Shown here: positions 1-64,000 of the stretch, piece after piece
Layout: every line of letters begins with the position of its first letter
Numbering within the stretch: the stretch's first letter is position 1
Assembly: GCA_028378565.1 (NCBI GenBank)
Contig: JAONMX010000001.1
Location: 1 to 64,000, forward strand
DNA length: 64,000 bases
Reading direction: 5' to 3'
From: Bacteriovoracaceae bacterium
GTDB taxonomy: Bacteria; Bdellovibrionota; Bacteriovoracia; Bacteriovoracales; Bacteriovoracaceae
The notes under the pieces: model-generated
Told to the model about the DNA's origin: nothing
What the model saw: only the letters and a program-made list of their open reading frames with translations
The model's database searches: none
Made by a program: the position numbers and the translations under genes

Positions 1-1285
1 GATCCCCAATATTAACAGGGGCTATCATTTGAGTATCTGAACCTATAAAGGAATCTTTTCCTATTTTTGTGAGATGTTTCTTTTCGCCATCATAATTACA
101 AGTGATGAAGCCACAACCTAGGTTTGTGTTTTCACCTACTTCTGCATCTCCCACGTAACTTAAATGGGAGATTGCAACATTTTTATCAAGCTTAACCTGT
201 TTTGTTTCTACAAAATTCCCAATTTTAACTTGATCAGCAATCTCAGTACCTTTCCTTAAGCGCGCAAATGGACCTATTGCACAATTTTTTTGAATAGCTG
301 TATCCTCAATATAAGAATAAGCCTTTACGACTGTATCTTCTGCAATAGTTGAGTTTTTTATAACGCAACCCTGCTCAACTAAGACATCACTATTAATTTT
401 AGTATTTCCCAGTAGAGTCACTGATGGAAATATTGTTGCTCCACTTTCTATTTCAACGCCTTCTTCAATATAACAGTTTTGAGAATTAATAAAATTAACT
501 CCTTCACATTGAAGCGTTCTTATTTTTCTAGTGATTAGATTAAGGCGAGCTTGTTCAAGTTGAATCATAGTATTCACACCAAGAAAACTATCTGCGTCCT
601 CGAACTCTATTGCTTTGACATTACTATCGAATTTAAAAATATCTGTTAAATAAAACTCGTTACTTTTATTATTACTATCTATAGTCTTAAGTTGCTCCAG
701 TACAAACTTAGTTTTCACTAAATATAAACCCGAATTAACTTCCTTTATTTTTAATTGTTCTTCACTAGAGTCTTTGTGTTCAACAATGACAAAACCCTTT
801 TGTGATCGAACGATACGGCCGTAACCACTAGGGTTATCCACAGAAAAAGTCGCACAAACGCCATCAATATTTTCTTCTTTTATAACATTATATAAACTTT
901 CAAAAATATCAGATGTTAACAAAGGAGTGTCTGCACATAAAATTAAAGTGTACTCTGTGTCCTTCGCCCAAGGGCAATCTTTAAAGAAACATTTAAGTGC
1001 ATCTGCAGTTCCAAGTTGTTGCTCCTGAATTGGATAACTAAACTCTGAGCGACTATCATTAGAGTAAACAGACTCTAAGTACTCTTTAACTTCTTCTTTT
1101 TGATGACCAATAACAACACCAAACTTACCCGCAAGCTTTTTACTTTCAAGAAAGTCATCAACAGCACTAATTGAGAAATCCACAAGACGCTTTCCAAGAA
1201 GACGTATCAATGGTTTTGCCGTTTTTACTTTTAATCTTGTTCCAGCACCAGCTGCTAGTAAAGCTACACCCATTTGGTCGGTCAT
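1..1285 (-). CDS. glmU: Bifunctional UDP-N-acetylglucosamine pyrophosphorylase / glucosamine-1-phosphate N-acetyltransferase, C-terminus beyond the window edge
   Basis: Reverse-strand translation MTDQMGVALLAAGAGTRLKVKTAKPLIRLLGKRLVDF...; left-handed beta-helix-like C-terminal part (GPFARLRKGTEIADQVKIGNFVETKQVKL...LGCGFITCNYDGEKKH). Absent from the ORF track because it runs off the edge. Confidence 0.93.
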   Translation of the reverse strand, partial: MTDQMGVALLAAGAGTRLKVKTAKPLIRLLGKRLVDFSISAVDDFLESKKLAGKFGVVIGHQKEEVKEYLESVYSNDSRSEFSYPIQEQQLGTADALKCFFKDCPWAKDTEYTLILCADTPLLTSDIFESLYNVIKEENIDGVCATFSVDNPSGYGRIVRSQKGFVIVEHKDSSEEQLKIKEVNSGLYLVKTKFVLEQLKTIDSNNKSNEFYLTDIFKFDSNVKAIEFEDADSFLGVNTMIQLEQARLNLITRKIRTLQCEGVNFINSQNCYIEEGVEIESGATIFPSVTLLGNTKINSDVLVEQGCVIKNSTIAEDTVVKAYSYIEDTAIQKNCAIGPFARLRKGTEIADQVKIGNFVETKQVKLDKNVAISHLSYVGDAEVGENTNLGCGFITCNYDGEKKHLTKIGKDSFIGSDTQMIAPVNIGD

Positions 1286-1496
1286 TTTTATTCCTTTTCC
1301 GATGAAAAAATTCCAATTTTCGAAGTACCGATTATAACGAGAGTTTCACCATTTTTAAAGAAAAGATAGCTAGGAAATTAACCGATTTAATCGGTCAGAT
1401 AATAAAAAAAAGTGGCTGAATGTAAAGAAATATTTAAAGAACTTCTTAAAAAAAGACGATTCAGTTTATGGAACTTAAGTATTGCATTAGCATCTG

Positions 1497-3953
1497 TTGG
1501 AGGAAGAGAATATGGTAACAAATTATGAGGGCGACAACATTGAATTCAAAGAACGTCTTCCACTCCTGCCGATTAGAGATATCGTTGTTTATCCTTTTAT
1601 GATCCTGCCACTTTTTGTCGGAAGAGAATCTTCTATCAAAGCTGTTGAGCATGCGTTAAATGAAAGTGATAGACTTATACTTTTGTCATCACAAAAAGAT
1701 ATCAAGGCAGAACATCCTGAACCATCTGAAATTTACGAGACTGGAACTGTGGCCATGATCATGAGAATGAGAAAGCTACCGGACGGAAGAATTAAAATTC
1801 TTGTTCAAGGTCTCTCGAAAGCTAGAATTCTAGACTTCGAACAACAAGATCCATTCTTTGTAACTAAAATTGCAAAAGCGGACGACGTTGAAGTAACTCA
1901 AGATAAAATAGCAACCGATGCCATCATGAGAAATATCCGTGAGCAACTTGAAAGAGTTATTACTCTTGGAAAAGTTCTTTCTCCAGATATCCTAACAGTG
2001 TTAGAAGATATCACAGATCCAGGAAGACTCGCCGACCTTGTTGCTTCGAACTTAAATCTTCATGTTGCTGAAGCACAAATGATATTAGAAACATTTGATC
2101 CTGTTGAAAGACTTCATAAGATCAATGAAATTCTGACTCGCGAACTCGAAATACTATCGATGCAAGCGAAGATAAAGAATGTTGCGAAAGACGAAATGAA
2201 CAAATCACAGAAAGAATACTTTCTTCGTGAACAAATCAGGGCCATTAAAAGTGAACTTGGTGATGAAATGGCTCAGCCTGAAGGTGATGATGAAATCTCT
2301 GAGTTTAAAGCAAAAATATTAAACGCAAAGATGCCAACTGAAGTTGAAAAAGAAGTTAATAAACAACTTGTTCGACTTGAAAAAATGCATCCCGACAGTA
2401 GTGAATCAGGAATTATCAGAACATATTTAGAATGGATGACAGATCTTCCATGGTCGACGGCCAGTGAAGAAGTTATCGATTTAATAAAAGCGAGAGAAAT
2501 TCTTGACGAAGATCACTTTGACCTAGCAAAAGTTAAAGAAAGAATTCTTGAGTACCTTGCTGTTAGGCAATTAAAAGGTAATGAAATGAAAGGCCCTATC
2601 TTATGTCTTTCTGGTCCCCCAGGAGTTGGTAAAACTTCTCTCGGGAAATCTATTGCAAGAGCGACCGGAAAAGAGTTTGTTAGGATCAGTCTTGGTGGCG
2701 TTAAAGATGAAGCCGAAATTAGAGGACATAGAAGAACATACGTTGGTTCTATGCCGGGACGTTTTATTCAAGCACTTAAACAAGCAAAAACAAATAATCC
2801 AGTTATCCTTTTAGATGAAGTCGATAAATTAGGCGGCGATATGAAAGGTGACCCAGCTTCAGCAATGCTAGAAGTTTTAGATCCAGAACAAAACAAAGAG
2901 TTTAGGGATCATTATCTAAACGCACCGTTTGATCTTTCAAATTGTATGTTTATTGCAACTTCTAACGTTCTTCAAAATATTCCTGGTCCGCTAAGAGATA
3001 GAATGGAAGTTTTAGAGTTATCTGGATATACACAAGAAGAGAAACTTCAAATTAGTAAGAAATACTTAGTTCCAAAACAAATGGATGAGAATGGTATTTC
3101 CCACGATAATGTTAAGTTCACAGATGATGGAATTAACAGTGTTATAAGACATTTTACAAGAGAAGCTGGTCTAAGAAATTTAGAAAGAAAGATTGGTGCC
3201 CTATGTAGAAAAGTTGCCATGAAAATAGCACAAGGTGAAGTAGAGCAAACAAAGCTATTAAGCGATACTGTTATTGATCTACTAGGACCTCCTATTTATA
3301 CAAAAGAAGACGAGAATGATACTGACGAAATTGGTGTAGCAACAGGTTTAGCTTGGACTGCCGCCGGTGGAGAAGTTCTCTATATTGAGGCAACCAAAAT
3401 GAAAGGAAGAGGTTTAACTCTTACCGGTCAGCTTGGTGAAGTCATGAGAGAGTCTGCACAAACAGCTATTGGTTATATTAGATCTAGAGCGAAGCAACTC
3501 GGTATTGATGAAGACTTTTTTGATGAACATGAAATACATATTCATCTACCTGCTGGAGCCATTCCAAAAGATGGACCTAGTGCAGGTATAACTTTAGCCA
3601 CGGCCATATTAAGTTTAATTACTGGCTGTCCTATTGATCATAAAGTTGCCATGACAGGAGAAATCACTCTAACAGGTAAAGTACTTCCTGTTGGTGGTGT
3701 AAAGGAAAAATCCCTAGCGGCCATGAGAATGGGAATTGATACGGTTATTATTCCTTGGAAAAACCACAAAGATATTACAGATGTGCCAGACGAACTGAAA
3801 GAAAAAGTTAATTTTGTTCCAGTTAAGGCCATAAGTGAAGTGCTAGATATCGCTTTACTCGGTTGGGATCAGCACAAGAAGACAATTGGTAAGACGACTA
3901 CGACTAAGAAGAAGAAAAGAGCTGTTAAAACAGTTCCAAGGTCTGCGGCTTAA
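1497..3953 (+). CDS. lon: ATP-dependent Lon protease (copy 1)
   Basis: LLPIRDIVVYPFMILPLFVGRE N-domain, Walker A GPPGVGKTS, catalytic PKDGPSAGI and TGK motifs. The start may be the ATG at 1512. Confidence 0.97.
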   Translation: MEEENMVTNYEGDNIEFKERLPLLPIRDIVVYPFMILPLFVGRESSIKAVEHALNESDRLILLSSQKDIKAEHPEPSEIYETGTVAMIMRMRKLPDGRIKILVQGLSKARILDFEQQDPFFVTKIAKADDVEVTQDKIATDAIMRNIREQLERVITLGKVLSPDILTVLEDITDPGRLADLVASNLNLHVAEAQMILETFDPVERLHKINEILTRELEILSMQAKIKNVAKDEMNKSQKEYFLREQIRAIKSELGDEMAQPEGDDEISEFKAKILNAKMPTEVEKEVNKQLVRLEKMHPDSSESGIIRTYLEWMTDLPWSTASEEVIDLIKAREILDEDHFDLAKVKERILEYLAVRQLKGNEMKGPILCLSGPPGVGKTSLGKSIARATGKEFVRISLGGVKDEAEIRGHRRTYVGSMPGRFIQALKQAKTNNPVILLDEVDKLGGDMKGDPASAMLEVLDPEQNKEFRDHYLNAPFDLSNCMFIATSNVLQNIPGPLRDRMEVLELSGYTQEEKLQISKKYLVPKQMDENGISHDNVKFTDDGINSVIRHFTREAGLRNLERKIGALCRKVAMKIAQGEVEQTKLLSDTVIDLLGPPIYTKEDENDTDEIGVATGLAWTAAGGEVLYIEATKMKGRGLTLTGQLGEVMRESAQTAIGYIRSRAKQLGIDEDFFDEHEIHIHLPAGAIPKDGPSAGITLATAILSLITGCPIDHKVAMTGEITLTGKVLPVGGVKEKSLAAMRMGIDTVIIPWKNHKDITDVPDELKEKVNFVPVKAISEVLDIALLGWDQHKKTIGKTTTTKKKKRAVKTVPRSAA

Positions 3954-4041
3954 CCAACTAAAACATTCAAGAATAAAGAACCTTCTAGAGAGTCTTAGCA
4001 TTTTGTTTTAAAATATAGCTAACTCAATAGAAGGTTTTTTT

Positions 4042-4443
4042 ATGTCAGAAAAGAAAGAACGTAACTCAAAGCTAAATATCGTCGTTGTCGATGATTCAGA
4101 TTTTTCAAGAAACTCAGTTGTGAGTATTTTAGAAGATGAAGGTTTCAATGTCGTTGGCCAAGCAGCAAGTGCAGAGGATGGTATTGCACTATCTGGAACA
4201 ACAGATGCTAATTTATTTTTAATAGACGTCGTGATGCCCCAAAGATCTGGGATTGAGCTTGCTAAAATTTTATCGGAAAAATCTTTGGGAACACATATTA
4301 TTATGATGTCCTCTCTTAATATTCAACAAGTAGTGATAGAATCTATCTCAAGTGGAGCTCTTGATTTTCTACCTAAACCATTTTCTAAAGAAGACCTCTT
4401 AAAGTCTGTTGAAAAAATCGACCAAGAGCTATCAAAGGAATAA
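4042..4443 (+). CDS. CheY-like response regulator receiver protein
   Basis: VVVDDSDFSR...FLIDVVMPQRSGIEL...MMSS...DFLPKPF receiver-domain motifs. Confidence 0.9.
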   Translation: MSEKKERNSKLNIVVVDDSDFSRNSVVSILEDEGFNVVGQAASAEDGIALSGTTDANLFLIDVVMPQRSGIELAKILSEKSLGTHIIMMSSLNIQQVVIESISSGALDFLPKPFSKEDLLKSVEKIDQELSKE

Positions 4444-4445
4444 GT

Positions 4446-4799
4446 ATGTTTATTATTAAGTTTTTTATTTATTTTACACTCAGCTTTATTATCCTAAGCT
4501 TTCCTGTAGGAAATAAGCCCATCTTTAGCCATCTCAATAAAGTAGCTAAGCCATATACGACAGAGCTCTTTGCAGACTTATCTGAAAAGGCAAAAGATAA
4601 TTTACAAGCGGGAAAAGAAATTGGACAAAAGATGTTCTCAACTAATATTAAAAAACAAGATCATATTAAAACCCAATACTCTTCAACTCAAAAAGCTGAA
4701 AGTAAAAAAATCAAAAGAGAATTAAAAAAAGAAATTCATAAAGATACTTATACACCTGAAGAAAAAGAGCTCCTTCAAAAGATCATTGAAGAATCATAA
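4446..4799 (+). CDS. Hypothetical protein, N-terminal membrane segment and Lys-rich tail
   Basis: ORF follows the response regulator directly and ends at a terminator hairpin. Confidence 0.6.
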   Translation: MFIIKFFIYFTLSFIILSFPVGNKPIFSHLNKVAKPYTTELFADLSEKAKDNLQAGKEIGQKMFSTNIKKQDHIKTQYSSTQKAESKKIKRELKKEIHKDTYTPEEKELLQKIIEES

Positions 4800-4828
4800 A
4801 AAAAGCCCTCAGTTTTGAGGGCTTTTTT
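4798..4828 (+). terminator. Rho-independent terminator
   Basis: aaaagccctca-gttt-tgagggctttttt. Confidence 0.85.
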
Positions 4829-4848
4829 AAAGTCGAATTTTAATAATC

Positions 4849-5028
4849 TTACTTATCAACAGCAACTTCTGATTCTGATTCACTTGAAGATTGATCTTGT
4901 GCTGTTACGTCACCAGAAAATCTACTTGATTGAACTTGATCAACACATGTTGAATCAGATTCTCCAACGTTACCTGCAAACATGTTAGTTGAAGTTAAAA
5001 GTAATCCTAAAATAATTAATGTTTTCAT
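4849..5028 (-). CDS. Small secreted protein (59 aa), paralogue of the ORF at 6600-6788
   Basis: Read by hand, just under the ORF-track cutoff: MKTLIILGLLLTSTNMFAGNVGESDSTCVDQVQSSRFSGDVTAQDQSSSESESEVAVDK*; SD-like gagggag upstream; shares FAGNxGE...CVDQVQSxRF with 6600-6788. Confidence 0.8.
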   Translation of the reverse strand: MKTLIILGLLLTSTNMFAGNVGESDSTCVDQVQSSRFSGDVTAQDQSSSESESEVAVDK

Positions 5029-5064
5029 AAATACTCCCTCGTGTTTTTTCTATACTTAACTATA

Positions 5065-5080
5065 TGCACAAGAGATGCCA
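5065..5080 (-). promoter_or_regulatory. Sigma-54-like promoter upstream of the 4849-5028 gene
   Basis: Minus-strand TGGCATCTCTTGTGCA: GG-N10-GC spacing, about 37 nt upstream of the start codon. Confidence 0.6.
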
Positions 5081-5140
5081 ACAATAGCCACATAAAATCA
5101 ACAAGTTACACCAAAATAGTGAACATTTTTCACACAGTGA

Positions 5141-6517
5141 CTAAAGTTTTAACAACCATTTGATGATTTTAAGCTTTCCAAGATAAGGAGGATATCTCAC
5201 TAAAATATCAAATATTTGATACCTCTTCATGACTGCCTTTTGATGACTAAACGTCTCAAAGCTATATCGGCCGTGATATCGACCCATCCCGCTCTCCCCG
5301 ACGCCGCCAAAAGGAAGTGTCTGACTAGAAAGATGTACAAGAGAATCATTAATGCACAGACCTCCAGAAGACACTTTCTTTACAACCGTATTCTCAACAC
5401 TCTTGTCTTTAGTGAACAAATAACAAGCAAGGGGCTTGTCAGAAGAATTAATAAACTCGATTGCTTCTGCAGTATTTTCAACAGTCACTATTGGTAAAAG
5501 AGGCCCAAAAATTTCATCCTTCATAGAGGCTGAACTACTATCAGCATTTATTAGCGTAGGAGAAATATATTTTTGCGACTTATCACCATCTCCCCCATAA
5601 CTAACCTCACTCTCGTCAATAATATGCTTTAATCTATTCCAATGCCTCTCATTAATAATCCTTCCATAGTCAGGAGAAGACTTAACTTCCTTTCCATAAA
5701 AAGAATTCAGGCCATTTTTAATTGCTTCTTCAAGTGCACTCTTTTTCTTTTTTTCTACGATAATATAATCAGGAGCAACACAGGTTTGTCCGGCATTAAA
5801 GAACTTCCCCCATGCGATTCTTCTACCTACTATTTCAAGATCATTTTCACCTAAGACCATACATGGACTTTTTCCACCAAGCTCCAATGTAACAGGAACT
5901 AAATTTTTTGCAGCTTTCTCCATTACAATTCTTCCAACGGAGCCGTTACCCGTATAGAAAATATGATCAAAAGGCAGTTCAAGCAATGCGGTGGTTTCTT
6001 TAACTTCACCCTGGATCACAATAACTTCTTCAGGAGTAAAGGCATCACTAATTATTTTTTCACATATCTTAGAGGTATGAACCGATATCTCGGATGGTTT
6101 TAAAATAGCATTATTTCCAGCACTCAAAGCTCCTATCAAAGGGGCCATTAATAAATTGAACGGGTAATTCCAAGGAGCAATAATAAGAACAGTTCCAAGG
6201 GGCTCAAAGTTAATATATGAACGACAAGGAAATTGTATTAAGGGAGAGCTCACCTTCTTAGGCCTCATCCACTTTTTTAATTTTTTAATTGTGTGACTAA
6301 TTTCAGAAAGGGTAAAACCTACTTCTGAGACATAACCCTCAAACTCAGACTTTCCTAAATCCAGTCTCAGTGCCTCTATGATCTCTTTTTCATATAAGAG
6401 GATAACCTTCTCAAGCCGCTTCAGGGCCTCTACACGCCACTCATAGCTGTGTGAAATACCTGTGTTAGCAAAGGTCTTAGAATTTTGAAATAATGTTTGA
6501 ATTTGAGATTCTTCCAT
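5141..6517 (-). CDS. Aldehyde dehydrogenase family protein (ORF track extends to 6547; likely start MEESQIQ at 6517)
   Basis: VTLELGGKSPCMVL, GKFFNAGQTCVAPDY and EIFGPLLPIV motifs typical of ALDH. Confidence 0.93.
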   Translation of the reverse strand: MEESQIQTLFQNSKTFANTGISHSYEWRVEALKRLEKVILLYEKEIIEALRLDLGKSEFEGYVSEVGFTLSEISHTIKKLKKWMRPKKVSSPLIQFPCRSYINFEPLGTVLIIAPWNYPFNLLMAPLIGALSAGNNAILKPSEISVHTSKICEKIISDAFTPEEVIVIQGEVKETTALLELPFDHIFYTGNGSVGRIVMEKAAKNLVPVTLELGGKSPCMVLGENDLEIVGRRIAWGKFFNAGQTCVAPDYIIVEKKKKSALEEAIKNGLNSFYGKEVKSSPDYGRIINERHWNRLKHIIDESEVSYGGDGDKSQKYISPTLINADSSSASMKDEIFGPLLPIVTVENTAEAIEFINSSDKPLACYLFTKDKSVENTVVKKVSSGGLCINDSLVHLSSQTLPFGGVGESGMGRYHGRYSFETFSHQKAVMKRYQIFDILVRYPPYLGKLKIIKWLLKL

Positions 6518-6532
6518 GGATCCCCCTAAATA

Positions 6533-6560
6533 ATAAAAACCCCACATTTGTGGGGTTTAT
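6533..6560 (-). terminator. Rho-independent terminator downstream of the 6600-6788 gene
   Basis: aaaccccacatttgtggggttt with a U-rich run on the minus strand. Confidence 0.75.
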
Positions 6561-6599
6561 AGAAAAACGTCGAGACTCGTCTGTTAACAGTATAACTAA

Positions 6600-6788
6600 T
6601 TATTTATTTTTAGCACTATCTTCTTGTGATTCTTCAGTAGCTACGGCAGGAGCTTGTTCTGCAGTCTCTTGAAATCTAGTAGATTGTACTTGATCAACAC
6701 ACTCAGCAGCTTGCTCTTCACCCATATTACCGGCAAAAGAAACATTCATTACTAAAATAGCAATAATTAAAAAGAATAAATTTTTCAT
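6600..6788 (-). CDS. Small secreted acidic protein (62 aa), paralogue of 4849-5028
   Basis: Signal peptide then FAGNMGEEQAAECVDQVQSTRF; strong SD aggagga upstream. Confidence 0.8.
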   Translation of the reverse strand: MKNLFFLIIAILVMNVSFAGNMGEEQAAECVDQVQSTRFQETAEQAPAVATEESQEDSAKNK

Positions 6789-6840
6789 ATCGTCCTCCTC
6801 TTATAAGAGACATGTTTAATTAGTAAGTACTTATATATAA

Positions 6841-6855
6841 GCAAGAGGTGTGCCA
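6841..6855 (-). promoter_or_regulatory. Sigma-54-like promoter upstream of the 6600-6788 gene
   Basis: Minus-strand TGGCACACCTCTTGC, near-consensus TGGCACG-N4-TTGC, 53 nt upstream of the start codon. Confidence 0.75.
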
Positions 6856-6933
6856 AAAAATTAAACTTAATTATAGGTAGTTATCTATAAAGGAATGTCC
6901 TATTTGAAACTAGTGTCTAAAAAATAGACAAAA

Positions 6934-6960
6934 AAAGGCCTGAGAGAACTCAGGCCTATA
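6934..6960 (-). terminator. Rho-independent terminator
   Basis: aggcctgag-agaa-ctcaggcct followed by a T-run on the minus strand. Confidence 0.8.
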
Positions 6961-6984
6961 TTAATTACAATGAATTTTTTATTA

Positions 6985-7212
6985 TTATCTATCAGCAGTG
7001 TCTGCTGGAGCCGTAGTCGTTGTTGTAGCAGCAGTAGAGTCGTCATTATTACCTCTACCAGAAGTATCAATACACTGCCCACAATGGCTATTACCGCCAC
7101 AAGCTTCGTCTTGCTGACCAACACCTGCAGTAGAAGCATCGCCATCTTGTGCAAAGATATGCATCGAGATTAGTGCAAGAATCATTATTAGTGTCGTCTT
7201 TAGTGTCTTCAT
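6985..7212 (-). CDS. Small secreted Cys-containing, Thr-rich protein (75 aa)
   Basis: Signal peptide MKTLKTTLIMILALISMHIFAQ; EACGGNSHCGQCID; ends just before a terminator. Confidence 0.7.
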   Translation of the reverse strand: MKTLKTTLIMILALISMHIFAQDGDASTAGVGQQDEACGGNSHCGQCIDTSGRGNNDDSTAATTTTTAPADTADR

Positions 7213-7327
7213 GGTATTTCCTTTTTCAAACTTATATACCTAATTATACTTTCATTTATGTAATCTCTTAAACCAATCACTTAAGTACCTAATATGCGGT
7301 AATCAAGCCGCCATAAAAGCTAGGCAA

Positions 7328-8953
7328 CTACATATTCAGATTAACACCAGCCGGCTTCACAATACTAAGTAGTGATTGAAAAGCTTGAGTTACTTGTAAG
7401 GCCATTTTATGACCTGACTTAGACTCAACTTTCTTAATCTCACCATAGTTATCGTAAGCTACATTAATAGTTCCAACTTTATCCATTGAGATTTCTACTG
7501 GTTTTCCAAGAGCATTATACTTAAAGCTTAATGTTCTCTTTTCGTTCGACTTATTATTCTTATCTAGCATTGTCTTGATACGACCTTTGCTATCATAAAC
7601 TAGTAGAACAGATTTTTTCTTATTCTTAGCAATGGAAAGGTTACCATTTTTATCATACTGAAAACTAGTTGTTCCTTTCTTATTCGTCACTTTACTAATT
7701 TTATTAAACTTTGGATGGTACTCTAGCATAACAAAGTCACCCTTTGAAGAACGCTTGCTTGTTAGCAACCCTTTGTCATTATAAACAAAGTCTGTCTTAT
7801 GATTTCCTCTAGTAATCTTAAGAGGAAGCCCACAACATTCAGAGTAAATTGTTTCAGTTTTTAGATTGTTAATATTTGTCGCGATTCTAAAAGTATATGT
7901 ACTTCCGTCAGCTCGACTTTTAATTTCATATTCATACTTAGACTTACTTGATTTACCAGAAGCAGACTTCTTAGAAACCGTAGTCCAGTAATGCATTTCC
8001 GGATTCTTCGGATTAGAATCATAATCATATGATGTAACTTCTTTATTTCTTCCTACAATCTCTTTAACGAATTGAGTTTTAGGAGTGTAAGCAATCGTCA
8101 TTTTTGATTTATCGCTATAAGTAACAGATGTCATGTTGTGGTTAGCATCGTAACCATAAACAAAAACATTACCTGCGATATCTTTTGATTCTATAAGATC
8201 GTTACCCTTATACTTATAGCTCGTCTTCTTATCTCCAACAGAGCTGATATGCTTAACTTTTCCGTCTGGGTACCACTCAAAGAATAATTGCTTGGCCATT
8301 GTATCGGTGATCTTTTGTACTTTACCTTGCTTATTATAATCCAAAGTAATTTTATAACCGTGCTTATCTTCTATTTTTACTAGGTGCCCTTCTTTATCAA
8401 AGTGCTCTTTCTTACCATCATTATAAAATCTAGTATAACCAGACTTTGTTTTCTGTACTTTCTGAAGTCCTCTTGTATTTGAAAAGAGCATGCTTCCATC
8501 TGCGATTTTAGCTTTTACTTTAAACTTTCTTGCATATGCTTGTCTTAACTCAGCATCACCTGTTAGTTTCTTCATTAAGTCACTTGCTACTTTATCAGAA
8601 ACAGTTGTTTTCTTTCTCATCGCTTCGATAATTTTAGTAGATGCCAACTTTGCATCAACTGGATTCTTAGGAGTAAACCTTGTCAGTGCCCCTGAACCAT
8701 TTTCGTGAACGATAACAGAACCATCTGCCGAAACACTAAGGTAAGTTTCGTAATCACTACCCCAGCCAAATCCAAACCAACCTTTTTCAGTCGACTTTGA
8801 GTTATAGGTCCTAACAACTTCTAGGTCATGTCCATTTCCAGGAACGATAATATCCGTATACGAGATATAGTAATTACCGTTTTTGAGGTTAACCCCTCCA
8901 AACACGCTAGAGCACAAAAATAAGAATGTAAGTAGCAACTTTAATGATTTCAT
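7328..8953 (-). CDS. Secreted YD-repeat / RHS-like protein with DUF6531-like N-terminus
   Basis: Signal peptide; VVRTYNSKSTEKGWFGFGWGSDYE; repeated YD-type motifs (YDANHNMTSVTYSD, YDKNGNLSIAK, YDSKGRIKTMLD). Confidence 0.85.
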   Translation of the reverse strand: MKSLKLLLTFLFLCSSVFGGVNLKNGNYYISYTDIIVPGNGHDLEVVRTYNSKSTEKGWFGFGWGSDYETYLSVSADGSVIVHENGSGALTRFTPKNPVDAKLASTKIIEAMRKKTTVSDKVASDLMKKLTGDAELRQAYARKFKVKAKIADGSMLFSNTRGLQKVQKTKSGYTRFYNDGKKEHFDKEGHLVKIEDKHGYKITLDYNKQGKVQKITDTMAKQLFFEWYPDGKVKHISSVGDKKTSYKYKGNDLIESKDIAGNVFVYGYDANHNMTSVTYSDKSKMTIAYTPKTQFVKEIVGRNKEVTSYDYDSNPKNPEMHYWTTVSKKSASGKSSKSKYEYEIKSRADGSTYTFRIATNINNLKTETIYSECCGLPLKITRGNHKTDFVYNDKGLLTSKRSSKGDFVMLEYHPKFNKISKVTNKKGTTSFQYDKNGNLSIAKNKKKSVLLVYDSKGRIKTMLDKNNKSNEKRTLSFKYNALGKPVEISMDKVGTINVAYDNYGEIKKVESKSGHKMALQVTQAFQSLLSIVKPAGVNLNM

Positions 8954-9044
8954 TTATCAATCCTCTTTGTTTTGATTGAAATTTAATTTCTCTCAGATAA
9001 CTTATCGGGTATCTATTTCAGAAGCTTTAATCTTTTTTGGGCCT

Positions 9045-9929
9045 CTAAATCTTTATTTTTACTATCTTTAGGATGAGAAATCCTCCAATACAGTCTAGTA
9101 ATAAGGCCGCAAGGGACAGAATTATCCCTAAAGGAGTCGTAAACATTCGAACCACTGATTGTGGGTCGCTAGCAGCAAAGATTGCAGTAATAGCAAAAGG
9201 CATGGCAAAGATAGTTGCTCCTTGAAACATTCCTTGTGCAGTATAGGTATCAACTTTCTGCTGTAAGCGAATTCTTTCTCTAATCACATTAACAATTGTG
9301 TCAAAAACTTCTGCTAAATTACCACCGGTTTCTCTTAATATATTAATTGAAGAAACAAACATTTCATTGTCTTCCGTTGGTATTCTCTTTGCAAAATTAT
9401 CAAAACATTCTTCTAAAGGAACACCGATCTTATTTTGTTGAAGAATTAAATTGAACTCTTGGCTTATTGGATTAGGCATTTCATTAACAACCATCCCTAT
9501 TGACTGAGGGACAGAAAGACCTGCTCTAATTCCATTAGATAAAAGAGTTAGACCATCTACCATTTGCCCGCTAAATTCCTTTATTCTTTTTTCAACCATA
9601 AAGTTAATAATTGGTTTTGGTATCTTAAAACCTACAAAGGCAACAATGACTGCCACAAAGAAGCCTAGTATCCAGCTGACAAAAACCCCTAGTACAATTA
9701 GAACAAAACTTGATAATCCAATTGATAAGAAAAGCAGTGTGTAAGTAATACGATCAGGATCAACTTCGATAAATAATAGTTCAAGCTTTTCCATAATATA
9801 GGTTCTTGTTCCTATCGTTTGATTTTCAACCCAACTAAAAATTCCTACTGAGTATTTAAAACAAAAAGCAAATACAACAAAACCTATAAGTGCAATTATA
9901 CCGTTTTGCCCGAGAATATTTAACATCAT
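9045..9929 (-). CDS. Tad pilus inner-membrane protein, type II secretion system F domain (TadB/TadC-like)
   Basis: GQMVDGLTLLSNGIRAGLSVPQSIGMVVNEMPNPISQEF, LRETGGNLAEVFDTIVNVIRER. Confidence 0.9.
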   Translation of the reverse strand: MMLNILGQNGIIALIGFVVFAFCFKYSVGIFSWVENQTIGTRTYIMEKLELLFIEVDPDRITYTLLFLSIGLSSFVLIVLGVFVSWILGFFVAVIVAFVGFKIPKPIINFMVEKRIKEFSGQMVDGLTLLSNGIRAGLSVPQSIGMVVNEMPNPISQEFNLILQQNKIGVPLEECFDNFAKRIPTEDNEMFVSSINILRETGGNLAEVFDTIVNVIRERIRLQQKVDTYTAQGMFQGATIFAMPFAITAIFAASDPQSVVRMFTTPLGIILSLAALLLDCIGGFLILKIVKIKI

Positions 9930-12115
9930 CCACCTGCCTTTGTAGGTTTCTTAACTGCGGCGGCTTTCTTTTTCTGATTAGCTAAAGCGGCCTTTTTCTC
10001 ATTTTCTTCATTACTAAAGAGACCTCTTGGGATTTTGTATCCCTTACGCTCAAGGGTTTCAATAAACTTTGGGATAAAACCTGAAGCTTGAAACTCACCA
10101 TCGATTTTACCGTCTTTGCCTATCCCACGTTGATTGAATAGAAAGATATCTTGCAAGATAACAACATCTCCTTGCATTCCCCCTACTTCAGTAATGTGAG
10201 TCATTTTTCTTGAACCATCATCCAAGCGAGACTGTTGAACAATTAAATGAATTGCACTTGCAATCATTTCTTTAATGGCCTTTGGACTAAGACCAGCTCC
10301 AGCATACTGAACAAGAGTTTCAATTCTACCAATACATTCTCTAGGATTATTAGAGTGAACAGTGGTCATTGAACCGTCATGTCCTGTTCCCATGGCCTGA
10401 AGCATATCGAGGGTCTCTCCCCCTCTACATTCCCCAACAACAATTCGATCGGGTCTCATTCTAAGAGTTTGTTTCACAAGACAACGAATATCAATAGCAC
10501 CATCTCCTTCTAGAGAGGGTGGTCGAGTTTCTAGTCTCACTACGTGATCTTGTGGAAAATCAAGTTCCGCTGAATCTTCACAAGTAATAATTCTTTCGTT
10601 CGCTTGAATAAATCCACCTAAAATATTAATAAGAGTTGTCTTACCAGAACCAGTACCACCACTTACAACAATATTTTTATGAGCTTCAACAGCAATTCTC
10701 ATAAAGTCAGCCATATTTTGCGTCATCGATCCGTAAGCAACAGAGTCTTTATAGGTAAGCCTATTTTCTGGAAATTTTCTAATAGTAATAGTACAGCCAT
10801 CGAGTGCACATGGTGGTATTATCGCATGTACCCTTGAACCATCTTGCAGTCGAGCATCAACATAAGGTGTTTTTTCATCGATTCTTCTTCCAATGGGAGC
10901 AACAATTCTTTCAATAACGTTTAAAACCTGTCTATCATTAGTAAAAGTAATTTCACTTTTCTTGAGTTTACCGTCATGTTCATAATAAATTTTATCTGGT
11001 CCAACAACCATGATTTCAGAACAATCCTTATCAGCAAGTAAATCCTCTAGCGGCCCTAGGCCAAGAGCTTCATCTAGTATCTCTTTTACTAAACGATTCA
11101 TATCATCACGAGAATTAACAATTCCCTTGGTATCTTCTTTTCCTAATAGATCAACAACCATTTTCTTAGTCTGCTCTCTTAGAATAATTTTAGCCTTAGG
11201 GTCTTTATCATCTCCACCCTTCATATCCATTTCATCAACAAGTGCTTTATGAATACGGGATTTAAGTCCAGTCCAACTACTGCCTTTTGCTCCACCACCA
11301 GAATCACTTCCCCCTCCTGAACTCGGAGTAGAGGCTTTAACATCTGTTGGTTTATTTAATCTTGCCAGTGTCTTAAAAACACTTTTTTGAATTAGTTTTC
11401 TTGCTAATTCTGTCGCCGACTTTGAGAAAGCAGAATTTTTATTTATAACAAAAGCTGGCTTTTTTTGATTTAAAGCAGCAACACAAGATTGATCATCTTT
11501 TGGAAGTGTTGCAAAAACAGGCTTGCCTAAAGACTTCCCTATCACCTCAGGTGAAACAGGATGACCTTTTTGATGTTGGTTCGCAATTATAAGTAACATA
11601 TCTTTTGGAAACATCATGGTTACCAAATCAGAAAATAACTTCTTTGTTTGATTAATGGCCAAGATATCAGGAGAAACAACAATCATAATTGCTGTAGAAA
11701 ACTCTAAAGCCTTTAAGGCCAAGGAGTTTAAGTCTGATCCACAGTCAATAATAGTAAGAGGAAAAATATTTGGTAACGCCTTTAATGTTTTCCCTAGGCC
11801 ATCAGCATTTATCCCTGCAGCAGCATTGGGATCATTAGGCATACCGATATAACTAACATTTGCGGGATGGGCAGTAATAAAAGACATAATACTTCTAGGA
11901 TCAATAGCACCATTAAAATCCGCAAGGTCTTTTACTGTTTTCTTGGACTTCATCCCAGTAATAAAATCTTGGTCACCACTGGCTTTTTGATCAAAGTCTA
12001 ATAATAATGTTTTCTGTCTTGTTTCTGCTGCATAAGCAAAAGCTAAGTTAGCTGCAAGCTGTGACTTTCCAACTCCACCCTTTCCACCAACAATAGCAAC
12101 AATATAACCGGCCAC
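9926..12115 (-). CDS. Fusion of a TadZ/CpaE-like (ParA/MinD) ATPase and a CpaF/TadA secretion ATPase
   Basis: N-terminal GGKGGVGKSQLAANLAFAYA deviant Walker A; Gly/Ser-rich linker; C-terminal VSGGTGSGKTTLINILGGFI and RMRPDRIVVGECRGGETLDMLQAMGTGHDGSMTTVHSN. Confidence 0.93.
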   Translation of the reverse strand: MAGYIVAIVGGKGGVGKSQLAANLAFAYAAETRQKTLLLDFDQKASGDQDFITGMKSKKTVKDLADFNGAIDPRSIMSFITAHPANVSYIGMPNDPNAAAGINADGLGKTLKALPNIFPLTIIDCGSDLNSLALKALEFSTAIMIVVSPDILAINQTKKLFSDLVTMMFPKDMLLIIANQHQKGHPVSPEVIGKSLGKPVFATLPKDDQSCVAALNQKKPAFVINKNSAFSKSATELARKLIQKSVFKTLARLNKPTDVKASTPSSGGGSDSGGGAKGSSWTGLKSRIHKALVDEMDMKGGDDKDPKAKIILREQTKKMVVDLLGKEDTKGIVNSRDDMNRLVKEILDEALGLGPLEDLLADKDCSEIMVVGPDKIYYEHDGKLKKSEITFTNDRQVLNVIERIVAPIGRRIDEKTPYVDARLQDGSRVHAIIPPCALDGCTITIRKFPENRLTYKDSVAYGSMTQNMADFMRIAVEAHKNIVVSGGTGSGKTTLINILGGFIQANERIITCEDSAELDFPQDHVVRLETRPPSLEGDGAIDIRCLVKQTLRMRPDRIVVGECRGGETLDMLQAMGTGHDGSMTTVHSNNPRECIGRIETLVQYAGAGLSPKAIKEMIASAIHLIVQQSRLDDGSRKMTHITEVGGMQGDVVILQDIFLFNQRGIGKDGKIDGEFQASGFIPKFIETLERKGYKIPRGLFSNEENEKKAALANQKKKAAAVKKPTKAGG

Positions 12116-13605
12116 TACCTTCTTCTCCTTCGGAACTTTCTTTTAACTTCATCTGTTCCTTGAGAAGCACTTTCTACAATTTCTGGTGTTACAAATACCA
12201 CAAACTGACTCTTATTAACTGTTTTTGATTTTGATCTAATAAAATTAAATAATGGGCTACTACCCTCATCTGATGCAGTTACGCCGCCAGGAGGGTTTCT
12301 ATCAAAGTCGGTAGAGTTTTTATTAATAACAATACCACCAACCACTGCAGATTCTTTTGATTTCACAATCAAAGCCGTTCTCACAGTATTACTTAAGGTC
12401 TGAGGAGGATCACCAATATTTGAACTTACTGTTAGTCCAATATTTAAATCTATTTTTTCTTCCTGTAAAATCGTCGGTGTTACTGTAAGATTGAATCCTG
12501 CCGAAGCACTCTCACTTTTAGTGAACTCTCCCGAACCAACAGCAAAAGGTTTTTCTTCATTCTTAACGAGATTCCCAGCTACTTTATCTTTAACAATAAT
12601 AATCCCACTTTGAATCACACGAGCATGGCCTGCAGACTTAGCACTTGAAAGTTTTGGAAATAAGTTAGAGATTGTTCCTGAAAGAGTATTACTTGATCGA
12701 GTCGTCACATTTCCTGAGACCGTTTTTCCAAACCCAATAGAACCTTGTCCATCAGAAAGTAGAGGTGACCACTTAAATCCAAAAATCTTATTATAATCTT
12801 TTGTAAGCTCTACAAATTGAGCTGTTATTTTAACTTGCTTAGGAACTGGTTGCGACTTTTGCTTGGCATTTACCGTAATAAAGTTCTGGATTGGATCTCT
12901 CTTCGCTGTTGTTACAGAGTCTGTTCTTCTTGCTAAGTTTTCTAATTGATCGGGCACAAATGCTTTTGCAATAAGCTCAGCCCTTACCTTGTCACCTTCG
13001 CTTGTTGCGATTCCTTCAAGCCAAAAAAGACCATTTACAACTCTAACCGTAACATCTCTCAATTGATTTATTTGAATCTCCTCTTGCATTTTTCTTGCAA
13101 TAACTCTTTGAGTTTGTGGAGAAAGCTCTACTAGCCTTAAAACATCTGCAAATTTTTCTTTAGCGAGAACAACAACAACCTTTCCGATATCGGCAGGAAC
13201 AACAATTTGACCGCCTATATAAACGCTATCGCCTTTTATACCTACCTCTAATCCTTCAACATCTCCTAAAAACTCTTTTAGTTCATTCACCAATTTAGAT
13301 TGGTCAGTAGCAGTAATAGTTACAAGATATCTTGCTTTCACATCTCCAACTGTATTCCTTATTGTCATCGATGTGTTACCAGGCTTTAGACCTTTTAATA
13401 CAATTTCTCTTTTAGATGGAATCAATGTGTGCGTTAGTAGATTTTCATTCCCTACCTGTACTTTTGTAGATGGTGTGAAGTCTAACTTCTGAAGCTTATC
13501 TATACCTAAAACAACTTCTATTTTTTTCTCAGGCACTTCTTCTTGTGCAAACAAGTTATTTGCAAATAACAATATTAATAAAGTACTAATAAATACTTTA
13601 ATCAT
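12115..13605 (-). CDS. cpaC: Tad pilus outer-membrane secretin (CpaC/RcpA-like)
   Basis: Signal peptide, secretin N-terminal region, VVGGIVINK...SPLFNFIRSKSKTVNKSQFVVFVTPEIV. Confidence 0.9.
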   Translation of the reverse strand: MIKVFISTLLILLFANNLFAQEEVPEKKIEVVLGIDKLQKLDFTPSTKVQVGNENLLTHTLIPSKREIVLKGLKPGNTSMTIRNTVGDVKARYLVTITATDQSKLVNELKEFLGDVEGLEVGIKGDSVYIGGQIVVPADIGKVVVVLAKEKFADVLRLVELSPQTQRVIARKMQEEIQINQLRDVTVRVVNGLFWLEGIATSEGDKVRAELIAKAFVPDQLENLARRTDSVTTAKRDPIQNFITVNAKQKSQPVPKQVKITAQFVELTKDYNKIFGFKWSPLLSDGQGSIGFGKTVSGNVTTRSSNTLSGTISNLFPKLSSAKSAGHARVIQSGIIIVKDKVAGNLVKNEEKPFAVGSGEFTKSESASAGFNLTVTPTILQEEKIDLNIGLTVSSNIGDPPQTLSNTVRTALIVKSKESAVVGGIVINKNSTDFDRNPPGGVTASDEGSSPLFNFIRSKSKTVNKSQFVVFVTPEIVESASQGTDEVKRKFRRRRR

Positions 13606-14423
13606 TACTTACCAACCCTCTTTCTATTTTGTTCGTTAAAGAAAGCTTTAGCTTCAACACTCTCTTGATTTCCAATGACATCAAAAATATCTGAAGATCT
13701 AATGCTGATAATTTTATTATCGTTATTGTTTCTAAGTGTTAAAAAAGGCTTATTCCCTGAGAAAACTAACAAAAAGACAAGCTTTTGTACTTCGTAAGGA
13801 GTCAGCTCAAGAGTCACTGTATTATATCGACTATAAACATTTGCATTCATTTTTTTAATGGCAGAAGGAATTTTAATTCCATAAATTGGAATTGAATTAC
13901 TCATATTATAACCCGTCGACAAAACTAAAACGTCCTGAAGTATTGTCGTAGATTTTTGCATATCTTTTCGCCCTGATGAATAATCAATGGCAGCGAGAAC
14001 ATCCACTCTATCCCCAGGCTTAATTAACTTAGAAACAGCTTGCCTCTCTGTAATATTAATGGCGATAGCTCTTTTTCCTGAACTTACTTGTTGAGCAAGT
14101 CCCGTTTTTGTTCCTGGATAAGTAATTCTTGGCTTTGAGATTTGTTCACCTTTCATTATCGGAACAGTTGCTAAAGTATTTTCAATTTCTTTAATTGAAG
14201 AAAAACTTCCAGGAGTTCTAAACTTTTTAGGTACTGTAGTTGTTTCAACTTTTGTATCATCCAATAATTCAAGTTCATTGATATCTCTTTTTGCAACAAG
14301 GACTGTTACATTCTCACCAAACTTCTTTGTGATACTAGATTTCTGATCTTCAATATAAGTAAAGACCATAAACATTGCTATACCAGCAATAAGTAAGGCC
14401 AAACTAAATGCACGAGTATTCAT
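13605..14423 (-). CDS. cpaB: Flp pilus assembly protein CpaB/RcpC-like (SAF domain)
   Basis: VLVAKRDINELELLDDTKV..., GKRAIAINITERQAVSKLIKPGDRVDVLA. Confidence 0.92.
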   Translation of the reverse strand: MNTRAFSLALLIAGIAMFMVFTYIEDQKSSITKKFGENVTVLVAKRDINELELLDDTKVETTTVPKKFRTPGSFSSIKEIENTLATVPIMKGEQISKPRITYPGTKTGLAQQVSSGKRAIAINITERQAVSKLIKPGDRVDVLAAIDYSSGRKDMQKSTTILQDVLVLSTGYNMSNSIPIYGIKIPSAIKKMNANVYSRYNTVTLELTPYEVQKLVFLLVFSGNKPFLTLRNNNDNKIISIRSSDIFDVIGNQESVEAKAFFNEQNRKRVGK

Positions 14424-14520
14424 AGATCGGTCTCTCCTACCAGATTGATTTTCTTTAATTTTAACAAATTACAAGTGCTTAAGATGGATAGAGGCAGATT
14501 TAGCCGTACTATAAAGTAGG

Positions 14521-15042
14521 CTATCTATTTGTACAGGCTCCGGCATTAAATGAGGAAAGATAGTCGGCAACCAGCTGATTACTAGACGGACTTGATCGGT
14601 AATTCATTCCACATATTCCGTAGTAAGTGAAAACACGTATGAACTGTGTGGCACCATCATTAACATCAGGTTCATCACACTCTTCATCATAGTCATTTGC
14701 AAATATTGTATTAAACTTATAACAGTTTGAAATAGGATTCCCAGTTGAGCCCCCTTCTTGCTTTTCTCTCCAACCTAACCCAGACATACCCACAGCATTT
14801 AGTCCGCCATTATTCCAAATAACTAAATCCTCATAAGATGGATATCGAGAGTTATTCTTTGATAAATAGTAATAGTATCTTCTGGTTACTTTCTGTTGGT
14901 TTATTGAAGAATTAATAGCATTTCCAACGGTGAACATAATAGTAATAAAAAATATAAAAAAGGGCATAAAGAGAATAAGCTCAAATACCGCTTGGCCTTC
15001 TTCGTTTTCATATGTGATTTTTTTATTTTTATATCTCAGCAT
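14521..15042 (-). CDS. TadE/TadF-like pseudopilin
   Basis: ENEEGQAVFELILFMPFFIFFITIMF class III prepilin-like N-terminus. Confidence 0.75.
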   Translation of the reverse strand: MLRYKNKKITYENEEGQAVFELILFMPFFIFFITIMFTVGNAINSSINQQKVTRRYYYYLSKNNSRYPSYEDLVIWNNGGLNAVGMSGLGWREKQEGGSTGNPISNCYKFNTIFANDYDEECDEPDVNDGATQFIRVFTYYGICGMNYRSSPSSNQLVADYLSSFNAGACTNR

Positions 15043-15554
15043 CCGTTATCTACTACTGTTGCATGAAACTGACAGTCACCATTTATCTGTCTAATCATAT
15101 CGCAAATTCTTTGATAGCACTCAACACGTGTTGGTTCTCTACCTAAATAGGATTCAGATCTAAGATCTAGCGGTTCTGCTGGGCCAAGGTTTGGCGTTGA
15201 GAAAAAATCTCTATAGTCCACATAAACCCCAACGTAGAGATTTGTTTGTGAATCATCCATCACAGCTGGAGTGTTCACTCTAAGCTGACTATCAAAATCA
15301 TTTATAAATGCTGCAAAATTAAATCTCTCATAAACCCTTCTTGCCTTAAGAGTTGCATAATTATCGGCATCTCCACCTTGCCCATTATTATCGGCCACCA
15401 TAAATGCTCTCGAAGAAACATAGGTGGCATAATGAACAAGATAGCCATTTGTATAATTCATTGAAATTCGAACAAAAGTCATCATAAAACCAATCACAAA
15501 AATAAAGCTCATCAAGAATTCAATTGTAGACTGACCTTCGTTTTTTTGAATCAC
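15036..15554 (-). CDS. TadE-like pseudopilin
   Basis: KNEGQSTIEFLMSFIFVIGFMMTFVR. Confidence 0.75.
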   Translation of the reverse strand: MIQKNEGQSTIEFLMSFIFVIGFMMTFVRISMNYTNGYLVHYATYVSSRAFMVADNNGQGGDADNYATLKARRVYERFNFAAFINDFDSQLRVNTPAVMDDSQTNLYVGVYVDYRDFFSTPNLGPAEPLDLRSESYLGREPTRVECYQRICDMIRQINGDCQFHATVVDNGC

Positions 15555-15847
15555 GGATATGCCTTTATGGTAACAAAGAAATGAGATGAATCCCCTTCAC
15601 TATCATAGAAAGAATCATGTGGAGCTTTAACATCCAAATTCATCTCTGGTTCTGGCGGAAGATATGCATGACGATAATTGTATTCCATTCTCGTTTTTAT
15701 CACTGTAAAAAATGCGGAGTCGCTGCCCATAAATTCTTGAAAACGCTGACTTTGAAAAATGGCAACGGTAAACGAAATAACCACGGCTAAAAGTAGTACG
15801 TACTCTACAGTCGTTTGTCCCTTCTCTGATTTAATATTATCTACCAT
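15551..15847 (-). CDS. Pseudopilin-like protein with class III signal
   Basis: SEKGQTTVEYVLLLAVVISFTVAIF. Confidence 0.7.
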   Translation of the reverse strand: MVDNIKSEKGQTTVEYVLLLAVVISFTVAIFQSQRFQEFMGSDSAFFTVIKTRMEYNYRHAYLPPEPEMNLDVKAPHDSFYDSEGDSSHFFVTIKAYP

Positions 15848-16347
15848 AAAACCTTTTCACCAAATTCGATTCCAAACCAAATCCACGCTACAGCAATTAC
15901 GGGAGCGTAAGAAAATTTTGTTCCATATGCTTCTTTTATATAGCGTAAATTCTTCCATCTAATCGCAGAAATTATTATATCAAAATTTTTAATTGTATTC
16001 ATAATCAATAAAGAGAATCCGACGATTACGGTAGAGTATGCAAGGATAACAAAGAAGTCTTCTTGGTACCCATTAGGTATTAGAAAAAAGAAGCTAAATA
16101 AATATTTTGAATCACCTGCCCCCATTATTTTCAGAGCATATAATGCAAATCCAACGAACAAAAAAGCAAAAGGATATAAGAATGTCTTCCAGCCAATGAC
16201 ATAAGTATCGCGAAAGAGAAATAAGGCAATGATAAAGAAAACAAGATTAATAATCGCCCAATAATTAGCAATAATCTTTTTTCTTATATCTACATAACTA
16301 ACAACCAGTAACTGAATAAGAAGGAAAAGATAGACTGCTATTGGCAT
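15841..16347 (-). CDS. cpaA: Prepilin peptidase CpaA/TadV-like
   Basis: SYVDIRKKIIANYWAIINL and MGAGDSKYLFSFFFLIP (GxGD-type aspartic protease motif). Confidence 0.9.
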   Translation of the reverse strand: MPIAVYLFLLIQLLVVSYVDIRKKIIANYWAIINLVFFIIALFLFRDTYVIGWKTFLYPFAFLFVGFALYALKIMGAGDSKYLFSFFFLIPNGYQEDFFVILAYSTVIVGFSLLIMNTIKNFDIIISAIRWKNLRYIKEAYGTKFSYAPVIAVAWIWFGIEFGEKVLW

Positions 16348-16565
16348 TAATCGACCTGGTTTTTATAACCGTGGAAAAAACAGTTACGAGGACATACCCC
16401 TGTGGCTAGCTCTTGTGTTAAAGCATAGGCAAGTGTTCCAACAGAAGTCCCTAAAGCTCCACCCAAACCTCTCATGATATTCACAGCAATGAGGGCCATA
16501 AAGCCAAAGATAAGTAAGTATTCAACAACGGCTTGACCTGAACTATAGTTTTTAAAAAACTTCAT
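16347..16565 (-). CDS. Flp-type pilin-like protein (second copy)
   Basis: YSSGQAVVEYLLIFGFMALIAVNIM. Confidence 0.75.
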   Translation of the reverse strand: MKFFKNYSSGQAVVEYLLIFGFMALIAVNIMRGLGGALGTSVGTLAYALTQELATGVCPRNCFFHGYKNQVD

Positions 16566-16683
16566 AGGTCTAGATTATATTAGATAATAAAAAGTGCAAT
16601 AGGGAAGAGAATCCCTTAGGTTTATTTTTTAATTTTAGTTAAGCGAACATCTAACACTTTGTCACAATTAAGTGTGACAAAGG

Positions 16684-16869
16684 TTAGTTCATCTCGTCTA
16701 CGAAGCCTTCAGCTTTTTCGAACACTTTACCAGTAATAGCACTCAACTTTTCAGTCGCTACTGCTTTAAATCTAAAAACGATTAGGGCAACAACGGCAAC
16801 TAGAAGAATGTACTCTGTAGATGTCTGTCCATCTTCTTCTTTTAAGTATGAAAGAATCAGGTTTTTCAT
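16684..16869 (-). CDS. flp: Flp/Fap pilin (probable major pilin)
   Basis: KEEDGQTSTEYILLVAVVALIVFRFKAVA; 61 aa; first gene of the Tad operon. Confidence 0.85.
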   Translation of the reverse strand: MKNLILSYLKEEDGQTSTEYILLVAVVALIVFRFKAVATEKLSAITGKVFEKAEGFVDEMN

Positions 16870-17075
16870 ATCCCACTCCTGTTTAGTACTATTCTCTTCG
16901 GTGAGACCTCATTAAAACTTGAGAAAAATTCCATCTTTTTATACTATTCTATTTCAATATCTATTATACGGGATTTCGTAACATGATGCAATAAAAACAC
17001 TATAACCCACTGTATTTACATGTTGTTATACCTATTTGCCTGCCAACTTTGTTATACAACTAGCAATAATTCGTG

Positions 17076-17081
17076 TATAAT
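17076..17081 (+). promoter_or_regulatory. -10 element (TATAAT) of the putative 6S RNA
   Basis: Perfect TATAAT ending 6 nt before the predicted 5' end; no well-spaced -35 is clear. Confidence 0.5.
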
Positions 17082-17087
17082 TTTAGA

Positions 17088-17266
17088 CGGGTCTAAGGTC
17101 GGCAGAACGTGTTTCGCCCTACAATCTATCTTAGGGACGCGGTCACTGGTTACGGTGAGCAAGCTCACACTTTGAGCAATCAAATGGAGTGAGAAGCCTA
17201 ATGTGATTATCTACTGCATCCACCTGTTATATAACGGGCGGAATCCTAACATGTCGACCAGACCCA
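17088..17266 (+). ncRNA. ssrS: 6S RNA
   Basis: About 180 nt; closing stem gggtct/agaccc plus ggtcggca/tgtcgacc; internal segments ggtgagcaagctcac, gagaagccta and catccacctg...aacgggcgga resemble E. coli 6S RNA (GGUGAGCAUGCUCG, GAGAAGCCUUAA, CAUUCACCUUGAACC). Confidence 0.8.
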
Positions 17267-17315
17267 TCTTTCTTTTTCCTTTGACATTCCTAGTCCAAAC
17301 CCCGATCATTTTAGT

Positions 17316-17849
17316 ATGAACGAATTTATCGACACAGATCATATTTCTACAACTTGGATCGAGAACCTTGCTCTAGAAGAAATTAATATGGAAGAATCAG
17401 GAATCATTAATATGAATGATCACCTGAACCCAATTCATTTTCTAGAAGAGTCTTCAATCAATTTTATGAATTTAGTTAGAGATCGTTTTGAAGTCTATAT
17501 TCAAAAGTTCAATCAATACAGAAGTAACTCAGCTTCTCATGCACAGATTAAAATGTTTAAAATTAGTAACACTGTTAATGATTTTATGCTTTTTAGAAAC
17601 TCATTAAGGCTTATCTTTTCAAGAAAATCTAACAATCTCGTTACAATTGGATTTCTTGCCAATGGTAAGGATCTTTACGCTCCTAGAGTTAGCGAAGGTG
17701 ATAGTTTTGGAACTGGACCAGTTCACGAAATTAATGCCAACATAGGTGCTTTCAATAAGATTACTTGGAAGTTTCAAGGTGAAATCGTAGACGTTGATGC
17801 CATGGTAAGACATTATCTTTCAGAATTTATTCGTCAATCAGCTAGATAA
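17316..17849 (+). CDS. Hypothetical protein
   Basis: 177-aa ORF downstream of the 6S RNA candidate; no recognised motif. Confidence 0.65.
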   Translation: MNEFIDTDHISTTWIENLALEEINMEESGIINMNDHLNPIHFLEESSINFMNLVRDRFEVYIQKFNQYRSNSASHAQIKMFKISNTVNDFMLFRNSLRLIFSRKSNNLVTIGFLANGKDLYAPRVSEGDSFGTGPVHEINANIGAFNKITWKFQGEIVDVDAMVRHYLSEFIRQSAR

Positions 17850-18828
17850 ACTGAACGCCTTCTCCTTTACTTGATTTTCCTTTACTCGACTCATCTCCAT
17901 TCAGTCTTTTATAAGTAAACTCTAGTGACTCTTTGATCGTTGGCATTTCAATATTCAAAAAACCTTCTATATTTGCTAGATCTAACTTATATCGTAATGT
18001 CGACCCGGTGCCTGAGCCTTGCATTACTGGCAGTGCCCACTTCGCTTTAGATATTAAGTCAGCAGACTCTCCAAAAACTTCACAATAGGTTTTAGCAAAT
18101 TCATAGTGATTCATAGTATCACTGGTAGTCACTTGTAATAATCTATTCTGAACACCTTTATCAAAACAGATCTTCATAACCATTCCAAGAAAGGCCACAT
18201 CCATGAAGCCTGTCTGTAAAAAAGAATCAACATTTGATGGCTGATTTAGCTTTAGTTTTCTTTGGAGATTCTCAAAAAATGTTGGCTTCATCGAGTTAAT
18301 TCCACGACCATATAGTTTTGATGTTCTAAAAATTACATAATTCAAAGATGTTTTTTGAATATAAAACTCTGCGGCAGCCTGCGTTTTTCCATAAATGGTA
18401 TTCGGATCTGGAATATCCATTTCAATATAACTTCTATTCTCACCACCAAAAACGAATGATGAACTGATATAACAAATTTGTGATTTATAACGGTGGCAAT
18501 ATTCAGCAACGTTGAAAAGACCACTTGTATTTAATGCCTCAGCTCGATCGTCATATTTTGAGCAATCCTGTATTGATGAAATTCCTGCACAATAGAGAGA
18601 GATTTCAGGTTTAAAAGCAAAGAGCACTAACTGAACTTCTTCTTTTACTAATACATCACAAGGTATCGTTAAGACTCCTGGTATTGAAACAGGATTCTTG
18701 TTGTAAGTACCAATTACTTTATAATCTTTTTTAAAAAATTCTGCCAAAGAACTTCCTACAAAAGAAGAAACTCCAAATATTACTAGAGTTTTTCGGTAAA
18801 TTACTAAATCTTCATTCTTCTTATTCAT
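17842..18828 (-). CDS. NAD-dependent epimerase / RmlD-like sugar nucleotide reductase (SDR family)
   Basis: LVIFGVSSFVGSSLAEFFKK Rossmann motif; YGKTQAAAEFYI (YxxxK). Confidence 0.85.
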   Translation of the reverse strand: MNKKNEDLVIYRKTLVIFGVSSFVGSSLAEFFKKDYKVIGTYNKNPVSIPGVLTIPCDVLVKEEVQLVLFAFKPEISLYCAGISSIQDCSKYDDRAEALNTSGLFNVAEYCHRYKSQICYISSSFVFGGENRSYIEMDIPDPNTIYGKTQAAAEFYIQKTSLNYVIFRTSKLYGRGINSMKPTFFENLQRKLKLNQPSNVDSFLQTGFMDVAFLGMVMKICFDKGVQNRLLQVTTSDTMNHYEFAKTYCEVFGESADLISKAKWALPVMQGSGTGSTLRYKLDLANIEGFLNIEMPTIKESLEFTYKRLNGDESSKGKSSKGEGVQFI

Positions 18829-18904
18829 ACTTTAATTATAGCTTATTTTTGGATTTAAAAAGGGAGGGAAACATTGTTCTTAATTTTAGAAAAAAAACGA
18901 AAAA

Positions 18905-18938
18905 ATGCCCTGGCTTCATGCGAAGCTCAGGGCAATAA
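18905..18938 (-). terminator. Rho-independent terminator downstream of flagellin 1
   Basis: tgccctg...cttc-atg-cgaag...cagggca with a T-run on the minus strand. Confidence 0.8.
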
Positions 18939-18949
18939 AAGAAAGTTTA

Positions 18950-19783
18950 TTATCCAAGTAACTTAAGGGCTATGTTCGGAGCTTGGTTTGCCTGTGACAA
19001 TACCGAAGTTCCTGCCTGAACTAGGATGTTGTTCTTAGTGAGGTCAGCTGTTTCAGCTGCCACATCAACATCTCTAATTCTTGAGTTCGCTGCACTAAGG
19101 TTCTCATCAGTAACCGCCAAGTTATTAATCGTTGACGATAATCTGTTTTGAGTTGCACCAAGTTCAGCTCGCACACCGTTAATTTGCACCAACGCATTAT
19201 CAAGTTTTTGTAACGTGACTTGCGCGCCCTCTTTGTTGCTAACGGTTTCCCCAGTAAGACCGAGTGAGACAAGCGTTGCATTCGCTTTTGTACCGTCGTA
19301 GGTAAGGCGATCAAGAATTGGGTCATTGTTGACACCGACTTGAAAGTCGAGAATTCCGCCTGAACCATCAAGTAAGTTGGTCCCGTTAAACTCTGCAGAT
19401 CTTGAGATCCTGTCGATCTCTTCTTTGAGTTGTTGGAATTCGATGTCTGTAAATCCACGTTCTTTCTGCCCTATCGTATCAGAAGCTGCTTGTACCGCTA
19501 GTTCTCTTAATCGAATGACGATATTTGAGATTTCGCTTAACCCGCCTTCTGCGGTTTGTATCATTGAGATCGCATCATTTGCGTTTCTCTTTGCTTGTCT
19601 AAATCCTCTTATCTGAGCTTTTAGTTTTTCACTTATTGCTAATCCAGCTGCATCATCACTCGCTTTAGTTACACGTTCTCCTGATGATAACTTTCTTAAG
19701 TTATCGCCAACTCTTCTGTTCGACTGAGCTAGTGAACGTTGTGCGGACAATGAAGCCGTATTCGTATTAATTCGTAATCCCAT
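18950..19783 (-). CDS. fliC: Flagellin (copy 1)
   Basis: [54 protein letters not shown]; conserved C-terminus. Confidence 0.97.
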
Positions 19784-19785
19784 GA

Positions 19786-19803
19786 TTAATCTCCTTCTAA
19801 CAT
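19786..19803 (-). CDS. Putative leader mini-ORF MLEGD* upstream of flagellin 1
   Basis: Minus-strand AGGAGG-N6-ATG TTA GAA GGA GAT TAA TC ATG (flagellin start). Confidence 0.45.
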
Positions 19804-19809
19804 CTCTTA

Positions 19810-19840
19810 CCTCCTGTAAAATCCAAGGACATCCGTGTCC
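19810..19840 (-). promoter_or_regulatory. Candidate CsrA-binding leader elements of flagellin 1
   Basis: Minus-strand hairpin GGACA-CGGA-TGTCC (core ACACGGATGT) and ACAGGAGGT overlapping the upstream SD. Confidence 0.45.
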
Positions 19841-20024
19841 CGGTGACTTATTAATATTAGTTTTTCAATTCATTAAAAATTTCGAATAATACAACTTTCT
19901 TTTTAAATTTCTTATTCGTTTTTTATTCAGCAACTCGCTATTGCAGGGTAGTTCGTCGCTTGTTTTTAATTATCCTGTTGCTTTCAACATGTAACACTCC
20001 TAGTGTTTTACAATTAACGTTCTA

Positions 20025-20873
20025 TTACCCTTGCGCAGCTGACTGAATTAAGCTCAGTGCATTCTTCGTTGAGGCATTGGCCTGTGATAATACTGAAGTA
20101 CCAGCACTCATAAGAATGTTGTTCCTAGTTAATTCAGCAGTTTCAGCGGCAACGTCAGTGTCTCTAACACGGGAGTTGGCAGCAGATAAGTTTTCAATAC
20201 TTACCGCAATATTATTTACTGTAGACTGTAGTCTGTTTTGAAGAGCACCAAAATCCGCTCTAATACCTGAAACAGAAATAATTGCTTGGTCAATTGAAGA
20301 TAAAGAGTTCTGTGAAGAGATCTTATCAGCAACTGAAGCAAGATTTAGCCCAAGAGCCGCAACGTTAACGTCAGCACTTGAAGCATCAAACGTTAATCTA
20401 TCACTTATAGGGTCATTTCTCGTTCCAATTTGGATATCAAAAACAGCACCAGTACCATTTAATAATGGAACACGGTTAAATTCTGTTGAGTTGGCAATAC
20501 GATCAATTTCTGATGTAAGTTGCTCAAATTCAACATTAAGAAACTTTCTTTCAGTACCACCGATGGTATCCGAAGCAGCTTGTACGGCAAGTTCTCTTAG
20601 CCTAATCAAGATGTTTGAAGTTTCAGATAAAGCACCTTCAGCAATTTGAACTAATGAAATACCATCTTCAGCATTTCTTTCAGCCTGCTTAAGACCTCTA
20701 ACCTGTGCCTTTAAATTTTCTGAGATTGCGAGTCCGGCAGCATCGTCACCAGCTCTGTTGATTCTTTGTCCTGAAGACAATTTCTCTAGCGATTTATTCA
20801 TCGCAAGTCGCGTTCCTCTCAAATTTCTTTGAGCGTTTAGGGACGCTACGTTCGTATTAATTCGAAGTCCCAT
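20025..20873 (-). CDS. fliC: Flagellin (copy 2)
   Basis: [54 protein letters not shown]. Confidence 0.97.
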   Translation of the reverse strand: MGLRINTNVASLNAQRNLRGTRLAMNKSLEKLSSGQRINRAGDDAAGLAISENLKAQVRGLKQAERNAEDGISLVQIAEGALSETSNILIRLRELAVQAASDTIGGTERKFLNVEFEQLTSEIDRIANSTEFNRVPLLNGTGAVFDIQIGTRNDPISDRLTFDASSADVNVAALGLNLASVADKISSQNSLSSIDQAIISVSGIRADFGALQNRLQSTVNNIAVSIENLSAANSRVRDTDVAAETAELTRNNILMSAGTSVLSQANASTKNALSLIQSAAQG

Positions 20874-21136
20874 TGTATCCTCCTTGATATCGGGTTCTAG
20901 TCAGATTCCTTCTAACCAGCGAATTGGTTAACTTAACCAAATCCTTCATAACTCTTTTCGACCCAACGCAATACTTCTTAATTTAATTGTTGAATTATTA
21001 GACAGCAGGCAGATCTTGCCTTTGTGAGGTTAACTAACTGAATTTAAAGACTTATTTTACCTTCAAATGAGGCCTATAACAGAGTAAAATACTAATTCAC
21101 TGTAAAATAATTAATCAATTCCTCAAGGAAAGTGTC

Positions 21137-22090
21137 ATCGAGTTTAAAAATTTAAAAGATAACCCTGAAAAAGAGCAAGAGTTCTGTAACTTAATAGAGA
21201 CATCATTTAAGTACGATGAATATAACTCATATAAGGATGACTTCTTCCCCCTCTTTATAGATGAAAATTTGCAACACTGCCATTACCTAGAGATAGAAGG
21301 AAAGATTGCTGCAACAATTGCTCTTTATAAGACACATTTAATATTCAAAGGAAAAGAGTTACCGGTTACTTTTATTGGAGGCATTGCAGTTAATGAAGAG
21401 TTCAGAGGTCACGGCGTCTTTAAAATGTTCTTCTCTAAATTATTGAATGAATATCACAAGACGACCGCTCTCTTTATCTTGTGGACTGGTGATCCTGAAA
21501 TTTATGAAGCATGGGAATTCTTTCCATTTGGATATATCTGCGAGCAACCAATTACAAACCCTGCCAAAACACTTACTACCAGTGGATGGAATGAAGAAAT
21601 ACAGTCATTAATTAAAACTCAATATAATGAACTCAGCAATCAGTACATCATTCATAACCGCTCAGAAAAATTTTGGAAATCTATGTTTCAAAACTATAGT
21701 GCTAAAGTTTTTACTAATGATGAGCAAACTGAATACGCTATTTGCTCGAAAGGTTTCGATTTAAGAGGTATTTGCCATGAAAGCACCTCTTTAAAGAGTC
21801 CTAGCTTTCAAGTGGAAGCGAGTTCCTTTTGGTCACCTGAAATTAATAATGAGCTTGCTGGAAGATATATGGGCTTTTTGAAGTTATCAAATATTGATCT
21901 TCTTAACGAGTGGTTAAAAGAAATTGGATCCGGACTGCAACTCGCCAGTAAAACATCATTTCTATTTAATGAAGAAGTTTTTAATTTATCACAACAAGAG
22001 GTTATTCAAGGAATATTTGGCCCCGCTTGGTTTGATGAGATTAAAGCAGAGCTGCCACCAATTTGGATCGGTGGCCTAGACTCTATTTAA
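21137..22090 (+). CDS. GNAT-family acetyltransferase-like protein; ORF-track start (TTG at 21269) is probably too short
   Basis: GGIAVNEEFRGHGVFKMFFSKLLNEY GNAT motif; open frame upstream reads IEFKNLKDNPEKEQEFCNLIETSFKYDEYNSYKDDFFPLFIDEN with aagga 7 nt before ATC at 21137. Confidence 0.75.
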   Translation: MEFKNLKDNPEKEQEFCNLIETSFKYDEYNSYKDDFFPLFIDENLQHCHYLEIEGKIAATIALYKTHLIFKGKELPVTFIGGIAVNEEFRGHGVFKMFFSKLLNEYHKTTALFILWTGDPEIYEAWEFFPFGYICEQPITNPAKTLTTSGWNEEIQSLIKTQYNELSNQYIIHNRSEKFWKSMFQNYSAKVFTNDEQTEYAICSKGFDLRGICHESTSLKSPSFQVEASSFWSPEINNELAGRYMGFLKLSNIDLLNEWLKEIGSGLQLASKTSFLFNEEVFNLSQQEVIQGIFGPAWFDEIKAELPPIWIGGLDSI

Positions 22091-23801
22091 ACTTTTTAAT
22101 TCTTTTTGATGCTAGACCAAACGCTACTAGTGATAGCGACCAGAAAACCCAAGTGATTGTAGGAATTGAACTTGCACTCACATTACCACTTGCTTTGAGA
22201 AACTCATTTCCTGAAACAAGAAAAACACAGCAAAGAGCAATATAACCTAAGAATAAAATAGAAGAGTTTATTTTCTTGAGCGGTCGATCTAACCCTTGCA
22301 AATTTAAATCAAAGGCATAACCTTTCTTTGACCATTGCTTTAGAAACCATTTGATATGTCTTGGAATAACTCTACCAGAACCTAATAAGTCCTTTGCCGC
22401 CCAAAGAGATTCCTCTATTAACTCTTCTTTTGAAAAACTATCTTTTATAATACCTTCTATATCATTTTCCATCATGGCATAGATATCAAAGTCCTGCCCT
22501 ACTGATCGTCCGACTCCGTCTAGAGTAATGAGTGCTCTGAAAACAATAAACCATTCTCTTGGCAGAAAAAGTTGGTGATGTTTAAGGGTATTAATCACTT
22601 CCTGAAAGAGCTGAGCAAAGTCAGTTTGTTGAACCGTGAGACCAATATAAGGACTAAGAACATCTCTTACATCACTAATCAGTCCATCAATATCTGGAAT
22701 CTCTTCGTACTCGGCAACATCTAAAAACTCATAAACGATATGTTCATAGTTAAAAGTAAGTAACGAATAAACAATGGCCACAAAGTTCTTACGACCCTTT
22801 TTCGATAGTGTTCCCATTAGACCAAAATCAATCAGTCCAATTCGTCCGTCCTCTAGTAAGAAAAAGTTTCCACCGTGAAGGTCCGCATGAAAGAAACCAT
22901 CTTTTAAAAACGTTTTAATAAAAACATTGAGGCCCTTATCTAGTTTTTCTTCTAATTCGTCTTTGTATTTTAAAATATTCTGTTGATCACTAAAGGCAAT
23001 CCCCTTTAGTCTTTCCATGACAATTAAGTTTTCAGAACTAAACTCTTCATACATCTTAGGTAGATAAATGATATCTGTAGCATTATGTCCTTCAATGACT
23101 TTCCTAAACCTTTCACAATTCTGTACTTCAGTGAAAAGGTTTAGCTCTCCTTGAAGAGACGCTGAAAAGTCTTTAAGAATTCTAGTGACTCCAAGATATT
23201 TAACTTCATCACTAATTCTTTCCGCTTGCCCAGCAAGAAACCTCATAATAGAAAAGTCAGTAATCATTGTTTTTTCAATTCCAGGTCTTCTCACTTTAAT
23301 GACGACATCTTCACCTGAAAGAAGTTTTCCTTTGAAAACAACTCCGATACTAGCTGTTCCAATTGGATGCTCATCAACAAATTCAAAAACCTCATCAATT
23401 GGCTTTTCAAGACTTAGTTCAATACTCGATTTAAGTTCTGAAAAAGGAATAGGTTTTACCTTATCCCTTAAAATCTTCATTTCATTAATAAATGATTGAT
23501 CAAAGATATCTTCTCGACTACTAAGAAGTTGTCCGAGTTTAATAAAAGCTGGACCTAACTCTTCAAAACATAAACGTAAACGATAACCTAGGATATGAGA
23601 CCAATCCATATCGCCTTTTTCTTCTAGCTCTTTTTTAATACTTTTCTTTGACTTTGGAAGAACGACATTTAAACCTGGTATTAAATTAAGACCAATAAAC
23701 TCATCAAAACCATGCTTTCCAAAAATGACAGCGATCTCTCTCATTCTTGAAACATTTCTTATGGTTTTGTGAATTCCAATCCCAGTTTTAATAATATCCA
23801 T
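22083..23801 (-). CDS. ABC1/AarF/UbiB family protein kinase-like
   Basis: GPAFIKLGQLLSSREDI, GTASIGVVFKGKL, GFFHADLHGGNFFLLEDGRIGLIDFG. Confidence 0.93.
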   Translation of the reverse strand: MDIIKTGIGIHKTIRNVSRMREIAVIFGKHGFDEFIGLNLIPGLNVVLPKSKKSIKKELEEKGDMDWSHILGYRLRLCFEELGPAFIKLGQLLSSREDIFDQSFINEMKILRDKVKPIPFSELKSSIELSLEKPIDEVFEFVDEHPIGTASIGVVFKGKLLSGEDVVIKVRRPGIEKTMITDFSIMRFLAGQAERISDEVKYLGVTRILKDFSASLQGELNLFTEVQNCERFRKVIEGHNATDIIYLPKMYEEFSSENLIVMERLKGIAFSDQQNILKYKDELEEKLDKGLNVFIKTFLKDGFFHADLHGGNFFLLEDGRIGLIDFGLMGTLSKKGRKNFVAIVYSLLTFNYEHIVYEFLDVAEYEEIPDIDGLISDVRDVLSPYIGLTVQQTDFAQLFQEVINTLKHHQLFLPREWFIVFRALITLDGVGRSVGQDFDIYAMMENDIEGIIKDSFSKEELIEESLWAAKDLLGSGRVIPRHIKWFLKQWSKKGYAFDLNLQGLDRPLKKINSSILFLGYIALCCVFLVSGNEFLKASGNVSASSIPTITWVFWSLSLVAFGLASKRIKKFK

Positions 23802-23832
23802 TCCTACTCCTTATATTAGTTTTATATTTTAT

Positions 23833-24435
23833 ATGTTCTTGTTAAGTAGGTGTAATTTTTTTATTTCGCCATGCATCCAATCAACATCATACCTTAGCCA
23901 AATTCCTCAAAAAATGTTAACTTTTAAAGCTGTGAAAACGTTAATACTTTGTACGATATTCATTTTGACCAATAATCTATTTGCAGCCGAGACCTGTAGT
24001 AGGGTCGCTGTCATCAACTATCAAGATGTCTTAGTTGATACCGATAGTAGTCAAAAAGGGGAAGGCTTGAGATATCATCTTGAAAAAGATGCTATTGCTA
24101 AGTCATATCTTGATACCTATCAAGAAGGATCAAGAATTCAGTGGCCTAATGCTATCTTGGGTACTGTTGGTACAGGTATGGTGATAACTAGTTTTTTAAC
24201 AGCATCAACCAATAACAATAGAAAAACTTTTCTCATTGGTGGCTTAACGATGATTGCGATTAACTTTTTAATGGCAAGAACTCTAGAGAGGACAAACGAG
24301 CAAAATCTTTTAACTGCTATCGATGAATATAATAAGCGAAATTTGCCCAAAATATTTTTTAGCGCCTCTGGTGAAGATGAAAATTCTGACAAGTCTGACT
24401 ATGGTGTTTCAGTAAATAAAGAGTGGAGCTTTTAA
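23833..24435 (+). CDS. Hypothetical exported/membrane protein (a later Met may be the true start)
   Basis: Internal MLTFKAVKTLILCTIFILTNNLFAAETC signal-peptide-like segment and later hydrophobic segments. Confidence 0.6.
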   Translation: MFLLSRCNFFISPCIQSTSYLSQIPQKMLTFKAVKTLILCTIFILTNNLFAAETCSRVAVINYQDVLVDTDSSQKGEGLRYHLEKDAIAKSYLDTYQEGSRIQWPNAILGTVGTGMVITSFLTASTNNNRKTFLIGGLTMIAINFLMARTLERTNEQNLLTAIDEYNKRNLPKIFFSASGEDENSDKSDYGVSVNKEWSF

Positions 24436-24743
24436 TGAGTGCAGCAGAAAGTGAAATTGTTTTATGTTATAAGTGTAATAGCGAAACAGAGATTATGACT
24501 GACTCAAAGGTTCATCGTAGTGAAGAATGTCCAAAGTGCTTTGCTTCGCTCCATTCTTGTATGATGTGTTTTTTTTATGACAAGACAGCCTATAATGAAT
24601 GTCGTGAACCAATGGCCAATAGAATACTAGAAAAAGAAAAAGCAAATTTTTGTGAATTCTACAAATTAAAAGGAAGCGCTGCTGAGGGCGATAAAAAAGA
24701 AAACTTAATGGATGCCGCCAACGCTCTATTCAAAGATAAGTAA
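24435..24743 (+). CDS. Small Cys-rich, zinc-ribbon-like conserved protein
   Basis: LCYKCNSE...EECPKCFASLHSCMMCFFYD; CxxC pairs; upstream of greA. Confidence 0.65.
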   Translation: MSAAESEIVLCYKCNSETEIMTDSKVHRSEECPKCFASLHSCMMCFFYDKTAYNECREPMANRILEKEKANFCEFYKLKGSAAEGDKKENLMDAANALFKDK

Positions 24744-24757
24744 AAAAGGATTTAAAA

Positions 24758-25237
24758 ATGAGTCAAAAGCAAATGCCTATAACGAAGATTGGATATGATA
24801 AAGTTCAAAAAGAATTAGATCATCTTGTTAAGGTTGAAAGAGAAGAAATAAAAATAAAAATATCAGAAGCAAGAGAGCTTGGTGATTTAAAAGAAAATGC
24901 TGAATACCATGCGGCTAAAGAAAAGCAAGGGCATATTGAAGGTAGAATCTCGCAACTACAAGCGACAGTAGGTTCGGCCAATATCATTGACCCTTCCACT
25001 GTTGTTTCGGATAAAATCGTTTTTGGTGCAACAGTCACTCTGACAGATGTAGATAAAGATGAAACGGTTAAGTACCAAATCGTTGGTGAAGATGAGTCTG
25101 ATCTTAAAAATGGTAAAGTTTCTTTTAAAAGCCCACTTGGTGCAGCACTGATTGGAAAAGAAGAAGGTGACACTGTTACTGTAAAAGCACCTAAGGGTGA
25201 TATTGAATATGAGGTAGAGGCTATTGAGTACATTTAG
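24758..25237 (+). CDS. greA: Transcription elongation factor GreA
   Basis: MPITKIGYDKVQKELDHLVKVEREEI...ARELGDLKENAEYHAAKEKQGHIEGRI. Confidence 0.97.
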   Translation: MSQKQMPITKIGYDKVQKELDHLVKVEREEIKIKISEARELGDLKENAEYHAAKEKQGHIEGRISQLQATVGSANIIDPSTVVSDKIVFGATVTLTDVDKDETVKYQIVGEDESDLKNGKVSFKSPLGAALIGKEEGDTVTVKAPKGDIEYEVEAIEYI

Positions 25238-27347
25238 CGTCGACTGGAATTCACCGATCAAGGGGCTCTTTAGTTCTAAGACCCCTTCCAAAACTGTCCT
25301 AAAATTAAATGAAGCCGGCTTTCACACCCTAAAGGATCTCCTTTGGATTATCCCTCTTAGAGTTTACGAGCTTCCTAACTTTAAAACATTCTCTTATGCT
25401 CAAAGTGATTCTATTTTCCGTGGTATGGGAGAAGTTATAAGTCTCCAGCATAAACCAAACTTTAATAAGACGGGAAAAGGACGTGCTCCACTTTCAAATA
25501 TAACTCTACATATTAAAGATCGCTACAGTAACGAAACTCTCACGTTAAAATGGTTCAACTGCTACCCTTCAATGATTCAAAAAGTTGAAACGATGAAGAA
25601 TATTTCTTTTATTGGTGAAGTTAGTGAGTACATGGGGCAGAAACAAATTGTTAATCCAGACATTGATTCTCTTTTAGACCAAGAGTACCAAAGGGACATT
25701 AGCTTCTGGGATAGTATTCCCACTTCTATTAAGGTTCAATACCCTACTGTTAATTCAATAGGTCCGGCACACATTACAAAGCTATTTAAAAAAATCCCAG
25801 AACACCTCTGGGATCATATTGTCGATCCTCTTGAATCAATTCAGGAGAAAACTCAATTACTAAATCTCACTCAGGCATTTAAATGCTTACATGGAAAGTT
25901 GGACTATAAAGAAGTTCTTAAATTAAGAAATCAATCAGAAGAAAGGCTTATATTTGAAGAATTTTTTCAAGATCAAGTTAAACTTCTTACTCGAAAAAAC
26001 ATTTTGCATCATAAAAGTGGATTAGAGATTAAGACTGAAGATAGTTCTCTAAAGAAATATAAAGAGATCTTTCCTTATGAACTTACCACTGATCAAGAAA
26101 AAGTAACTCAAGACATCCTAGAGAACCTTTCATCTGGGCATCCTATGATGAGGCTTGTGCAAGGAGATGTAGGAAGTGGAAAAACATCTGTCGCCATTCT
26201 TGCAGCACTCATAACCATAGAAAAGGGTTTTCAAGTTGCTCTCATGTGCCCAACTGAATCTCTTGCTCTTCAACACTATATGACTATTACCGAATTATTT
26301 AATGGTTTAGATATAAAAGTTGGACTTTTGCTAGGAAGCCAGAAGCCCAGTGATAAAAAACAAACTCAAGAAAAAATTAAATCGGGTCAGTATCAGTTCA
26401 TCATAGGAACTCATTCACTTTTCCAAAAGTCTGTTGAATATCATAACTTAGGTTTATCAATCATCGATGAGCAACATAAGTTCGGAGTCAATCAGAGGAT
26501 TAGTCTTACTGAAAAAAATGAAGGCTCACACTGCCTCTTAATGTCAGCAACGCCTATTCCAAGATCACTTTCTCTCACTCAGTACGGAGATCTAGATATC
26601 TCAGTCATTAAGTCCATGCCAAGTAATCGTAAGGGAACTAAAACAAGAATCGTAACACCTGAATCTTTTGATAAATTCTTAACCTTTCTTAATACTAGAG
26701 TATCTATGGGAGAGCAGGCATATGTTGTAGTGCCTGCTATAACAGAAAGTGAAACACAGGATATAACAAACCTTGAGAGTGTGCTTGATCGTTTCAAAAA
26801 GTTTTTTCCAAACTATTCAATAGAAGGCCTTCATGGACAACTGTCTAGTGAAGAAAAACAAAGAACATTTCTAAGTTTCAAAGAAAACAAAATACAAATA
26901 CTGATAGCCACTTCAGTTATAGAAGTAGGGATTAATGTAACAAACTCAACCATTATGGCCATCATGAATCCGGAGCGATTTGGTCTATCTTCTCTTCATC
27001 AACTTAGAGGAAGAGTAGGACGTGGCAAGAAGCCTGGTTTTTGTTTCCTAGTAAATGACAAAAAGATCTCACCGACAAGCATGGAAAGACTACGGGTTAT
27101 TGAAGATAATACCGATGGATTTATTATTTCTGAAGAAGACCTTAGAATTAGAGGCGAGGGAAATATCTTTGGCGTTCAACAATCGGGCGAAACATCTACT
27201 AAGGTTTTGGCCAATTTTATTACCCATCAGCCAATACTTGTTAAAGCCAGAGAGGTAGCACAAGAGCTATTTTCATCAAATCACCCTATTATTGAGCACT
27301 ATACTGAGCAGTTTAAGAATAATCCTCATATTACTAAAACGGTTTAA
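25224..27347 (+). CDS. recG: ATP-dependent DNA helicase RecG
   Basis: LVQGDVGSGKTSVAILAAL, IDEQHKFGVNQR, LRGRVGRGKKPGFC; overlaps the greA 3' end. Confidence 0.95.
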   Translation: MSTFSVDWNSPIKGLFSSKTPSKTVLKLNEAGFHTLKDLLWIIPLRVYELPNFKTFSYAQSDSIFRGMGEVISLQHKPNFNKTGKGRAPLSNITLHIKDRYSNETLTLKWFNCYPSMIQKVETMKNISFIGEVSEYMGQKQIVNPDIDSLLDQEYQRDISFWDSIPTSIKVQYPTVNSIGPAHITKLFKKIPEHLWDHIVDPLESIQEKTQLLNLTQAFKCLHGKLDYKEVLKLRNQSEERLIFEEFFQDQVKLLTRKNILHHKSGLEIKTEDSSLKKYKEIFPYELTTDQEKVTQDILENLSSGHPMMRLVQGDVGSGKTSVAILAALITIEKGFQVALMCPTESLALQHYMTITELFNGLDIKVGLLLGSQKPSDKKQTQEKIKSGQYQFIIGTHSLFQKSVEYHNLGLSIIDEQHKFGVNQRISLTEKNEGSHCLLMSATPIPRSLSLTQYGDLDISVIKSMPSNRKGTKTRIVTPESFDKFLTFLNTRVSMGEQAYVVVPAITESETQDITNLESVLDRFKKFFPNYSIEGLHGQLSSEEKQRTFLSFKENKIQILIATSVIEVGINVTNSTIMAIMNPERFGLSSLHQLRGRVGRGKKPGFCFLVNDKKISPTSMERLRVIEDNTDGFIISEEDLRIRGEGNIFGVQQSGETSTKVLANFITHQPILVKAREVAQELFSSNHPIIEHYTEQFKNNPHITKTV

Positions 27348-27390
27348 ATTACCTACTCTCAAATTGACCAAACTTTGATAAAATATATTT

Positions 27391-27807
27391 ATGATCTTTC
27401 TAGAAATTCTAAATTCACCGGACAAAGACTTTCTTGCTCCATATGAGTTTTATTTTAAAACAATAAGTATTGGTAGCTCCAAGAGATCAAATCTATATCT
27501 CCCGTTTCCTGGTATTAAAAACTATCACCTCAAACTTAGTCTTATTAATGATAATAAAGTAGCAGTCAAAAATATCGATGCTAAACATTACTATTCAAAT
27601 GGTAAAAAGATTGAAGGTGAAAAGCTCCATACTGTCGGAGATATTTTAAAGATCGGCCCCGTAGAGCTGAAGATCATTCAATTAAACCTTTCCATTATTC
27701 CAGTTACTGACTATAAAAAGCTTTTTCAAGAAGCTTATGAAAGAGGTTCTCAAACGGAGTTCTTTTTAGAACAACTTGAGAAAGAACTCAATAATCTGGA
27801 AGACTAA
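27391..27807 (+). CDS. FHA-domain-like protein
   Basis: ISIGSSKRSNLYLPFPGIKNYHLKLSL...KIEGEKLHTVGDILKIGPVELKI. Confidence 0.75.
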   Translation: MIFLEILNSPDKDFLAPYEFYFKTISIGSSKRSNLYLPFPGIKNYHLKLSLINDNKVAVKNIDAKHYYSNGKKIEGEKLHTVGDILKIGPVELKIIQLNLSIIPVTDYKKLFQEAYERGSQTEFFLEQLEKELNNLED

Positions 27808-28691
27808 TGCTAGAAAATTTTAAAACAAATTATTTTTACTCAACACAAGGTTTTAGAATTCTTTATCATACAAATTTTAAATCTTCTGATCTTCTCAACA
27901 ATGATAGGGTTTTAGTTTTTAACTATGGCCTCGTATGTAGTAACAGCCATTGGGAAAAGCAAATCCCTTTCTTTCACGCCTTAGGATATAAAATACTTCT
28001 CCATGATTATCGCTTTCACTTCTCATCAAGTTCTAGTGACAGTATCGATGATTGTAATTTTAAAGGTATTATCAATGACCTTCATGATTTAATGAATGAG
28101 CTCAAAATTTCAAACTCCATTATGATTGGTCATAGTATGGGAGTAAATATTACTCTTGAATATGCTTATCGATATCCTGAACGAGTCGATTCAATGGTTT
28201 TAATTAGTGGAACAGTCTTACCACCACAAGACATTATGTTCGATACAAATACAATGGAATTAATAACTCCATATATCGAATGGTTTTCTAATACTTATCC
28301 AAAAATTCATGAAAAACTTTGGACAACTTCCTACCTTAATCCAGTCATTAGGTTCATGGTCAGAAAAGGTGGCTTCAACATGGAAAAAGTTCCAGATGAG
28401 TTTATCCAAATATATATGAAGCGAATTGGAGAATTATCTCCTGATATTTTTTTAAAGCTTTTAAACGAGATGAAAGAGCATGACATTGCAGGGAGACTAT
28501 CTGCAATCAAGGTAAAAGCATTAGTCATCGGTGGTGACAAAGATCAAGTTATACCAAATTATCTACAGGACATATTAATCGATCGATTAGAAAACTCAGA
28601 ACTGTATATTGTAAAAGATGGTAGCCACGTTCCACAAGCGGACTTTCCTGAAAGTATTAATCAAAGAATTTTTCAATTTATAGAGAAATAG
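27807..28691 (+). CDS. Alpha/beta hydrolase
   Basis: MIGHSMGVNITLEYAYRYPERVDSMVLISG nucleophile elbow; GGDKDQVIP; DGSHVPQ. Confidence 0.9.
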   Translation: MLENFKTNYFYSTQGFRILYHTNFKSSDLLNNDRVLVFNYGLVCSNSHWEKQIPFFHALGYKILLHDYRFHFSSSSSDSIDDCNFKGIINDLHDLMNELKISNSIMIGHSMGVNITLEYAYRYPERVDSMVLISGTVLPPQDIMFDTNTMELITPYIEWFSNTYPKIHEKLWTTSYLNPVIRFMVRKGGFNMEKVPDEFIQIYMKRIGELSPDIFLKLLNEMKEHDIAGRLSAIKVKALVIGGDKDQVIPNYLQDILIDRLENSELYIVKDGSHVPQADFPESINQRIFQFIEK

Positions 28692-29924
28692 TTAAAACTC
28701 TATTCCTTTTAATTCAAGTAAATTTTTAAATATTCTTCTTATGGCAGATTGAACCTGACTCTTTTTATACTCAACATGAGAAGCCTCTCCTTCTGTGTTA
28801 ATTTTATGAGAATCTTTATCAACGATTTGAACTTCATATGGATAGAAAAACCTAATATCTCTTGAAATCAAAGAAACATCCATTGCTAGTATTTTTTTAG
28901 CAAAGTCATTGTCACTATTATTTTTGGCATCTTTTCTAAGCCCGTTAAAGTCTTTAAGAAAAGGGTTTTTATATTTTATCAATTGACGACATGTAAACTG
29001 AATTGACTGGTACTTATTTAGCGAATGAGAATTTCGATCATTGTCCTCTAAGTTGAGACACTCTCTAACCTCTTTTTCGGCAGCCTTTAAAAATTTCTTT
29101 TCAGTTAAGTTATTTCGAAGGGCCAGCTTAACAAGATTCCCATGCTTTTCTTTATATTTATGTAAATTAATTAATGTATTGATACTTCTACTCGGCTTTA
29201 TGTTATGAGGAATAACTACAAATTTTTCGAGAAGAAATCTCATAATACTTAACGTATCAAACCTTGTTTCAGTAACAATTCTTACCCCAATTCGATCAAA
29301 CAATTCTTCAGCGACATTCTCTGCCTTATGAAGAAGTTTTATAATAACACTATCTCGAGTTTTCTTAGACTTTGTTACAAACTCAACAAGTGGAATTTTA
29401 ACTCCTTCTTTAGCATCTCCCAAAAATAATTTGTCATCTTCACGAATTAAATATCTATAAAACCTATCAAAAATTTGTGTCTGAATTACGCTGAAGTAAT
29501 TTGTTCTTAGATCTTTATCAACATGTAAAATAGTATGCATAACTTTTAAAACAACTTCGGCCCATAGAGTATCTTCAATTTCACTGTCCGGATAATTCCC
29601 AGTGGCCATAAGGAAGAGGTCACCAACATCCGTTATCATTATTATAGAGTTTGGTATTTTTAGATCGAGACCATACTCGCTACCTTCTTTTAAAAAGTAT
29701 CTTCTTATGAACTGTAATGCTTCTTGAAAGTTACCGAAAAGTTCGGCACGGTTAACTGGATTATTATAATCTAATCCATACGCCTTTAAGAATTCTTTAA
29801 CATGTTCTTGATCCCTAAGTGGGCTCATAAAGAAGCGACTATCTAGTGAAGACTTTCCGCCAAGGACTACATCGATGCTGTCCCAATCAAACATGTATTG
29901 TGATAAATAACTTGGTCTTTCCAT
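28692..29924 (-). CDS. Uncharacterised protein with RelA/SpoT-like nucleotidyltransferase motifs
   Basis: KKTRDSVIIKLLHKAENVAEELFDRIGVRIVTETRFDTLSIM and YPYEVQIVDKDSHKINTEGEASHVEYKK resemble the synthetase-fold core. Confidence 0.6.
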   Translation of the reverse strand: MERPSYLSQYMFDWDSIDVVLGGKSSLDSRFFMSPLRDQEHVKEFLKAYGLDYNNPVNRAELFGNFQEALQFIRRYFLKEGSEYGLDLKIPNSIIMITDVGDLFLMATGNYPDSEIEDTLWAEVVLKVMHTILHVDKDLRTNYFSVIQTQIFDRFYRYLIREDDKLFLGDAKEGVKIPLVEFVTKSKKTRDSVIIKLLHKAENVAEELFDRIGVRIVTETRFDTLSIMRFLLEKFVVIPHNIKPSRSINTLINLHKYKEKHGNLVKLALRNNLTEKKFLKAAEKEVRECLNLEDNDRNSHSLNKYQSIQFTCRQLIKYKNPFLKDFNGLRKDAKNNSDNDFAKKILAMDVSLISRDIRFFYPYEVQIVDKDSHKINTEGEASHVEYKKSQVQSAIRRIFKNLLELKGIEF

Positions 29925-29972
29925 AATATCTTTAATACCCTAATCTAAGATAAGGCATTATAGCGATCGTTT

Positions 29973-30470
29973 ATGAAAGAGAAAAACACACCGAGTCTAA
30001 AAAGACCGGAAGTAATATTCTTAAGCTTCTTTGGTGTGGGTTTTTCTCCATGGGCACCAGGTACAATGGGCACTCTGGCCACTTTGCCTTTTTTATATTT
30101 TCTTGGAAAATTTTCTCCACCATTTTTTCTTTTTATTCCCTTTCTTATCATCGCGACATTCGCGAGCTGCGTTATTGCAGAGATCACTCAAAAGAAATTA
30201 AAGCTTCACGATCCTGGATGGATCGTAATGGACGAAGTACTTGGCATGGCAACCACATGGCTTTTCTATCAAAGCTCTCACTGGTCACACTTGTTAGTAA
30301 TGTTTATTCTTTTTAGAGCATTCGATATTTTTAAAGTGTGGCCTGCTACTTTTTTTGATAAGAAAGTCACCCATGGTTATGGTACAATTATTGACGACAT
30401 AGTTAGTGGCATCTACGCCGGTGCAGTCTATTACGCTATTTGTTATTTTAATTTAATACCCTTTTCATAA
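29973..30470 (+). CDS. pgpA: Phosphatidylglycerophosphatase A
   Basis: GVGFSPWAPGTMGTLATLPFLYFL; DPGWIVMDEVLGMA; FRAFDIFKVWPATFFDKKVTHGYGTIIDDIVSGIYAG. Confidence 0.95.
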   Translation: MKEKNTPSLKRPEVIFLSFFGVGFSPWAPGTMGTLATLPFLYFLGKFSPPFFLFIPFLIIATFASCVIAEITQKKLKLHDPGWIVMDEVLGMATTWLFYQSSHWSHLLVMFILFRAFDIFKVWPATFFDKKVTHGYGTIIDDIVSGIYAGAVYYAICYFNLIPFS

Positions 30471-30476
30471 AAAGTC

Positions 30477-30505
30477 TTGACTTACGCATAACTTACGCAA
30501 ATAAT
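30477..30505 (+). promoter_or_regulatory. Probable recA promoter with a direct-repeat operator in the spacer
   Basis: TTGACT-N17-AATAAT; direct repeats acttacgca-ta-acttacgca (30480-30488, 30491-30499). Confidence 0.55.
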
Positions 30506-30707
30506 AAATCTAAGGTTTAATCATTTTTTGATTTATATTTTGTATATTATTGCTAGTTGCACAAATAAAATCCGTAAAATGAACTTCTTAAAAATACTAA
30601 CTATTGCAGTATTTTGTAAGAAAACCCCTGCCCACTTAGTACATAGAATGCTAACGTTGAAGCGCACACAACCAAGAAATTTTTTTACTTCTTCTAGGAG
30701 ACATTAG

Positions 30708-31844
30708 ATGGCCGTAACACGCACAACAACAAGTGATCAAAACAAACAAAAAGCCTTAGACCTTGCTTTATCAACAATTGAAAAACAATTTGGTAAAGGC
30801 GCCATCATGAAGTTAGATGGTGATCAGAAAAAAGAAAAAATCCCTGTAATCCCAACAGGATGCTTAAGTCTAGATTTAGCATTAGGCGTTGGTGGTATCC
30901 CAAAGGGAAGAATAATAGAAGTATATGGTCCTGAATCATCAGGTAAAACAACTCTTACTTTACACATCGCTGCTGAATGCCAAAAACAAGGTGGAACAGT
31001 AGCATTTGTTGATGCAGAACATGCTCTAGATACAGCATATGCTGAAAAGCTTGGGGTAGATATTCCAAACACACTTATTTCTCAGCCAGACAGTGGTGAA
31101 CAAGCATTAGAGATAACTGACATGCTTGTAAGAAGTGGTGCTGTTGATCTTCTTATTGTTGATTCAGTTGCGGCTTTAACTCCAAGAGCTGAACTAGAAG
31201 GTGATATGGGCGACAGTCATATGGGTCTTCAAGCAAGACTTATGTCACAAGCACTAAGAAAACTTACTGGTTCTATTTCTAGATCTAACACTACTGTTAT
31301 TTTCATTAACCAATTGAGAATGAAGATTGGTGTTATGTTCGGAAACCCTGAAACAACTACTGGTGGGAACGCACTTAAATTCTACAGTTCAGTTAGACTT
31401 GATATTAGAAGAATTGGTGCTATCAAAAATGGTGACCAGTTCATTGGAAATAAAACAAAAATTAAAGTTGTAAAAAATAAAGTTGCTCCTCCATTCCAAA
31501 CTATCGAATTTGATATTATGTATGGTGAAGGAATCTCTCAAACTGGAGATCTTCTTGACCTTGCCGTAACAAATGAAATTGTAGAAAAAGCTGGAGCATG
31601 GTTTTCATACAATAATGCTAAAATTGGTCAAGGTAGAGAAAATTCAAAACAGTTTCTCCTTGAAAATCCTGAAATCATGCAAGAAATTAAAGCAAAAGTT
31701 CTTGCTATTTATGGTCTCGGTGATGCACCAATGGAATCAGCAAGCGTCGATCCTGCAACCGGCGAAATTGTAGATGAACAAGGTGAGAACCTAGAGAGTG
31801 AAAAGAAAACAACTAAAAAGAAAAAAGCAACTAAGCTTCAATAG
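30708..31844 (+). CDS. recA: Recombinase RecA
   Basis: [81 protein letters not shown]. Confidence 0.99.
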
Positions 31845-31850
31845 TTATTA

Positions 31851-31887
31851 AAAGGGAGATGACCTTCGAATGAAGGTCTCCCTTTTC
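31851..31887 (+). terminator. Rho-independent terminator after recA
   Basis: aaaagggagatgacctt-cgaatg-aaggtctccctttt. Confidence 0.8.
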
Positions 31888-31895
31888 TCTATAAA

Positions 31896-32378
31896 ATGGA
31901 AATAAACGAAACAAATAAAAAGTGCTACCTATATGCCATAAGACTTTTGGCCAGAAGAGACTATAGTCGTCATAAACTTACCCAGAAATTAATTGATAAA
32001 AAGTTTGAAAAAGAGATCGCTACTGATGTCATTCAGTACCTGATAGATGAAAGTTACCTAAAAGAAGAACATTATATAGAAGCTAGGATCAAAGGCTTCA
32101 TGCATAAAAATTATTCTGCACACTTTGTTATGCAAAAGTTAAATCAAGAGAATTGCTACCCTGAAGAAGAGATAATTGAACAAATTTTTAGAGAATATAA
32201 TGTAAACAGTGAAACTCAAATATTAGATTTAATAAGAAAAAAGCTAAATATCATGTCCATAGACAAGACCAATATTCAAAAATCTCGAGAAAAATTAATA
32301 AGATACGTTCTCTCAAAAGGTCATCAATATTCAGAAGCTAATCGTTACATTAGTAATGCAATTGACGCTCATCTCTAA
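31896..32378 (+). CDS. recX: Regulatory protein RecX
   Basis: YAIRLLARRDYSRHKLTQKLIDKKF; downstream of recA. Confidence 0.85.
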   Translation: MEINETNKKCYLYAIRLLARRDYSRHKLTQKLIDKKFEKEIATDVIQYLIDESYLKEEHYIEARIKGFMHKNYSAHFVMQKLNQENCYPEEEIIEQIFREYNVNSETQILDLIRKKLNIMSIDKTNIQKSREKLIRYVLSKGHQYSEANRYISNAIDAHL

Positions 32379-32452
32379 GAGTACTAATCATTCCATATAT
32401 CTATTACTTATGCTAGTTTTGAAGCTTAAATCGCTCAATTCTAGAGGAAGTA

Positions 32453-35050
32453 ATGAAAGCACAAGAAATACGTTTAAAGTTTAATGAGTTTTTTAAAAAT
32501 AAGGGACATAAAAAACACCAATCATCTCCATTAATTCCAATAAATGATGAGACCCTTCTTTTTGCTAATGCAGGAATGAATCAATTCAAAGACTATTTTA
32601 CTGGAAATGCTAAACCTGAAAATAAAAGAGCCGTTACAATTCAAAAATGTGTTCGTGCAGGTGGAAAACATAATGACTTAGAAAATGTAGGTTTCACAGC
32701 AAGACACCATACCTTTTTTGAAATGCTTGGAAACTTTAGCTTTGGTGACTACTTTAAAGAAGATGCCATAAAATTTGCTTGGGAGTTTTTAACTAAAGAA
32801 TTAAAAATTCCAAAAGAAAAATTATATGTAACAGTTCATTACTCTGATGATGAAGCTGAAGAGATATGGAACAAAAAGATAGGTGTAGATCTTTCTAAAA
32901 TTTTTAGAAAAGGTGACAAAGATAATTTTTGGGAAATGGGCGAATTTGGTCCATGTGGTCCATGTAGTGAGATTTTTTATGATCATGGAGAAAAATTTAA
33001 AACTCCAAATTTTACTCCTGGAAAAGATCAAGACTTACTAGATGACGAACAAAGATATGTTGAAATCTGGAATTTAGTTTTTATGCAATATGAAAAAACT
33101 AAAGATGGTCAAAAACCGTTACCAAACCCTTCAATTGATACAGGAATGGGGCTCGAAAGAGTCGCAGCTGCCCTTCAAGGAAAATACTGGAATTATGATA
33201 CAGACTGTTTCACTCCAATCATCACGGAAATTGAAAAGGTATCAAATAAGAAATATCAAGATTCAAAATACACTACCTCTATGAGAGTTGTTGCTGATCA
33301 CATAAGAAGCTCAACAATGTTAATCACTGATGGTGTTATTCCTTCTAATGAAGGAAGAGGTTACGTACTTAGAAGAATTATAAGAAGAGCTGTAAGGCAT
33401 CTAAGAGAATTAGGTGCTCCATCTGGATCCTTCTTTAAACTTGCACCAGTTGTCTTAAAAACACTAAGTGAAGAATATCCTCAAAACATTAAGAATGAAT
33501 CCATGGCCATCAAGTTTCTTCAAAATGAAGAAGAGAAATTTCTTGAAACTCTTGATAATGGAATAAAGTATCTAAATGAAGCAATTGAAAAACAAAAAAA
33601 TAATACATTAAGTGGAGCAATCGCCTTTAAACTTAATGATACTTACGGTTTTCCACTTGATCTTACAGAAGTCATTCTATCAGAAAGAGGATTAAGTCTC
33701 GATCAAGCTGGCTTTGACGAAGCTATGGCCAAACAAAAAGAAACCTCTAAGAAATCATGGAAGGGTGGAAATGTTGTTGATGATAGCCACTTTTTTAAAG
33801 CACTTGAAAGCTTTGGTGAAACAAAGTTCCTAGGCTATGATTCCTTATCTTGCGAATCAAAACTATTGAAGATCATCAAGGGTGAAGAATCAGATATTTT
33901 AATTTTTGATAAAACACCATTTTATGGAGAAAGTGGCGGTCAGGCTGGAGACTCAGGTCTAGTCCTCGATAAAAAAATCTCTGTTAGTATTTTTGACACT
34001 CAAAAACCTGTAGAAGGACTATTTGCTCATTACACAAAAGATTCTTCAAGTTTAAAAGAAGGATCTACTTATAAATTAGAAGTTCATTCAAAGAATAGAA
34101 ATCGAATTGCTAAAAATCATTCAGCAACTCACCTTCTTCAAGCTGCTCTCATTGAAGTCCTCGGGAACCACGTAAAGCAAGCTGGCTCCATGGTCACAAG
34201 TGAAAGGTTGAGATTTGATTTTACCCATATGAAAGCACTAACGAGTGAAGAGATTGATAAGGTTGAAACTCTAGTAAATCAACAAATTGAAAATGCAAAT
34301 AACGTTAATGCTAATATCATGTCGATGGATCAAGCACTTGAATCTGGTGCCATGGCTTTGTTTGGTGAAAAGTACGGGGATAATGTTCGAGTTTTAAAAA
34401 TGGGGGAATTTTCCACAGAGCTTTGTGGCGGTACTCACGTTAATAATACAAGCGAAATAGGACTCTTTACGATTCTTTCAGAGAGTTCGCTTGCAACGGG
34501 CGTAAGAAGAATTGAAGCCACCACGAGTGAATCTGCTTATAATATTCTAAAAAGCAGATCTAATATTCTAAAAAAGCTTGAGCTAGAGCTTTCTGGCAAA
34601 AACGAAGTTATCTTCGAAAAGATCAGTAGCCTACAAAATAAAATTAAAAGTCTCGAAAAAGAAAATAAAGCATTAACAGACAAGCTTAATAGTGCCGAGA
34701 GTGACAGCTTATTTGAAAACGTTACCAAGGTAAAGGAATATGATTTTGTTGTTTCAACAGCAAGTGAAGGCTCTGACTTACGAAAACTTTCAGATCTTTT
34801 TGTACAAAAATTCCCAAAAGGAATTCTTGCCATGTCTGCTCCTAACAAAGGAAAGCTTTCAGTTATCATCCGAAAATCTAAAAACGTATCAGATGTTAAA
34901 TGCAATGAAATTTTAAAAGAAGCTATCTCTGAGATAAATGGTCGAGGTGGCGGAAAACCAGATATGGCCCAAGGATCAGGTGATCAGGGTAATGATGAAA
35001 AATTCTTTGAAAAAGCGAAACTAGCTCTCCAAAAACAACTACAAGGTTAA
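32453..35050 (+). CDS. alaS: Alanyl-tRNA synthetase
   Basis: LIPINDETLLFANAGMNQFKDYFTG; CVRAGGKHNDLENVGFTARHHTFFEMLGNFSFGDYFK; HSATHLLQAAL; GGKPDMAQGSG. Confidence 0.99.
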   Translation: MKAQEIRLKFNEFFKNKGHKKHQSSPLIPINDETLLFANAGMNQFKDYFTGNAKPENKRAVTIQKCVRAGGKHNDLENVGFTARHHTFFEMLGNFSFGDYFKEDAIKFAWEFLTKELKIPKEKLYVTVHYSDDEAEEIWNKKIGVDLSKIFRKGDKDNFWEMGEFGPCGPCSEIFYDHGEKFKTPNFTPGKDQDLLDDEQRYVEIWNLVFMQYEKTKDGQKPLPNPSIDTGMGLERVAAALQGKYWNYDTDCFTPIITEIEKVSNKKYQDSKYTTSMRVVADHIRSSTMLITDGVIPSNEGRGYVLRRIIRRAVRHLRELGAPSGSFFKLAPVVLKTLSEEYPQNIKNESMAIKFLQNEEEKFLETLDNGIKYLNEAIEKQKNNTLSGAIAFKLNDTYGFPLDLTEVILSERGLSLDQAGFDEAMAKQKETSKKSWKGGNVVDDSHFFKALESFGETKFLGYDSLSCESKLLKIIKGEESDILIFDKTPFYGESGGQAGDSGLVLDKKISVSIFDTQKPVEGLFAHYTKDSSSLKEGSTYKLEVHSKNRNRIAKNHSATHLLQAALIEVLGNHVKQAGSMVTSERLRFDFTHMKALTSEEIDKVETLVNQQIENANNVNANIMSMDQALESGAMALFGEKYGDNVRVLKMGEFSTELCGGTHVNNTSEIGLFTILSESSLATGVRRIEATTSESAYNILKSRSNILKKLELELSGKNEVIFEKISSLQNKIKSLEKENKALTDKLNSAESDSLFENVTKVKEYDFVVSTASEGSDLRKLSDLFVQKFPKGILAMSAPNKGKLSVIIRKSKNVSDVKCNEILKEAISEINGRGGGKPDMAQGSGDQGNDEKFFEKAKLALQKQLQG

Positions 35051-35053
35051 GTA

Positions 35054-36787
35054 ATGAAAGTTCTTTCTAAAATATTTATTCTCTCAGTAATTCTACTTTT
35101 TGTTTCTTGTACAAAGAGAAACCCTCTAGTCAGTGGTCCAAAAATTTTGCATGTTCCACTTTCAGGTGAAATTTCTACAGTAGATCCTGCAAATAGCTAT
35201 GACACTATTTCAGCGTCAATTATTTACCAATGCTATGAACAGCTCTATCAGTACCATTATTTAAAACGCCCTTATACTCTTGAACCGCTACTGGCAAAGT
35301 CCCTTCCAGAAATTACAAACAATGGGAAAACATATACAATTAAAATCAAAGAAGGGATCAAGTATCATGATCACAAAGCCTTCAATGGAAAAGTTCGCTT
35401 TGTCAAAGCACAAGATTTTATTACGCAAATAAAGAGACTTGCTTTTATTCCTACACAAAGTAATGGCTGGTGGTTATTTGATGGCAGAATTGTAGGTCTA
35501 AATGAATTTCGAAATAAGGTTAAAAGCAACTTTGAACTTTTCCAAAAAACTGAAGTAAAAGGCTTGTCTGCACCAGATGACCATACATTGGTTATTAATC
35601 TTACTGAAACATACCCTCAAATGCTTTTTAGCCTAGCTATGTCTTTTACGAGTCCCGTTCCGTTAGAAGTTGTCATTTCAGAAAACAATATTCTTAACCG
35701 AACTATCGTTGGAACAGGACCTTTTAAACTTGAATCTCTTAATTTACTGTCTGAAGTTATTTTAAACAAGAACCCAGAATATAGAGACGCTTTCTACCCT
35801 AAGCAAGGGGATCGAATGGCAAATATTAAAGGTCTCCTTGAGGATGCTGGTAAAAAAATTCCCTTTATTGATGGTATTAAGTTTTCAGTTATTAAAGAAG
35901 CACAAACAAGATGGCTTAACTTCAGAAAAAAGAATATTGATCTATTAGTAATACCTAAAGATAACTATACCTCTGCGATTGATCCTTCTGGAAAACTTAC
36001 TGACGAACTAAAAAAAGAGAAAGTTAAACTTCAGGTTTTTCCTACCCTTACTTACTGGTGGCTTGGCTTTAACATGCAAGATAAGATTCTTGGAAACAAT
36101 AAGAATTTAAGACTTGCAATTGCTCATGCTGTTGACGTGACAAAGTACATACAAGTATTCACTAACAATATTGGACTAAAGTCTAATTCCATTTACCCTC
36201 CTGGAATACCAGGCTATGATCCAAGTAGTAAACTTCCTTACGAATATAACTTAGAGAAGGCTAAAGCATTTCTTACGAAGGCCGGATATCCTGATGGTAA
36301 AGGTCTACCTGCTTTGAATTATGATGTTAGGGGTACATCTGCCACAAATAAACAACAGGGTGAGTTTATTAAAACTCAGCTAGAGAAGCTTGGCATTCAA
36401 GTAAATGTTATCCTCAACACTTTTCCTTCTTTCTTGAAAAAATCTAAAAATGGAAAGCTACAATTCTGGCAAGATGGATGGGCCCTCGACTACCCAGATG
36501 CTGAAAATGTTTTACAGCTTCTTGTTACCAAGAACCATAGTCCTGGTCCAAACTCTACTTATTACTCTAATCCAAAATTTGATAAATTATTTAACGAACT
36601 CAAAAAATTATCTGAAGGACCCAAAAAACATAAGTTAATGAAGGAAATGGAAAAATACATTCTTGAAGATTTACCATGGGTTATGCAATATTTTGCTAGA
36701 AACTATATCCTTCACCATGACCGACTAAAAAACTTCAGACACTCTGATCTTATTTATAATCATATGAAGTACCTCGAGATCGACTAG
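35054..36787 (+). CDS. Peptide ABC transporter substrate-binding lipoprotein (OppA/DppA family)
   Basis: Lipobox-like LLFVSCTK; HVPLSGEISTVDPANSYD; YTIKIKEGIKYHD; AFLTKAGYPDGKGLP. Confidence 0.92.
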   Translation: MKVLSKIFILSVILLFVSCTKRNPLVSGPKILHVPLSGEISTVDPANSYDTISASIIYQCYEQLYQYHYLKRPYTLEPLLAKSLPEITNNGKTYTIKIKEGIKYHDHKAFNGKVRFVKAQDFITQIKRLAFIPTQSNGWWLFDGRIVGLNEFRNKVKSNFELFQKTEVKGLSAPDDHTLVINLTETYPQMLFSLAMSFTSPVPLEVVISENNILNRTIVGTGPFKLESLNLLSEVILNKNPEYRDAFYPKQGDRMANIKGLLEDAGKKIPFIDGIKFSVIKEAQTRWLNFRKKNIDLLVIPKDNYTSAIDPSGKLTDELKKEKVKLQVFPTLTYWWLGFNMQDKILGNNKNLRLAIAHAVDVTKYIQVFTNNIGLKSNSIYPPGIPGYDPSSKLPYEYNLEKAKAFLTKAGYPDGKGLPALNYDVRGTSATNKQQGEFIKTQLEKLGIQVNVILNTFPSFLKKSKNGKLQFWQDGWALDYPDAENVLQLLVTKNHSPGPNSTYYSNPKFDKLFNELKKLSEGPKKHKLMKEMEKYILEDLPWVMQYFARNYILHHDRLKNFRHSDLIYNHMKYLEID

Positions 36788-36905
36788 GTAAAAAATGCCT
36801 ACTCGATCCATATAGTCGGACATTATTTAAGATCATCATCGTTTTTCTCGATTAGTAATTAAGAGACCTGCAAATCTCTATAATCCTATCCCATAAGGAA
36901 AAACG

Positions 36906-37307
36906 ATGAAAACGATGAGCCTGCGCAAATTTATTATCTTCTCCATGTTAGGAATTTCACTTGTAACAAGTGCAAATGATTACATTATTTATAGCATTGT
37001 TCAAAATGTCCCAATGTCTCACGACGATACTACTAAAAAGAACTTCTATATAAATATGGGCGAAAAACAAGGAATACGTCCAGGTACTGTTCTTGATGTT
37101 TTGAGAAATATTAATAGGTCAGATCCATATGAAACAAAAAAGAGATATAGCTATAATGTTAAGATTGCCGAACTTAAAATTATTCACGCTGAGGATAATG
37201 CTGCAATTGGAAGCATAAACGAGATCAATAATAAGAGTGATGACCCACTTTTTGAAATTGAGAATGTTATGATTGGCGACAAAGTCTCTGTAAAGATTTC
37301 AGATTAA
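36906..37307 (+). CDS. Hypothetical exported protein
   Basis: Signal-peptide-like N-terminus; INMGEKQGIRPGTVLDVLR. Confidence 0.6.
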   Translation: MKTMSLRKFIIFSMLGISLVTSANDYIIYSIVQNVPMSHDDTTKKNFYINMGEKQGIRPGTVLDVLRNINRSDPYETKKRYSYNVKIAELKIIHAEDNAAIGSINEINNKSDDPLFEIENVMIGDKVSVKISD

Positions 37308-37564
37308 TCGGAAGAGACTTCTTTTAATTTTGATCGCCTAGCTTTGATATCAAGAATCAACTTCTTTACAGCTACAGAAAGCCCTTCAGCTCTTTTTGTA
37401 AACTTCTCAGTGTCTATTGTGCTTGGGTCCGAAATATCGATTCTGTTTAAATAGCTAGCCACTCCCTGTAGAACAACTGCATAGTTAGAAATATCATGTA
37501 AGAAAATTCTTTCATCTTTTATTAGTTCAATTAAGCTTTCAATCTCTTTTTCTTTATCCGTCAT
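37304..37564 (-). CDS. Hypothetical small helical protein
   Basis: 86-aa ORF in an otherwise unoccupied stretch; DERIFLHDISNYAVVLQGVASYL. Confidence 0.55.
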   Translation of the reverse strand: MTDKEKEIESLIELIKDERIFLHDISNYAVVLQGVASYLNRIDISDPSTIDTEKFTKRAEGLSVAVKKLILDIKARRSKLKEVSSD

Positions 37565-37588
37565 CCCAATAGGATAACATATCTTTAA

Positions 37589-37873
37589 CTAGAATATTAC
37601 TTTTGAATCATTAAGAATTTTTACCTTTAACATCTCAGAATGTATGACACCATTATACTCAACTACCTTTTTGAAATGTATAATGTATTCCTCATTCTCT
37701 TTTATACAGCCTTCATAATCGATGGCCTTAATCCCGACAATTTTTCTTCCTTTTAAATAACCCTTAAAATGAAAGGTACAATTATTATTTTTTTTTAATA
37801 TGCACTTTGTTACAGCTATAAAATTCATTATATACTCCCAATCTAGGCAATAATATTCAATCTGTGTTTTCAA
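37589..37873 (-). CDS. Hypothetical protein (may start at an internal Met, MNFIAV)
   Basis: 94-aa ORF. Confidence 0.5.
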   Translation of the reverse strand: MKTQIEYYCLDWEYIMNFIAVTKCILKKNNNCTFHFKGYLKGRKIVGIKAIDYEGCIKENEEYIIHFKKVVEYNGVIHSEMLKVKILNDSKVIF

Positions 37874-37928
37874 TGATAGTTTGGTAAACTATTGTTAATA
37901 AAAGGAAAGCCTAAAAGGAATATTTAAT

Positions 37929-39743
37929 TTGAAGTCGATACAATCAATTGGTGACTTACTTCAGAATCAATTTGAAAATAACTCACTCTATCCCATTGTC
38001 GGATCAGTTCACGGTAACGAGATTAGACATCTAACTGTTAAAAGTTATTATCACAAAATAGAAAAAATCGCTTTTGGGCTTGATGCTAATCAGATTGATA
38101 AACATACAACATGTGCTATTTTATCTGGTACATGCCTAAGCTGGAATATTGCTGACCTATCAATTATGTGCTCAAGAAGGATTACTGTCCCTATCTATCC
38201 TTCATATACCCCTGATGAAATTGAATTCATTTTAAACCATAGTGAGTGTACAGTTCTCTTCATCGAAAATGCTCAGCAATTAACAAAAGTAAAAGCAATT
38301 ATTGAAAATTGTAAAAGCCTTAAACTCGTTGTTACCTTTGATGACAATGCAGATAATGACTCCCTTCCTATAAAGTTTATCTCTCTCAAAAGTTTAATTT
38401 TAGAAGGTGAAACATTTCTCGAAAATAATAGACATGGCCTAAAAGAAGAAATCATTTCCATTAAGACTGATACCTTGGCCACAATCATCTACACATCCGG
38501 AACAACAGGTCTTCCCAAGGGTGCCTCTATTACTCATGATGGACTTATCAAAATGCTCGATAATATTAAAGTATTCATGCAAAATAGAATTAATAAGGAT
38601 GATCGTTCTTTAACGTTTCTTCCCTTAAGCCATGTACTTGGAAGAACCGATAGCCTGATCTGTCTCGCATTAGGAAACCAAACTATTTATGCAGAGGGCT
38701 TTGACCAGTTAGCCAGTAACTTAAACGTTGTTAAACCAACCTTTCTTTTAGCAGTCCCTCGTGTTTTTGAAAAAATTTATAACAATATTCAAAATAAGAT
38801 CTCAAATGAAAATATTTTAAAATCTCAGTTAATAAGCTGGGCATATCATGCAAGTGAAACATATTTTAAAAAAATTCAATCTGATCTTAGTCCTTCTACT
38901 TTTGAAATTGCTCAAAGAGAACTGGCATACAATTTAGTCTTTTCAAAAATTTATAATCAGCTTGGTGGTAAAATTCGTTTTTTAGTAAGTGGTGGCGCAC
39001 CCCTTGAAAAAGAAATTATTAACTTTTTCAAGATGGCGAACCTCCCTGTTTTAGAGGGCTATGGCCTCACTGAAACAATTGGACCGATTACACTTAACCC
39101 TCTCAGAAAACAGCTCCCTGGTAGCGTAGGCTTACCCATAGGAGATGTTAAGATCAAGTTCGCAGACGATAACGAAATTCTTATTAAAACGAAGGCCATG
39201 TTCAAGAACTACTATAAGAATGAAGAAGAGACAGCTAAATCATTCACCGATGATGGATGGTTTAAGTCAGGAGATATTGGAGAGCTTGATCCTCAAGGCT
39301 ATGTTCTTATCACTGATAGAAAAAAAGATATCATCATTACGAGTGGAGGAAAAAATATTGCTCCGCAAAAAATTGAAAATCTAATGAAGCTTCAACCACA
39401 CATATCACAATTTATGGTTGTAGGTGATAAGCGAAAATTCGCAACTGCCGTCGTAGGTATCGAGAAGGCGAACTGGGATGACTTATTTGAACAAGTAGGA
39501 CTTGATCACCAATGTACTATTGATGACCTCGCAAAAAGCCCACAAGTTCATGAAATTATTAAAGGTGAAATAGACGCAGTAAATAAAAACCTAGCACCTT
39601 TTGAAACAATTAAGCAGTTCTATATTGCCCCACTAGAGCTATCTCTCGAAAACGGCTTTTTAACGCCTAGCCTTAAAATTAAAAAGCGAGAAATCTTTAA
39701 TAAGTTCAATACAGAGATAGATAACTTATATAAGATTAAGTAG
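37929..39743 (+). CDS. AMP-dependent long-chain acyl-CoA synthetase
   Basis: ATIIYTSGTTGLPKGASITHDG; EGYGLTETIGPITLN; GWFKSGDIGELDPQGYVLITDRKKDIIITSGGKNIAP. Confidence 0.95.
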   Translation: MKSIQSIGDLLQNQFENNSLYPIVGSVHGNEIRHLTVKSYYHKIEKIAFGLDANQIDKHTTCAILSGTCLSWNIADLSIMCSRRITVPIYPSYTPDEIEFILNHSECTVLFIENAQQLTKVKAIIENCKSLKLVVTFDDNADNDSLPIKFISLKSLILEGETFLENNRHGLKEEIISIKTDTLATIIYTSGTTGLPKGASITHDGLIKMLDNIKVFMQNRINKDDRSLTFLPLSHVLGRTDSLICLALGNQTIYAEGFDQLASNLNVVKPTFLLAVPRVFEKIYNNIQNKISNENILKSQLISWAYHASETYFKKIQSDLSPSTFEIAQRELAYNLVFSKIYNQLGGKIRFLVSGGAPLEKEIINFFKMANLPVLEGYGLTETIGPITLNPLRKQLPGSVGLPIGDVKIKFADDNEILIKTKAMFKNYYKNEEETAKSFTDDGWFKSGDIGELDPQGYVLITDRKKDIIITSGGKNIAPQKIENLMKLQPHISQFMVVGDKRKFATAVVGIEKANWDDLFEQVGLDHQCTIDDLAKSPQVHEIIKGEIDAVNKNLAPFETIKQFYIAPLELSLENGFLTPSLKIKKREIFNKFNTEIDNLYKIK

Positions 39744-39751
39744 TTAATATT

Positions 39752-39780
39752 TTGACAGATAGTGTGATATTTTTTATAAA
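39752..39780 (+). promoter_or_regulatory. Sigma-70-like promoter of rpoZ
   Basis: TTGACA-N17-TATAAA. Confidence 0.7.
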
Positions 39781-39812
39781 ATCATTTCATATATTTATTC
39801 ACAGGAGCCCAA

Positions 39813-40025
39813 ATGGCACGTATTACTATTGAAGATTGTCTTGAGAAAGTTGAGAACAGATATGAGCTTGTTCACCTAACTGTTAGAAGAGTTAAGCAAT
39901 TAAGAGATGGTGCTGATCGTCTAGTAAGATCAAAAAATAAAGATGTTGTTACAGCTCTTAGAGAAATTGCAGCTGGTAAAGTTGGTCATGCTCCAGTTTC
40001 AGAATATGACTCAGACGAATTCTAA
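39813..40025 (+). CDS. rpoZ: RNA polymerase omega subunit
   Basis: [30 protein letters not shown]. Confidence 0.94.
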
Positions 40026-40050
40026 ATTAGAAAATTAAAATTGATATAAA

Positions 40051-40077
40051 AAAAGGGTCCTTTAAGGACCCTTTTTT
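40051..40077. terminator. Bidirectional terminator between rpoZ and lon copy 2
   Basis: aaaagggtccttaaggaccctttttt-type hairpin with A-run and T-run. Confidence 0.85.
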
Positions 40078-42602
40078 TATTTCATTGCTATTTTTAATAC
40101 ATCATCAAAATGCTCTACTGGAAAAAACTTCATTCCTTTTCTATGATTCTCAGGAACTTCTTTTAAGTCTTTAGCATTCTCTTTCGGTAATATAATCGTT
40201 TTAATTCCCGCTCTTTTTGCAGCAAGTACTTTTTCTTTAATTCCGCCAACTGGTAATACTTTTCCAGTTAAGCTTAATTCTCCAGTCATTGCGAGAGTTG
40301 GCTTTATTTTTTTATTCGTGGCTAAAGAGTATAAAGCCAAGGCCATTGTTATTCCGGCAGAAGGTCCATCTTTAGGAGTGGCACCGGCAGGTAAATGTAA
40401 GTGCACTTCATGATCGGAAAGAAAATCTAAAGCTTCCACTTCTTTTTTTACATCTCCTTCCACCTTTGCAGTTTTAACAACTTTCTTTTTCTTTTTTGCT
40501 TTTGCTTTTTCTTTGGCCGCTTTAGCCTTTTTTTGCTCATCAACTTGATCTTCTAAAATTTTCTTAACATAACTATAAGCAAGATTAGCAGATTCATTCA
40601 TCACATTTCCAAGCTGGCCAGTTAGCTTGAATCCCCCCTTACCTTTTAAAGGAAGTGTTTCTATAAATAAAATATCTCCACCAAAAGATGTCCATGCTAA
40701 GCCTGTAACAACCCCAGCAACAACATTCTTCTGTGCTAGTTCTGATTGATACCTTGCACTTCCTAAAATTTTCTCAAGCTCATTTGCCTTTGGTGAAAAC
40801 TTCTTTGATCTTCGAGAAGATACTTTTGCCAAAGCTGCTTTTCTACAAAGCTTAGCTACGTATTGCTCCATGGCTCGAACACCCGGCTCTCTAGCATAAT
40901 CAGAAATTAATTTCTTAAGAACAGGAACCCCTAGAGAGAAATCTCCTTTAGCTAGCCCATGCTTTTTTAACTGTTTTGGAATTACCCACTTCGTAGCAAT
41001 TGAAATTTTTTCTTCAATTGTATATCCACTCAATTCAATAATTTCCATTCTATCTAAAAGAGGCTCTGGAATATTACCAATATAGTTTGCCGTCGCGACA
41101 AACAAAACTTTTGATAAATCAAATGGAACATCTAAGTAATGATCAATAAATGAATGGTTTTGTTCAGGGTCTAGAACTTCTAAAAGTGCTGAAGCTGGAT
41201 CTCCTTGGAAACTCTGTCCAAGCTTATCTATCTCATCAAGCATAATGACAGGGTTATTCACTTCTACTCTTTTCAAAGCTTGAATAATACGACCAGGCAT
41301 TGCTCCGACATAAGTTCTCCTATGTCCTTTAATCTCAGCTTCATCTCTCATTCCACCAAGACTAAATCTATAAAACTTTCTCCCTAGTGAATCAGCAATA
41401 CTTCTTCCAAGAGAAGTTTTACCAACACCAGGAGGACCTGCTAAACAAAGAATTGTTCCATCAAACTGTGGTTTTAATTTTTTCACAGCTAAAAACTCTA
41501 AAATTCTTTCTTTTGCTTTCTCAAGTCCATAATGATCTTTCTCTAGCTTTTTCTTTGCTACAGGAATATCAACTTTATCTTCAGTTTTTTTACTCCATGG
41601 TAAATCAAGCATCCAGTTTAAATATGTTCTAGCAACATTATATTCAGGAGAACTATCTGGAATAACTTCTAATCTTTCCATCTCTTCTTCAGCGGCTTTG
41701 AGTGCCTCTTCAGGGAGACCAGCTTCTTCCATCTTCTCTCTTAAAAGCTTAATGTCTCGAGATTTCTCATCATCATCCATCCCAAGTTCACTTCTAATTA
41801 CTTTCAACTGTTCTCTGAGAAAGTATTCTCTTTGATATTTATTAACTTTATCATTAACTTCATCAGATATTTTTTTCTGAATGTCAGCTACATCTTTTTC
41901 TCTTTTTAAATAAACAAGTAGCTTAGCGAATCTTTTCTTAACAACTAAAGTCTCTAAAAAGTCTTGGGCCTCTGGAATATCTAATGAAATTGCAAATGCA
42001 ACCAAGTCAGCAAGTGCCCCTGGAGAAGGACTATTTAACATTGCCAGCTTCATTTCTTCATTAAAGTAAGTATTTACTTCACTTAGTCTTTTCACCTGAT
42101 TAATGACAGATCTTGTGTAAGCATCAAGCTCTTCATCTGCATCCAACAAGTCATCAAAAACATCATACGAAGCTTTAATAACTGGTGTCTCTTCTGTGAA
42201 CTCTGAAGCTCTATATCTCTTAATTCCATGAACTAAAACATTTACACTGCCATCAGGTAACTTAAGTTTTTTAACGACTTTACAGAGAACACCTACCTTA
42301 TAAATATCTTTGCTAGAGATTTCTCTATTATCAAAATCAATATGCTCTTCTGCGACAAACTCACCATCATCGCCCTTCAAGTCACTCTTAACTAAATTAA
42401 GTGCAACATAACCTGTTTTCATTAAATATGAATCAAGCTCTGGCGTGAATTTTTCTTCAGTAAGGATAATCGGAGCGATCATACCAGGGAAAATTGGACT
42501 ATTCATAATGGGAATAATCACTACCTCTGGTGGAAATGCTTTCTCATCGCTGTGTTGATTTGGGTCTATTTGAACTTGATATTCAGTCTCAATATCAGAC
42601 AT
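40077..42602 (-). CDS. lon: ATP-dependent Lon protease (copy 2) with a Lys-rich insertion
   Basis: GPPGVGKTSLGRSIADSLGRKF; PKDGPSAGITMALALYSL; TGELSLTGKVLPVGGIKEKVLAAKRAG. Confidence 0.96.
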   Translation of the reverse strand: MSDIETEYQVQIDPNQHSDEKAFPPEVVIIPIMNSPIFPGMIAPIILTEEKFTPELDSYLMKTGYVALNLVKSDLKGDDGEFVAEEHIDFDNREISSKDIYKVGVLCKVVKKLKLPDGSVNVLVHGIKRYRASEFTEETPVIKASYDVFDDLLDADEELDAYTRSVINQVKRLSEVNTYFNEEMKLAMLNSPSPGALADLVAFAISLDIPEAQDFLETLVVKKRFAKLLVYLKREKDVADIQKKISDEVNDKVNKYQREYFLREQLKVIRSELGMDDDEKSRDIKLLREKMEEAGLPEEALKAAEEEMERLEVIPDSSPEYNVARTYLNWMLDLPWSKKTEDKVDIPVAKKKLEKDHYGLEKAKERILEFLAVKKLKPQFDGTILCLAGPPGVGKTSLGRSIADSLGRKFYRFSLGGMRDEAEIKGHRRTYVGAMPGRIIQALKRVEVNNPVIMLDEIDKLGQSFQGDPASALLEVLDPEQNHSFIDHYLDVPFDLSKVLFVATANYIGNIPEPLLDRMEIIELSGYTIEEKISIATKWVIPKQLKKHGLAKGDFSLGVPVLKKLISDYAREPGVRAMEQYVAKLCRKAALAKVSSRRSKKFSPKANELEKILGSARYQSELAQKNVVAGVVTGLAWTSFGGDILFIETLPLKGKGGFKLTGQLGNVMNESANLAYSYVKKILEDQVDEQKKAKAAKEKAKAKKKKKVVKTAKVEGDVKKEVEALDFLSDHEVHLHLPAGATPKDGPSAGITMALALYSLATNKKIKPTLAMTGELSLTGKVLPVGGIKEKVLAAKRAGIKTIILPKENAKDLKEVPENHRKGMKFFPVEHFDDVLKIAMK

Positions 42603-42640
42603 ATAAATTTCTCCGAGTGTTAAATGATAATTAAAAAGGT

Positions 42641-43117
42641 CTAACCTTTTACATCCACGACAAAACGTCCTGGCGATAAAAGATAAAAAATATCTATTGT
42701 GATTTCTTTCTTAAAGATTACTTCTACAGAAAGCGTATCACTTTGAATTGGAAAAAAGTTTATAGATTCTACATATTTTGAATTTCCAAAAGAACCTAAC
42801 TTGCCCACTAGATTAGTATCAAACAAATCTAAATAAAGTCTTTTTTCATTTCCTGCAATATATCCATATACTCTAGGTATTTCTTTAGTTCCAAAATCAA
42901 AAACAAGTCTTTCATAACCTGCAGATTTAGAAAAGTTATGTCTAATTGCTTTTAAGGAAGAGCTTCTTTTAGGACCACCATTATGAAATATACCTTTCTC
43001 AAGAAATATCGATCTTTTGCGAGGTGCAATTCTTCTGATTCTTTCATCTAGTAAGTTCTGTCCAAGAATACTTGAACTAAGGAGTAGGGTAATTATTAAT
43101 TTAATAAATACTTTCAT
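42641..43117 (-). CDS. Hypothetical exported AMIN-like domain protein
   Basis: Signal peptide; GYERLVFDFGTKEIPRVYGYIAGNEKRLYLDLFDTNL; C-terminal GRFVVDVKG. Confidence 0.55.
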   Translation of the reverse strand: MKVFIKLIITLLLSSSILGQNLLDERIRRIAPRKRSIFLEKGIFHNGGPKRSSSLKAIRHNFSKSAGYERLVFDFGTKEIPRVYGYIAGNEKRLYLDLFDTNLVGKLGSFGNSKYVESINFFPIQSDTLSVEVIFKKEITIDIFYLLSPGRFVVDVKG

Positions 43118-43180
43118 AAGCTAAGTCACCTTCCATGATTTCTTGACTATAGAATAACTAAAATTTGAACTATTTGAACA

Positions 43181-44926
43181 CTAAAATATTGATTTATCGC
43201 GATTAACAATCATTGAGGATAAAATAACGAGCATGGCCCCTAATAGTAAGCTAAACATGCCATTTCCGGGCCCGGAATTTCCCATATCCACAGAGCCACA
43301 GGCCAAAGAATCCTGTGAGTTTTTCTTCTTTTTTGACGCACCATTTATACTATGTACAACAGTATTTCCAGAAGACTTGAATGTATTCGGAGCGTCCATA
43401 CACGCACTATTAGAGTAAGTTGATGAATATTTTTTATGATCATAAAGCTTATAGGAACCGTTTTCATAACTTACAACATTTACAATCATCAGATAGAAGC
43501 CAAATGAATCCGCAAAATAAGATCCACCAGGTAAAATCTGTGACTCACTCGGTGTCATAGAAGAAGCAACAAATGTTGAAAAATCTTCGGGCTTAACATT
43601 AATATCAAAAATATTATTCGCTGAAGTTGTACTAAGAGCAAACCTACCAAGAAGATTCAAGTTTGGGTTTCCCTCAGAATCATATGAATAGTCATAATTC
43701 AATGAGCCTCCAGGGCTTGATATACCTAATTTATATTTTGATCTCGAAAATAAATCTTGATTTATAATCTTCACTTCCAAAAATAAGTTATTACCAGTAA
43801 CTGGATATGTTGTTAAATCAATTTGAAAATTGTCCTCTTCATTATCTGTAACCTGTTGACTAGAAAAATATCCAACTAGTGCATCACCTGCATTGGAGGA
43901 AAATGAACCTAAGTCAAAATATGGCAAATCCCTACTACTAAAATAATTGTAATCTACATTAATTCCACATTTTATTGTTACGGTACCAACATCAATACTC
44001 GAATTGGAACTTGTTAATTTTAAACCTTGTGGATGACCTTTTTCACTGTTGTTACAACTTTCATAAAAAGAACCTCTATAATCTTGACCACTAGGACAAA
44101 ATTCTGTTTGTGCTTGTTGATAATAGTCTGGTAATGAACTTAATTTTGAAGGTGGTTTAACATACAGATAATATAAATCATCAAGTGGAAGTCCTTCTAT
44201 CACAAAACTCCCATCTGTATTTGAAAATGCTGACGCAAGAACTCTACCAGAATTAGAACTTATAGCAACTACTTCAGCAGCAAGAACGCCAATCTGTGAT
44301 GAGCTTCCTGCAACAACTCCCTTAATGCTTCCATTAGTGCTTTTATCATAAAGAGCATTTACACCATACATATCATCGGCACTGATACCGTATTGGCCGT
44401 TAACCGATGTATAAAACATTGAAGAATAAATTGTTTCTGAATGATCCATTCCAAAAAAATGTCCCATTTCGTGAGTTACGATATCACCAAGATAAAAGGT
44501 TCCTCCTGGAGTAAGCGAATATGTAATATCATCTCTTAAAACAATATCTGATTCAATAATGACTCCTCTAATGTCATCAAAAGATGTTTTCGTAACGGCA
44601 AGAACACCTGTTCCACCAAAAAGAGAAGCGTCTGATGAAAAATAAATATCGTTTCGGTTATCCAAGGGTGTTGAATCAGAAATAATTGTACTTACAACTG
44701 GAGCATTTGTTCCGGCCCATGAAGAGACAGAAGACTGAACGATACTTGAAATTGTACTAGAACTACCATTAGGAGATCCTTGTGAATGAATATATAAGCT
44801 AGTTCCACTTATTCTTGTAGACCATCTTACTTTCTCTCCACTATCATTTAATTGAAAAGTATATGAATAAGAACTTATACATGAAATTAGCAATAGAATG
44901 ATTAAGCCCATTTTTTTTAAATTCAA
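43181..44926 (-). CDS. Matrixin-like zinc metalloprotease with C-terminal membrane tail
   Basis: VTHEMGHFFGMDHSE (HExxHxxxxxH); FSNTDGSFVIEGLPLDDLYYLYV carboxypeptidase-regulatory-like segment; SLACGSVDMGNSGPGNGMFSLLLGAMLVILSSMIVNRDK. Confidence 0.88.
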   Translation of the reverse strand: MNLKKMGLIILLLISCISSYSYTFQLNDSGEKVRWSTRISGTSLYIHSQGSPNGSSSTISSIVQSSVSSWAGTNAPVVSTIISDSTPLDNRNDIYFSSDASLFGGTGVLAVTKTSFDDIRGVIIESDIVLRDDITYSLTPGGTFYLGDIVTHEMGHFFGMDHSETIYSSMFYTSVNGQYGISADDMYGVNALYDKSTNGSIKGVVAGSSSQIGVLAAEVVAISSNSGRVLASAFSNTDGSFVIEGLPLDDLYYLYVKPPSKLSSLPDYYQQAQTEFCPSGQDYRGSFYESCNNSEKGHPQGLKLTSSNSSIDVGTVTIKCGINVDYNYFSSRDLPYFDLGSFSSNAGDALVGYFSSQQVTDNEEDNFQIDLTTYPVTGNNLFLEVKIINQDLFSRSKYKLGISSPGGSLNYDYSYDSEGNPNLNLLGRFALSTTSANNIFDINVKPEDFSTFVASSMTPSESQILPGGSYFADSFGFYLMIVNVVSYENGSYKLYDHKKYSSTYSNSACMDAPNTFKSSGNTVVHSINGASKKKKNSQDSLACGSVDMGNSGPGNGMFSLLLGAMLVILSSMIVNRDKSIF

Positions 44927-45636
44927 CTTTTACTTCTCCTAAGAAATCCCGCCACAATTCCAGAAAAAGCAATAAAGAATAGTAACCAGAAGCTACTCTT
45001 TTTCTCTTTTTCTTCTATATGTTCGAAGCTTGCAGGAGTTCTCTTTCGAGAATCCTTATTATAACCTTTAGATTTTTTAACGTGAGGAACTTTTACAAAT
45101 TTGTCTTCCTCAATTTTTTGTAAAGGGGAACCCCATTTACTAATTAGAATCTCATTGAATCTTTTAATTTTAATATTACCAACGTCTTTCTGAGTACGAA
45201 AAACTTCAGAGAAAATTCTATCATCGTTCTTAGTTGTACTCTTTGAAAAACTACTCATTGCCAAGTTTGTTAAGTAATACCCGAACTTCCCTTTTCTCAA
45301 CAAAACAATTGAGTTTGTACCTTCTTTAAATGTTGGAACTCCAGAAACTTTATAGCTTACTCCCTGCCATTTTCCACCAGGTACAAGAACTTTAAAATTA
45401 TTTCTATTAACTATCTTTGAATGTTCAATACCAACGATTTCATTAAGTTTAAATGTGTACTCTGTAACAACTTCCCCAGTAGGTATTTTCTTAAATGTCT
45501 TGCCTATTGGTACACCTGAAATAACAAGATCTGAGTCTCGAACCTGATCAGTAACCTTTACGGGAATAAAAGTAGCTGCATGACTTCTAAGTGCAAAAAA
45601 TATCAAAAAAACTGTGCAAAATAATTTAATATACAT
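44923..45636 (-). CDS. Hypothetical exported protein with C-terminal transmembrane segment and RR tail; overlaps the matrixin gene start
   Basis: Likely ATG start MYIKLFCTVFLIFFALRSHA at 45636 (the TTG start at 45654 falls within an inverted repeat); SSFWLLFFIAFSGIVAGFLRRSKS. Confidence 0.65.
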   Translation of the reverse strand: MYIKLFCTVFLIFFALRSHAATFIPVKVTDQVRDSDLVISGVPIGKTFKKIPTGEVVTEYTFKLNEIVGIEHSKIVNRNNFKVLVPGGKWQGVSYKVSGVPTFKEGTNSIVLLRKGKFGYYLTNLAMSSFSKSTTKNDDRIFSEVFRTQKDVGNIKIKRFNEILISKWGSPLQKIEEDKFVKVPHVKKSKGYNKDSRKRTPASFEHIEEKEKKSSFWLLFFIAFSGIVAGFLRRSKS

Positions 45637-45723
45637 AGACCATCCGTTTACCAACTCTTCGGTAAATAACGGATAATTCTTTACTATTTTAATAAGGTAT
45701 TATTTTGCTATAATATCAACGGG

Positions 45724-48315
45724 TTATATGTCAAAATTGATCCTATGATCAGACACTTTTGCGATAAAGGGACTCTGATCCAGCACCCAAACAGTGTTTC
45801 CTCGGTCTTTTAACGATGCAAAGATGCCCTGAAATGAGCTTAACTCTGCCATAGATAGGCCTGAACTGATATTTTCAAAAACCAGTAGGCTATTTTCAAT
45901 ATTCTTTTCTAGATACGTGATAAGTTTAATTCTTTGTTTCTCACCTCCAGATAGACTTTGTATTGTTCTATCTAATGTAAGATAACTTAAATTCATTAAC
46001 TCTAGGTAATCTAAAATTTTTCTATATTTTGGTGTAAGTTTTAGCTTATTTTTAACTTCAGAGATTGGTAGATTAAACGCCTCATAAACAGTGTGTGTTC
46101 CATCTGTAATATTAGAAATATAAGACTTAAGCTTTTTTCCACCACAATCACTACAAGTAATTCTTATATCCTCTAGAAAGTTCATTTCTACTTCATTAAT
46201 CCCTTTACCGTCGCAGGTTGTACATTTTCCCAATTCAGAGTTTGTAGAAAAGTGGCCTTTTTCAAGTGCCAAACTTTTAGAAACAGGTAAACTTACAAAG
46301 TAATCTCTCATTAAAGCAGACAAACCAAGCAAGGTTCCTACAGTAGATCGAGATGTCGTCCTTCCTTGTGAAGAATCAATCACTATAACATTTTCAAAAT
46401 TATTCTTTATTCCTTTATCGATAACTAAGCTTTTTTCATAAAGAGATTCTTTATGAATATGATAGTACAAGCTATTCGCAATAACTTCTTTAATCATTTT
46501 TGCTTTGTAAGACATTTTATCACCATAAAAAAGAGTGATACCATTAAGAGAAAGGTTAACTTTTCTAAACACAATATCCTCAACAACAATATTTTCTAGT
46601 TTTAGGTTATGCTTAATAGCTCTTTCATTACTCTTTATTATTTCAAATTTATTTATATTTACTTTCTTCTTATTTTGCTTAGCTGAAACGATTTCGCCAC
46701 CTAGGTGACCAGCTCCAGGGCCTACTTCTATAACATAGTCTGAGCTTTCAATAAGAAACAAATTATGCTCAACCAACAAAATTGTGTTACCTTGATTTTT
46801 AATTTTTGTTAAACACTCAAATAACTTCTGTTGTTCTTTTAGGGAAAGGCCTAATGCTGGTTCATCCAGCACAAACAAAGAGCCTGAACCTTCATAACTT
46901 AATATTTTAACCAGTAGAGATCTCTGATACTCACTACTCGTTAGTCTCTTGGCTTTTTTAGATAATTCTAAATTTTCAAGACCAATGGAGATAGCGGTTT
47001 CAAGAATATTCAAAATTGCAGAAACCTTAAAATCTGATTCATCGTTCTTTTTTTTGAGTAGCTTGAACAATCTATAAAGTTCTTTCACCTTTCTCGTTAA
47101 AATATATCCATAACTTATTTTTTCCCCTTCAAAAAAATGAACTAATTTAGATGACTTTGCTAAAACTCTTGAGCCTTCACATTCATCACAAATTTTTTCA
47201 GATTGAAGTCCTCTTAAATAAATCCTTACACTACTCTTATAGCGTTTCGTTTCAAGATACTTTAAGAGTTCTTCAGTACCTGGAAAGTTACCCTTTCCTT
47301 TTTCAATGATTTCCCAAGTTTTCTTTGTTGCTAGTTTATAAAAAGGTTTTTTGATGTCTAAATTTTGCTTTTTACACTCTCTAATAAAATCGCTCTTAAA
47401 TGAGCCAAAACGCTTTCCTTCCAGCATATGAAGTGCACCCTCTTCTAATGATAGATTTGCATTTTTTACTATTTTTTCTCTATCATAAAATAGTTTCATT
47501 CCATGACCATTACAACCGCTACAAGCACCAGCTGCATTAAAAGGACTTAATTGTTCTAATTCAATAAAGTTTTTAGTAATAGAAAAGTCACATTTAGGAC
47601 AACTGAAGCTATCATTAATAAACGCTTCCTCTAGTTCTGAAGACTCAAGGCCACAAAAATATATCTTTAAGCTCTTCAGACCAAGTTCCGCTATTTTCTT
47701 ACTTATCTTACTTGTATCCTTTACCTTAATTCTAAAAAGTTCAAAGTACTCATGCTCATTATCAAAGGCTTTTATTTTGTTATCTAGAATGGAGAAACTT
47801 CTAGAAGGGTTCATTTCAGTACCAAAACTTTCTCTATAATTCTCTTTCGTTGTAAAAAAATGAATAGACTTAGAATCCATGAATTTCTTATTGATCTTAT
47901 TTTCTACTTCTAACCAATGATCATCTTGCTTAAGCTCAAGGTCATGATCAGGACAAACTACTTTTGAATGATGATAATAAAATCTTTGAATGTGATCAAA
48001 GATACCAAATAAGTCACTTGCATTTGGTCTTGAACCAATGATTGGATTACTTTGGGCCAAGGCCCAAACAGGCATTACAGGAGTAATGGAATCTACACTT
48101 GCCGATTGTGGCATATTCCAAAAAAACTTCACATCATTTGGTAGAGAGTTTAAGAATCTTCTTTTAGACTCTGTGACTATTGTATGAAAAACCAGAGAAG
48201 ATTTTCCGCTTCCACTTGGTCCCACTACTGATGTTATTTCATTAATAGGGATATCAATATCTACATTTTTAAGGTTATTAGTAGATGCCCCTCTAACTTT
48301 GATTGAGTTTTTCAT
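45724..48315 (-). CDS. Divergent UvrA-like ABC ATPase
   Basis: VRGASTNNLKNVDIDIPINEITSVVGPSGSGKSSLVFHTI; zinc-finger motifs CSGCNGHG and CTTCDGKG...CSDCGGKK; LSGGEKQRIKL. Confidence 0.9.
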   Translation of the reverse strand: MKNSIKVRGASTNNLKNVDIDIPINEITSVVGPSGSGKSSLVFHTIVTESKRRFLNSLPNDVKFFWNMPQSASVDSITPVMPVWALAQSNPIIGSRPNASDLFGIFDHIQRFYYHHSKVVCPDHDLELKQDDHWLEVENKINKKFMDSKSIHFFTTKENYRESFGTEMNPSRSFSILDNKIKAFDNEHEYFELFRIKVKDTSKISKKIAELGLKSLKIYFCGLESSELEEAFINDSFSCPKCDFSITKNFIELEQLSPFNAAGACSGCNGHGMKLFYDREKIVKNANLSLEEGALHMLEGKRFGSFKSDFIRECKKQNLDIKKPFYKLATKKTWEIIEKGKGNFPGTEELLKYLETKRYKSSVRIYLRGLQSEKICDECEGSRVLAKSSKLVHFFEGEKISYGYILTRKVKELYRLFKLLKKKNDESDFKVSAILNILETAISIGLENLELSKKAKRLTSSEYQRSLLVKILSYEGSGSLFVLDEPALGLSLKEQQKLFECLTKIKNQGNTILLVEHNLFLIESSDYVIEVGPGAGHLGGEIVSAKQNKKKVNINKFEIIKSNERAIKHNLKLENIVVEDIVFRKVNLSLNGITLFYGDKMSYKAKMIKEVIANSLYYHIHKESLYEKSLVIDKGIKNNFENVIVIDSSQGRTTSRSTVGTLLGLSALMRDYFVSLPVSKSLALEKGHFSTNSELGKCTTCDGKGINEVEMNFLEDIRITCSDCGGKKLKSYISNITDGTHTVYEAFNLPISEVKNKLKLTPKYRKILDYLELMNLSYLTLDRTIQSLSGGEKQRIKLITYLEKNIENSLLVFENISSGLSMAELSSFQGIFASLKDRGNTVWVLDQSPFIAKVSDHRINFDI

Positions 48316-48335
48316 CTCTTATTTATAGCACATAA

Positions 48336-48362
48336 AAAAAGCCCACCGTAAGGTGGGCTTTG
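48336..48362 (-). terminator. Rho-independent terminator downstream of rpsI
   Basis: aagcccacc-gta-aggtgggctt followed by a T-run on the minus strand. Confidence 0.85.
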
Positions 48363-48401
48363 ATATTTCGTATCTGTATAAGATAATTTTTAAATATGGT
48401 A

Positions 48402-48809
48402 TTAACGTTTCGAGAATTGAAACTTCTTTCTTGCACCTGCAAGACCTGGCTTCTTTCTTTCTACTTTTCTAGAATCTCTTGTTAAGAATCCAGCTTTTTT
48501 AAGCTCTACTCTAAGAGTTGGGTCTAACTTAATAAGGGCACGTGCTACACCAAGTCTGATTGCACCAGCTTGTCCTGTTGTTCCCCCACCTTTAACATTC
48601 ACATTGATATCGTACTTATCAGCAAGCTTTAAAAGATTTAATGGTTGATTAACAACATAACGATTAGTTCCCTTAGGAAAGTAATCTTTAATGTCTCTTT
48701 TATTGATTTTTATTCCACCATTTCCGTTCTCAGAAACATAAACTCTAGCAACAGAGCTTTTTCTTCTACCTACAGCATGTGAATTATAAGTTTTTCCTTT
48801 AGTTGCCAT
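48402..48809 (-). CDS. rpsI: 30S ribosomal protein S9
   Basis: [14 protein letters not shown]...[14 protein letters not shown]. Confidence 0.98.
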
Positions 48810-48829
48810 ATAACTTTTCCTTTAATTTT

Positions 48830-49267
48830 TTACAGCTCTAATTTCTGTGGATTTTGTGCATCATGGTTATGGTTTTCACCAGCAAATACTTTTAGCTTAG
48901 TTAACTGCTTACGACCTAAAGAGTTTTTAGGAAGCATTCCTTTAACAGCATTCATAAGTATTAGCTCAGGGTTTTTAGCAAGCTGTTCTTTAGCAGTTCT
49001 GCTTTTGATTCCGCCTACAAAACCTGTGTGCCAGTAATACTTCTTTTCATCTAGTTTTTTTCCAGTGAATCTTACCTTGTCAGCATTAACAACTACAACA
49101 AAGTCTCCACTATCAGTATGAGGTGTGAACTTCGGTGAATTCTTTCCTCTTAAAATGTCTGCAATCTTAGTTGCAAGACGTCCAACAACCTGATCGTTTG
49201 CATCGATCAAGATCCATTTTTTATCCGCTTCAGCTGGCTTCAGCACAAAAGACTTTTGAGTATACAT
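48830..49267 (-). CDS. rplM: 50S ribosomal protein L13
   Basis: KWILIDANDQVVGRLATKIADILRGKNSPKFTPHTDSGDFVVVVNADKVRFTGKK. Confidence 0.98.
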   Translation of the reverse strand: MYTQKSFVLKPAEADKKWILIDANDQVVGRLATKIADILRGKNSPKFTPHTDSGDFVVVVNADKVRFTGKKLDEKKYYWHTGFVGGIKSRTAKEQLAKNPELILMNAVKGMLPKNSLGRKQLTKLKVFAGENHNHDAQNPQKLEL

Positions 49268-49354
49268 AGTAAAACCCTTTAACTACTACTAGTTCAACAA
49301 AATACAAGTGAAGAACCTTATATATGATTTTTGGGCCTAACGTCAAGAAAAGAG

Positions 49355-52210
49355 TTAGAAAAAACCAATTGAGAGGTGAAATCTTCCAAATCCTTCGCGA
49401 CTACCATTATTCAGGTAGTTACGATTGGTCTTAACACCATAGTCAAAGTCTAAAGTGCCAACTGGAGTTAGAAACTTAAAGGACGTTCCAACGGAAGTTC
49501 TTAGATCCAAGGGCTTAAATGATCCATTAAAAAGACGGCTCGCATCAAAGAATAATCCAAAGGCAATCGTATCATTTAAATAATATCTTGGTTCAAATTT
49601 GAAATTTGTGAAATAAGCTTTATCTTGAACTCGTATCTCATTTATATCGATCCCGTTACCTAAACGATTAATCTCACTGTCAGAAAAGCCTCTTACATTA
49701 TCATACCCGTCTAGCCTGAATACTTTTATACTTGGAATATAACCTTTTGTTCTTAAGCTTCCATCATCATTTCTTACAACAGCTCCTGTTGAATCAGTTT
49801 TGATTTCATTTGCATAGTTTTCTTGCATTCCCATACTCAAAGAAAATGCTAGTACAAATGATTTTTCAGCAAGAGGGAGGTAAAACCTATTTCGACTAAC
49901 AACCTTAGAAAAATTTATTTCTAAATCTTCTTCCTTTTTAGAACCAAACCAAGAGTTTGCAAATTCCCAAGATAGAGAGGTCGAGAAGCCACTGCGAGGA
50001 TTAATTGGATCATCTCTATCAGAATAGCTTAGACTAGGAGTGATTCCCCCAATTCTAAATGTGGCCTGATCTTTTTCTTCTGTAGCATCAAATTGTCTAA
50101 TTTGTTCAAGCTGATATTTAAGCAACATCGTTAAATTTTCATTAAACTCTTTGCTAATCTGAGGAGCAACCTCATAAATATCAGCATCGAAACTGCTAAA
50201 TCTTTTTCTTTGGTATGAAGTTGAAATATTAAAATCAACAATATCAAAAACATAAGGAATTGAGTAACCAAACCTAACCAGTCCTTCCAAAAGACTTTTA
50301 TCGTTGGCTTCACGTCTTTGATCTAAATCGCTTAAGCTTGATCTTAGGTTAAGTTGAGTTCTCCATGAAAGACTATGGTTCATGCCCATGATATTATTTT
50401 TCACTATAGATAAAGATGCTTTATAGCCCAAATCTGTCCGATATCCCGGAGCAAACTCACCTGAACCAAATTCTTTTTCTTGTACCTGTATAAGAAGGTT
50501 TATTTTTGTTAACTCATCATCTGTAAAACGATTGTTAACATAAGGAATAATTTGAATATCGGAAAACAAGCCAAGAGAATTAAGATTATCTCTTATTCTT
50601 TTAAGTTTTGAAGGAGTTATTACTTCGCCTTTCAATATCTCCACTTCTCGTTCAATTACAATGCTATTTGTAACTCTATTTCCGCTAATTATTAGGTTAT
50701 CTAATACTGATTTTTTACCTATCTCTAAATCAATTTTGACAACACTGTTGGTGTAATTATTTGTATAAGTAATAATATCGTTATCTGATATGTTTAAGAT
50801 CTTTGCAAAGTAATAACCTGATTCTCTAACGATATCGAGAGACTTAGAGATATCTTTCTCCAAATCTACAACATTGAGAGGAGTATTTTTCTTATTTATC
50901 ATATTAGATATTATTTCAAACTTGAGTGAATCCTCTACATTGTTTATTTCTATATCTGTTAAAATTGTTTGTTGCTTTTCTTTTATCACATAAGAAACTT
51001 CTACAACCTGCTCTTTACCTATTTTTTTAAATACAATACGAGGTTCAGAGACAGATATAAATATAAGTCCGTTTTTAAGATAATCTTCTTTAAGTTTATC
51101 AATAAAACTATTTAAATATTCCGTGTCTAAATATCCTGCATCGATAAGATCTGAAGCATCCTTGAAAAATAAATTCTCAATTCTTTCAACATCAAACAAA
51201 TAATTACCACTAAACATCAGCTTATTGATTTTTAATTTGTTCCCCTCATCAATCTCAAAATAATAATTTTTTCTACTCAAGCCATCAGGCTGAACAAACT
51301 CTTTTGTGCGTATTTTAACTACTGAGTTGTAAAAACCTCTTTTAACATATTCGTTTTTAATAATATCTGGTAACTCTTCATCTTTTACCAATATTCCTTC
51401 TTGTGAAAATTTATTAACAAGAACTTGGTACAAATTCGACCGAGGCATGATTTTATTACCTTTAAAATCAAAAACTTTTTGTGTTCCTGGTGAAAATATA
51501 AATTCTATATCAATAAAGTTTTGATCAGAATTACTATTGTATGATAACTCTACGTCAAAATACCCTTGTTTTTTAAGTTCAGAAATTGTTCTTTGAACAA
51601 GAACATCAAAATCTATTCTATGAAATACCTTACTTTTAAACTTTAAAATATTTAATAGGTATGATTTTTCAACCAGATATATAGAATCGGGAAATTTAAC
51701 ATTGCGAAGTATAATTTTATTAGGAGTTATTATTCTATAAACAGGAATAAGAGTTCCACCAACCATGGAGTAATCAATACTAATTTTGATACCTCGATAA
51801 CCTCTGTCATACAGGTACTTTTTAATCTTTTCATTTGATTTCTCAACAATTTCTACGTCAAAAAACTCACCTTCTTTAATACCTAGCAACCTCTGAAGAG
51901 CACTTTTATCTATTTCATCTGCAGTAATAAATTCAACAGCTCCAAACTTCAACTTCTTTTCTACTGTAAGAAGAATTACCTCACTTTCTAGTTTAAGTTT
52001 TTCCATTTTAAAATATTGAACAGATTCATCTAAGGCTATTGACCTTATCTCGTCGATAACAACCTCATCAGGTTTGTTGTTAATTAAGTTTACCTTTCTG
52101 GAAATGTCGTCACAAAGTTCGATTGGTGAACATGTTAAGCGCACCTCGGCAGAAAACGAAGCGTTTATAAAAATCATATATACAAGTATAAAAGATGATA
52201 CTTTAATCAA
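49355..52210 (-). CDS. Omp85-family outer-membrane protein (BamA/TamA-like, POTRA plus beta-barrel)
   Basis: Repeated POTRA-like segments; FRLDGYDNVRGFSDSEINRLG; FLTPVGTLDFDYGV near the C-terminus; paired with a TamB-like gene. Confidence 0.9.
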   Translation of the reverse strand: MIKVSSFILVYMIFINASFSAEVRLTCSPIELCDDISRKVNLINNKPDEVVIDEIRSIALDESVQYFKMEKLKLESEVILLTVEKKLKFGAVEFITADEIDKSALQRLLGIKEGEFFDVEIVEKSNEKIKKYLYDRGYRGIKISIDYSMVGGTLIPVYRIITPNKIILRNVKFPDSIYLVEKSYLLNILKFKSKVFHRIDFDVLVQRTISELKKQGYFDVELSYNSNSDQNFIDIEFIFSPGTQKVFDFKGNKIMPRSNLYQVLVNKFSQEGILVKDEELPDIIKNEYVKRGFYNSVVKIRTKEFVQPDGLSRKNYYFEIDEGNKLKINKLMFSGNYLFDVERIENLFFKDASDLIDAGYLDTEYLNSFIDKLKEDYLKNGLIFISVSEPRIVFKKIGKEQVVEVSYVIKEKQQTILTDIEINNVEDSLKFEIISNMINKKNTPLNVVDLEKDISKSLDIVRESGYYFAKILNISDNDIITYTNNYTNSVVKIDLEIGKKSVLDNLIISGNRVTNSIVIEREVEILKGEVITPSKLKRIRDNLNSLGLFSDIQIIPYVNNRFTDDELTKINLLIQVQEKEFGSGEFAPGYRTDLGYKASLSIVKNNIMGMNHSLSWRTQLNLRSSLSDLDQRREANDKSLLEGLVRFGYSIPYVFDIVDFNISTSYQRKRFSSFDADIYEVAPQISKEFNENLTMLLKYQLEQIRQFDATEEKDQATFRIGGITPSLSYSDRDDPINPRSGFSTSLSWEFANSWFGSKKEEDLEINFSKVVSRNRFYLPLAEKSFVLAFSLSMGMQENYANEIKTDSTGAVVRNDDGSLRTKGYIPSIKVFRLDGYDNVRGFSDSEINRLGNGIDINEIRVQDKAYFTNFKFEPRYYLNDTIAFGLFFDASRLFNGSFKPLDLRTSVGTSFKFLTPVGTLDFDYGVKTNRNYLNNGSREGFGRFHLSIGFF

Positions 52211-55200
52211 AACTCCACCTAAACTTTAAGTCAGCTCCGAGGGAGTCGGAAGACTCCTCTTCAGCTTCTTCCCCAGCCTTTATCTCATAAGTTCCCTCTA
52301 CACTCCACTTTTTGCTTATATTATAATTTATGTTCATTTTTTGCTTTTGAGCTGAGGTCCCACCAATTGTACTCGAAACGCTTAAATCAACTTTCTTGCT
52401 AATTTTCTTTCGAATTTTTATTTTCGTAGAAGATTTAATATTTGATCCTGCCCCACCTTGAGAACCGTCTGCACGCCCCTCAAGTAAGCTTGTATCAGAT
52501 TCAGTTATTTCTGGCTGTACACTAAGTCTTAATCCAAGGTTTTCATTAAGGTTTTGATTAATTTTCAATTGGTCAACTAATAGTGACCCTATCGAAAGTG
52601 TTGTTATAGACTGCCTCTCACGATCTCCTAATGATTTTGAAACATCATTTGTTACACCAATAGTAAGGAGTGAGAGAATGTTTTCCTGAGATAGGGGTGG
52701 AGACGAGTTCATGTCAACAATTAGCTTATCAACACTGCCTGAGACGACAAGACTTATATCATATTCATTTATCTGGGATTTACCCTCGAAATTAATGTCT
52801 GGTTTTTCTTTTCTGTTTTGGTCAAGAAACTTGACTCTACCTTTAGATAGTATAAATTCATGTCCTTTAAATGTTATCTTAGATTCGGTTCCAACGATAC
52901 CAACTTCTCCATTAAAAAATGGAGACAACAACGTCCCAGACACATCAACATCACCGTTTATTTTTAAATCAAGAAGAGAGTTCTTTACGCTAACTGGATT
53001 TATTATATTTAATTTAAAGTCATTTTTAACGATGCCAACCCCTCCCTTAACATATGCTTTAGGAACAAAACGCTGATAAGACCCTCCTGTCATTGCACTT
53101 GACGCTAACTCTTCTAACTCATCCAAGACTTCTCCGTGTATCAAAGTAATATCACCTGTGAGAACATATGGAATTTTGTCTCCCACCAGCCTCAGGTCTG
53201 AATTAACGACAATATTTGATTTTTTTAATATAGGTATACGTACATCTCGTAATGAACTACGAATATTTAGTCTTGGAAAAGGAAAGCGCAGCTCGGCATT
53301 CCCGTCAGCAACAATTCTCCCACCACCATAACTACCATTAAAATTTTTCAAGAGCATTCTATTATTATCAAAAATGACTGTGTATTTAATCTCTGAAATA
53401 CTTCCAGGTAAATTTTCTAAATTAACAAAGCAGTTTTCACATTTGTTTTCAAAGTAACTTTTAACATTACCTTTTTCAACATTTATAAAATGCTTTGCAG
53501 CGACCTGGCCTCCGGCCCTCTCAATTTTTGAAGATAACAATTCAAACATTGTTCCTGATGACGTAAGACTCGTATTTATTTTAGCATTTTGAAAAACACG
53601 CCCCGACCCTTTACTATTAAAGCTAATGCCTTTTTGAGTAAGTGCTAAGTTCCAGTTTTTAATAATTCCATCAGCGACTTCAATTTTAAAGTTATCCCTT
53701 GATTCAATATCGATTTCTATATCTTTTCTCTCGTAGTTCAATTTGTTTACAATATATTCAATATCGAGGTTCTCAATATCGTTTGGACTAAATTTAATAT
53801 CAACCTTTGAATCAACTTCACCTCTAATTGAATTATCTAATACATTATGTTTTGAATACAAACCTAGAATTTCTTTAATATCCTGAGTACGTACAAATCC
53901 CTTTATATAACTATTCTTTAAAGCACTTTTTTTACTGAGATTAACATATGAGTCGAATGAAATTCGATTACCTATAATATTTCCTGTAGCAAATAAATCG
54001 TCACCATTATTATAAACCGTTAACAAGCTATCCTGCACAGCGAGAGAACCAATACTTCCGTTACTAATCCTCACTTGGCTTCTCGTAGCGAAATCCGCAG
54101 AAGTACCACTACCGTACAGTTCACCATAGACATCACCCGAATAACCGAGATTAGCTAGCTTATAGAAATTAAAATCCATTAACTTAATCCCACTTATACT
54201 GCCTTGATACTCAAATCTGTTTTTAGGAAAAAGATACTTAAACTTACCTGTAATCCTTCCTCTAATTTTAAAAAGCTCAATGTTGTAGAAATTTATTTTT
54301 TCACTATCGTAATTAAAAGAAAATTTAGCTCTTTCAAAGTCTTCGTTAATTATATTTAAATTCTCACCGCTTATTTTTCCGGCAACTTTGAGGTCCTTTA
54401 AGTTAATACCACCGAAAACTCTTAATTCACCAGGCATATTGAGTCTTACATGATCTAAATAATTATTTATAGGATTGAACACATATGGAACCATCTTTTT
54501 GAAATCCTCTAAATTACCTTGTCCTATTTTAAATCTTATATCTAACTTTTCCTTATTTAGATTAACCACTCCCTTAGATTTATACTTAATCGATTCATAT
54601 TGACCTTGTAGCCTATCAAGATTTATCGTCATATTTTTAAGATCAATGTCTACTGGCCCAGATATTTCACCAAAGTTTGTATTTAAAAACTTTAGTTCCT
54701 TAAATTTAGTATCTATAAACAAGCTAATATCATCATAATTACTTTTGATTCTTCCAGAAAGAGCTCCACTCCCTTCATATTTAACGCCAGCAACTTTACC
54801 TATATCAACACTTCTAAACATATCCATTTTAAAAATAGCTTCGACGCTACGATCATTAAGCGTCGCTTCCACATCAAAACGACTTTCTCCAATTTCAGTA
54901 ATGGCATTTATTTTCACATCTTTTTCAAAATCGATCTCAGCAATTGAATCATTTTTGAATACAAGGTTTTTTTCTAAATGAATCGAGTCCGTAGGGCTTT
55001 TAAAGTTGAGACGCGTATTACTAAAGTAACTTTTTTCAGAAGGTCTTACTTTTAAATACCTTACATCAAGGAGCTCAACAAAAAACTCTCCAGTAACATT
55101 TGCTTTAAATGGATCCAAAGAGGGAAGAAATGATAAAAGATCATTAGTAAATAAATTATTTAATTTACCTTTAGTTATAATTTTTTTATTCAATGAACCA

Positions 55201-56237
55201 TTGCTTACAAGTAAAAAAGAATCAGTTAACTCAATACTGCCATTATTTTTACTTGCTCTAAATTTTTCTATCCGTAAATTACTTACCCTCTCTTCTTTAA
55301 CAAAGGAGACACTTCCACTTTCAGCACTCCACATTTTACTATAAAGTTCCTTGAATTCTATTTCACTCTCAACCTTCGGGCTTTCTACATCGCCATTCAA
55401 AACAATAGAGAAAGAAAGGTTTGCTTTTACAGATTCTAAAACATTCTTTATATCTTGAGGTAGGTGCTTAACTACCTTCTGAGAATAAATATTCGATTTT
55501 ATATTGAAGTTATTAAACTTATATTTATTCTTATTTATTTCAACTTTACCGAATAGGTAAAAGTCACTTAAGCCCTCATATATATTTGCTTCAGTAATTC
55601 TCAAATAGTTTTTTGAAACTTGAATTGAGGCTTCAACTGAGTTGTCTTTTAATTCAATATCGCTCTCAAAAACACTCAGCAAGTTATCTATTGAGAAATC
55701 TAATGTTATAAGATTTCGATAGAGGCCAGCTCTAAGGTGATTTACCCAATATCTTTTTTTATTATATCTTATAAGAGAGTCTTGTATCTGTACTTTTTTA
55801 ATTTTCACAGGATACTTCGACAATTGTTTTTGATATACGTTTTCAAAGAAACGTTCTAACTCAAACTTTTCCTCATCATTTGAACTTGATCTTATCTCAA
55901 GCTCTGTGCCTCTCACTATCAATTCACCTATTGAGGTTGTTTTTGTAAAAATATCACTTATTCCAAACCTAGCTTCAACAAGTTCTGCTTTATACTCTTC
56001 ACCTGTTTTAAGTAAAACTGATACATTTTCCAACTTCGTTGCTGGTGGGAATGCTCCTAGCTTAATTCTCGAAAACTTAATTTTTAAATTATATTTTTTT
56101 GTAATATATTTTTCGACATAGTGTGAGGCAGTATTGGCAAACTGTTCAGTTTGAATATATTGAAAGGTAAAGTAAAAAACCATACCTACCAACATCATGA
56201 ATAAGATAAGGACCTTATTAATTCTCTTCAAGTTCAC
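52203..56237 (-). CDS. TamB-like translocation and assembly module protein (DUF490)
   Basis: Very large AsmA/TamB-like beta-rich protein; C-terminal GTLLSPFFNGEVGIVGTESKITFKGHEFILSKGRVKFLDQNRKEKPDINFEG. Confidence 0.88.
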   Translation of the reverse strand: MNLKRINKVLILFMMLVGMVFYFTFQYIQTEQFANTASHYVEKYITKKYNLKIKFSRIKLGAFPPATKLENVSVLLKTGEEYKAELVEARFGISDIFTKTTSIGELIVRGTELEIRSSSNDEEKFELERFFENVYQKQLSKYPVKIKKVQIQDSLIRYNKKRYWVNHLRAGLYRNLITLDFSIDNLLSVFESDIELKDNSVEASIQVSKNYLRITEANIYEGLSDFYLFGKVEINKNKYKFNNFNIKSNIYSQKVVKHLPQDIKNVLESVKANLSFSIVLNGDVESPKVESEIEFKELYSKMWSAESGSVSFVKEERVSNLRIEKFRASKNNGSIELTDSFLLVSNGSLNKKIITKGKLNNLFTNDLLSFLPSLDPFKANVTGEFFVELLDVRYLKVRPSEKSYFSNTRLNFKSPTDSIHLEKNLVFKNDSIAEIDFEKDVKINAITEIGESRFDVEATLNDRSVEAIFKMDMFRSVDIGKVAGVKYEGSGALSGRIKSNYDDISLFIDTKFKELKFLNTNFGEISGPVDIDLKNMTINLDRLQGQYESIKYKSKGVVNLNKEKLDIRFKIGQGNLEDFKKMVPYVFNPINNYLDHVRLNMPGELRVFGGINLKDLKVAGKISGENLNIINEDFERAKFSFNYDSEKINFYNIELFKIRGRITGKFKYLFPKNRFEYQGSISGIKLMDFNFYKLANLGYSGDVYGELYGSGTSADFATRSQVRISNGSIGSLAVQDSLLTVYNNGDDLFATGNIIGNRISFDSYVNLSKKSALKNSYIKGFVRTQDIKEILGLYSKHNVLDNSIRGEVDSKVDIKFSPNDIENLDIEYIVNKLNYERKDIEIDIESRDNFKIEVADGIIKNWNLALTQKGISFNSKGSGRVFQNAKINTSLTSSGTMFELLSSKIERAGGQVAAKHFINVEKGNVKSYFENKCENCFVNLENLPGSISEIKYTVIFDNNRMLLKNFNGSYGGGRIVADGNAELRFPFPRLNIRSSLRDVRIPILKKSNIVVNSDLRLVGDKIPYVLTGDITLIHGEVLDELEELASSAMTGGSYQRFVPKAYVKGGVGIVKNDFKLNIINPVSVKNSLLDLKINGDVDVSGTLLSPFFNGEVGIVGTESKITFKGHEFILSKGRVKFLDQNRKEKPDINFEGKSQINEYDISLVVSGSVDKLIVDMNSSPPLSQENILSLLTIGVTNDVSKSLGDRERQSITTLSIGSLLVDQLKINQNLNENLGLRLSVQPEITESDTSLLEGRADGSQGGAGSNIKSSTKIKIRKKISKKVDLSVSSTIGGTSAQKQKMNINYNISKKWSVEGTYEIKAGEEAEEESSDSLGADLKFRWSFD

Positions 56238-57699
56238 TCAACCTTAAATTTGTTAATCTATAATCAGGGTGATTTTTTTCAATATAATGAAAGCATTCAA
56301 TGGCCTCAGTTTTATGATTTGTACCTGCTAATGACTCTGCATACAAATAAAAGAATTGAACTTTTTCTTCTTTCAATAAAGGCCATTTTTCAAATAAGTC
56401 ATCTAAATAATCTTTAAGATCATAGAAATCATTTTTTAGATATAATACTTCTGCTTTTGAGTATGCTAAGGATATCTTTTTCTCAAAATCATCATTAATA
56501 TCTTCACAGAGATCTATAAAATGAAGGCACACATTATAATCTTCTTCAAAAATCAGATTAGAGATAATATCATTTCTTTTTTCTTTATAGTTTGGTATTT
56601 GTAAAAGATGTTTTGCTGTGATTCTAGATGTAGAATTATCTCCGCGATTTTCTTTGTTATATTTCTCAAACTCATTTGTTAGGCTTTCATATATTTCATT
56701 ACTACTATGTGAGTCATTTTTATTTGATAACAAAGTATTTAGAGGATCTATTTCTTTAATTTTTTTACTGATTTCATTCAGCTTTTCTGCATTTTTAATA
56801 GGATTTCTATTTAATAACTTATAGTTTCTTTCAAGAATTATAATTTCATCATATTCAGATAGCTCATTTTCTTCTGTTACGGTAGTGTCGATCTCTCCGT
56901 TATACTTCCCAGCCAAATTTATTAGTTTTTTTTCTGAAAAGAAAGGCAATATTGATTTAGCCAAACCTTTGTTTCTAAACACTATTGAGTAGTTTGCAAT
57001 TAAGTCAAACTTGAATGCCTCACTTGATAAAAAGAAGTCTATTGTAGCATTTATAAATAATCTTTTTTCAGTTTCAGTAAAGTTCTTAAAATCGACTTCT
57101 TCAAAAAGACTTAATACTACTTCAACACCTTCAACTTTCTTTAACCAATAGCTTCCCTTTTGAGAAAGTATGTTTATGGCATGGTTTTTATTACGAAATT
57201 TTTTTAATTCACTAATATTATTATAATTACCAGTTTCGTTTAAAATATACAGTTTATAATTTTCTACTTCTTTTTTGTTAAAAAAGTTTTCTTCTTCATC
57301 TAAGAGAATACTTAACTTAGAAAATATTTTTTTATCGTAAAGGTTTTTTGCTTTTAAGCTGATGCATTCTTTTGCTTCCTTAATTCTTCCTATTTCTTTA
57401 TAGAAACTAATTGCTATATCTATAAAACAGGATAGCTCACATGTTTTAAATAGTTCCTGAATAAGTTCTTTTGATTTTTCATTTTCCTTAAGTTCTATGA
57501 ATAGCTTCAATAGATTTATTTTTTTATTTACATCTATAGTTTGATTTAGCTTTTCTGATATAGAAATTACTCTTTCTAAGCTTTTTAGTTTTTCGAAATT
57601 GCTCAGCGGTTCCTCATGAATCGCTCGTTCATAATATAGTTTTGCCTTTTCATATCTATTAGATAGAAAAAGCAATTCTGCTTCTCGAAATAAACTCAA
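56218..57699 (-). CDS. TPR-like repeat hypothetical protein
   Basis: MSLFREAELLFLSNRYEKAKLYYERAIHEEP; overlaps the tamB-like start. Confidence 0.7.
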   Translation of the reverse strand: MSLFREAELLFLSNRYEKAKLYYERAIHEEPLSNFEKLKSLERVISISEKLNQTIDVNKKINLLKLFIELKENEKSKELIQELFKTCELSCFIDIAISFYKEIGRIKEAKECISLKAKNLYDKKIFSKLSILLDEEENFFNKKEVENYKLYILNETGNYNNISELKKFRNKNHAINILSQKGSYWLKKVEGVEVVLSLFEEVDFKNFTETEKRLFINATIDFFLSSEAFKFDLIANYSIVFRNKGLAKSILPFFSEKKLINLAGKYNGEIDTTVTEENELSEYDEIIILERNYKLLNRNPIKNAEKLNEISKKIKEIDPLNTLLSNKNDSHSSNEIYESLTNEFEKYNKENRGDNSTSRITAKHLLQIPNYKEKRNDIISNLIFEEDYNVCLHFIDLCEDINDDFEKKISLAYSKAEVLYLKNDFYDLKDYLDDLFEKWPLLKEEKVQFFYLYAESLAGTNHKTEAIECFHYIEKNHPDYRLTNLRLSELEEN

Positions 57700-57747
57700 A
57701 AGGTGCCCCTTTTTTTAATTATTTTAGACACTTATCCTAAGTTTATT

Positions 57748-59091
57748 TTACTTTAAAATTTTCTGGAGAAAATTGGTTGAGTAATTATTTCCTCTAAAAT
57801 CTTCGTCTTGCAAAACATCTTTATGAAGTTGCTTATTTGACTTGATTCCTTCAATTACTGTCTCATCGAGGGCCCTTAGCATTCTATTAATACAAAGTTC
57901 TCTGGTAGGGGCATGGGCAATAATTTTGGAAAGCATAGAGTCATAATATGGTGGCACGCTATAACCTGAATATATAAAATCATCGACTCTAATACCCAAG
58001 CCAGCTGGTCGGTGATAATGCACGATCAAACCAGGGGAAGGAATTGATGTATATGGATCTTCAGCATTTATTCTGCACTCTATTGAATGGCCGACAAAAG
58101 AGATATCCTTCTGCTTCATTGAAAGTTTTTCACCCTGAGCAGATTTAATCTGTTCAGCAATTAAGTCTACTCCTGTTCTTTGTTCAGATACTGGATGTTC
58201 AACTTGAATTCTAGTATTCATTTCCATGAAGTAGAATTCTTGTTCGTCCTGATCATATAAATATTCTACTGTTCCTACAGAGTCATAACCCACATGTTCA
58301 GCTAATCTAACTGCAGAATTGCAAATCTCTTCTCTTTTTTTATCAGTAAGAACAGGACAAGGTGATTCCTCAATTACTTTTTGAAAACGTCTTTGAACTG
58401 TACAATCTCTTTCACCTAAGTGAATAACATTCTTATGTCTATCTGCAAGAATCTGGACTTCTACATGTCTAGGGTTTGTAATGTATTTTTCAATAAATAA
58501 AGTGTCATCACCAAATCCAGCCTTTGCTTCAGTTTTCAATCTCTGAATTGATGTTAATAAATCAGACTCTTTATCTATTCTTTTCATTCCCCTACCGCCA
58601 CCTCCTGCTGAGGCTTTAATAAGAACAGGGTATTTCATTTCTGTAACTTCTTTAATTATTTCAGAGTCAGAGAGCTCATTTACCTTGATTGGTTTTAAAA
58701 CAGGAAGGCCTGCATCTTCTGCAATTTTCTTACTTAATATTTTATCACCCATTCGCTGAATACAATCAATATTCGGACCAATAAATTCTAAGTTCCACTT
58801 CTTACATAATTGAGCGAACTCCATATTTTCAGACAAAAATCCAAAACCTGGATGTATCGCTTCTGCTCCTGTTATCTCTGCGGCGGATAATATCGAAGGA
58901 ATATTTAAGTAACTTAAAGTACTTTTCGCTGGTCCAATACATACAGACTCATCTGCAAGTTTAACATGTAGACTATTTTCATCTGCAACAGAATGAACAG
59001 ATACTGTTTGTATTCCAAGCTCTCGACATGTTCTTAAAACGCGAACAGCAATCTCACCTCTATTAGCGATTAGTATTTTTTTAAACTTCAT
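57748..59091 (-). CDS. accC: Acetyl-CoA carboxylase biotin carboxylase subunit (ORF track extends to 59205)
   Basis: MKFKKILIANRGEIAVRVLRTCRELGIQTV; KASAGGGGRGMKRI; EMNTRIQVEHPVSEQRTG. Confidence 0.98.
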   Translation of the reverse strand: MKFKKILIANRGEIAVRVLRTCRELGIQTVSVHSVADENSLHVKLADESVCIGPAKSTLSYLNIPSILSAAEITGAEAIHPGFGFLSENMEFAQLCKKWNLEFIGPNIDCIQRMGDKILSKKIAEDAGLPVLKPIKVNELSDSEIIKEVTEMKYPVLIKASAGGGGRGMKRIDKESDLLTSIQRLKTEAKAGFGDDTLFIEKYITNPRHVEVQILADRHKNVIHLGERDCTVQRRFQKVIEESPCPVLTDKKREEICNSAVRLAEHVGYDSVGTVEYLYDQDEQEFYFMEMNTRIQVEHPVSEQRTGVDLIAEQIKSAQGEKLSMKQKDISFVGHSIECRINAEDPYTSIPSPGLIVHYHRPAGLGIRVDDFIYSGYSVPPYYDSMLSKIIAHAPTRELCINRMLRALDETVIEGIKSNKQLHKDVLQDEDFRGNNYSTNFLQKILK

Positions 59092-59104
59092 CTTAGACTC
59101 TTTT

Positions 59105-59551
59105 TTAAGGCTTAATCTTAAATAGAACTTGTCCAAACTCAACATAAGTTTCGTTTTCAACACAGATCTCAGCAATTTCACCAGAAACTTCAGCTTCAAT
59201 CTCATTCATAATTTTCATAGCTTCAACAATACATAACACATCTCCACTCCCTACCTTTTGCCCTACCTTTGCATAAGGGGCTGACTCAGGAGAAGAAGAT
59301 CTGTAAAATGTGCCAACAAAAGGACATTTTATTTCTATTAATCCATCATTTGTATTGCCTGAGTCCTTAAGTGGAGCGGCTGATACTGCTGTTTGAACTG
59401 GTTGCGTGCTTGGCATAGACTGTGACAAAACAGGAGCCTGACCATAAGGAAGCTTTACAGATATTTTTTCATCTTTAGATTCATATTTTAATTCTGCTAA
59501 TTCATTTTCTTTTGCTAGTTTAATGAATTCTTTAACTTTTTCAATATTCAT
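59105..59551 (-). CDS. accB: Biotin carboxyl carrier protein of acetyl-CoA carboxylase
   Basis: CIVEAMKIMNEIEAEVSGEI biotinylation motif. Confidence 0.97.
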   Translation of the reverse strand: MNIEKVKEFIKLAKENELAELKYESKDEKISVKLPYGQAPVLSQSMPSTQPVQTAVSAAPLKDSGNTNDGLIEIKCPFVGTFYRSSSPESAPYAKVGQKVGSGDVLCIVEAMKIMNEIEAEVSGEIAEICVENETYVEFGQVLFKIKP

Positions 59552-59560
59552 ATTTACCTA

Positions 59561-60133
59561 CTATTTGTTAACTCTTTCAACATATTCGTTTGTACGAGTA
59601 TCAATTTTTAATATTTCATCTTGTTTTATAAATAACGGAACATTCACTTGTAAACCTGTTTCCATGACGGCTTTTTTAAGACCACCCGTAGCCGTATCCC
59701 CTTTTAAACCAGGGTCTGTTTCAACAACTTTTAACTCCACAAAATTTGGAAGCTCAATTGAGATTGGATTTTGGTTATAATATAAAACATTAAGTTTTAT
59801 TCCTTCTTGTAAATAGTTCTTATCATCTCCGACCTGATCTAATGATAAATGAATGGTCTCATAAGTTGTTTGATCCATAAAATTAAAACCATCAATGTCA
59901 GAGTACATATACTCAACTTCTTTTTCTTCAATATCAGGCTTTACTACTCCTGTAGAAACTCCTGATTTATAAGTTCGCTCCAGCATTGCACCAGTTTCTA
60001 AATTCTTCATTTTTATCTTAACGAATGCACTCCCCTTACCAGGGTTTGTAAATTCAGACTTTACAATAACAAAAGGCTTGCCTTCAGTTTCGACCTTAAG
60101 TCCTTTTTTTAAATCTGTCGTTTGATACTCCAT
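59561..60133 (-). CDS. efp: Translation elongation factor P
   Basis: TTDLKKGLKVETEGKPFVIVKSEFTNPGKGSAFVKIKMKNLETG. Confidence 0.97.
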   Translation of the reverse strand: MEYQTTDLKKGLKVETEGKPFVIVKSEFTNPGKGSAFVKIKMKNLETGAMLERTYKSGVSTGVVKPDIEEKEVEYMYSDIDGFNFMDQTTYETIHLSLDQVGDDKNYLQEGIKLNVLYYNQNPISIELPNFVELKVVETDPGLKGDTATGGLKKAVMETGLQVNVPLFIKQDEILKIDTRTNEYVERVNK

Positions 60134-60138
60134 ACTTC

Positions 60139-60588
60139 CTATCCTTTATTCTCTATTACAAACTTTAAATTACTAATTGCAAGTCTATATATACTTGGGC
60201 CAAATCCTTCCATTATATAATCACAGCCCATCGCGGTTATTTTATTTTTTCTAAACTCTTCGCGATGATTTGTATTTGAAATATGTACTTCCACTTTAGG
60301 GATTGATATTGCTTTTAAGCTATCAAGTATTCCAATAGACGTATGAGAAAGAGCAGCAGGGTTAAGGATTAACCCATTCACTTTTCCATCAACAAGGGTC
60401 TGTATTTTATTAATTATTTCTCCCTCATCATTTGATTGGAACCATTCTATGTGAATTGATCCAAACTCATTAGATATGTCACTCTCGATTTCCTTCAGAG
60501 TTTTAGATCCATAAATTTCAGGCTCACGAGTTCCTAACAAGTTTAAGTTAGGACCGTTGACTACTAATAAGTTCAATATAACCGCCAT
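60139..60588 (-). CDS. aroQ: 3-dehydroquinate dehydratase type II (ORF track extends to 60615)
   Basis: LLVVNGPNLNLLGTREPEIYG; NPAALSHTSIGILDSLKAISIPKVEVHISN. Confidence 0.97.
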   Translation of the reverse strand: MAVILNLLVVNGPNLNLLGTREPEIYGSKTLKEIESDISNEFGSIHIEWFQSNDEGEIINKIQTLVDGKVNGLILNPAALSHTSIGILDSLKAISIPKVEVHISNTNHREEFRKNKITAMGCDYIMEGFGPSIYRLAISNLKFVIENKG

Positions 60589-60659
60589 ATATATAATTGC
60601 GTCAAAAATTATCAATGAATTATATCAAAGTAAAGAAAACTATCGAAATGTGCGAGGTG

Positions 60660-61709
60660 TTAGTGGCGGTTTTTCAGCTCTAAGGCCCTATTTTTTATAA
60701 GGTTACTGAATTTATTGAGTGTATCTACGGTATGATCATCAATAAGTGTCGGCTCGGCTGTAGCAACCGTTTTATCATACAGGCTCATTAAGCTTTCGCG
60801 CCCACTGTCTTCTGTAGTAGTTGTAATATTATTATCAACGAGCTCATTAATTCCCCTATCCCGTTGCAATTGGTCCAGTCTATTTTTTGTTTTTTCATCT
60901 TCAGGATTGATGGCCAATATCTTTGAAAGGACTTCAATGGCCTTATCAACATAACCTTGGTTAAGATAAAGATCCACCAATGTGTGGGTAATTATTGGGT
61001 TGGCAACTTTTGAATTCTCTTCTGCCACATCCTCATTTATTAAAGAAATTTCTTCATTGTTAGTTGATCGTTCAGTAGAGCTTTCATCGTTTTGGACATG
61101 TGATTTCTTAACTTCCCAAGAGCCTGCTTGATCACTAGTTTCAGAGTCAGTACCCTCTTGATTACCTAGATCAACCTTTACCCAACTATCAATTAGATCT
61201 TCTTCATCCTTTGGAGTTGTTTTTATTTCCTCAAGATCGAAGAATATTTTATCTTTCTTTATAGCTGGTTCTTCTAACTTTTCCTCAAGATTTTTAACAA
61301 TTTGAGATGTTTCTTCATCTCTTGGATTCAAAAACAATAAATACTTAAACGTATCCAGTGCTTCTTCGGTATTGTTTAGCTCTAAACAAATATCCCCAAA
61401 CAATTTTTGAAATCTATAATTATCTTTATTAATTCCCGCTAAAGGCCTCAGTGTTGAGTAAGCTAAATTATACTGGCCCATGTCTTTATAGCACGCAGCT
61501 AATGTCAAAAAGCCTGTTGAATAATCTGGATTATGTCTTATACCTAATCTTAAAACTTCTAAAGCCTTATCAAGTAAACCTACTTTTCGATAAGCCTCTG
61601 CTAATGGAGCAAAGACACGAGATCTCGGATCGTCTTCTAATTGATCTTCATATTTTAAAATTAATGTAGATAAAGAAGATTCTTTATTACTCACTTTACG
61701 TCCTATCAA
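60660..61709 (-). CDS. TPR-repeat protein
   Basis: RVFAPLAEAYRKVGLLDKALEVLRLGIRHNPDYSTGFLTLAACYKDMG; adjacent to pilQ. Confidence 0.85.
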   Translation of the reverse strand: MIGRKVSNKESSLSTLILKYEDQLEDDPRSRVFAPLAEAYRKVGLLDKALEVLRLGIRHNPDYSTGFLTLAACYKDMGQYNLAYSTLRPLAGINKDNYRFQKLFGDICLELNNTEEALDTFKYLLFLNPRDEETSQIVKNLEEKLEEPAIKKDKIFFDLEEIKTTPKDEEDLIDSWVKVDLGNQEGTDSETSDQAGSWEVKKSHVQNDESSTERSTNNEEISLINEDVAEENSKVANPIITHTLVDLYLNQGYVDKAIEVLSKILAINPEDEKTKNRLDQLQRDRGINELVDNNITTTTEDSGRESLMSLYDKTVATAEPTLIDDHTVDTLNKFSNLIKNRALELKNRH

Positions 61710-63543
61710 TTAAACCAGCTTCAGCCTGGTTAATAATTCTTGGAGTAAGAAAGATAATGACTTCTCTTTTTGTAGTCTGAGGTGCATGGGGAGTTCTAAA
61801 CAACCATCCAAGTAATGGAATGTCTTTAAGAAATGGTATCCCTGAATGCTGCTCACGTTTAGAGTATTCATACAAACCACCTAGTACAATCGTACTTCCG
61901 TTTTCAACTAGGACGTTTGTTTTGATATCATTACCAAGTTTATTTGGTGGAGCGTCTGGAAATGGTCTTTCACCAAAGTCAGCTTTCTTTATATTTACGT
62001 CTAATAATATGGAACCTTCATTGGTAACTTGTGGTGTAACTTCTAGTTCAAGAGTTGCAGCAATTTCTTTAAAACTAACTGTTCTATCATCCCCTGTTCC
62101 TGTGATCTCTCTAAAACTATTTGTCTTAGATGACTTCAAGGTAGCTTTTTGCTTATTTTGAGTTATCACTTTCGGACTTGAAAGAATTTTACCTTTTGAT
62201 TCAGATTCCATAAGCTGAAGTGTGAAGTTTAAGTTTGTTAGTCTTGAGAACCTAGAGATTGATAATCCAAGCACAGATCTCACACTATCACCTGTATTAG
62301 ATGGTGCTGAACTAAAGGCAAAACCTGGACCACCATCTGCACCATTAGTAACTCCGTCTCCAACAATTGATGGAGTAGCATCACCTATACTTCCGATCGG
62401 ATCATATCCAAAATTAAATCCTTGAGAAAGACCTATCTCTTTTGCATGGGATTCGTTAACTTCAACTATTTTTGACTCAATTAAAACTTGAGGTGTCTGT
62501 GTATCAAGAACATCAATAATTTTTCTCAATTTTTCTATTACATCAGGTGTGTCTTTAACAATTAGACTATTCGTTCGAATATCTTCGGAGATATGTCCTC
62601 TTTCTTTTGTTATATATTCAATCAGAATTTTCATTAAGTCTTTTGTTATTGCATATGAGATTGGGAATACTTTAGTTACTAACGGTTCTTGCTTTATCGA
62701 AGCAAGTTTTGCATTGGCTTCTTCAGTTTGCTCTTTCGTTGCAGTTTTAAGTGTTTGAATCATCAAGATAATTCCATTCTTTTTTGCTACTAACTTGTTT
62801 AGACCTAGTACTGTATCTAAGGCTTGATCCCAAGGGACGTTGGACAGATTTAGTGTTAAAGATGGTAATTTCTTAACTTCCTCTGTAAGAATTATATTAA
62901 AACCTGAAGCTTCAGAAATCATCTTTAAGATGTCTCCAACTTTTACATCTTTAATATCTAGTGAAATTCTACTTCCAATATATTTCTTTCTTCCTGATAA
63001 AGTTAAATTTTCTAAAATGTCCTCAACCTTCTCAGACTTTGGAACGAGTAACTTTTCGACATTTTCTTCACTGACCTCTGCTTGCTTAATAGAACCCTGT
63101 GCGTTTTCAACTTGTCTCTTGTTAAAAACTCCAAACCTATTTTCGACAACTAAAACAATTCTCTTATCTTTTCGATTAACGATAGATCTAACATTATCTC
63201 GTAACTGAAGAGCAACTCTTAAGTCTGACCTGGAGTCTGGCTTAGGGTATGCTTTTACAAATACGACAGATCCTGAAAACTCTGAGGTATCAAATCCTCT
63301 TAGAACACGCTCTGTAGCTTTTACATCTTTTAAATCTAAAATAATTTGTTTGTCTTCATTTATATTAAACTTACTGGCAACAACATCGTTTTGATCGAGC
63401 ACTAGCTCTATCTCTGACGTTTCACCGTTTTGCCTAAAGTTTATTTTTTCTAGCGTTGAAGAAAACACACTATTAGATGTGAAGATTAGTGCAATTATTA
63501 CTTGCACATTTATTCGAAAAAATCCTTTTTTCATAAAAATCAT
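61696..63543 (-). CDS. pilQ: Type IV pilus secretin PilQ
   Basis: AMIN-like N-terminus; DILKMISEASGFNIILTEEV; VLIESKIVEVNESHAKEIGLSQGF; IPFLKDIPLLGWLFRT. Confidence 0.95.
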   Translation of the reverse strand: MIFMKKGFFRINVQVIIALIFTSNSVFSSTLEKINFRQNGETSEIELVLDQNDVVASKFNINEDKQIILDLKDVKATERVLRGFDTSEFSGSVVFVKAYPKPDSRSDLRVALQLRDNVRSIVNRKDKRIVLVVENRFGVFNKRQVENAQGSIKQAEVSEENVEKLLVPKSEKVEDILENLTLSGRKKYIGSRISLDIKDVKVGDILKMISEASGFNIILTEEVKKLPSLTLNLSNVPWDQALDTVLGLNKLVAKKNGIILMIQTLKTATKEQTEEANAKLASIKQEPLVTKVFPISYAITKDLMKILIEYITKERGHISEDIRTNSLIVKDTPDVIEKLRKIIDVLDTQTPQVLIESKIVEVNESHAKEIGLSQGFNFGYDPIGSIGDATPSIVGDGVTNGADGGPGFAFSSAPSNTGDSVRSVLGLSISRFSRLTNLNFTLQLMESESKGKILSSPKVITQNKQKATLKSSKTNSFREITGTGDDRTVSFKEIAATLELEVTPQVTNEGSILLDVNIKKADFGERPFPDAPPNKLGNDIKTNVLVENGSTIVLGGLYEYSKREQHSGIPFLKDIPLLGWLFRTPHAPQTTKREVIIFLTPRIINQAEAGLIDRT

Positions 63544-63596
63544 CCATGTTAATGAATATACTAGGTAAATTGTATCAAATATTTGAAATTAGTGCA

Positions 63597-64000
63597 TTAA
63601 TTTTCATCACTAGAAATATTGCTAACTGGAATTACTGTTTCGATATATTCATCCTGATCATATACATTAGTAATTTTCTCTACTAACACGACACCACCTG
63701 GAACAATCGCTCTTATTTCAGCGTTATTTTCCCCTAGCCTCATTCCTTCTTTTAAAATAAAGGTGTCATCAGAAAGCTTACCCATTGCAGATATCGTTTT
63801 TGCCATTGCTCGACGATCTTTTCCTAACAATATTCCAATAACTCTAATCGACTCTAGCTTTACTCTATTGATTGTAGGTAGGTTAGAGTAACTGTTATTT
63901 TGCAAATATCCGCCGTAGCTTCTCTTATCATTTTTTAGTTTAAGGTCCTTACGTTTAAAAGGATCTCTCAATTTAAAAGGATCCTTTATTCTTGAGCTTG
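63597..64000 (-). CDS. pilP: Type IV pilus assembly lipoprotein PilP-like, N-terminus beyond the window edge
   Basis: ...SSRIKDPFKLRDPFKRKDLKL stays open to the window edge; LESIRVIGILLGKDRRAMA; upstream of pilQ. Confidence 0.8.
   Translation of the reverse strand, partial: SSRIKDPFKLRDPFKRKDLKLKNDKRSYGGYLQNNSYSNLPTINRVKLESIRVIGILLGKDRRAMAKTISAMGKLSDDTFILKEGMRLGENNAEIRAIVPGGVVLVEKITNVYDQDEYIETVIPVSNISSDEN

Follow-up and report, generated by a model that had tools for sequence, protein, structure and literature searches.

Two paralogous micro-protein genes, A and B, lie on the minus strand of the window, the whole 64,000 nt stretch of Bacteriovoracaceae DNA that was analysed, downstream of a set of Tad pilus genes and a gene for a secreted RHS-repeat protein (Table 1). 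Hairpins resembling intrinsic terminators separate the transcription units, one of them ending the unit formed by the RHS gene and the small gene that follows it. The aldehyde dehydrogenase gene found between A and B is likewise present between the micro-protein genes in genera g1, g13, g14, g16, g35 and g42, and is missing from this position in g4 and g15. In almost every locus, the micro-protein cluster is bordered by genes on the other strand for a receiver-only response regulator (4042-4443) and Lon (1497-3953); a functional link between these genes and the cluster is possible, though purely conjectural.

Table 1. Features of the micro-protein locus in the window
Feature	Coordinates	Strand	Sequence	Remarks
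Tad pilus genes	9045..14423	-		TadB/C-type T2SSF, CpaE-CpaF fusion, secretin, RcpC
DUF6531/RHS-repeat secreted protein	7328..8953	-		likely Bd0109 orthologue (Pfam, homology)
75 aa secreted CxxC protein	6985..7212	-	CGQC motif	matches Bd0108 in position and motif; sigma-54 site absent
Terminator-like hairpin	6936..6957	-		ends RHS/small-gene unit, just before UAS of gene A
UAS of gene A (predicted)	6914..6930	-	TGTCTATTTTTTAGACA	palindrome; centred 67 bp before the T of TGGCA
Sigma-54 -24/-12 element, gene A (predicted)	6841..6855	-	TGGCACACCTCTTGC	site also carried by orthologues
Micro-protein A, 62 aa	6600..6788	-		signal peptide, one Cys, low-complexity tail
Terminator-like hairpin	6537..6558	-		after gene A
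Aldehyde dehydrogenase	5141..6517	-		between genes A and B; likewise in many relatives, not all
UAS of gene B (predicted)	5138..5154	-	TGTTAAAACTTTAGTCA	centred 66 bp before the T of TGGCA
Sigma-54 -24/-12 element, gene B (predicted)	5065..5080	-	TGGCATCTCTTGTGCA	site also carried by orthologues
Micro-protein B, 59 aa	4849..5028	-		paralogue of A (profile and pairwise comparison)
Terminator-like hairpin	4799..4828	-		after gene B

Both micro-protein genes are preceded by elements of the -24/-12 type recognised by sigma-54. A preliminary description of this DNA had reported the arrangement GG-N10-GC ahead of each paralogue, at distances giving short leaders of about 25-45 nt, and both points hold: the two matches are exact and, taking the C of the GC as position -12, the predicted transcription starts fall at 6829 for gene A and 5054 for gene B, leaving leaders of 41 nt and 26 nt respectively. 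It had also argued that two such matches were unlikely to be fortuitous. At a loose stringency, where two mismatches are tolerated, the window contains many such sites, with 49 found against 25.7 expected; at the stringency of the family, TTGGCAYN6TGCW, those ahead of genes A and B are the only two within 64 kb, and across four genomes this pattern has 73 matches, compared with six for a reversed control pattern.

Conservation between orthologues is what decides the matter. A profile search detected the family of 59/62 aa secreted micro-proteins in 43 of the 129 genomes of the order, and a TGGCAY-N6-TGC motif is located 45-70 nt ahead of the ATG in 61 of the 64 core family members, the remaining three having TGGTAY-N6-TGC instead. 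Only one of 493 control genes from the same loci bears such a site. As the motif is kept across orthologues to this extent, the -24/-12 elements are taken to be real, and the lack of conservation in orthologous loci that would have refuted the original proposal is not observed. All three genomes concerned, L056, L061 and L066 of genus g15, share this TGGTAY form of the -24 element ahead of their core micro-protein gene. TGGCA-N7-TGC is the sole recurrent spacing, with 61 cases, every other gap length being represented by one or two. In a matrix built from 128 promoters, TGGCAY and TGC hardly vary, T is preferred at -27 and the GC is followed by W; because these promoters were chosen with a TGG[CT]A[CT]-N6-TGC filter, the flanks of this matrix are informative and its core is not. 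That the genes instead have ordinary sigma-70 promoters, with TTGGCA (matching TTGACA at five of six positions) as the -35 box and the AT-rich stretch beyond it, which includes TATATA about 15-17 nt downstream in gene A, as the -10 box, is highly improbable and was rejected, given that TGC is held at a fixed spacing with 1.6-2.6 bits per base and no -10 hexamer is conserved across the 128 promoters, that GG and TGC persist in orthologues where the flanking bases change, and that a sigma-70 scan was empty at both sites, with no excess over shuffled sequences.

No rpoN gene was found in the source assembly, a metagenome-assembled genome that is 56% complete. Absence of rpoN from the genome had been named as a finding that would overturn the sigma-54 proposal; with the assembly so incomplete, it is met only formally, and the gene is present in 121 of 129 relatives, including a sister species of the same genus for which the genome is 100% complete, as well as in all 13 Bdellovibrionaceae genomes tested. 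The RpoN-like gene of Bdellovibrio bacteriovorus HD100 is bd0843 (PMC3464611). The source genome itself encodes at least three AAA+ enhancer-binding proteins, and the three that were read have GAFTGA motifs. Site conservation, the N10 spacing, the lack of a -10 box, the occurrence of rpoN in relatives and the phased palindrome described below all support control by RpoN together with an enhancer-binding protein, as first proposed, although transcription is unproven. We regard it as highly likely, on the strength of these sequence comparisons, that both elements are genuine sigma-54 promoters under such control; that they are transcribed remains an inference.

Upstream of the sigma-54 sites, at helically phased distances, is a palindrome with the consensus TGTCTAAAnTTTAGACA. 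This putative upstream activator site (UAS) and the identity of the surrounding locus were both overlooked in the preliminary description, the promoters of which nevertheless stand. Counts of spaced dyads and k-mers upstream of the sites yielded TGTCTAAA-N-TTTAGACA, a dyad enriched over shuffled sequences. The UAS of gene B overlaps the end of the aldehyde dehydrogenase gene and scores 18.6 bits, a value reached by no shuffle. The matrix was trained on 71 promoters of the micro-protein set. Among held-out regulon promoters, consisting of other sigma-54 sites in four genomes, 17 of 60 score above the 99.9% null level (p<0.001); in a second set of hit-locus promoters, also not used in training, 32 of 47 exceed this level and 41 exceed the 99% level. 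In Bdellovibrio proper the UAS matches the Bacteriovoracaceae matrix poorly, with only three of 15 above the 99% level. In several Bdellovibrio promoters (L239-L249) there is a further inverted repeat, GTCTCA...TGAGAC, some 16 bp ahead of the T of TGGCA; this is unusually close to the -24 element, and is perhaps a repressor site.

A composite pattern, composed of a half-site, a gap of 39-69 nt and the -24/-12 element, was searched for throughout the order. Matches were obtained in 80 of the 129 genomes; among those listed there were about 150, compared with three for the reversed control. Among 140 composites that do not belong to the known micro-protein promoters, a few of which precede divergent hit-locus micro-proteins that were recognised later, the distances cluster at approximately 47-50, 57-61, 66-69 and 76-77 bp (p<1/5000), and similar helical phasing is evident in the second promoter set (set B; p<1/20000). 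Phasing of this kind is expected if an enhancer-binding protein acts by looping the DNA. NifA-type activator sites have the form TGT-N10-ACA. The palindrome described here resembles these in being a TGT...ACA repeat and the putative enhancer of an enhancer-binding protein, but has an N11 spacing and an AT core.

No enhancer-binding protein could be tied to the UAS, the linkage of the activator candidate not being conserved. In the source genome, a response regulator-type enhancer-binding protein with a GAFTGA motif is encoded directly downstream of a trypsin-like secreted gene that has both a sigma-54 site and a UAS (L083 on C88, 881-2266 and 2387-3355, minus strand). The pair recurs in the sister genome (L102) and not elsewhere. 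As this linkage is not conserved, and the distribution of the regulator does not track that of the micro-protein, it remains only a weak candidate for the activator.

The two micro-proteins are 42% identical to one another, and share one conserved cysteine and a low-complexity tail. Neither these nor the 75 aa protein matched any family in Pfam or NCBIfam. They were rejected as members of the Bd0108 family, as a CxxC motif is absent from all 129 sigma-54-associated micro-proteins of the three sets. A regulon of secreted micro-proteins had been envisaged, to be traced through sites ahead of further genes of the CVDQVQS type; the secreted character was correctly anticipated, but genes A and B are the only two in the genome that match the strict CVDQVQ pattern, and the other members are diverse. 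A complete genome has about 20 sigma-54 sites, most of which lie ahead of other exported proteins. Once micro-proteins were excluded and a start codon required 35-140 nt downstream, a signal peptide-like N terminus was found downstream of 41 of 44 sites in four genomes, though the rule used was crude and no background count was matched to it. One site (L124, G043) lies ahead of a gene of the flagellar rod type (FlgF/FlgG-like), so that some of the family's flagellar system may depend on RpoN.

This secreted regulon agrees with the published view that sigma-54 regulons govern the cell exterior (Francke 2011, PMC3162934). It resembles those regulons in having -24/-12 promoters before genes for exported proteins and, by inference, activation by AAA+ enhancer-binding proteins, and differs in its family-specific palindrome and class of micro-proteins, neither of which is described in the literature searched. 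The attack-phase programme of Bdellovibrio offers another parallel, in that a predator's surface and secreted genes are again under an alternative sigma factor; that factor is FliA, however, and no sigma-54 motif was reported in that study for the attack-phase promoters (PMC3627812).

The order RcpC, secretin, CpaF, TadB/C, RHS, micro-protein, (aldehyde dehydrogenase), micro-protein, facing h4446, the response regulator and Lon, is found in nearly all of 38 loci. Homologues of the RHS protein are present in 335 of 369 genomes of the phylum; it and Bd0109 are clear homologues, with 32-36% identity. There were 88 loci in which the end of the RHS gene could be placed. In these the RHS gene is usually followed directly by a small secreted gene without a sigma-54 site, and a secreted micro-protein of 53-98 aa preceded by a sigma-54 site comes after the RHS gene in 79; a recognisable micro-protein of this kind is missing in the other nine. 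When the CxxC members of the direct follower class were compared with the Bd0108 family, a profile match with 89.6% probability was obtained. This derives partly from the signal peptide, and the CxxC members were picked by hand, making the implied relationship suggestive only.

In B. bacteriovorus, the hit locus comprises Bd0108, Bd0109 and the Tad genes bd0110-0114, and Bd0109, an RHS protein, and Bd0108, a disordered secreted protein, control pilus extrusion and prey-independent growth (PMC3818213, PMC4267844). The window shares with it, in this order, the Tad and secretin genes, the RHS/YD-repeat gene, a small secreted gene that often encodes a CxxC motif, and a further small transcription unit. 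In the HD100 publications this last unit is called a non-coding sRNA, with no sigma factor assigned to it (PMC3818213, PMC4267844); the window, by comparison, has a strong UAS and an aldehyde dehydrogenase gene that separates two micro-protein genes. In Bacteriovorax marinus, the RHS gene BMS_0182 is reported to have two small signal peptide-encoding neighbours, BMS_0183/4, without homology to Bd0108 (PMC4267844). This arrangement matches 35 of the loci studied here, and promoters go unmentioned in the accessible portion of that paper. Judged by synteny and homology, the locus in the window corresponds, in the Bacteriovoracaceae, to the hit locus of Bdellovibrio.

For the hit locus of HD100, a "novel small non-coding RNA" of 261 nt has been published, at bases 96455-96716, with RT-PCR showing it raised in bd0108-mutant strains (PMC3818213). 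In G132, which matches the HD100 coordinates, a 66 aa open reading frame at 96683-96483 on the minus strand overlaps this RNA, has a sigma-54 site ahead of it at 96758-96744, from which a start near 96732 on the minus strand is predicted, and encompasses both published RT-PCR primers (96555-96574 and 96633-96652). The end of an inversion at 97049, reported to lie inside bd0108 (PMC11323537), is consistent with G132 following HD100 numbering. TGGCAY-N6-TGC and a secreted open reading frame of 63-69 aa are found beyond bd0108 in all 11 genomes of the genus that includes HD100 (g52); a separate transcript in this position is known for HD100 alone (PMC3818213).

Between one close pair of Bdellovibrio genomes, the 66 aa open reading frame has 11 synonymous codon changes and one nonsynonymous change, and third positions account for 12 of the 13 differences, which points to purifying selection. 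Constraint is weaker in another pair that has diverged further, with seven synonymous and 12 nonsynonymous changes, and 14 of 26 differences at third positions. Because the changes in the close pair are largely synonymous, the HD100 hit-locus sRNA is very probably the mRNA of the 66 aa open reading frame, subject to a check of the transcript strand. The published identification, and the fast divergence of the micro-protein sequences, would fit a reading in which the RpoN promoters are real, the functional output is RNA (in HD100, a regulatory sRNA) and the open reading frame is incidental. We consider this improbable, since such a reading has to contend not only with the coding constraint in the close pair but also with the retention across loci of a signal peptide, a downstream cysteine and a length of 53-98 aa, and with the absence of any Rfam match in either the window locus or that of HD100; a dual-function RNA is still not excluded. 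No NCBIfam family was found for the HD100 micro-protein, and its homology to those of the Bacteriovoracaceae is not demonstrable (hhalign 25%), so it is by position, size, secretion and promoter alone that the micro-proteins of the two families are taken as equivalent.

With the micro-protein as the product, the promoters of genes A and B would each give rise to a monocistronic, terminator-bounded mRNA. An inferred enhancer-binding protein, the identity of which is unknown, would bind the palindrome at a distance of one or several helical turns upstream, always on the same face of the DNA, and activate the RpoN polymerase. An envelope, pilus or prey-contact cue, likewise inferred, would act through this activator to increase secretion of a probably disordered, single-cysteine micro-protein. 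Once secreted, this would act at the envelope, plausibly by modulating the pilus-envelope switch of the RHS protein and Bd0108, its inferred protein partner. The function is thus inferred, and the proposal that an envelope or prey-contact signal raises a secreted micro-protein that modulates this switch has perhaps an even chance of being correct.

A sizeable possibility, if one that we hold to be somewhat less than even, is that the sigma-54 control is real while the micro-proteins serve a general role in the envelope or in secretion, the RHS and Tad neighbourhood being no more than an ancestral linkage. The UAS is, after all, shared by many other exported proteins elsewhere in the genomes, and at L046 the micro-protein locus lies beside Lon without a nearby RHS gene, the end of the RHS gene likewise not being found in L055, L074 and L076. 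A purely ancestral linkage is harder to reconcile with a micro-protein having stayed behind the RHS gene in the great majority of loci, in two families, despite its rapid sequence change, and with the response of the HD100 transcript to bd0108 genotype (PMC3818213).

Sigma-54 promoters and the hit locus were each already known separately. The connection between the two, the palindrome and the interpretation of the sRNA as a micro-protein gene were not found in the open-access papers searched; as the search was confined to such papers, earlier description elsewhere is possible. We slightly favour the overall interpretation that the hit switch of the Bdellovibrionota is wired to a circuit of sigma-54 and an enhancer-binding protein, the output of which is a fast-evolving, secreted, single-cysteine micro-protein, with the HD100 "sRNA" as its mRNA. 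If this is true, the signal that rises upon loss of Bd0108 is not a regulatory RNA but a secreted peptide, and what has been published as a non-coding RNA is indicated to be a protein-coding gene. The palindrome gives access to what looks like a secretome regulon, in a phylum for which the literature searched contains almost no work on sigma-54. The hit locus is at the heart of an unanswered question, how prey contact and pilus state are linked to the growth decision in these predators, and a conserved third player would now be added to this locus: a secreted micro-protein with input from RpoN and an activator, through a stated, predicted binding site.
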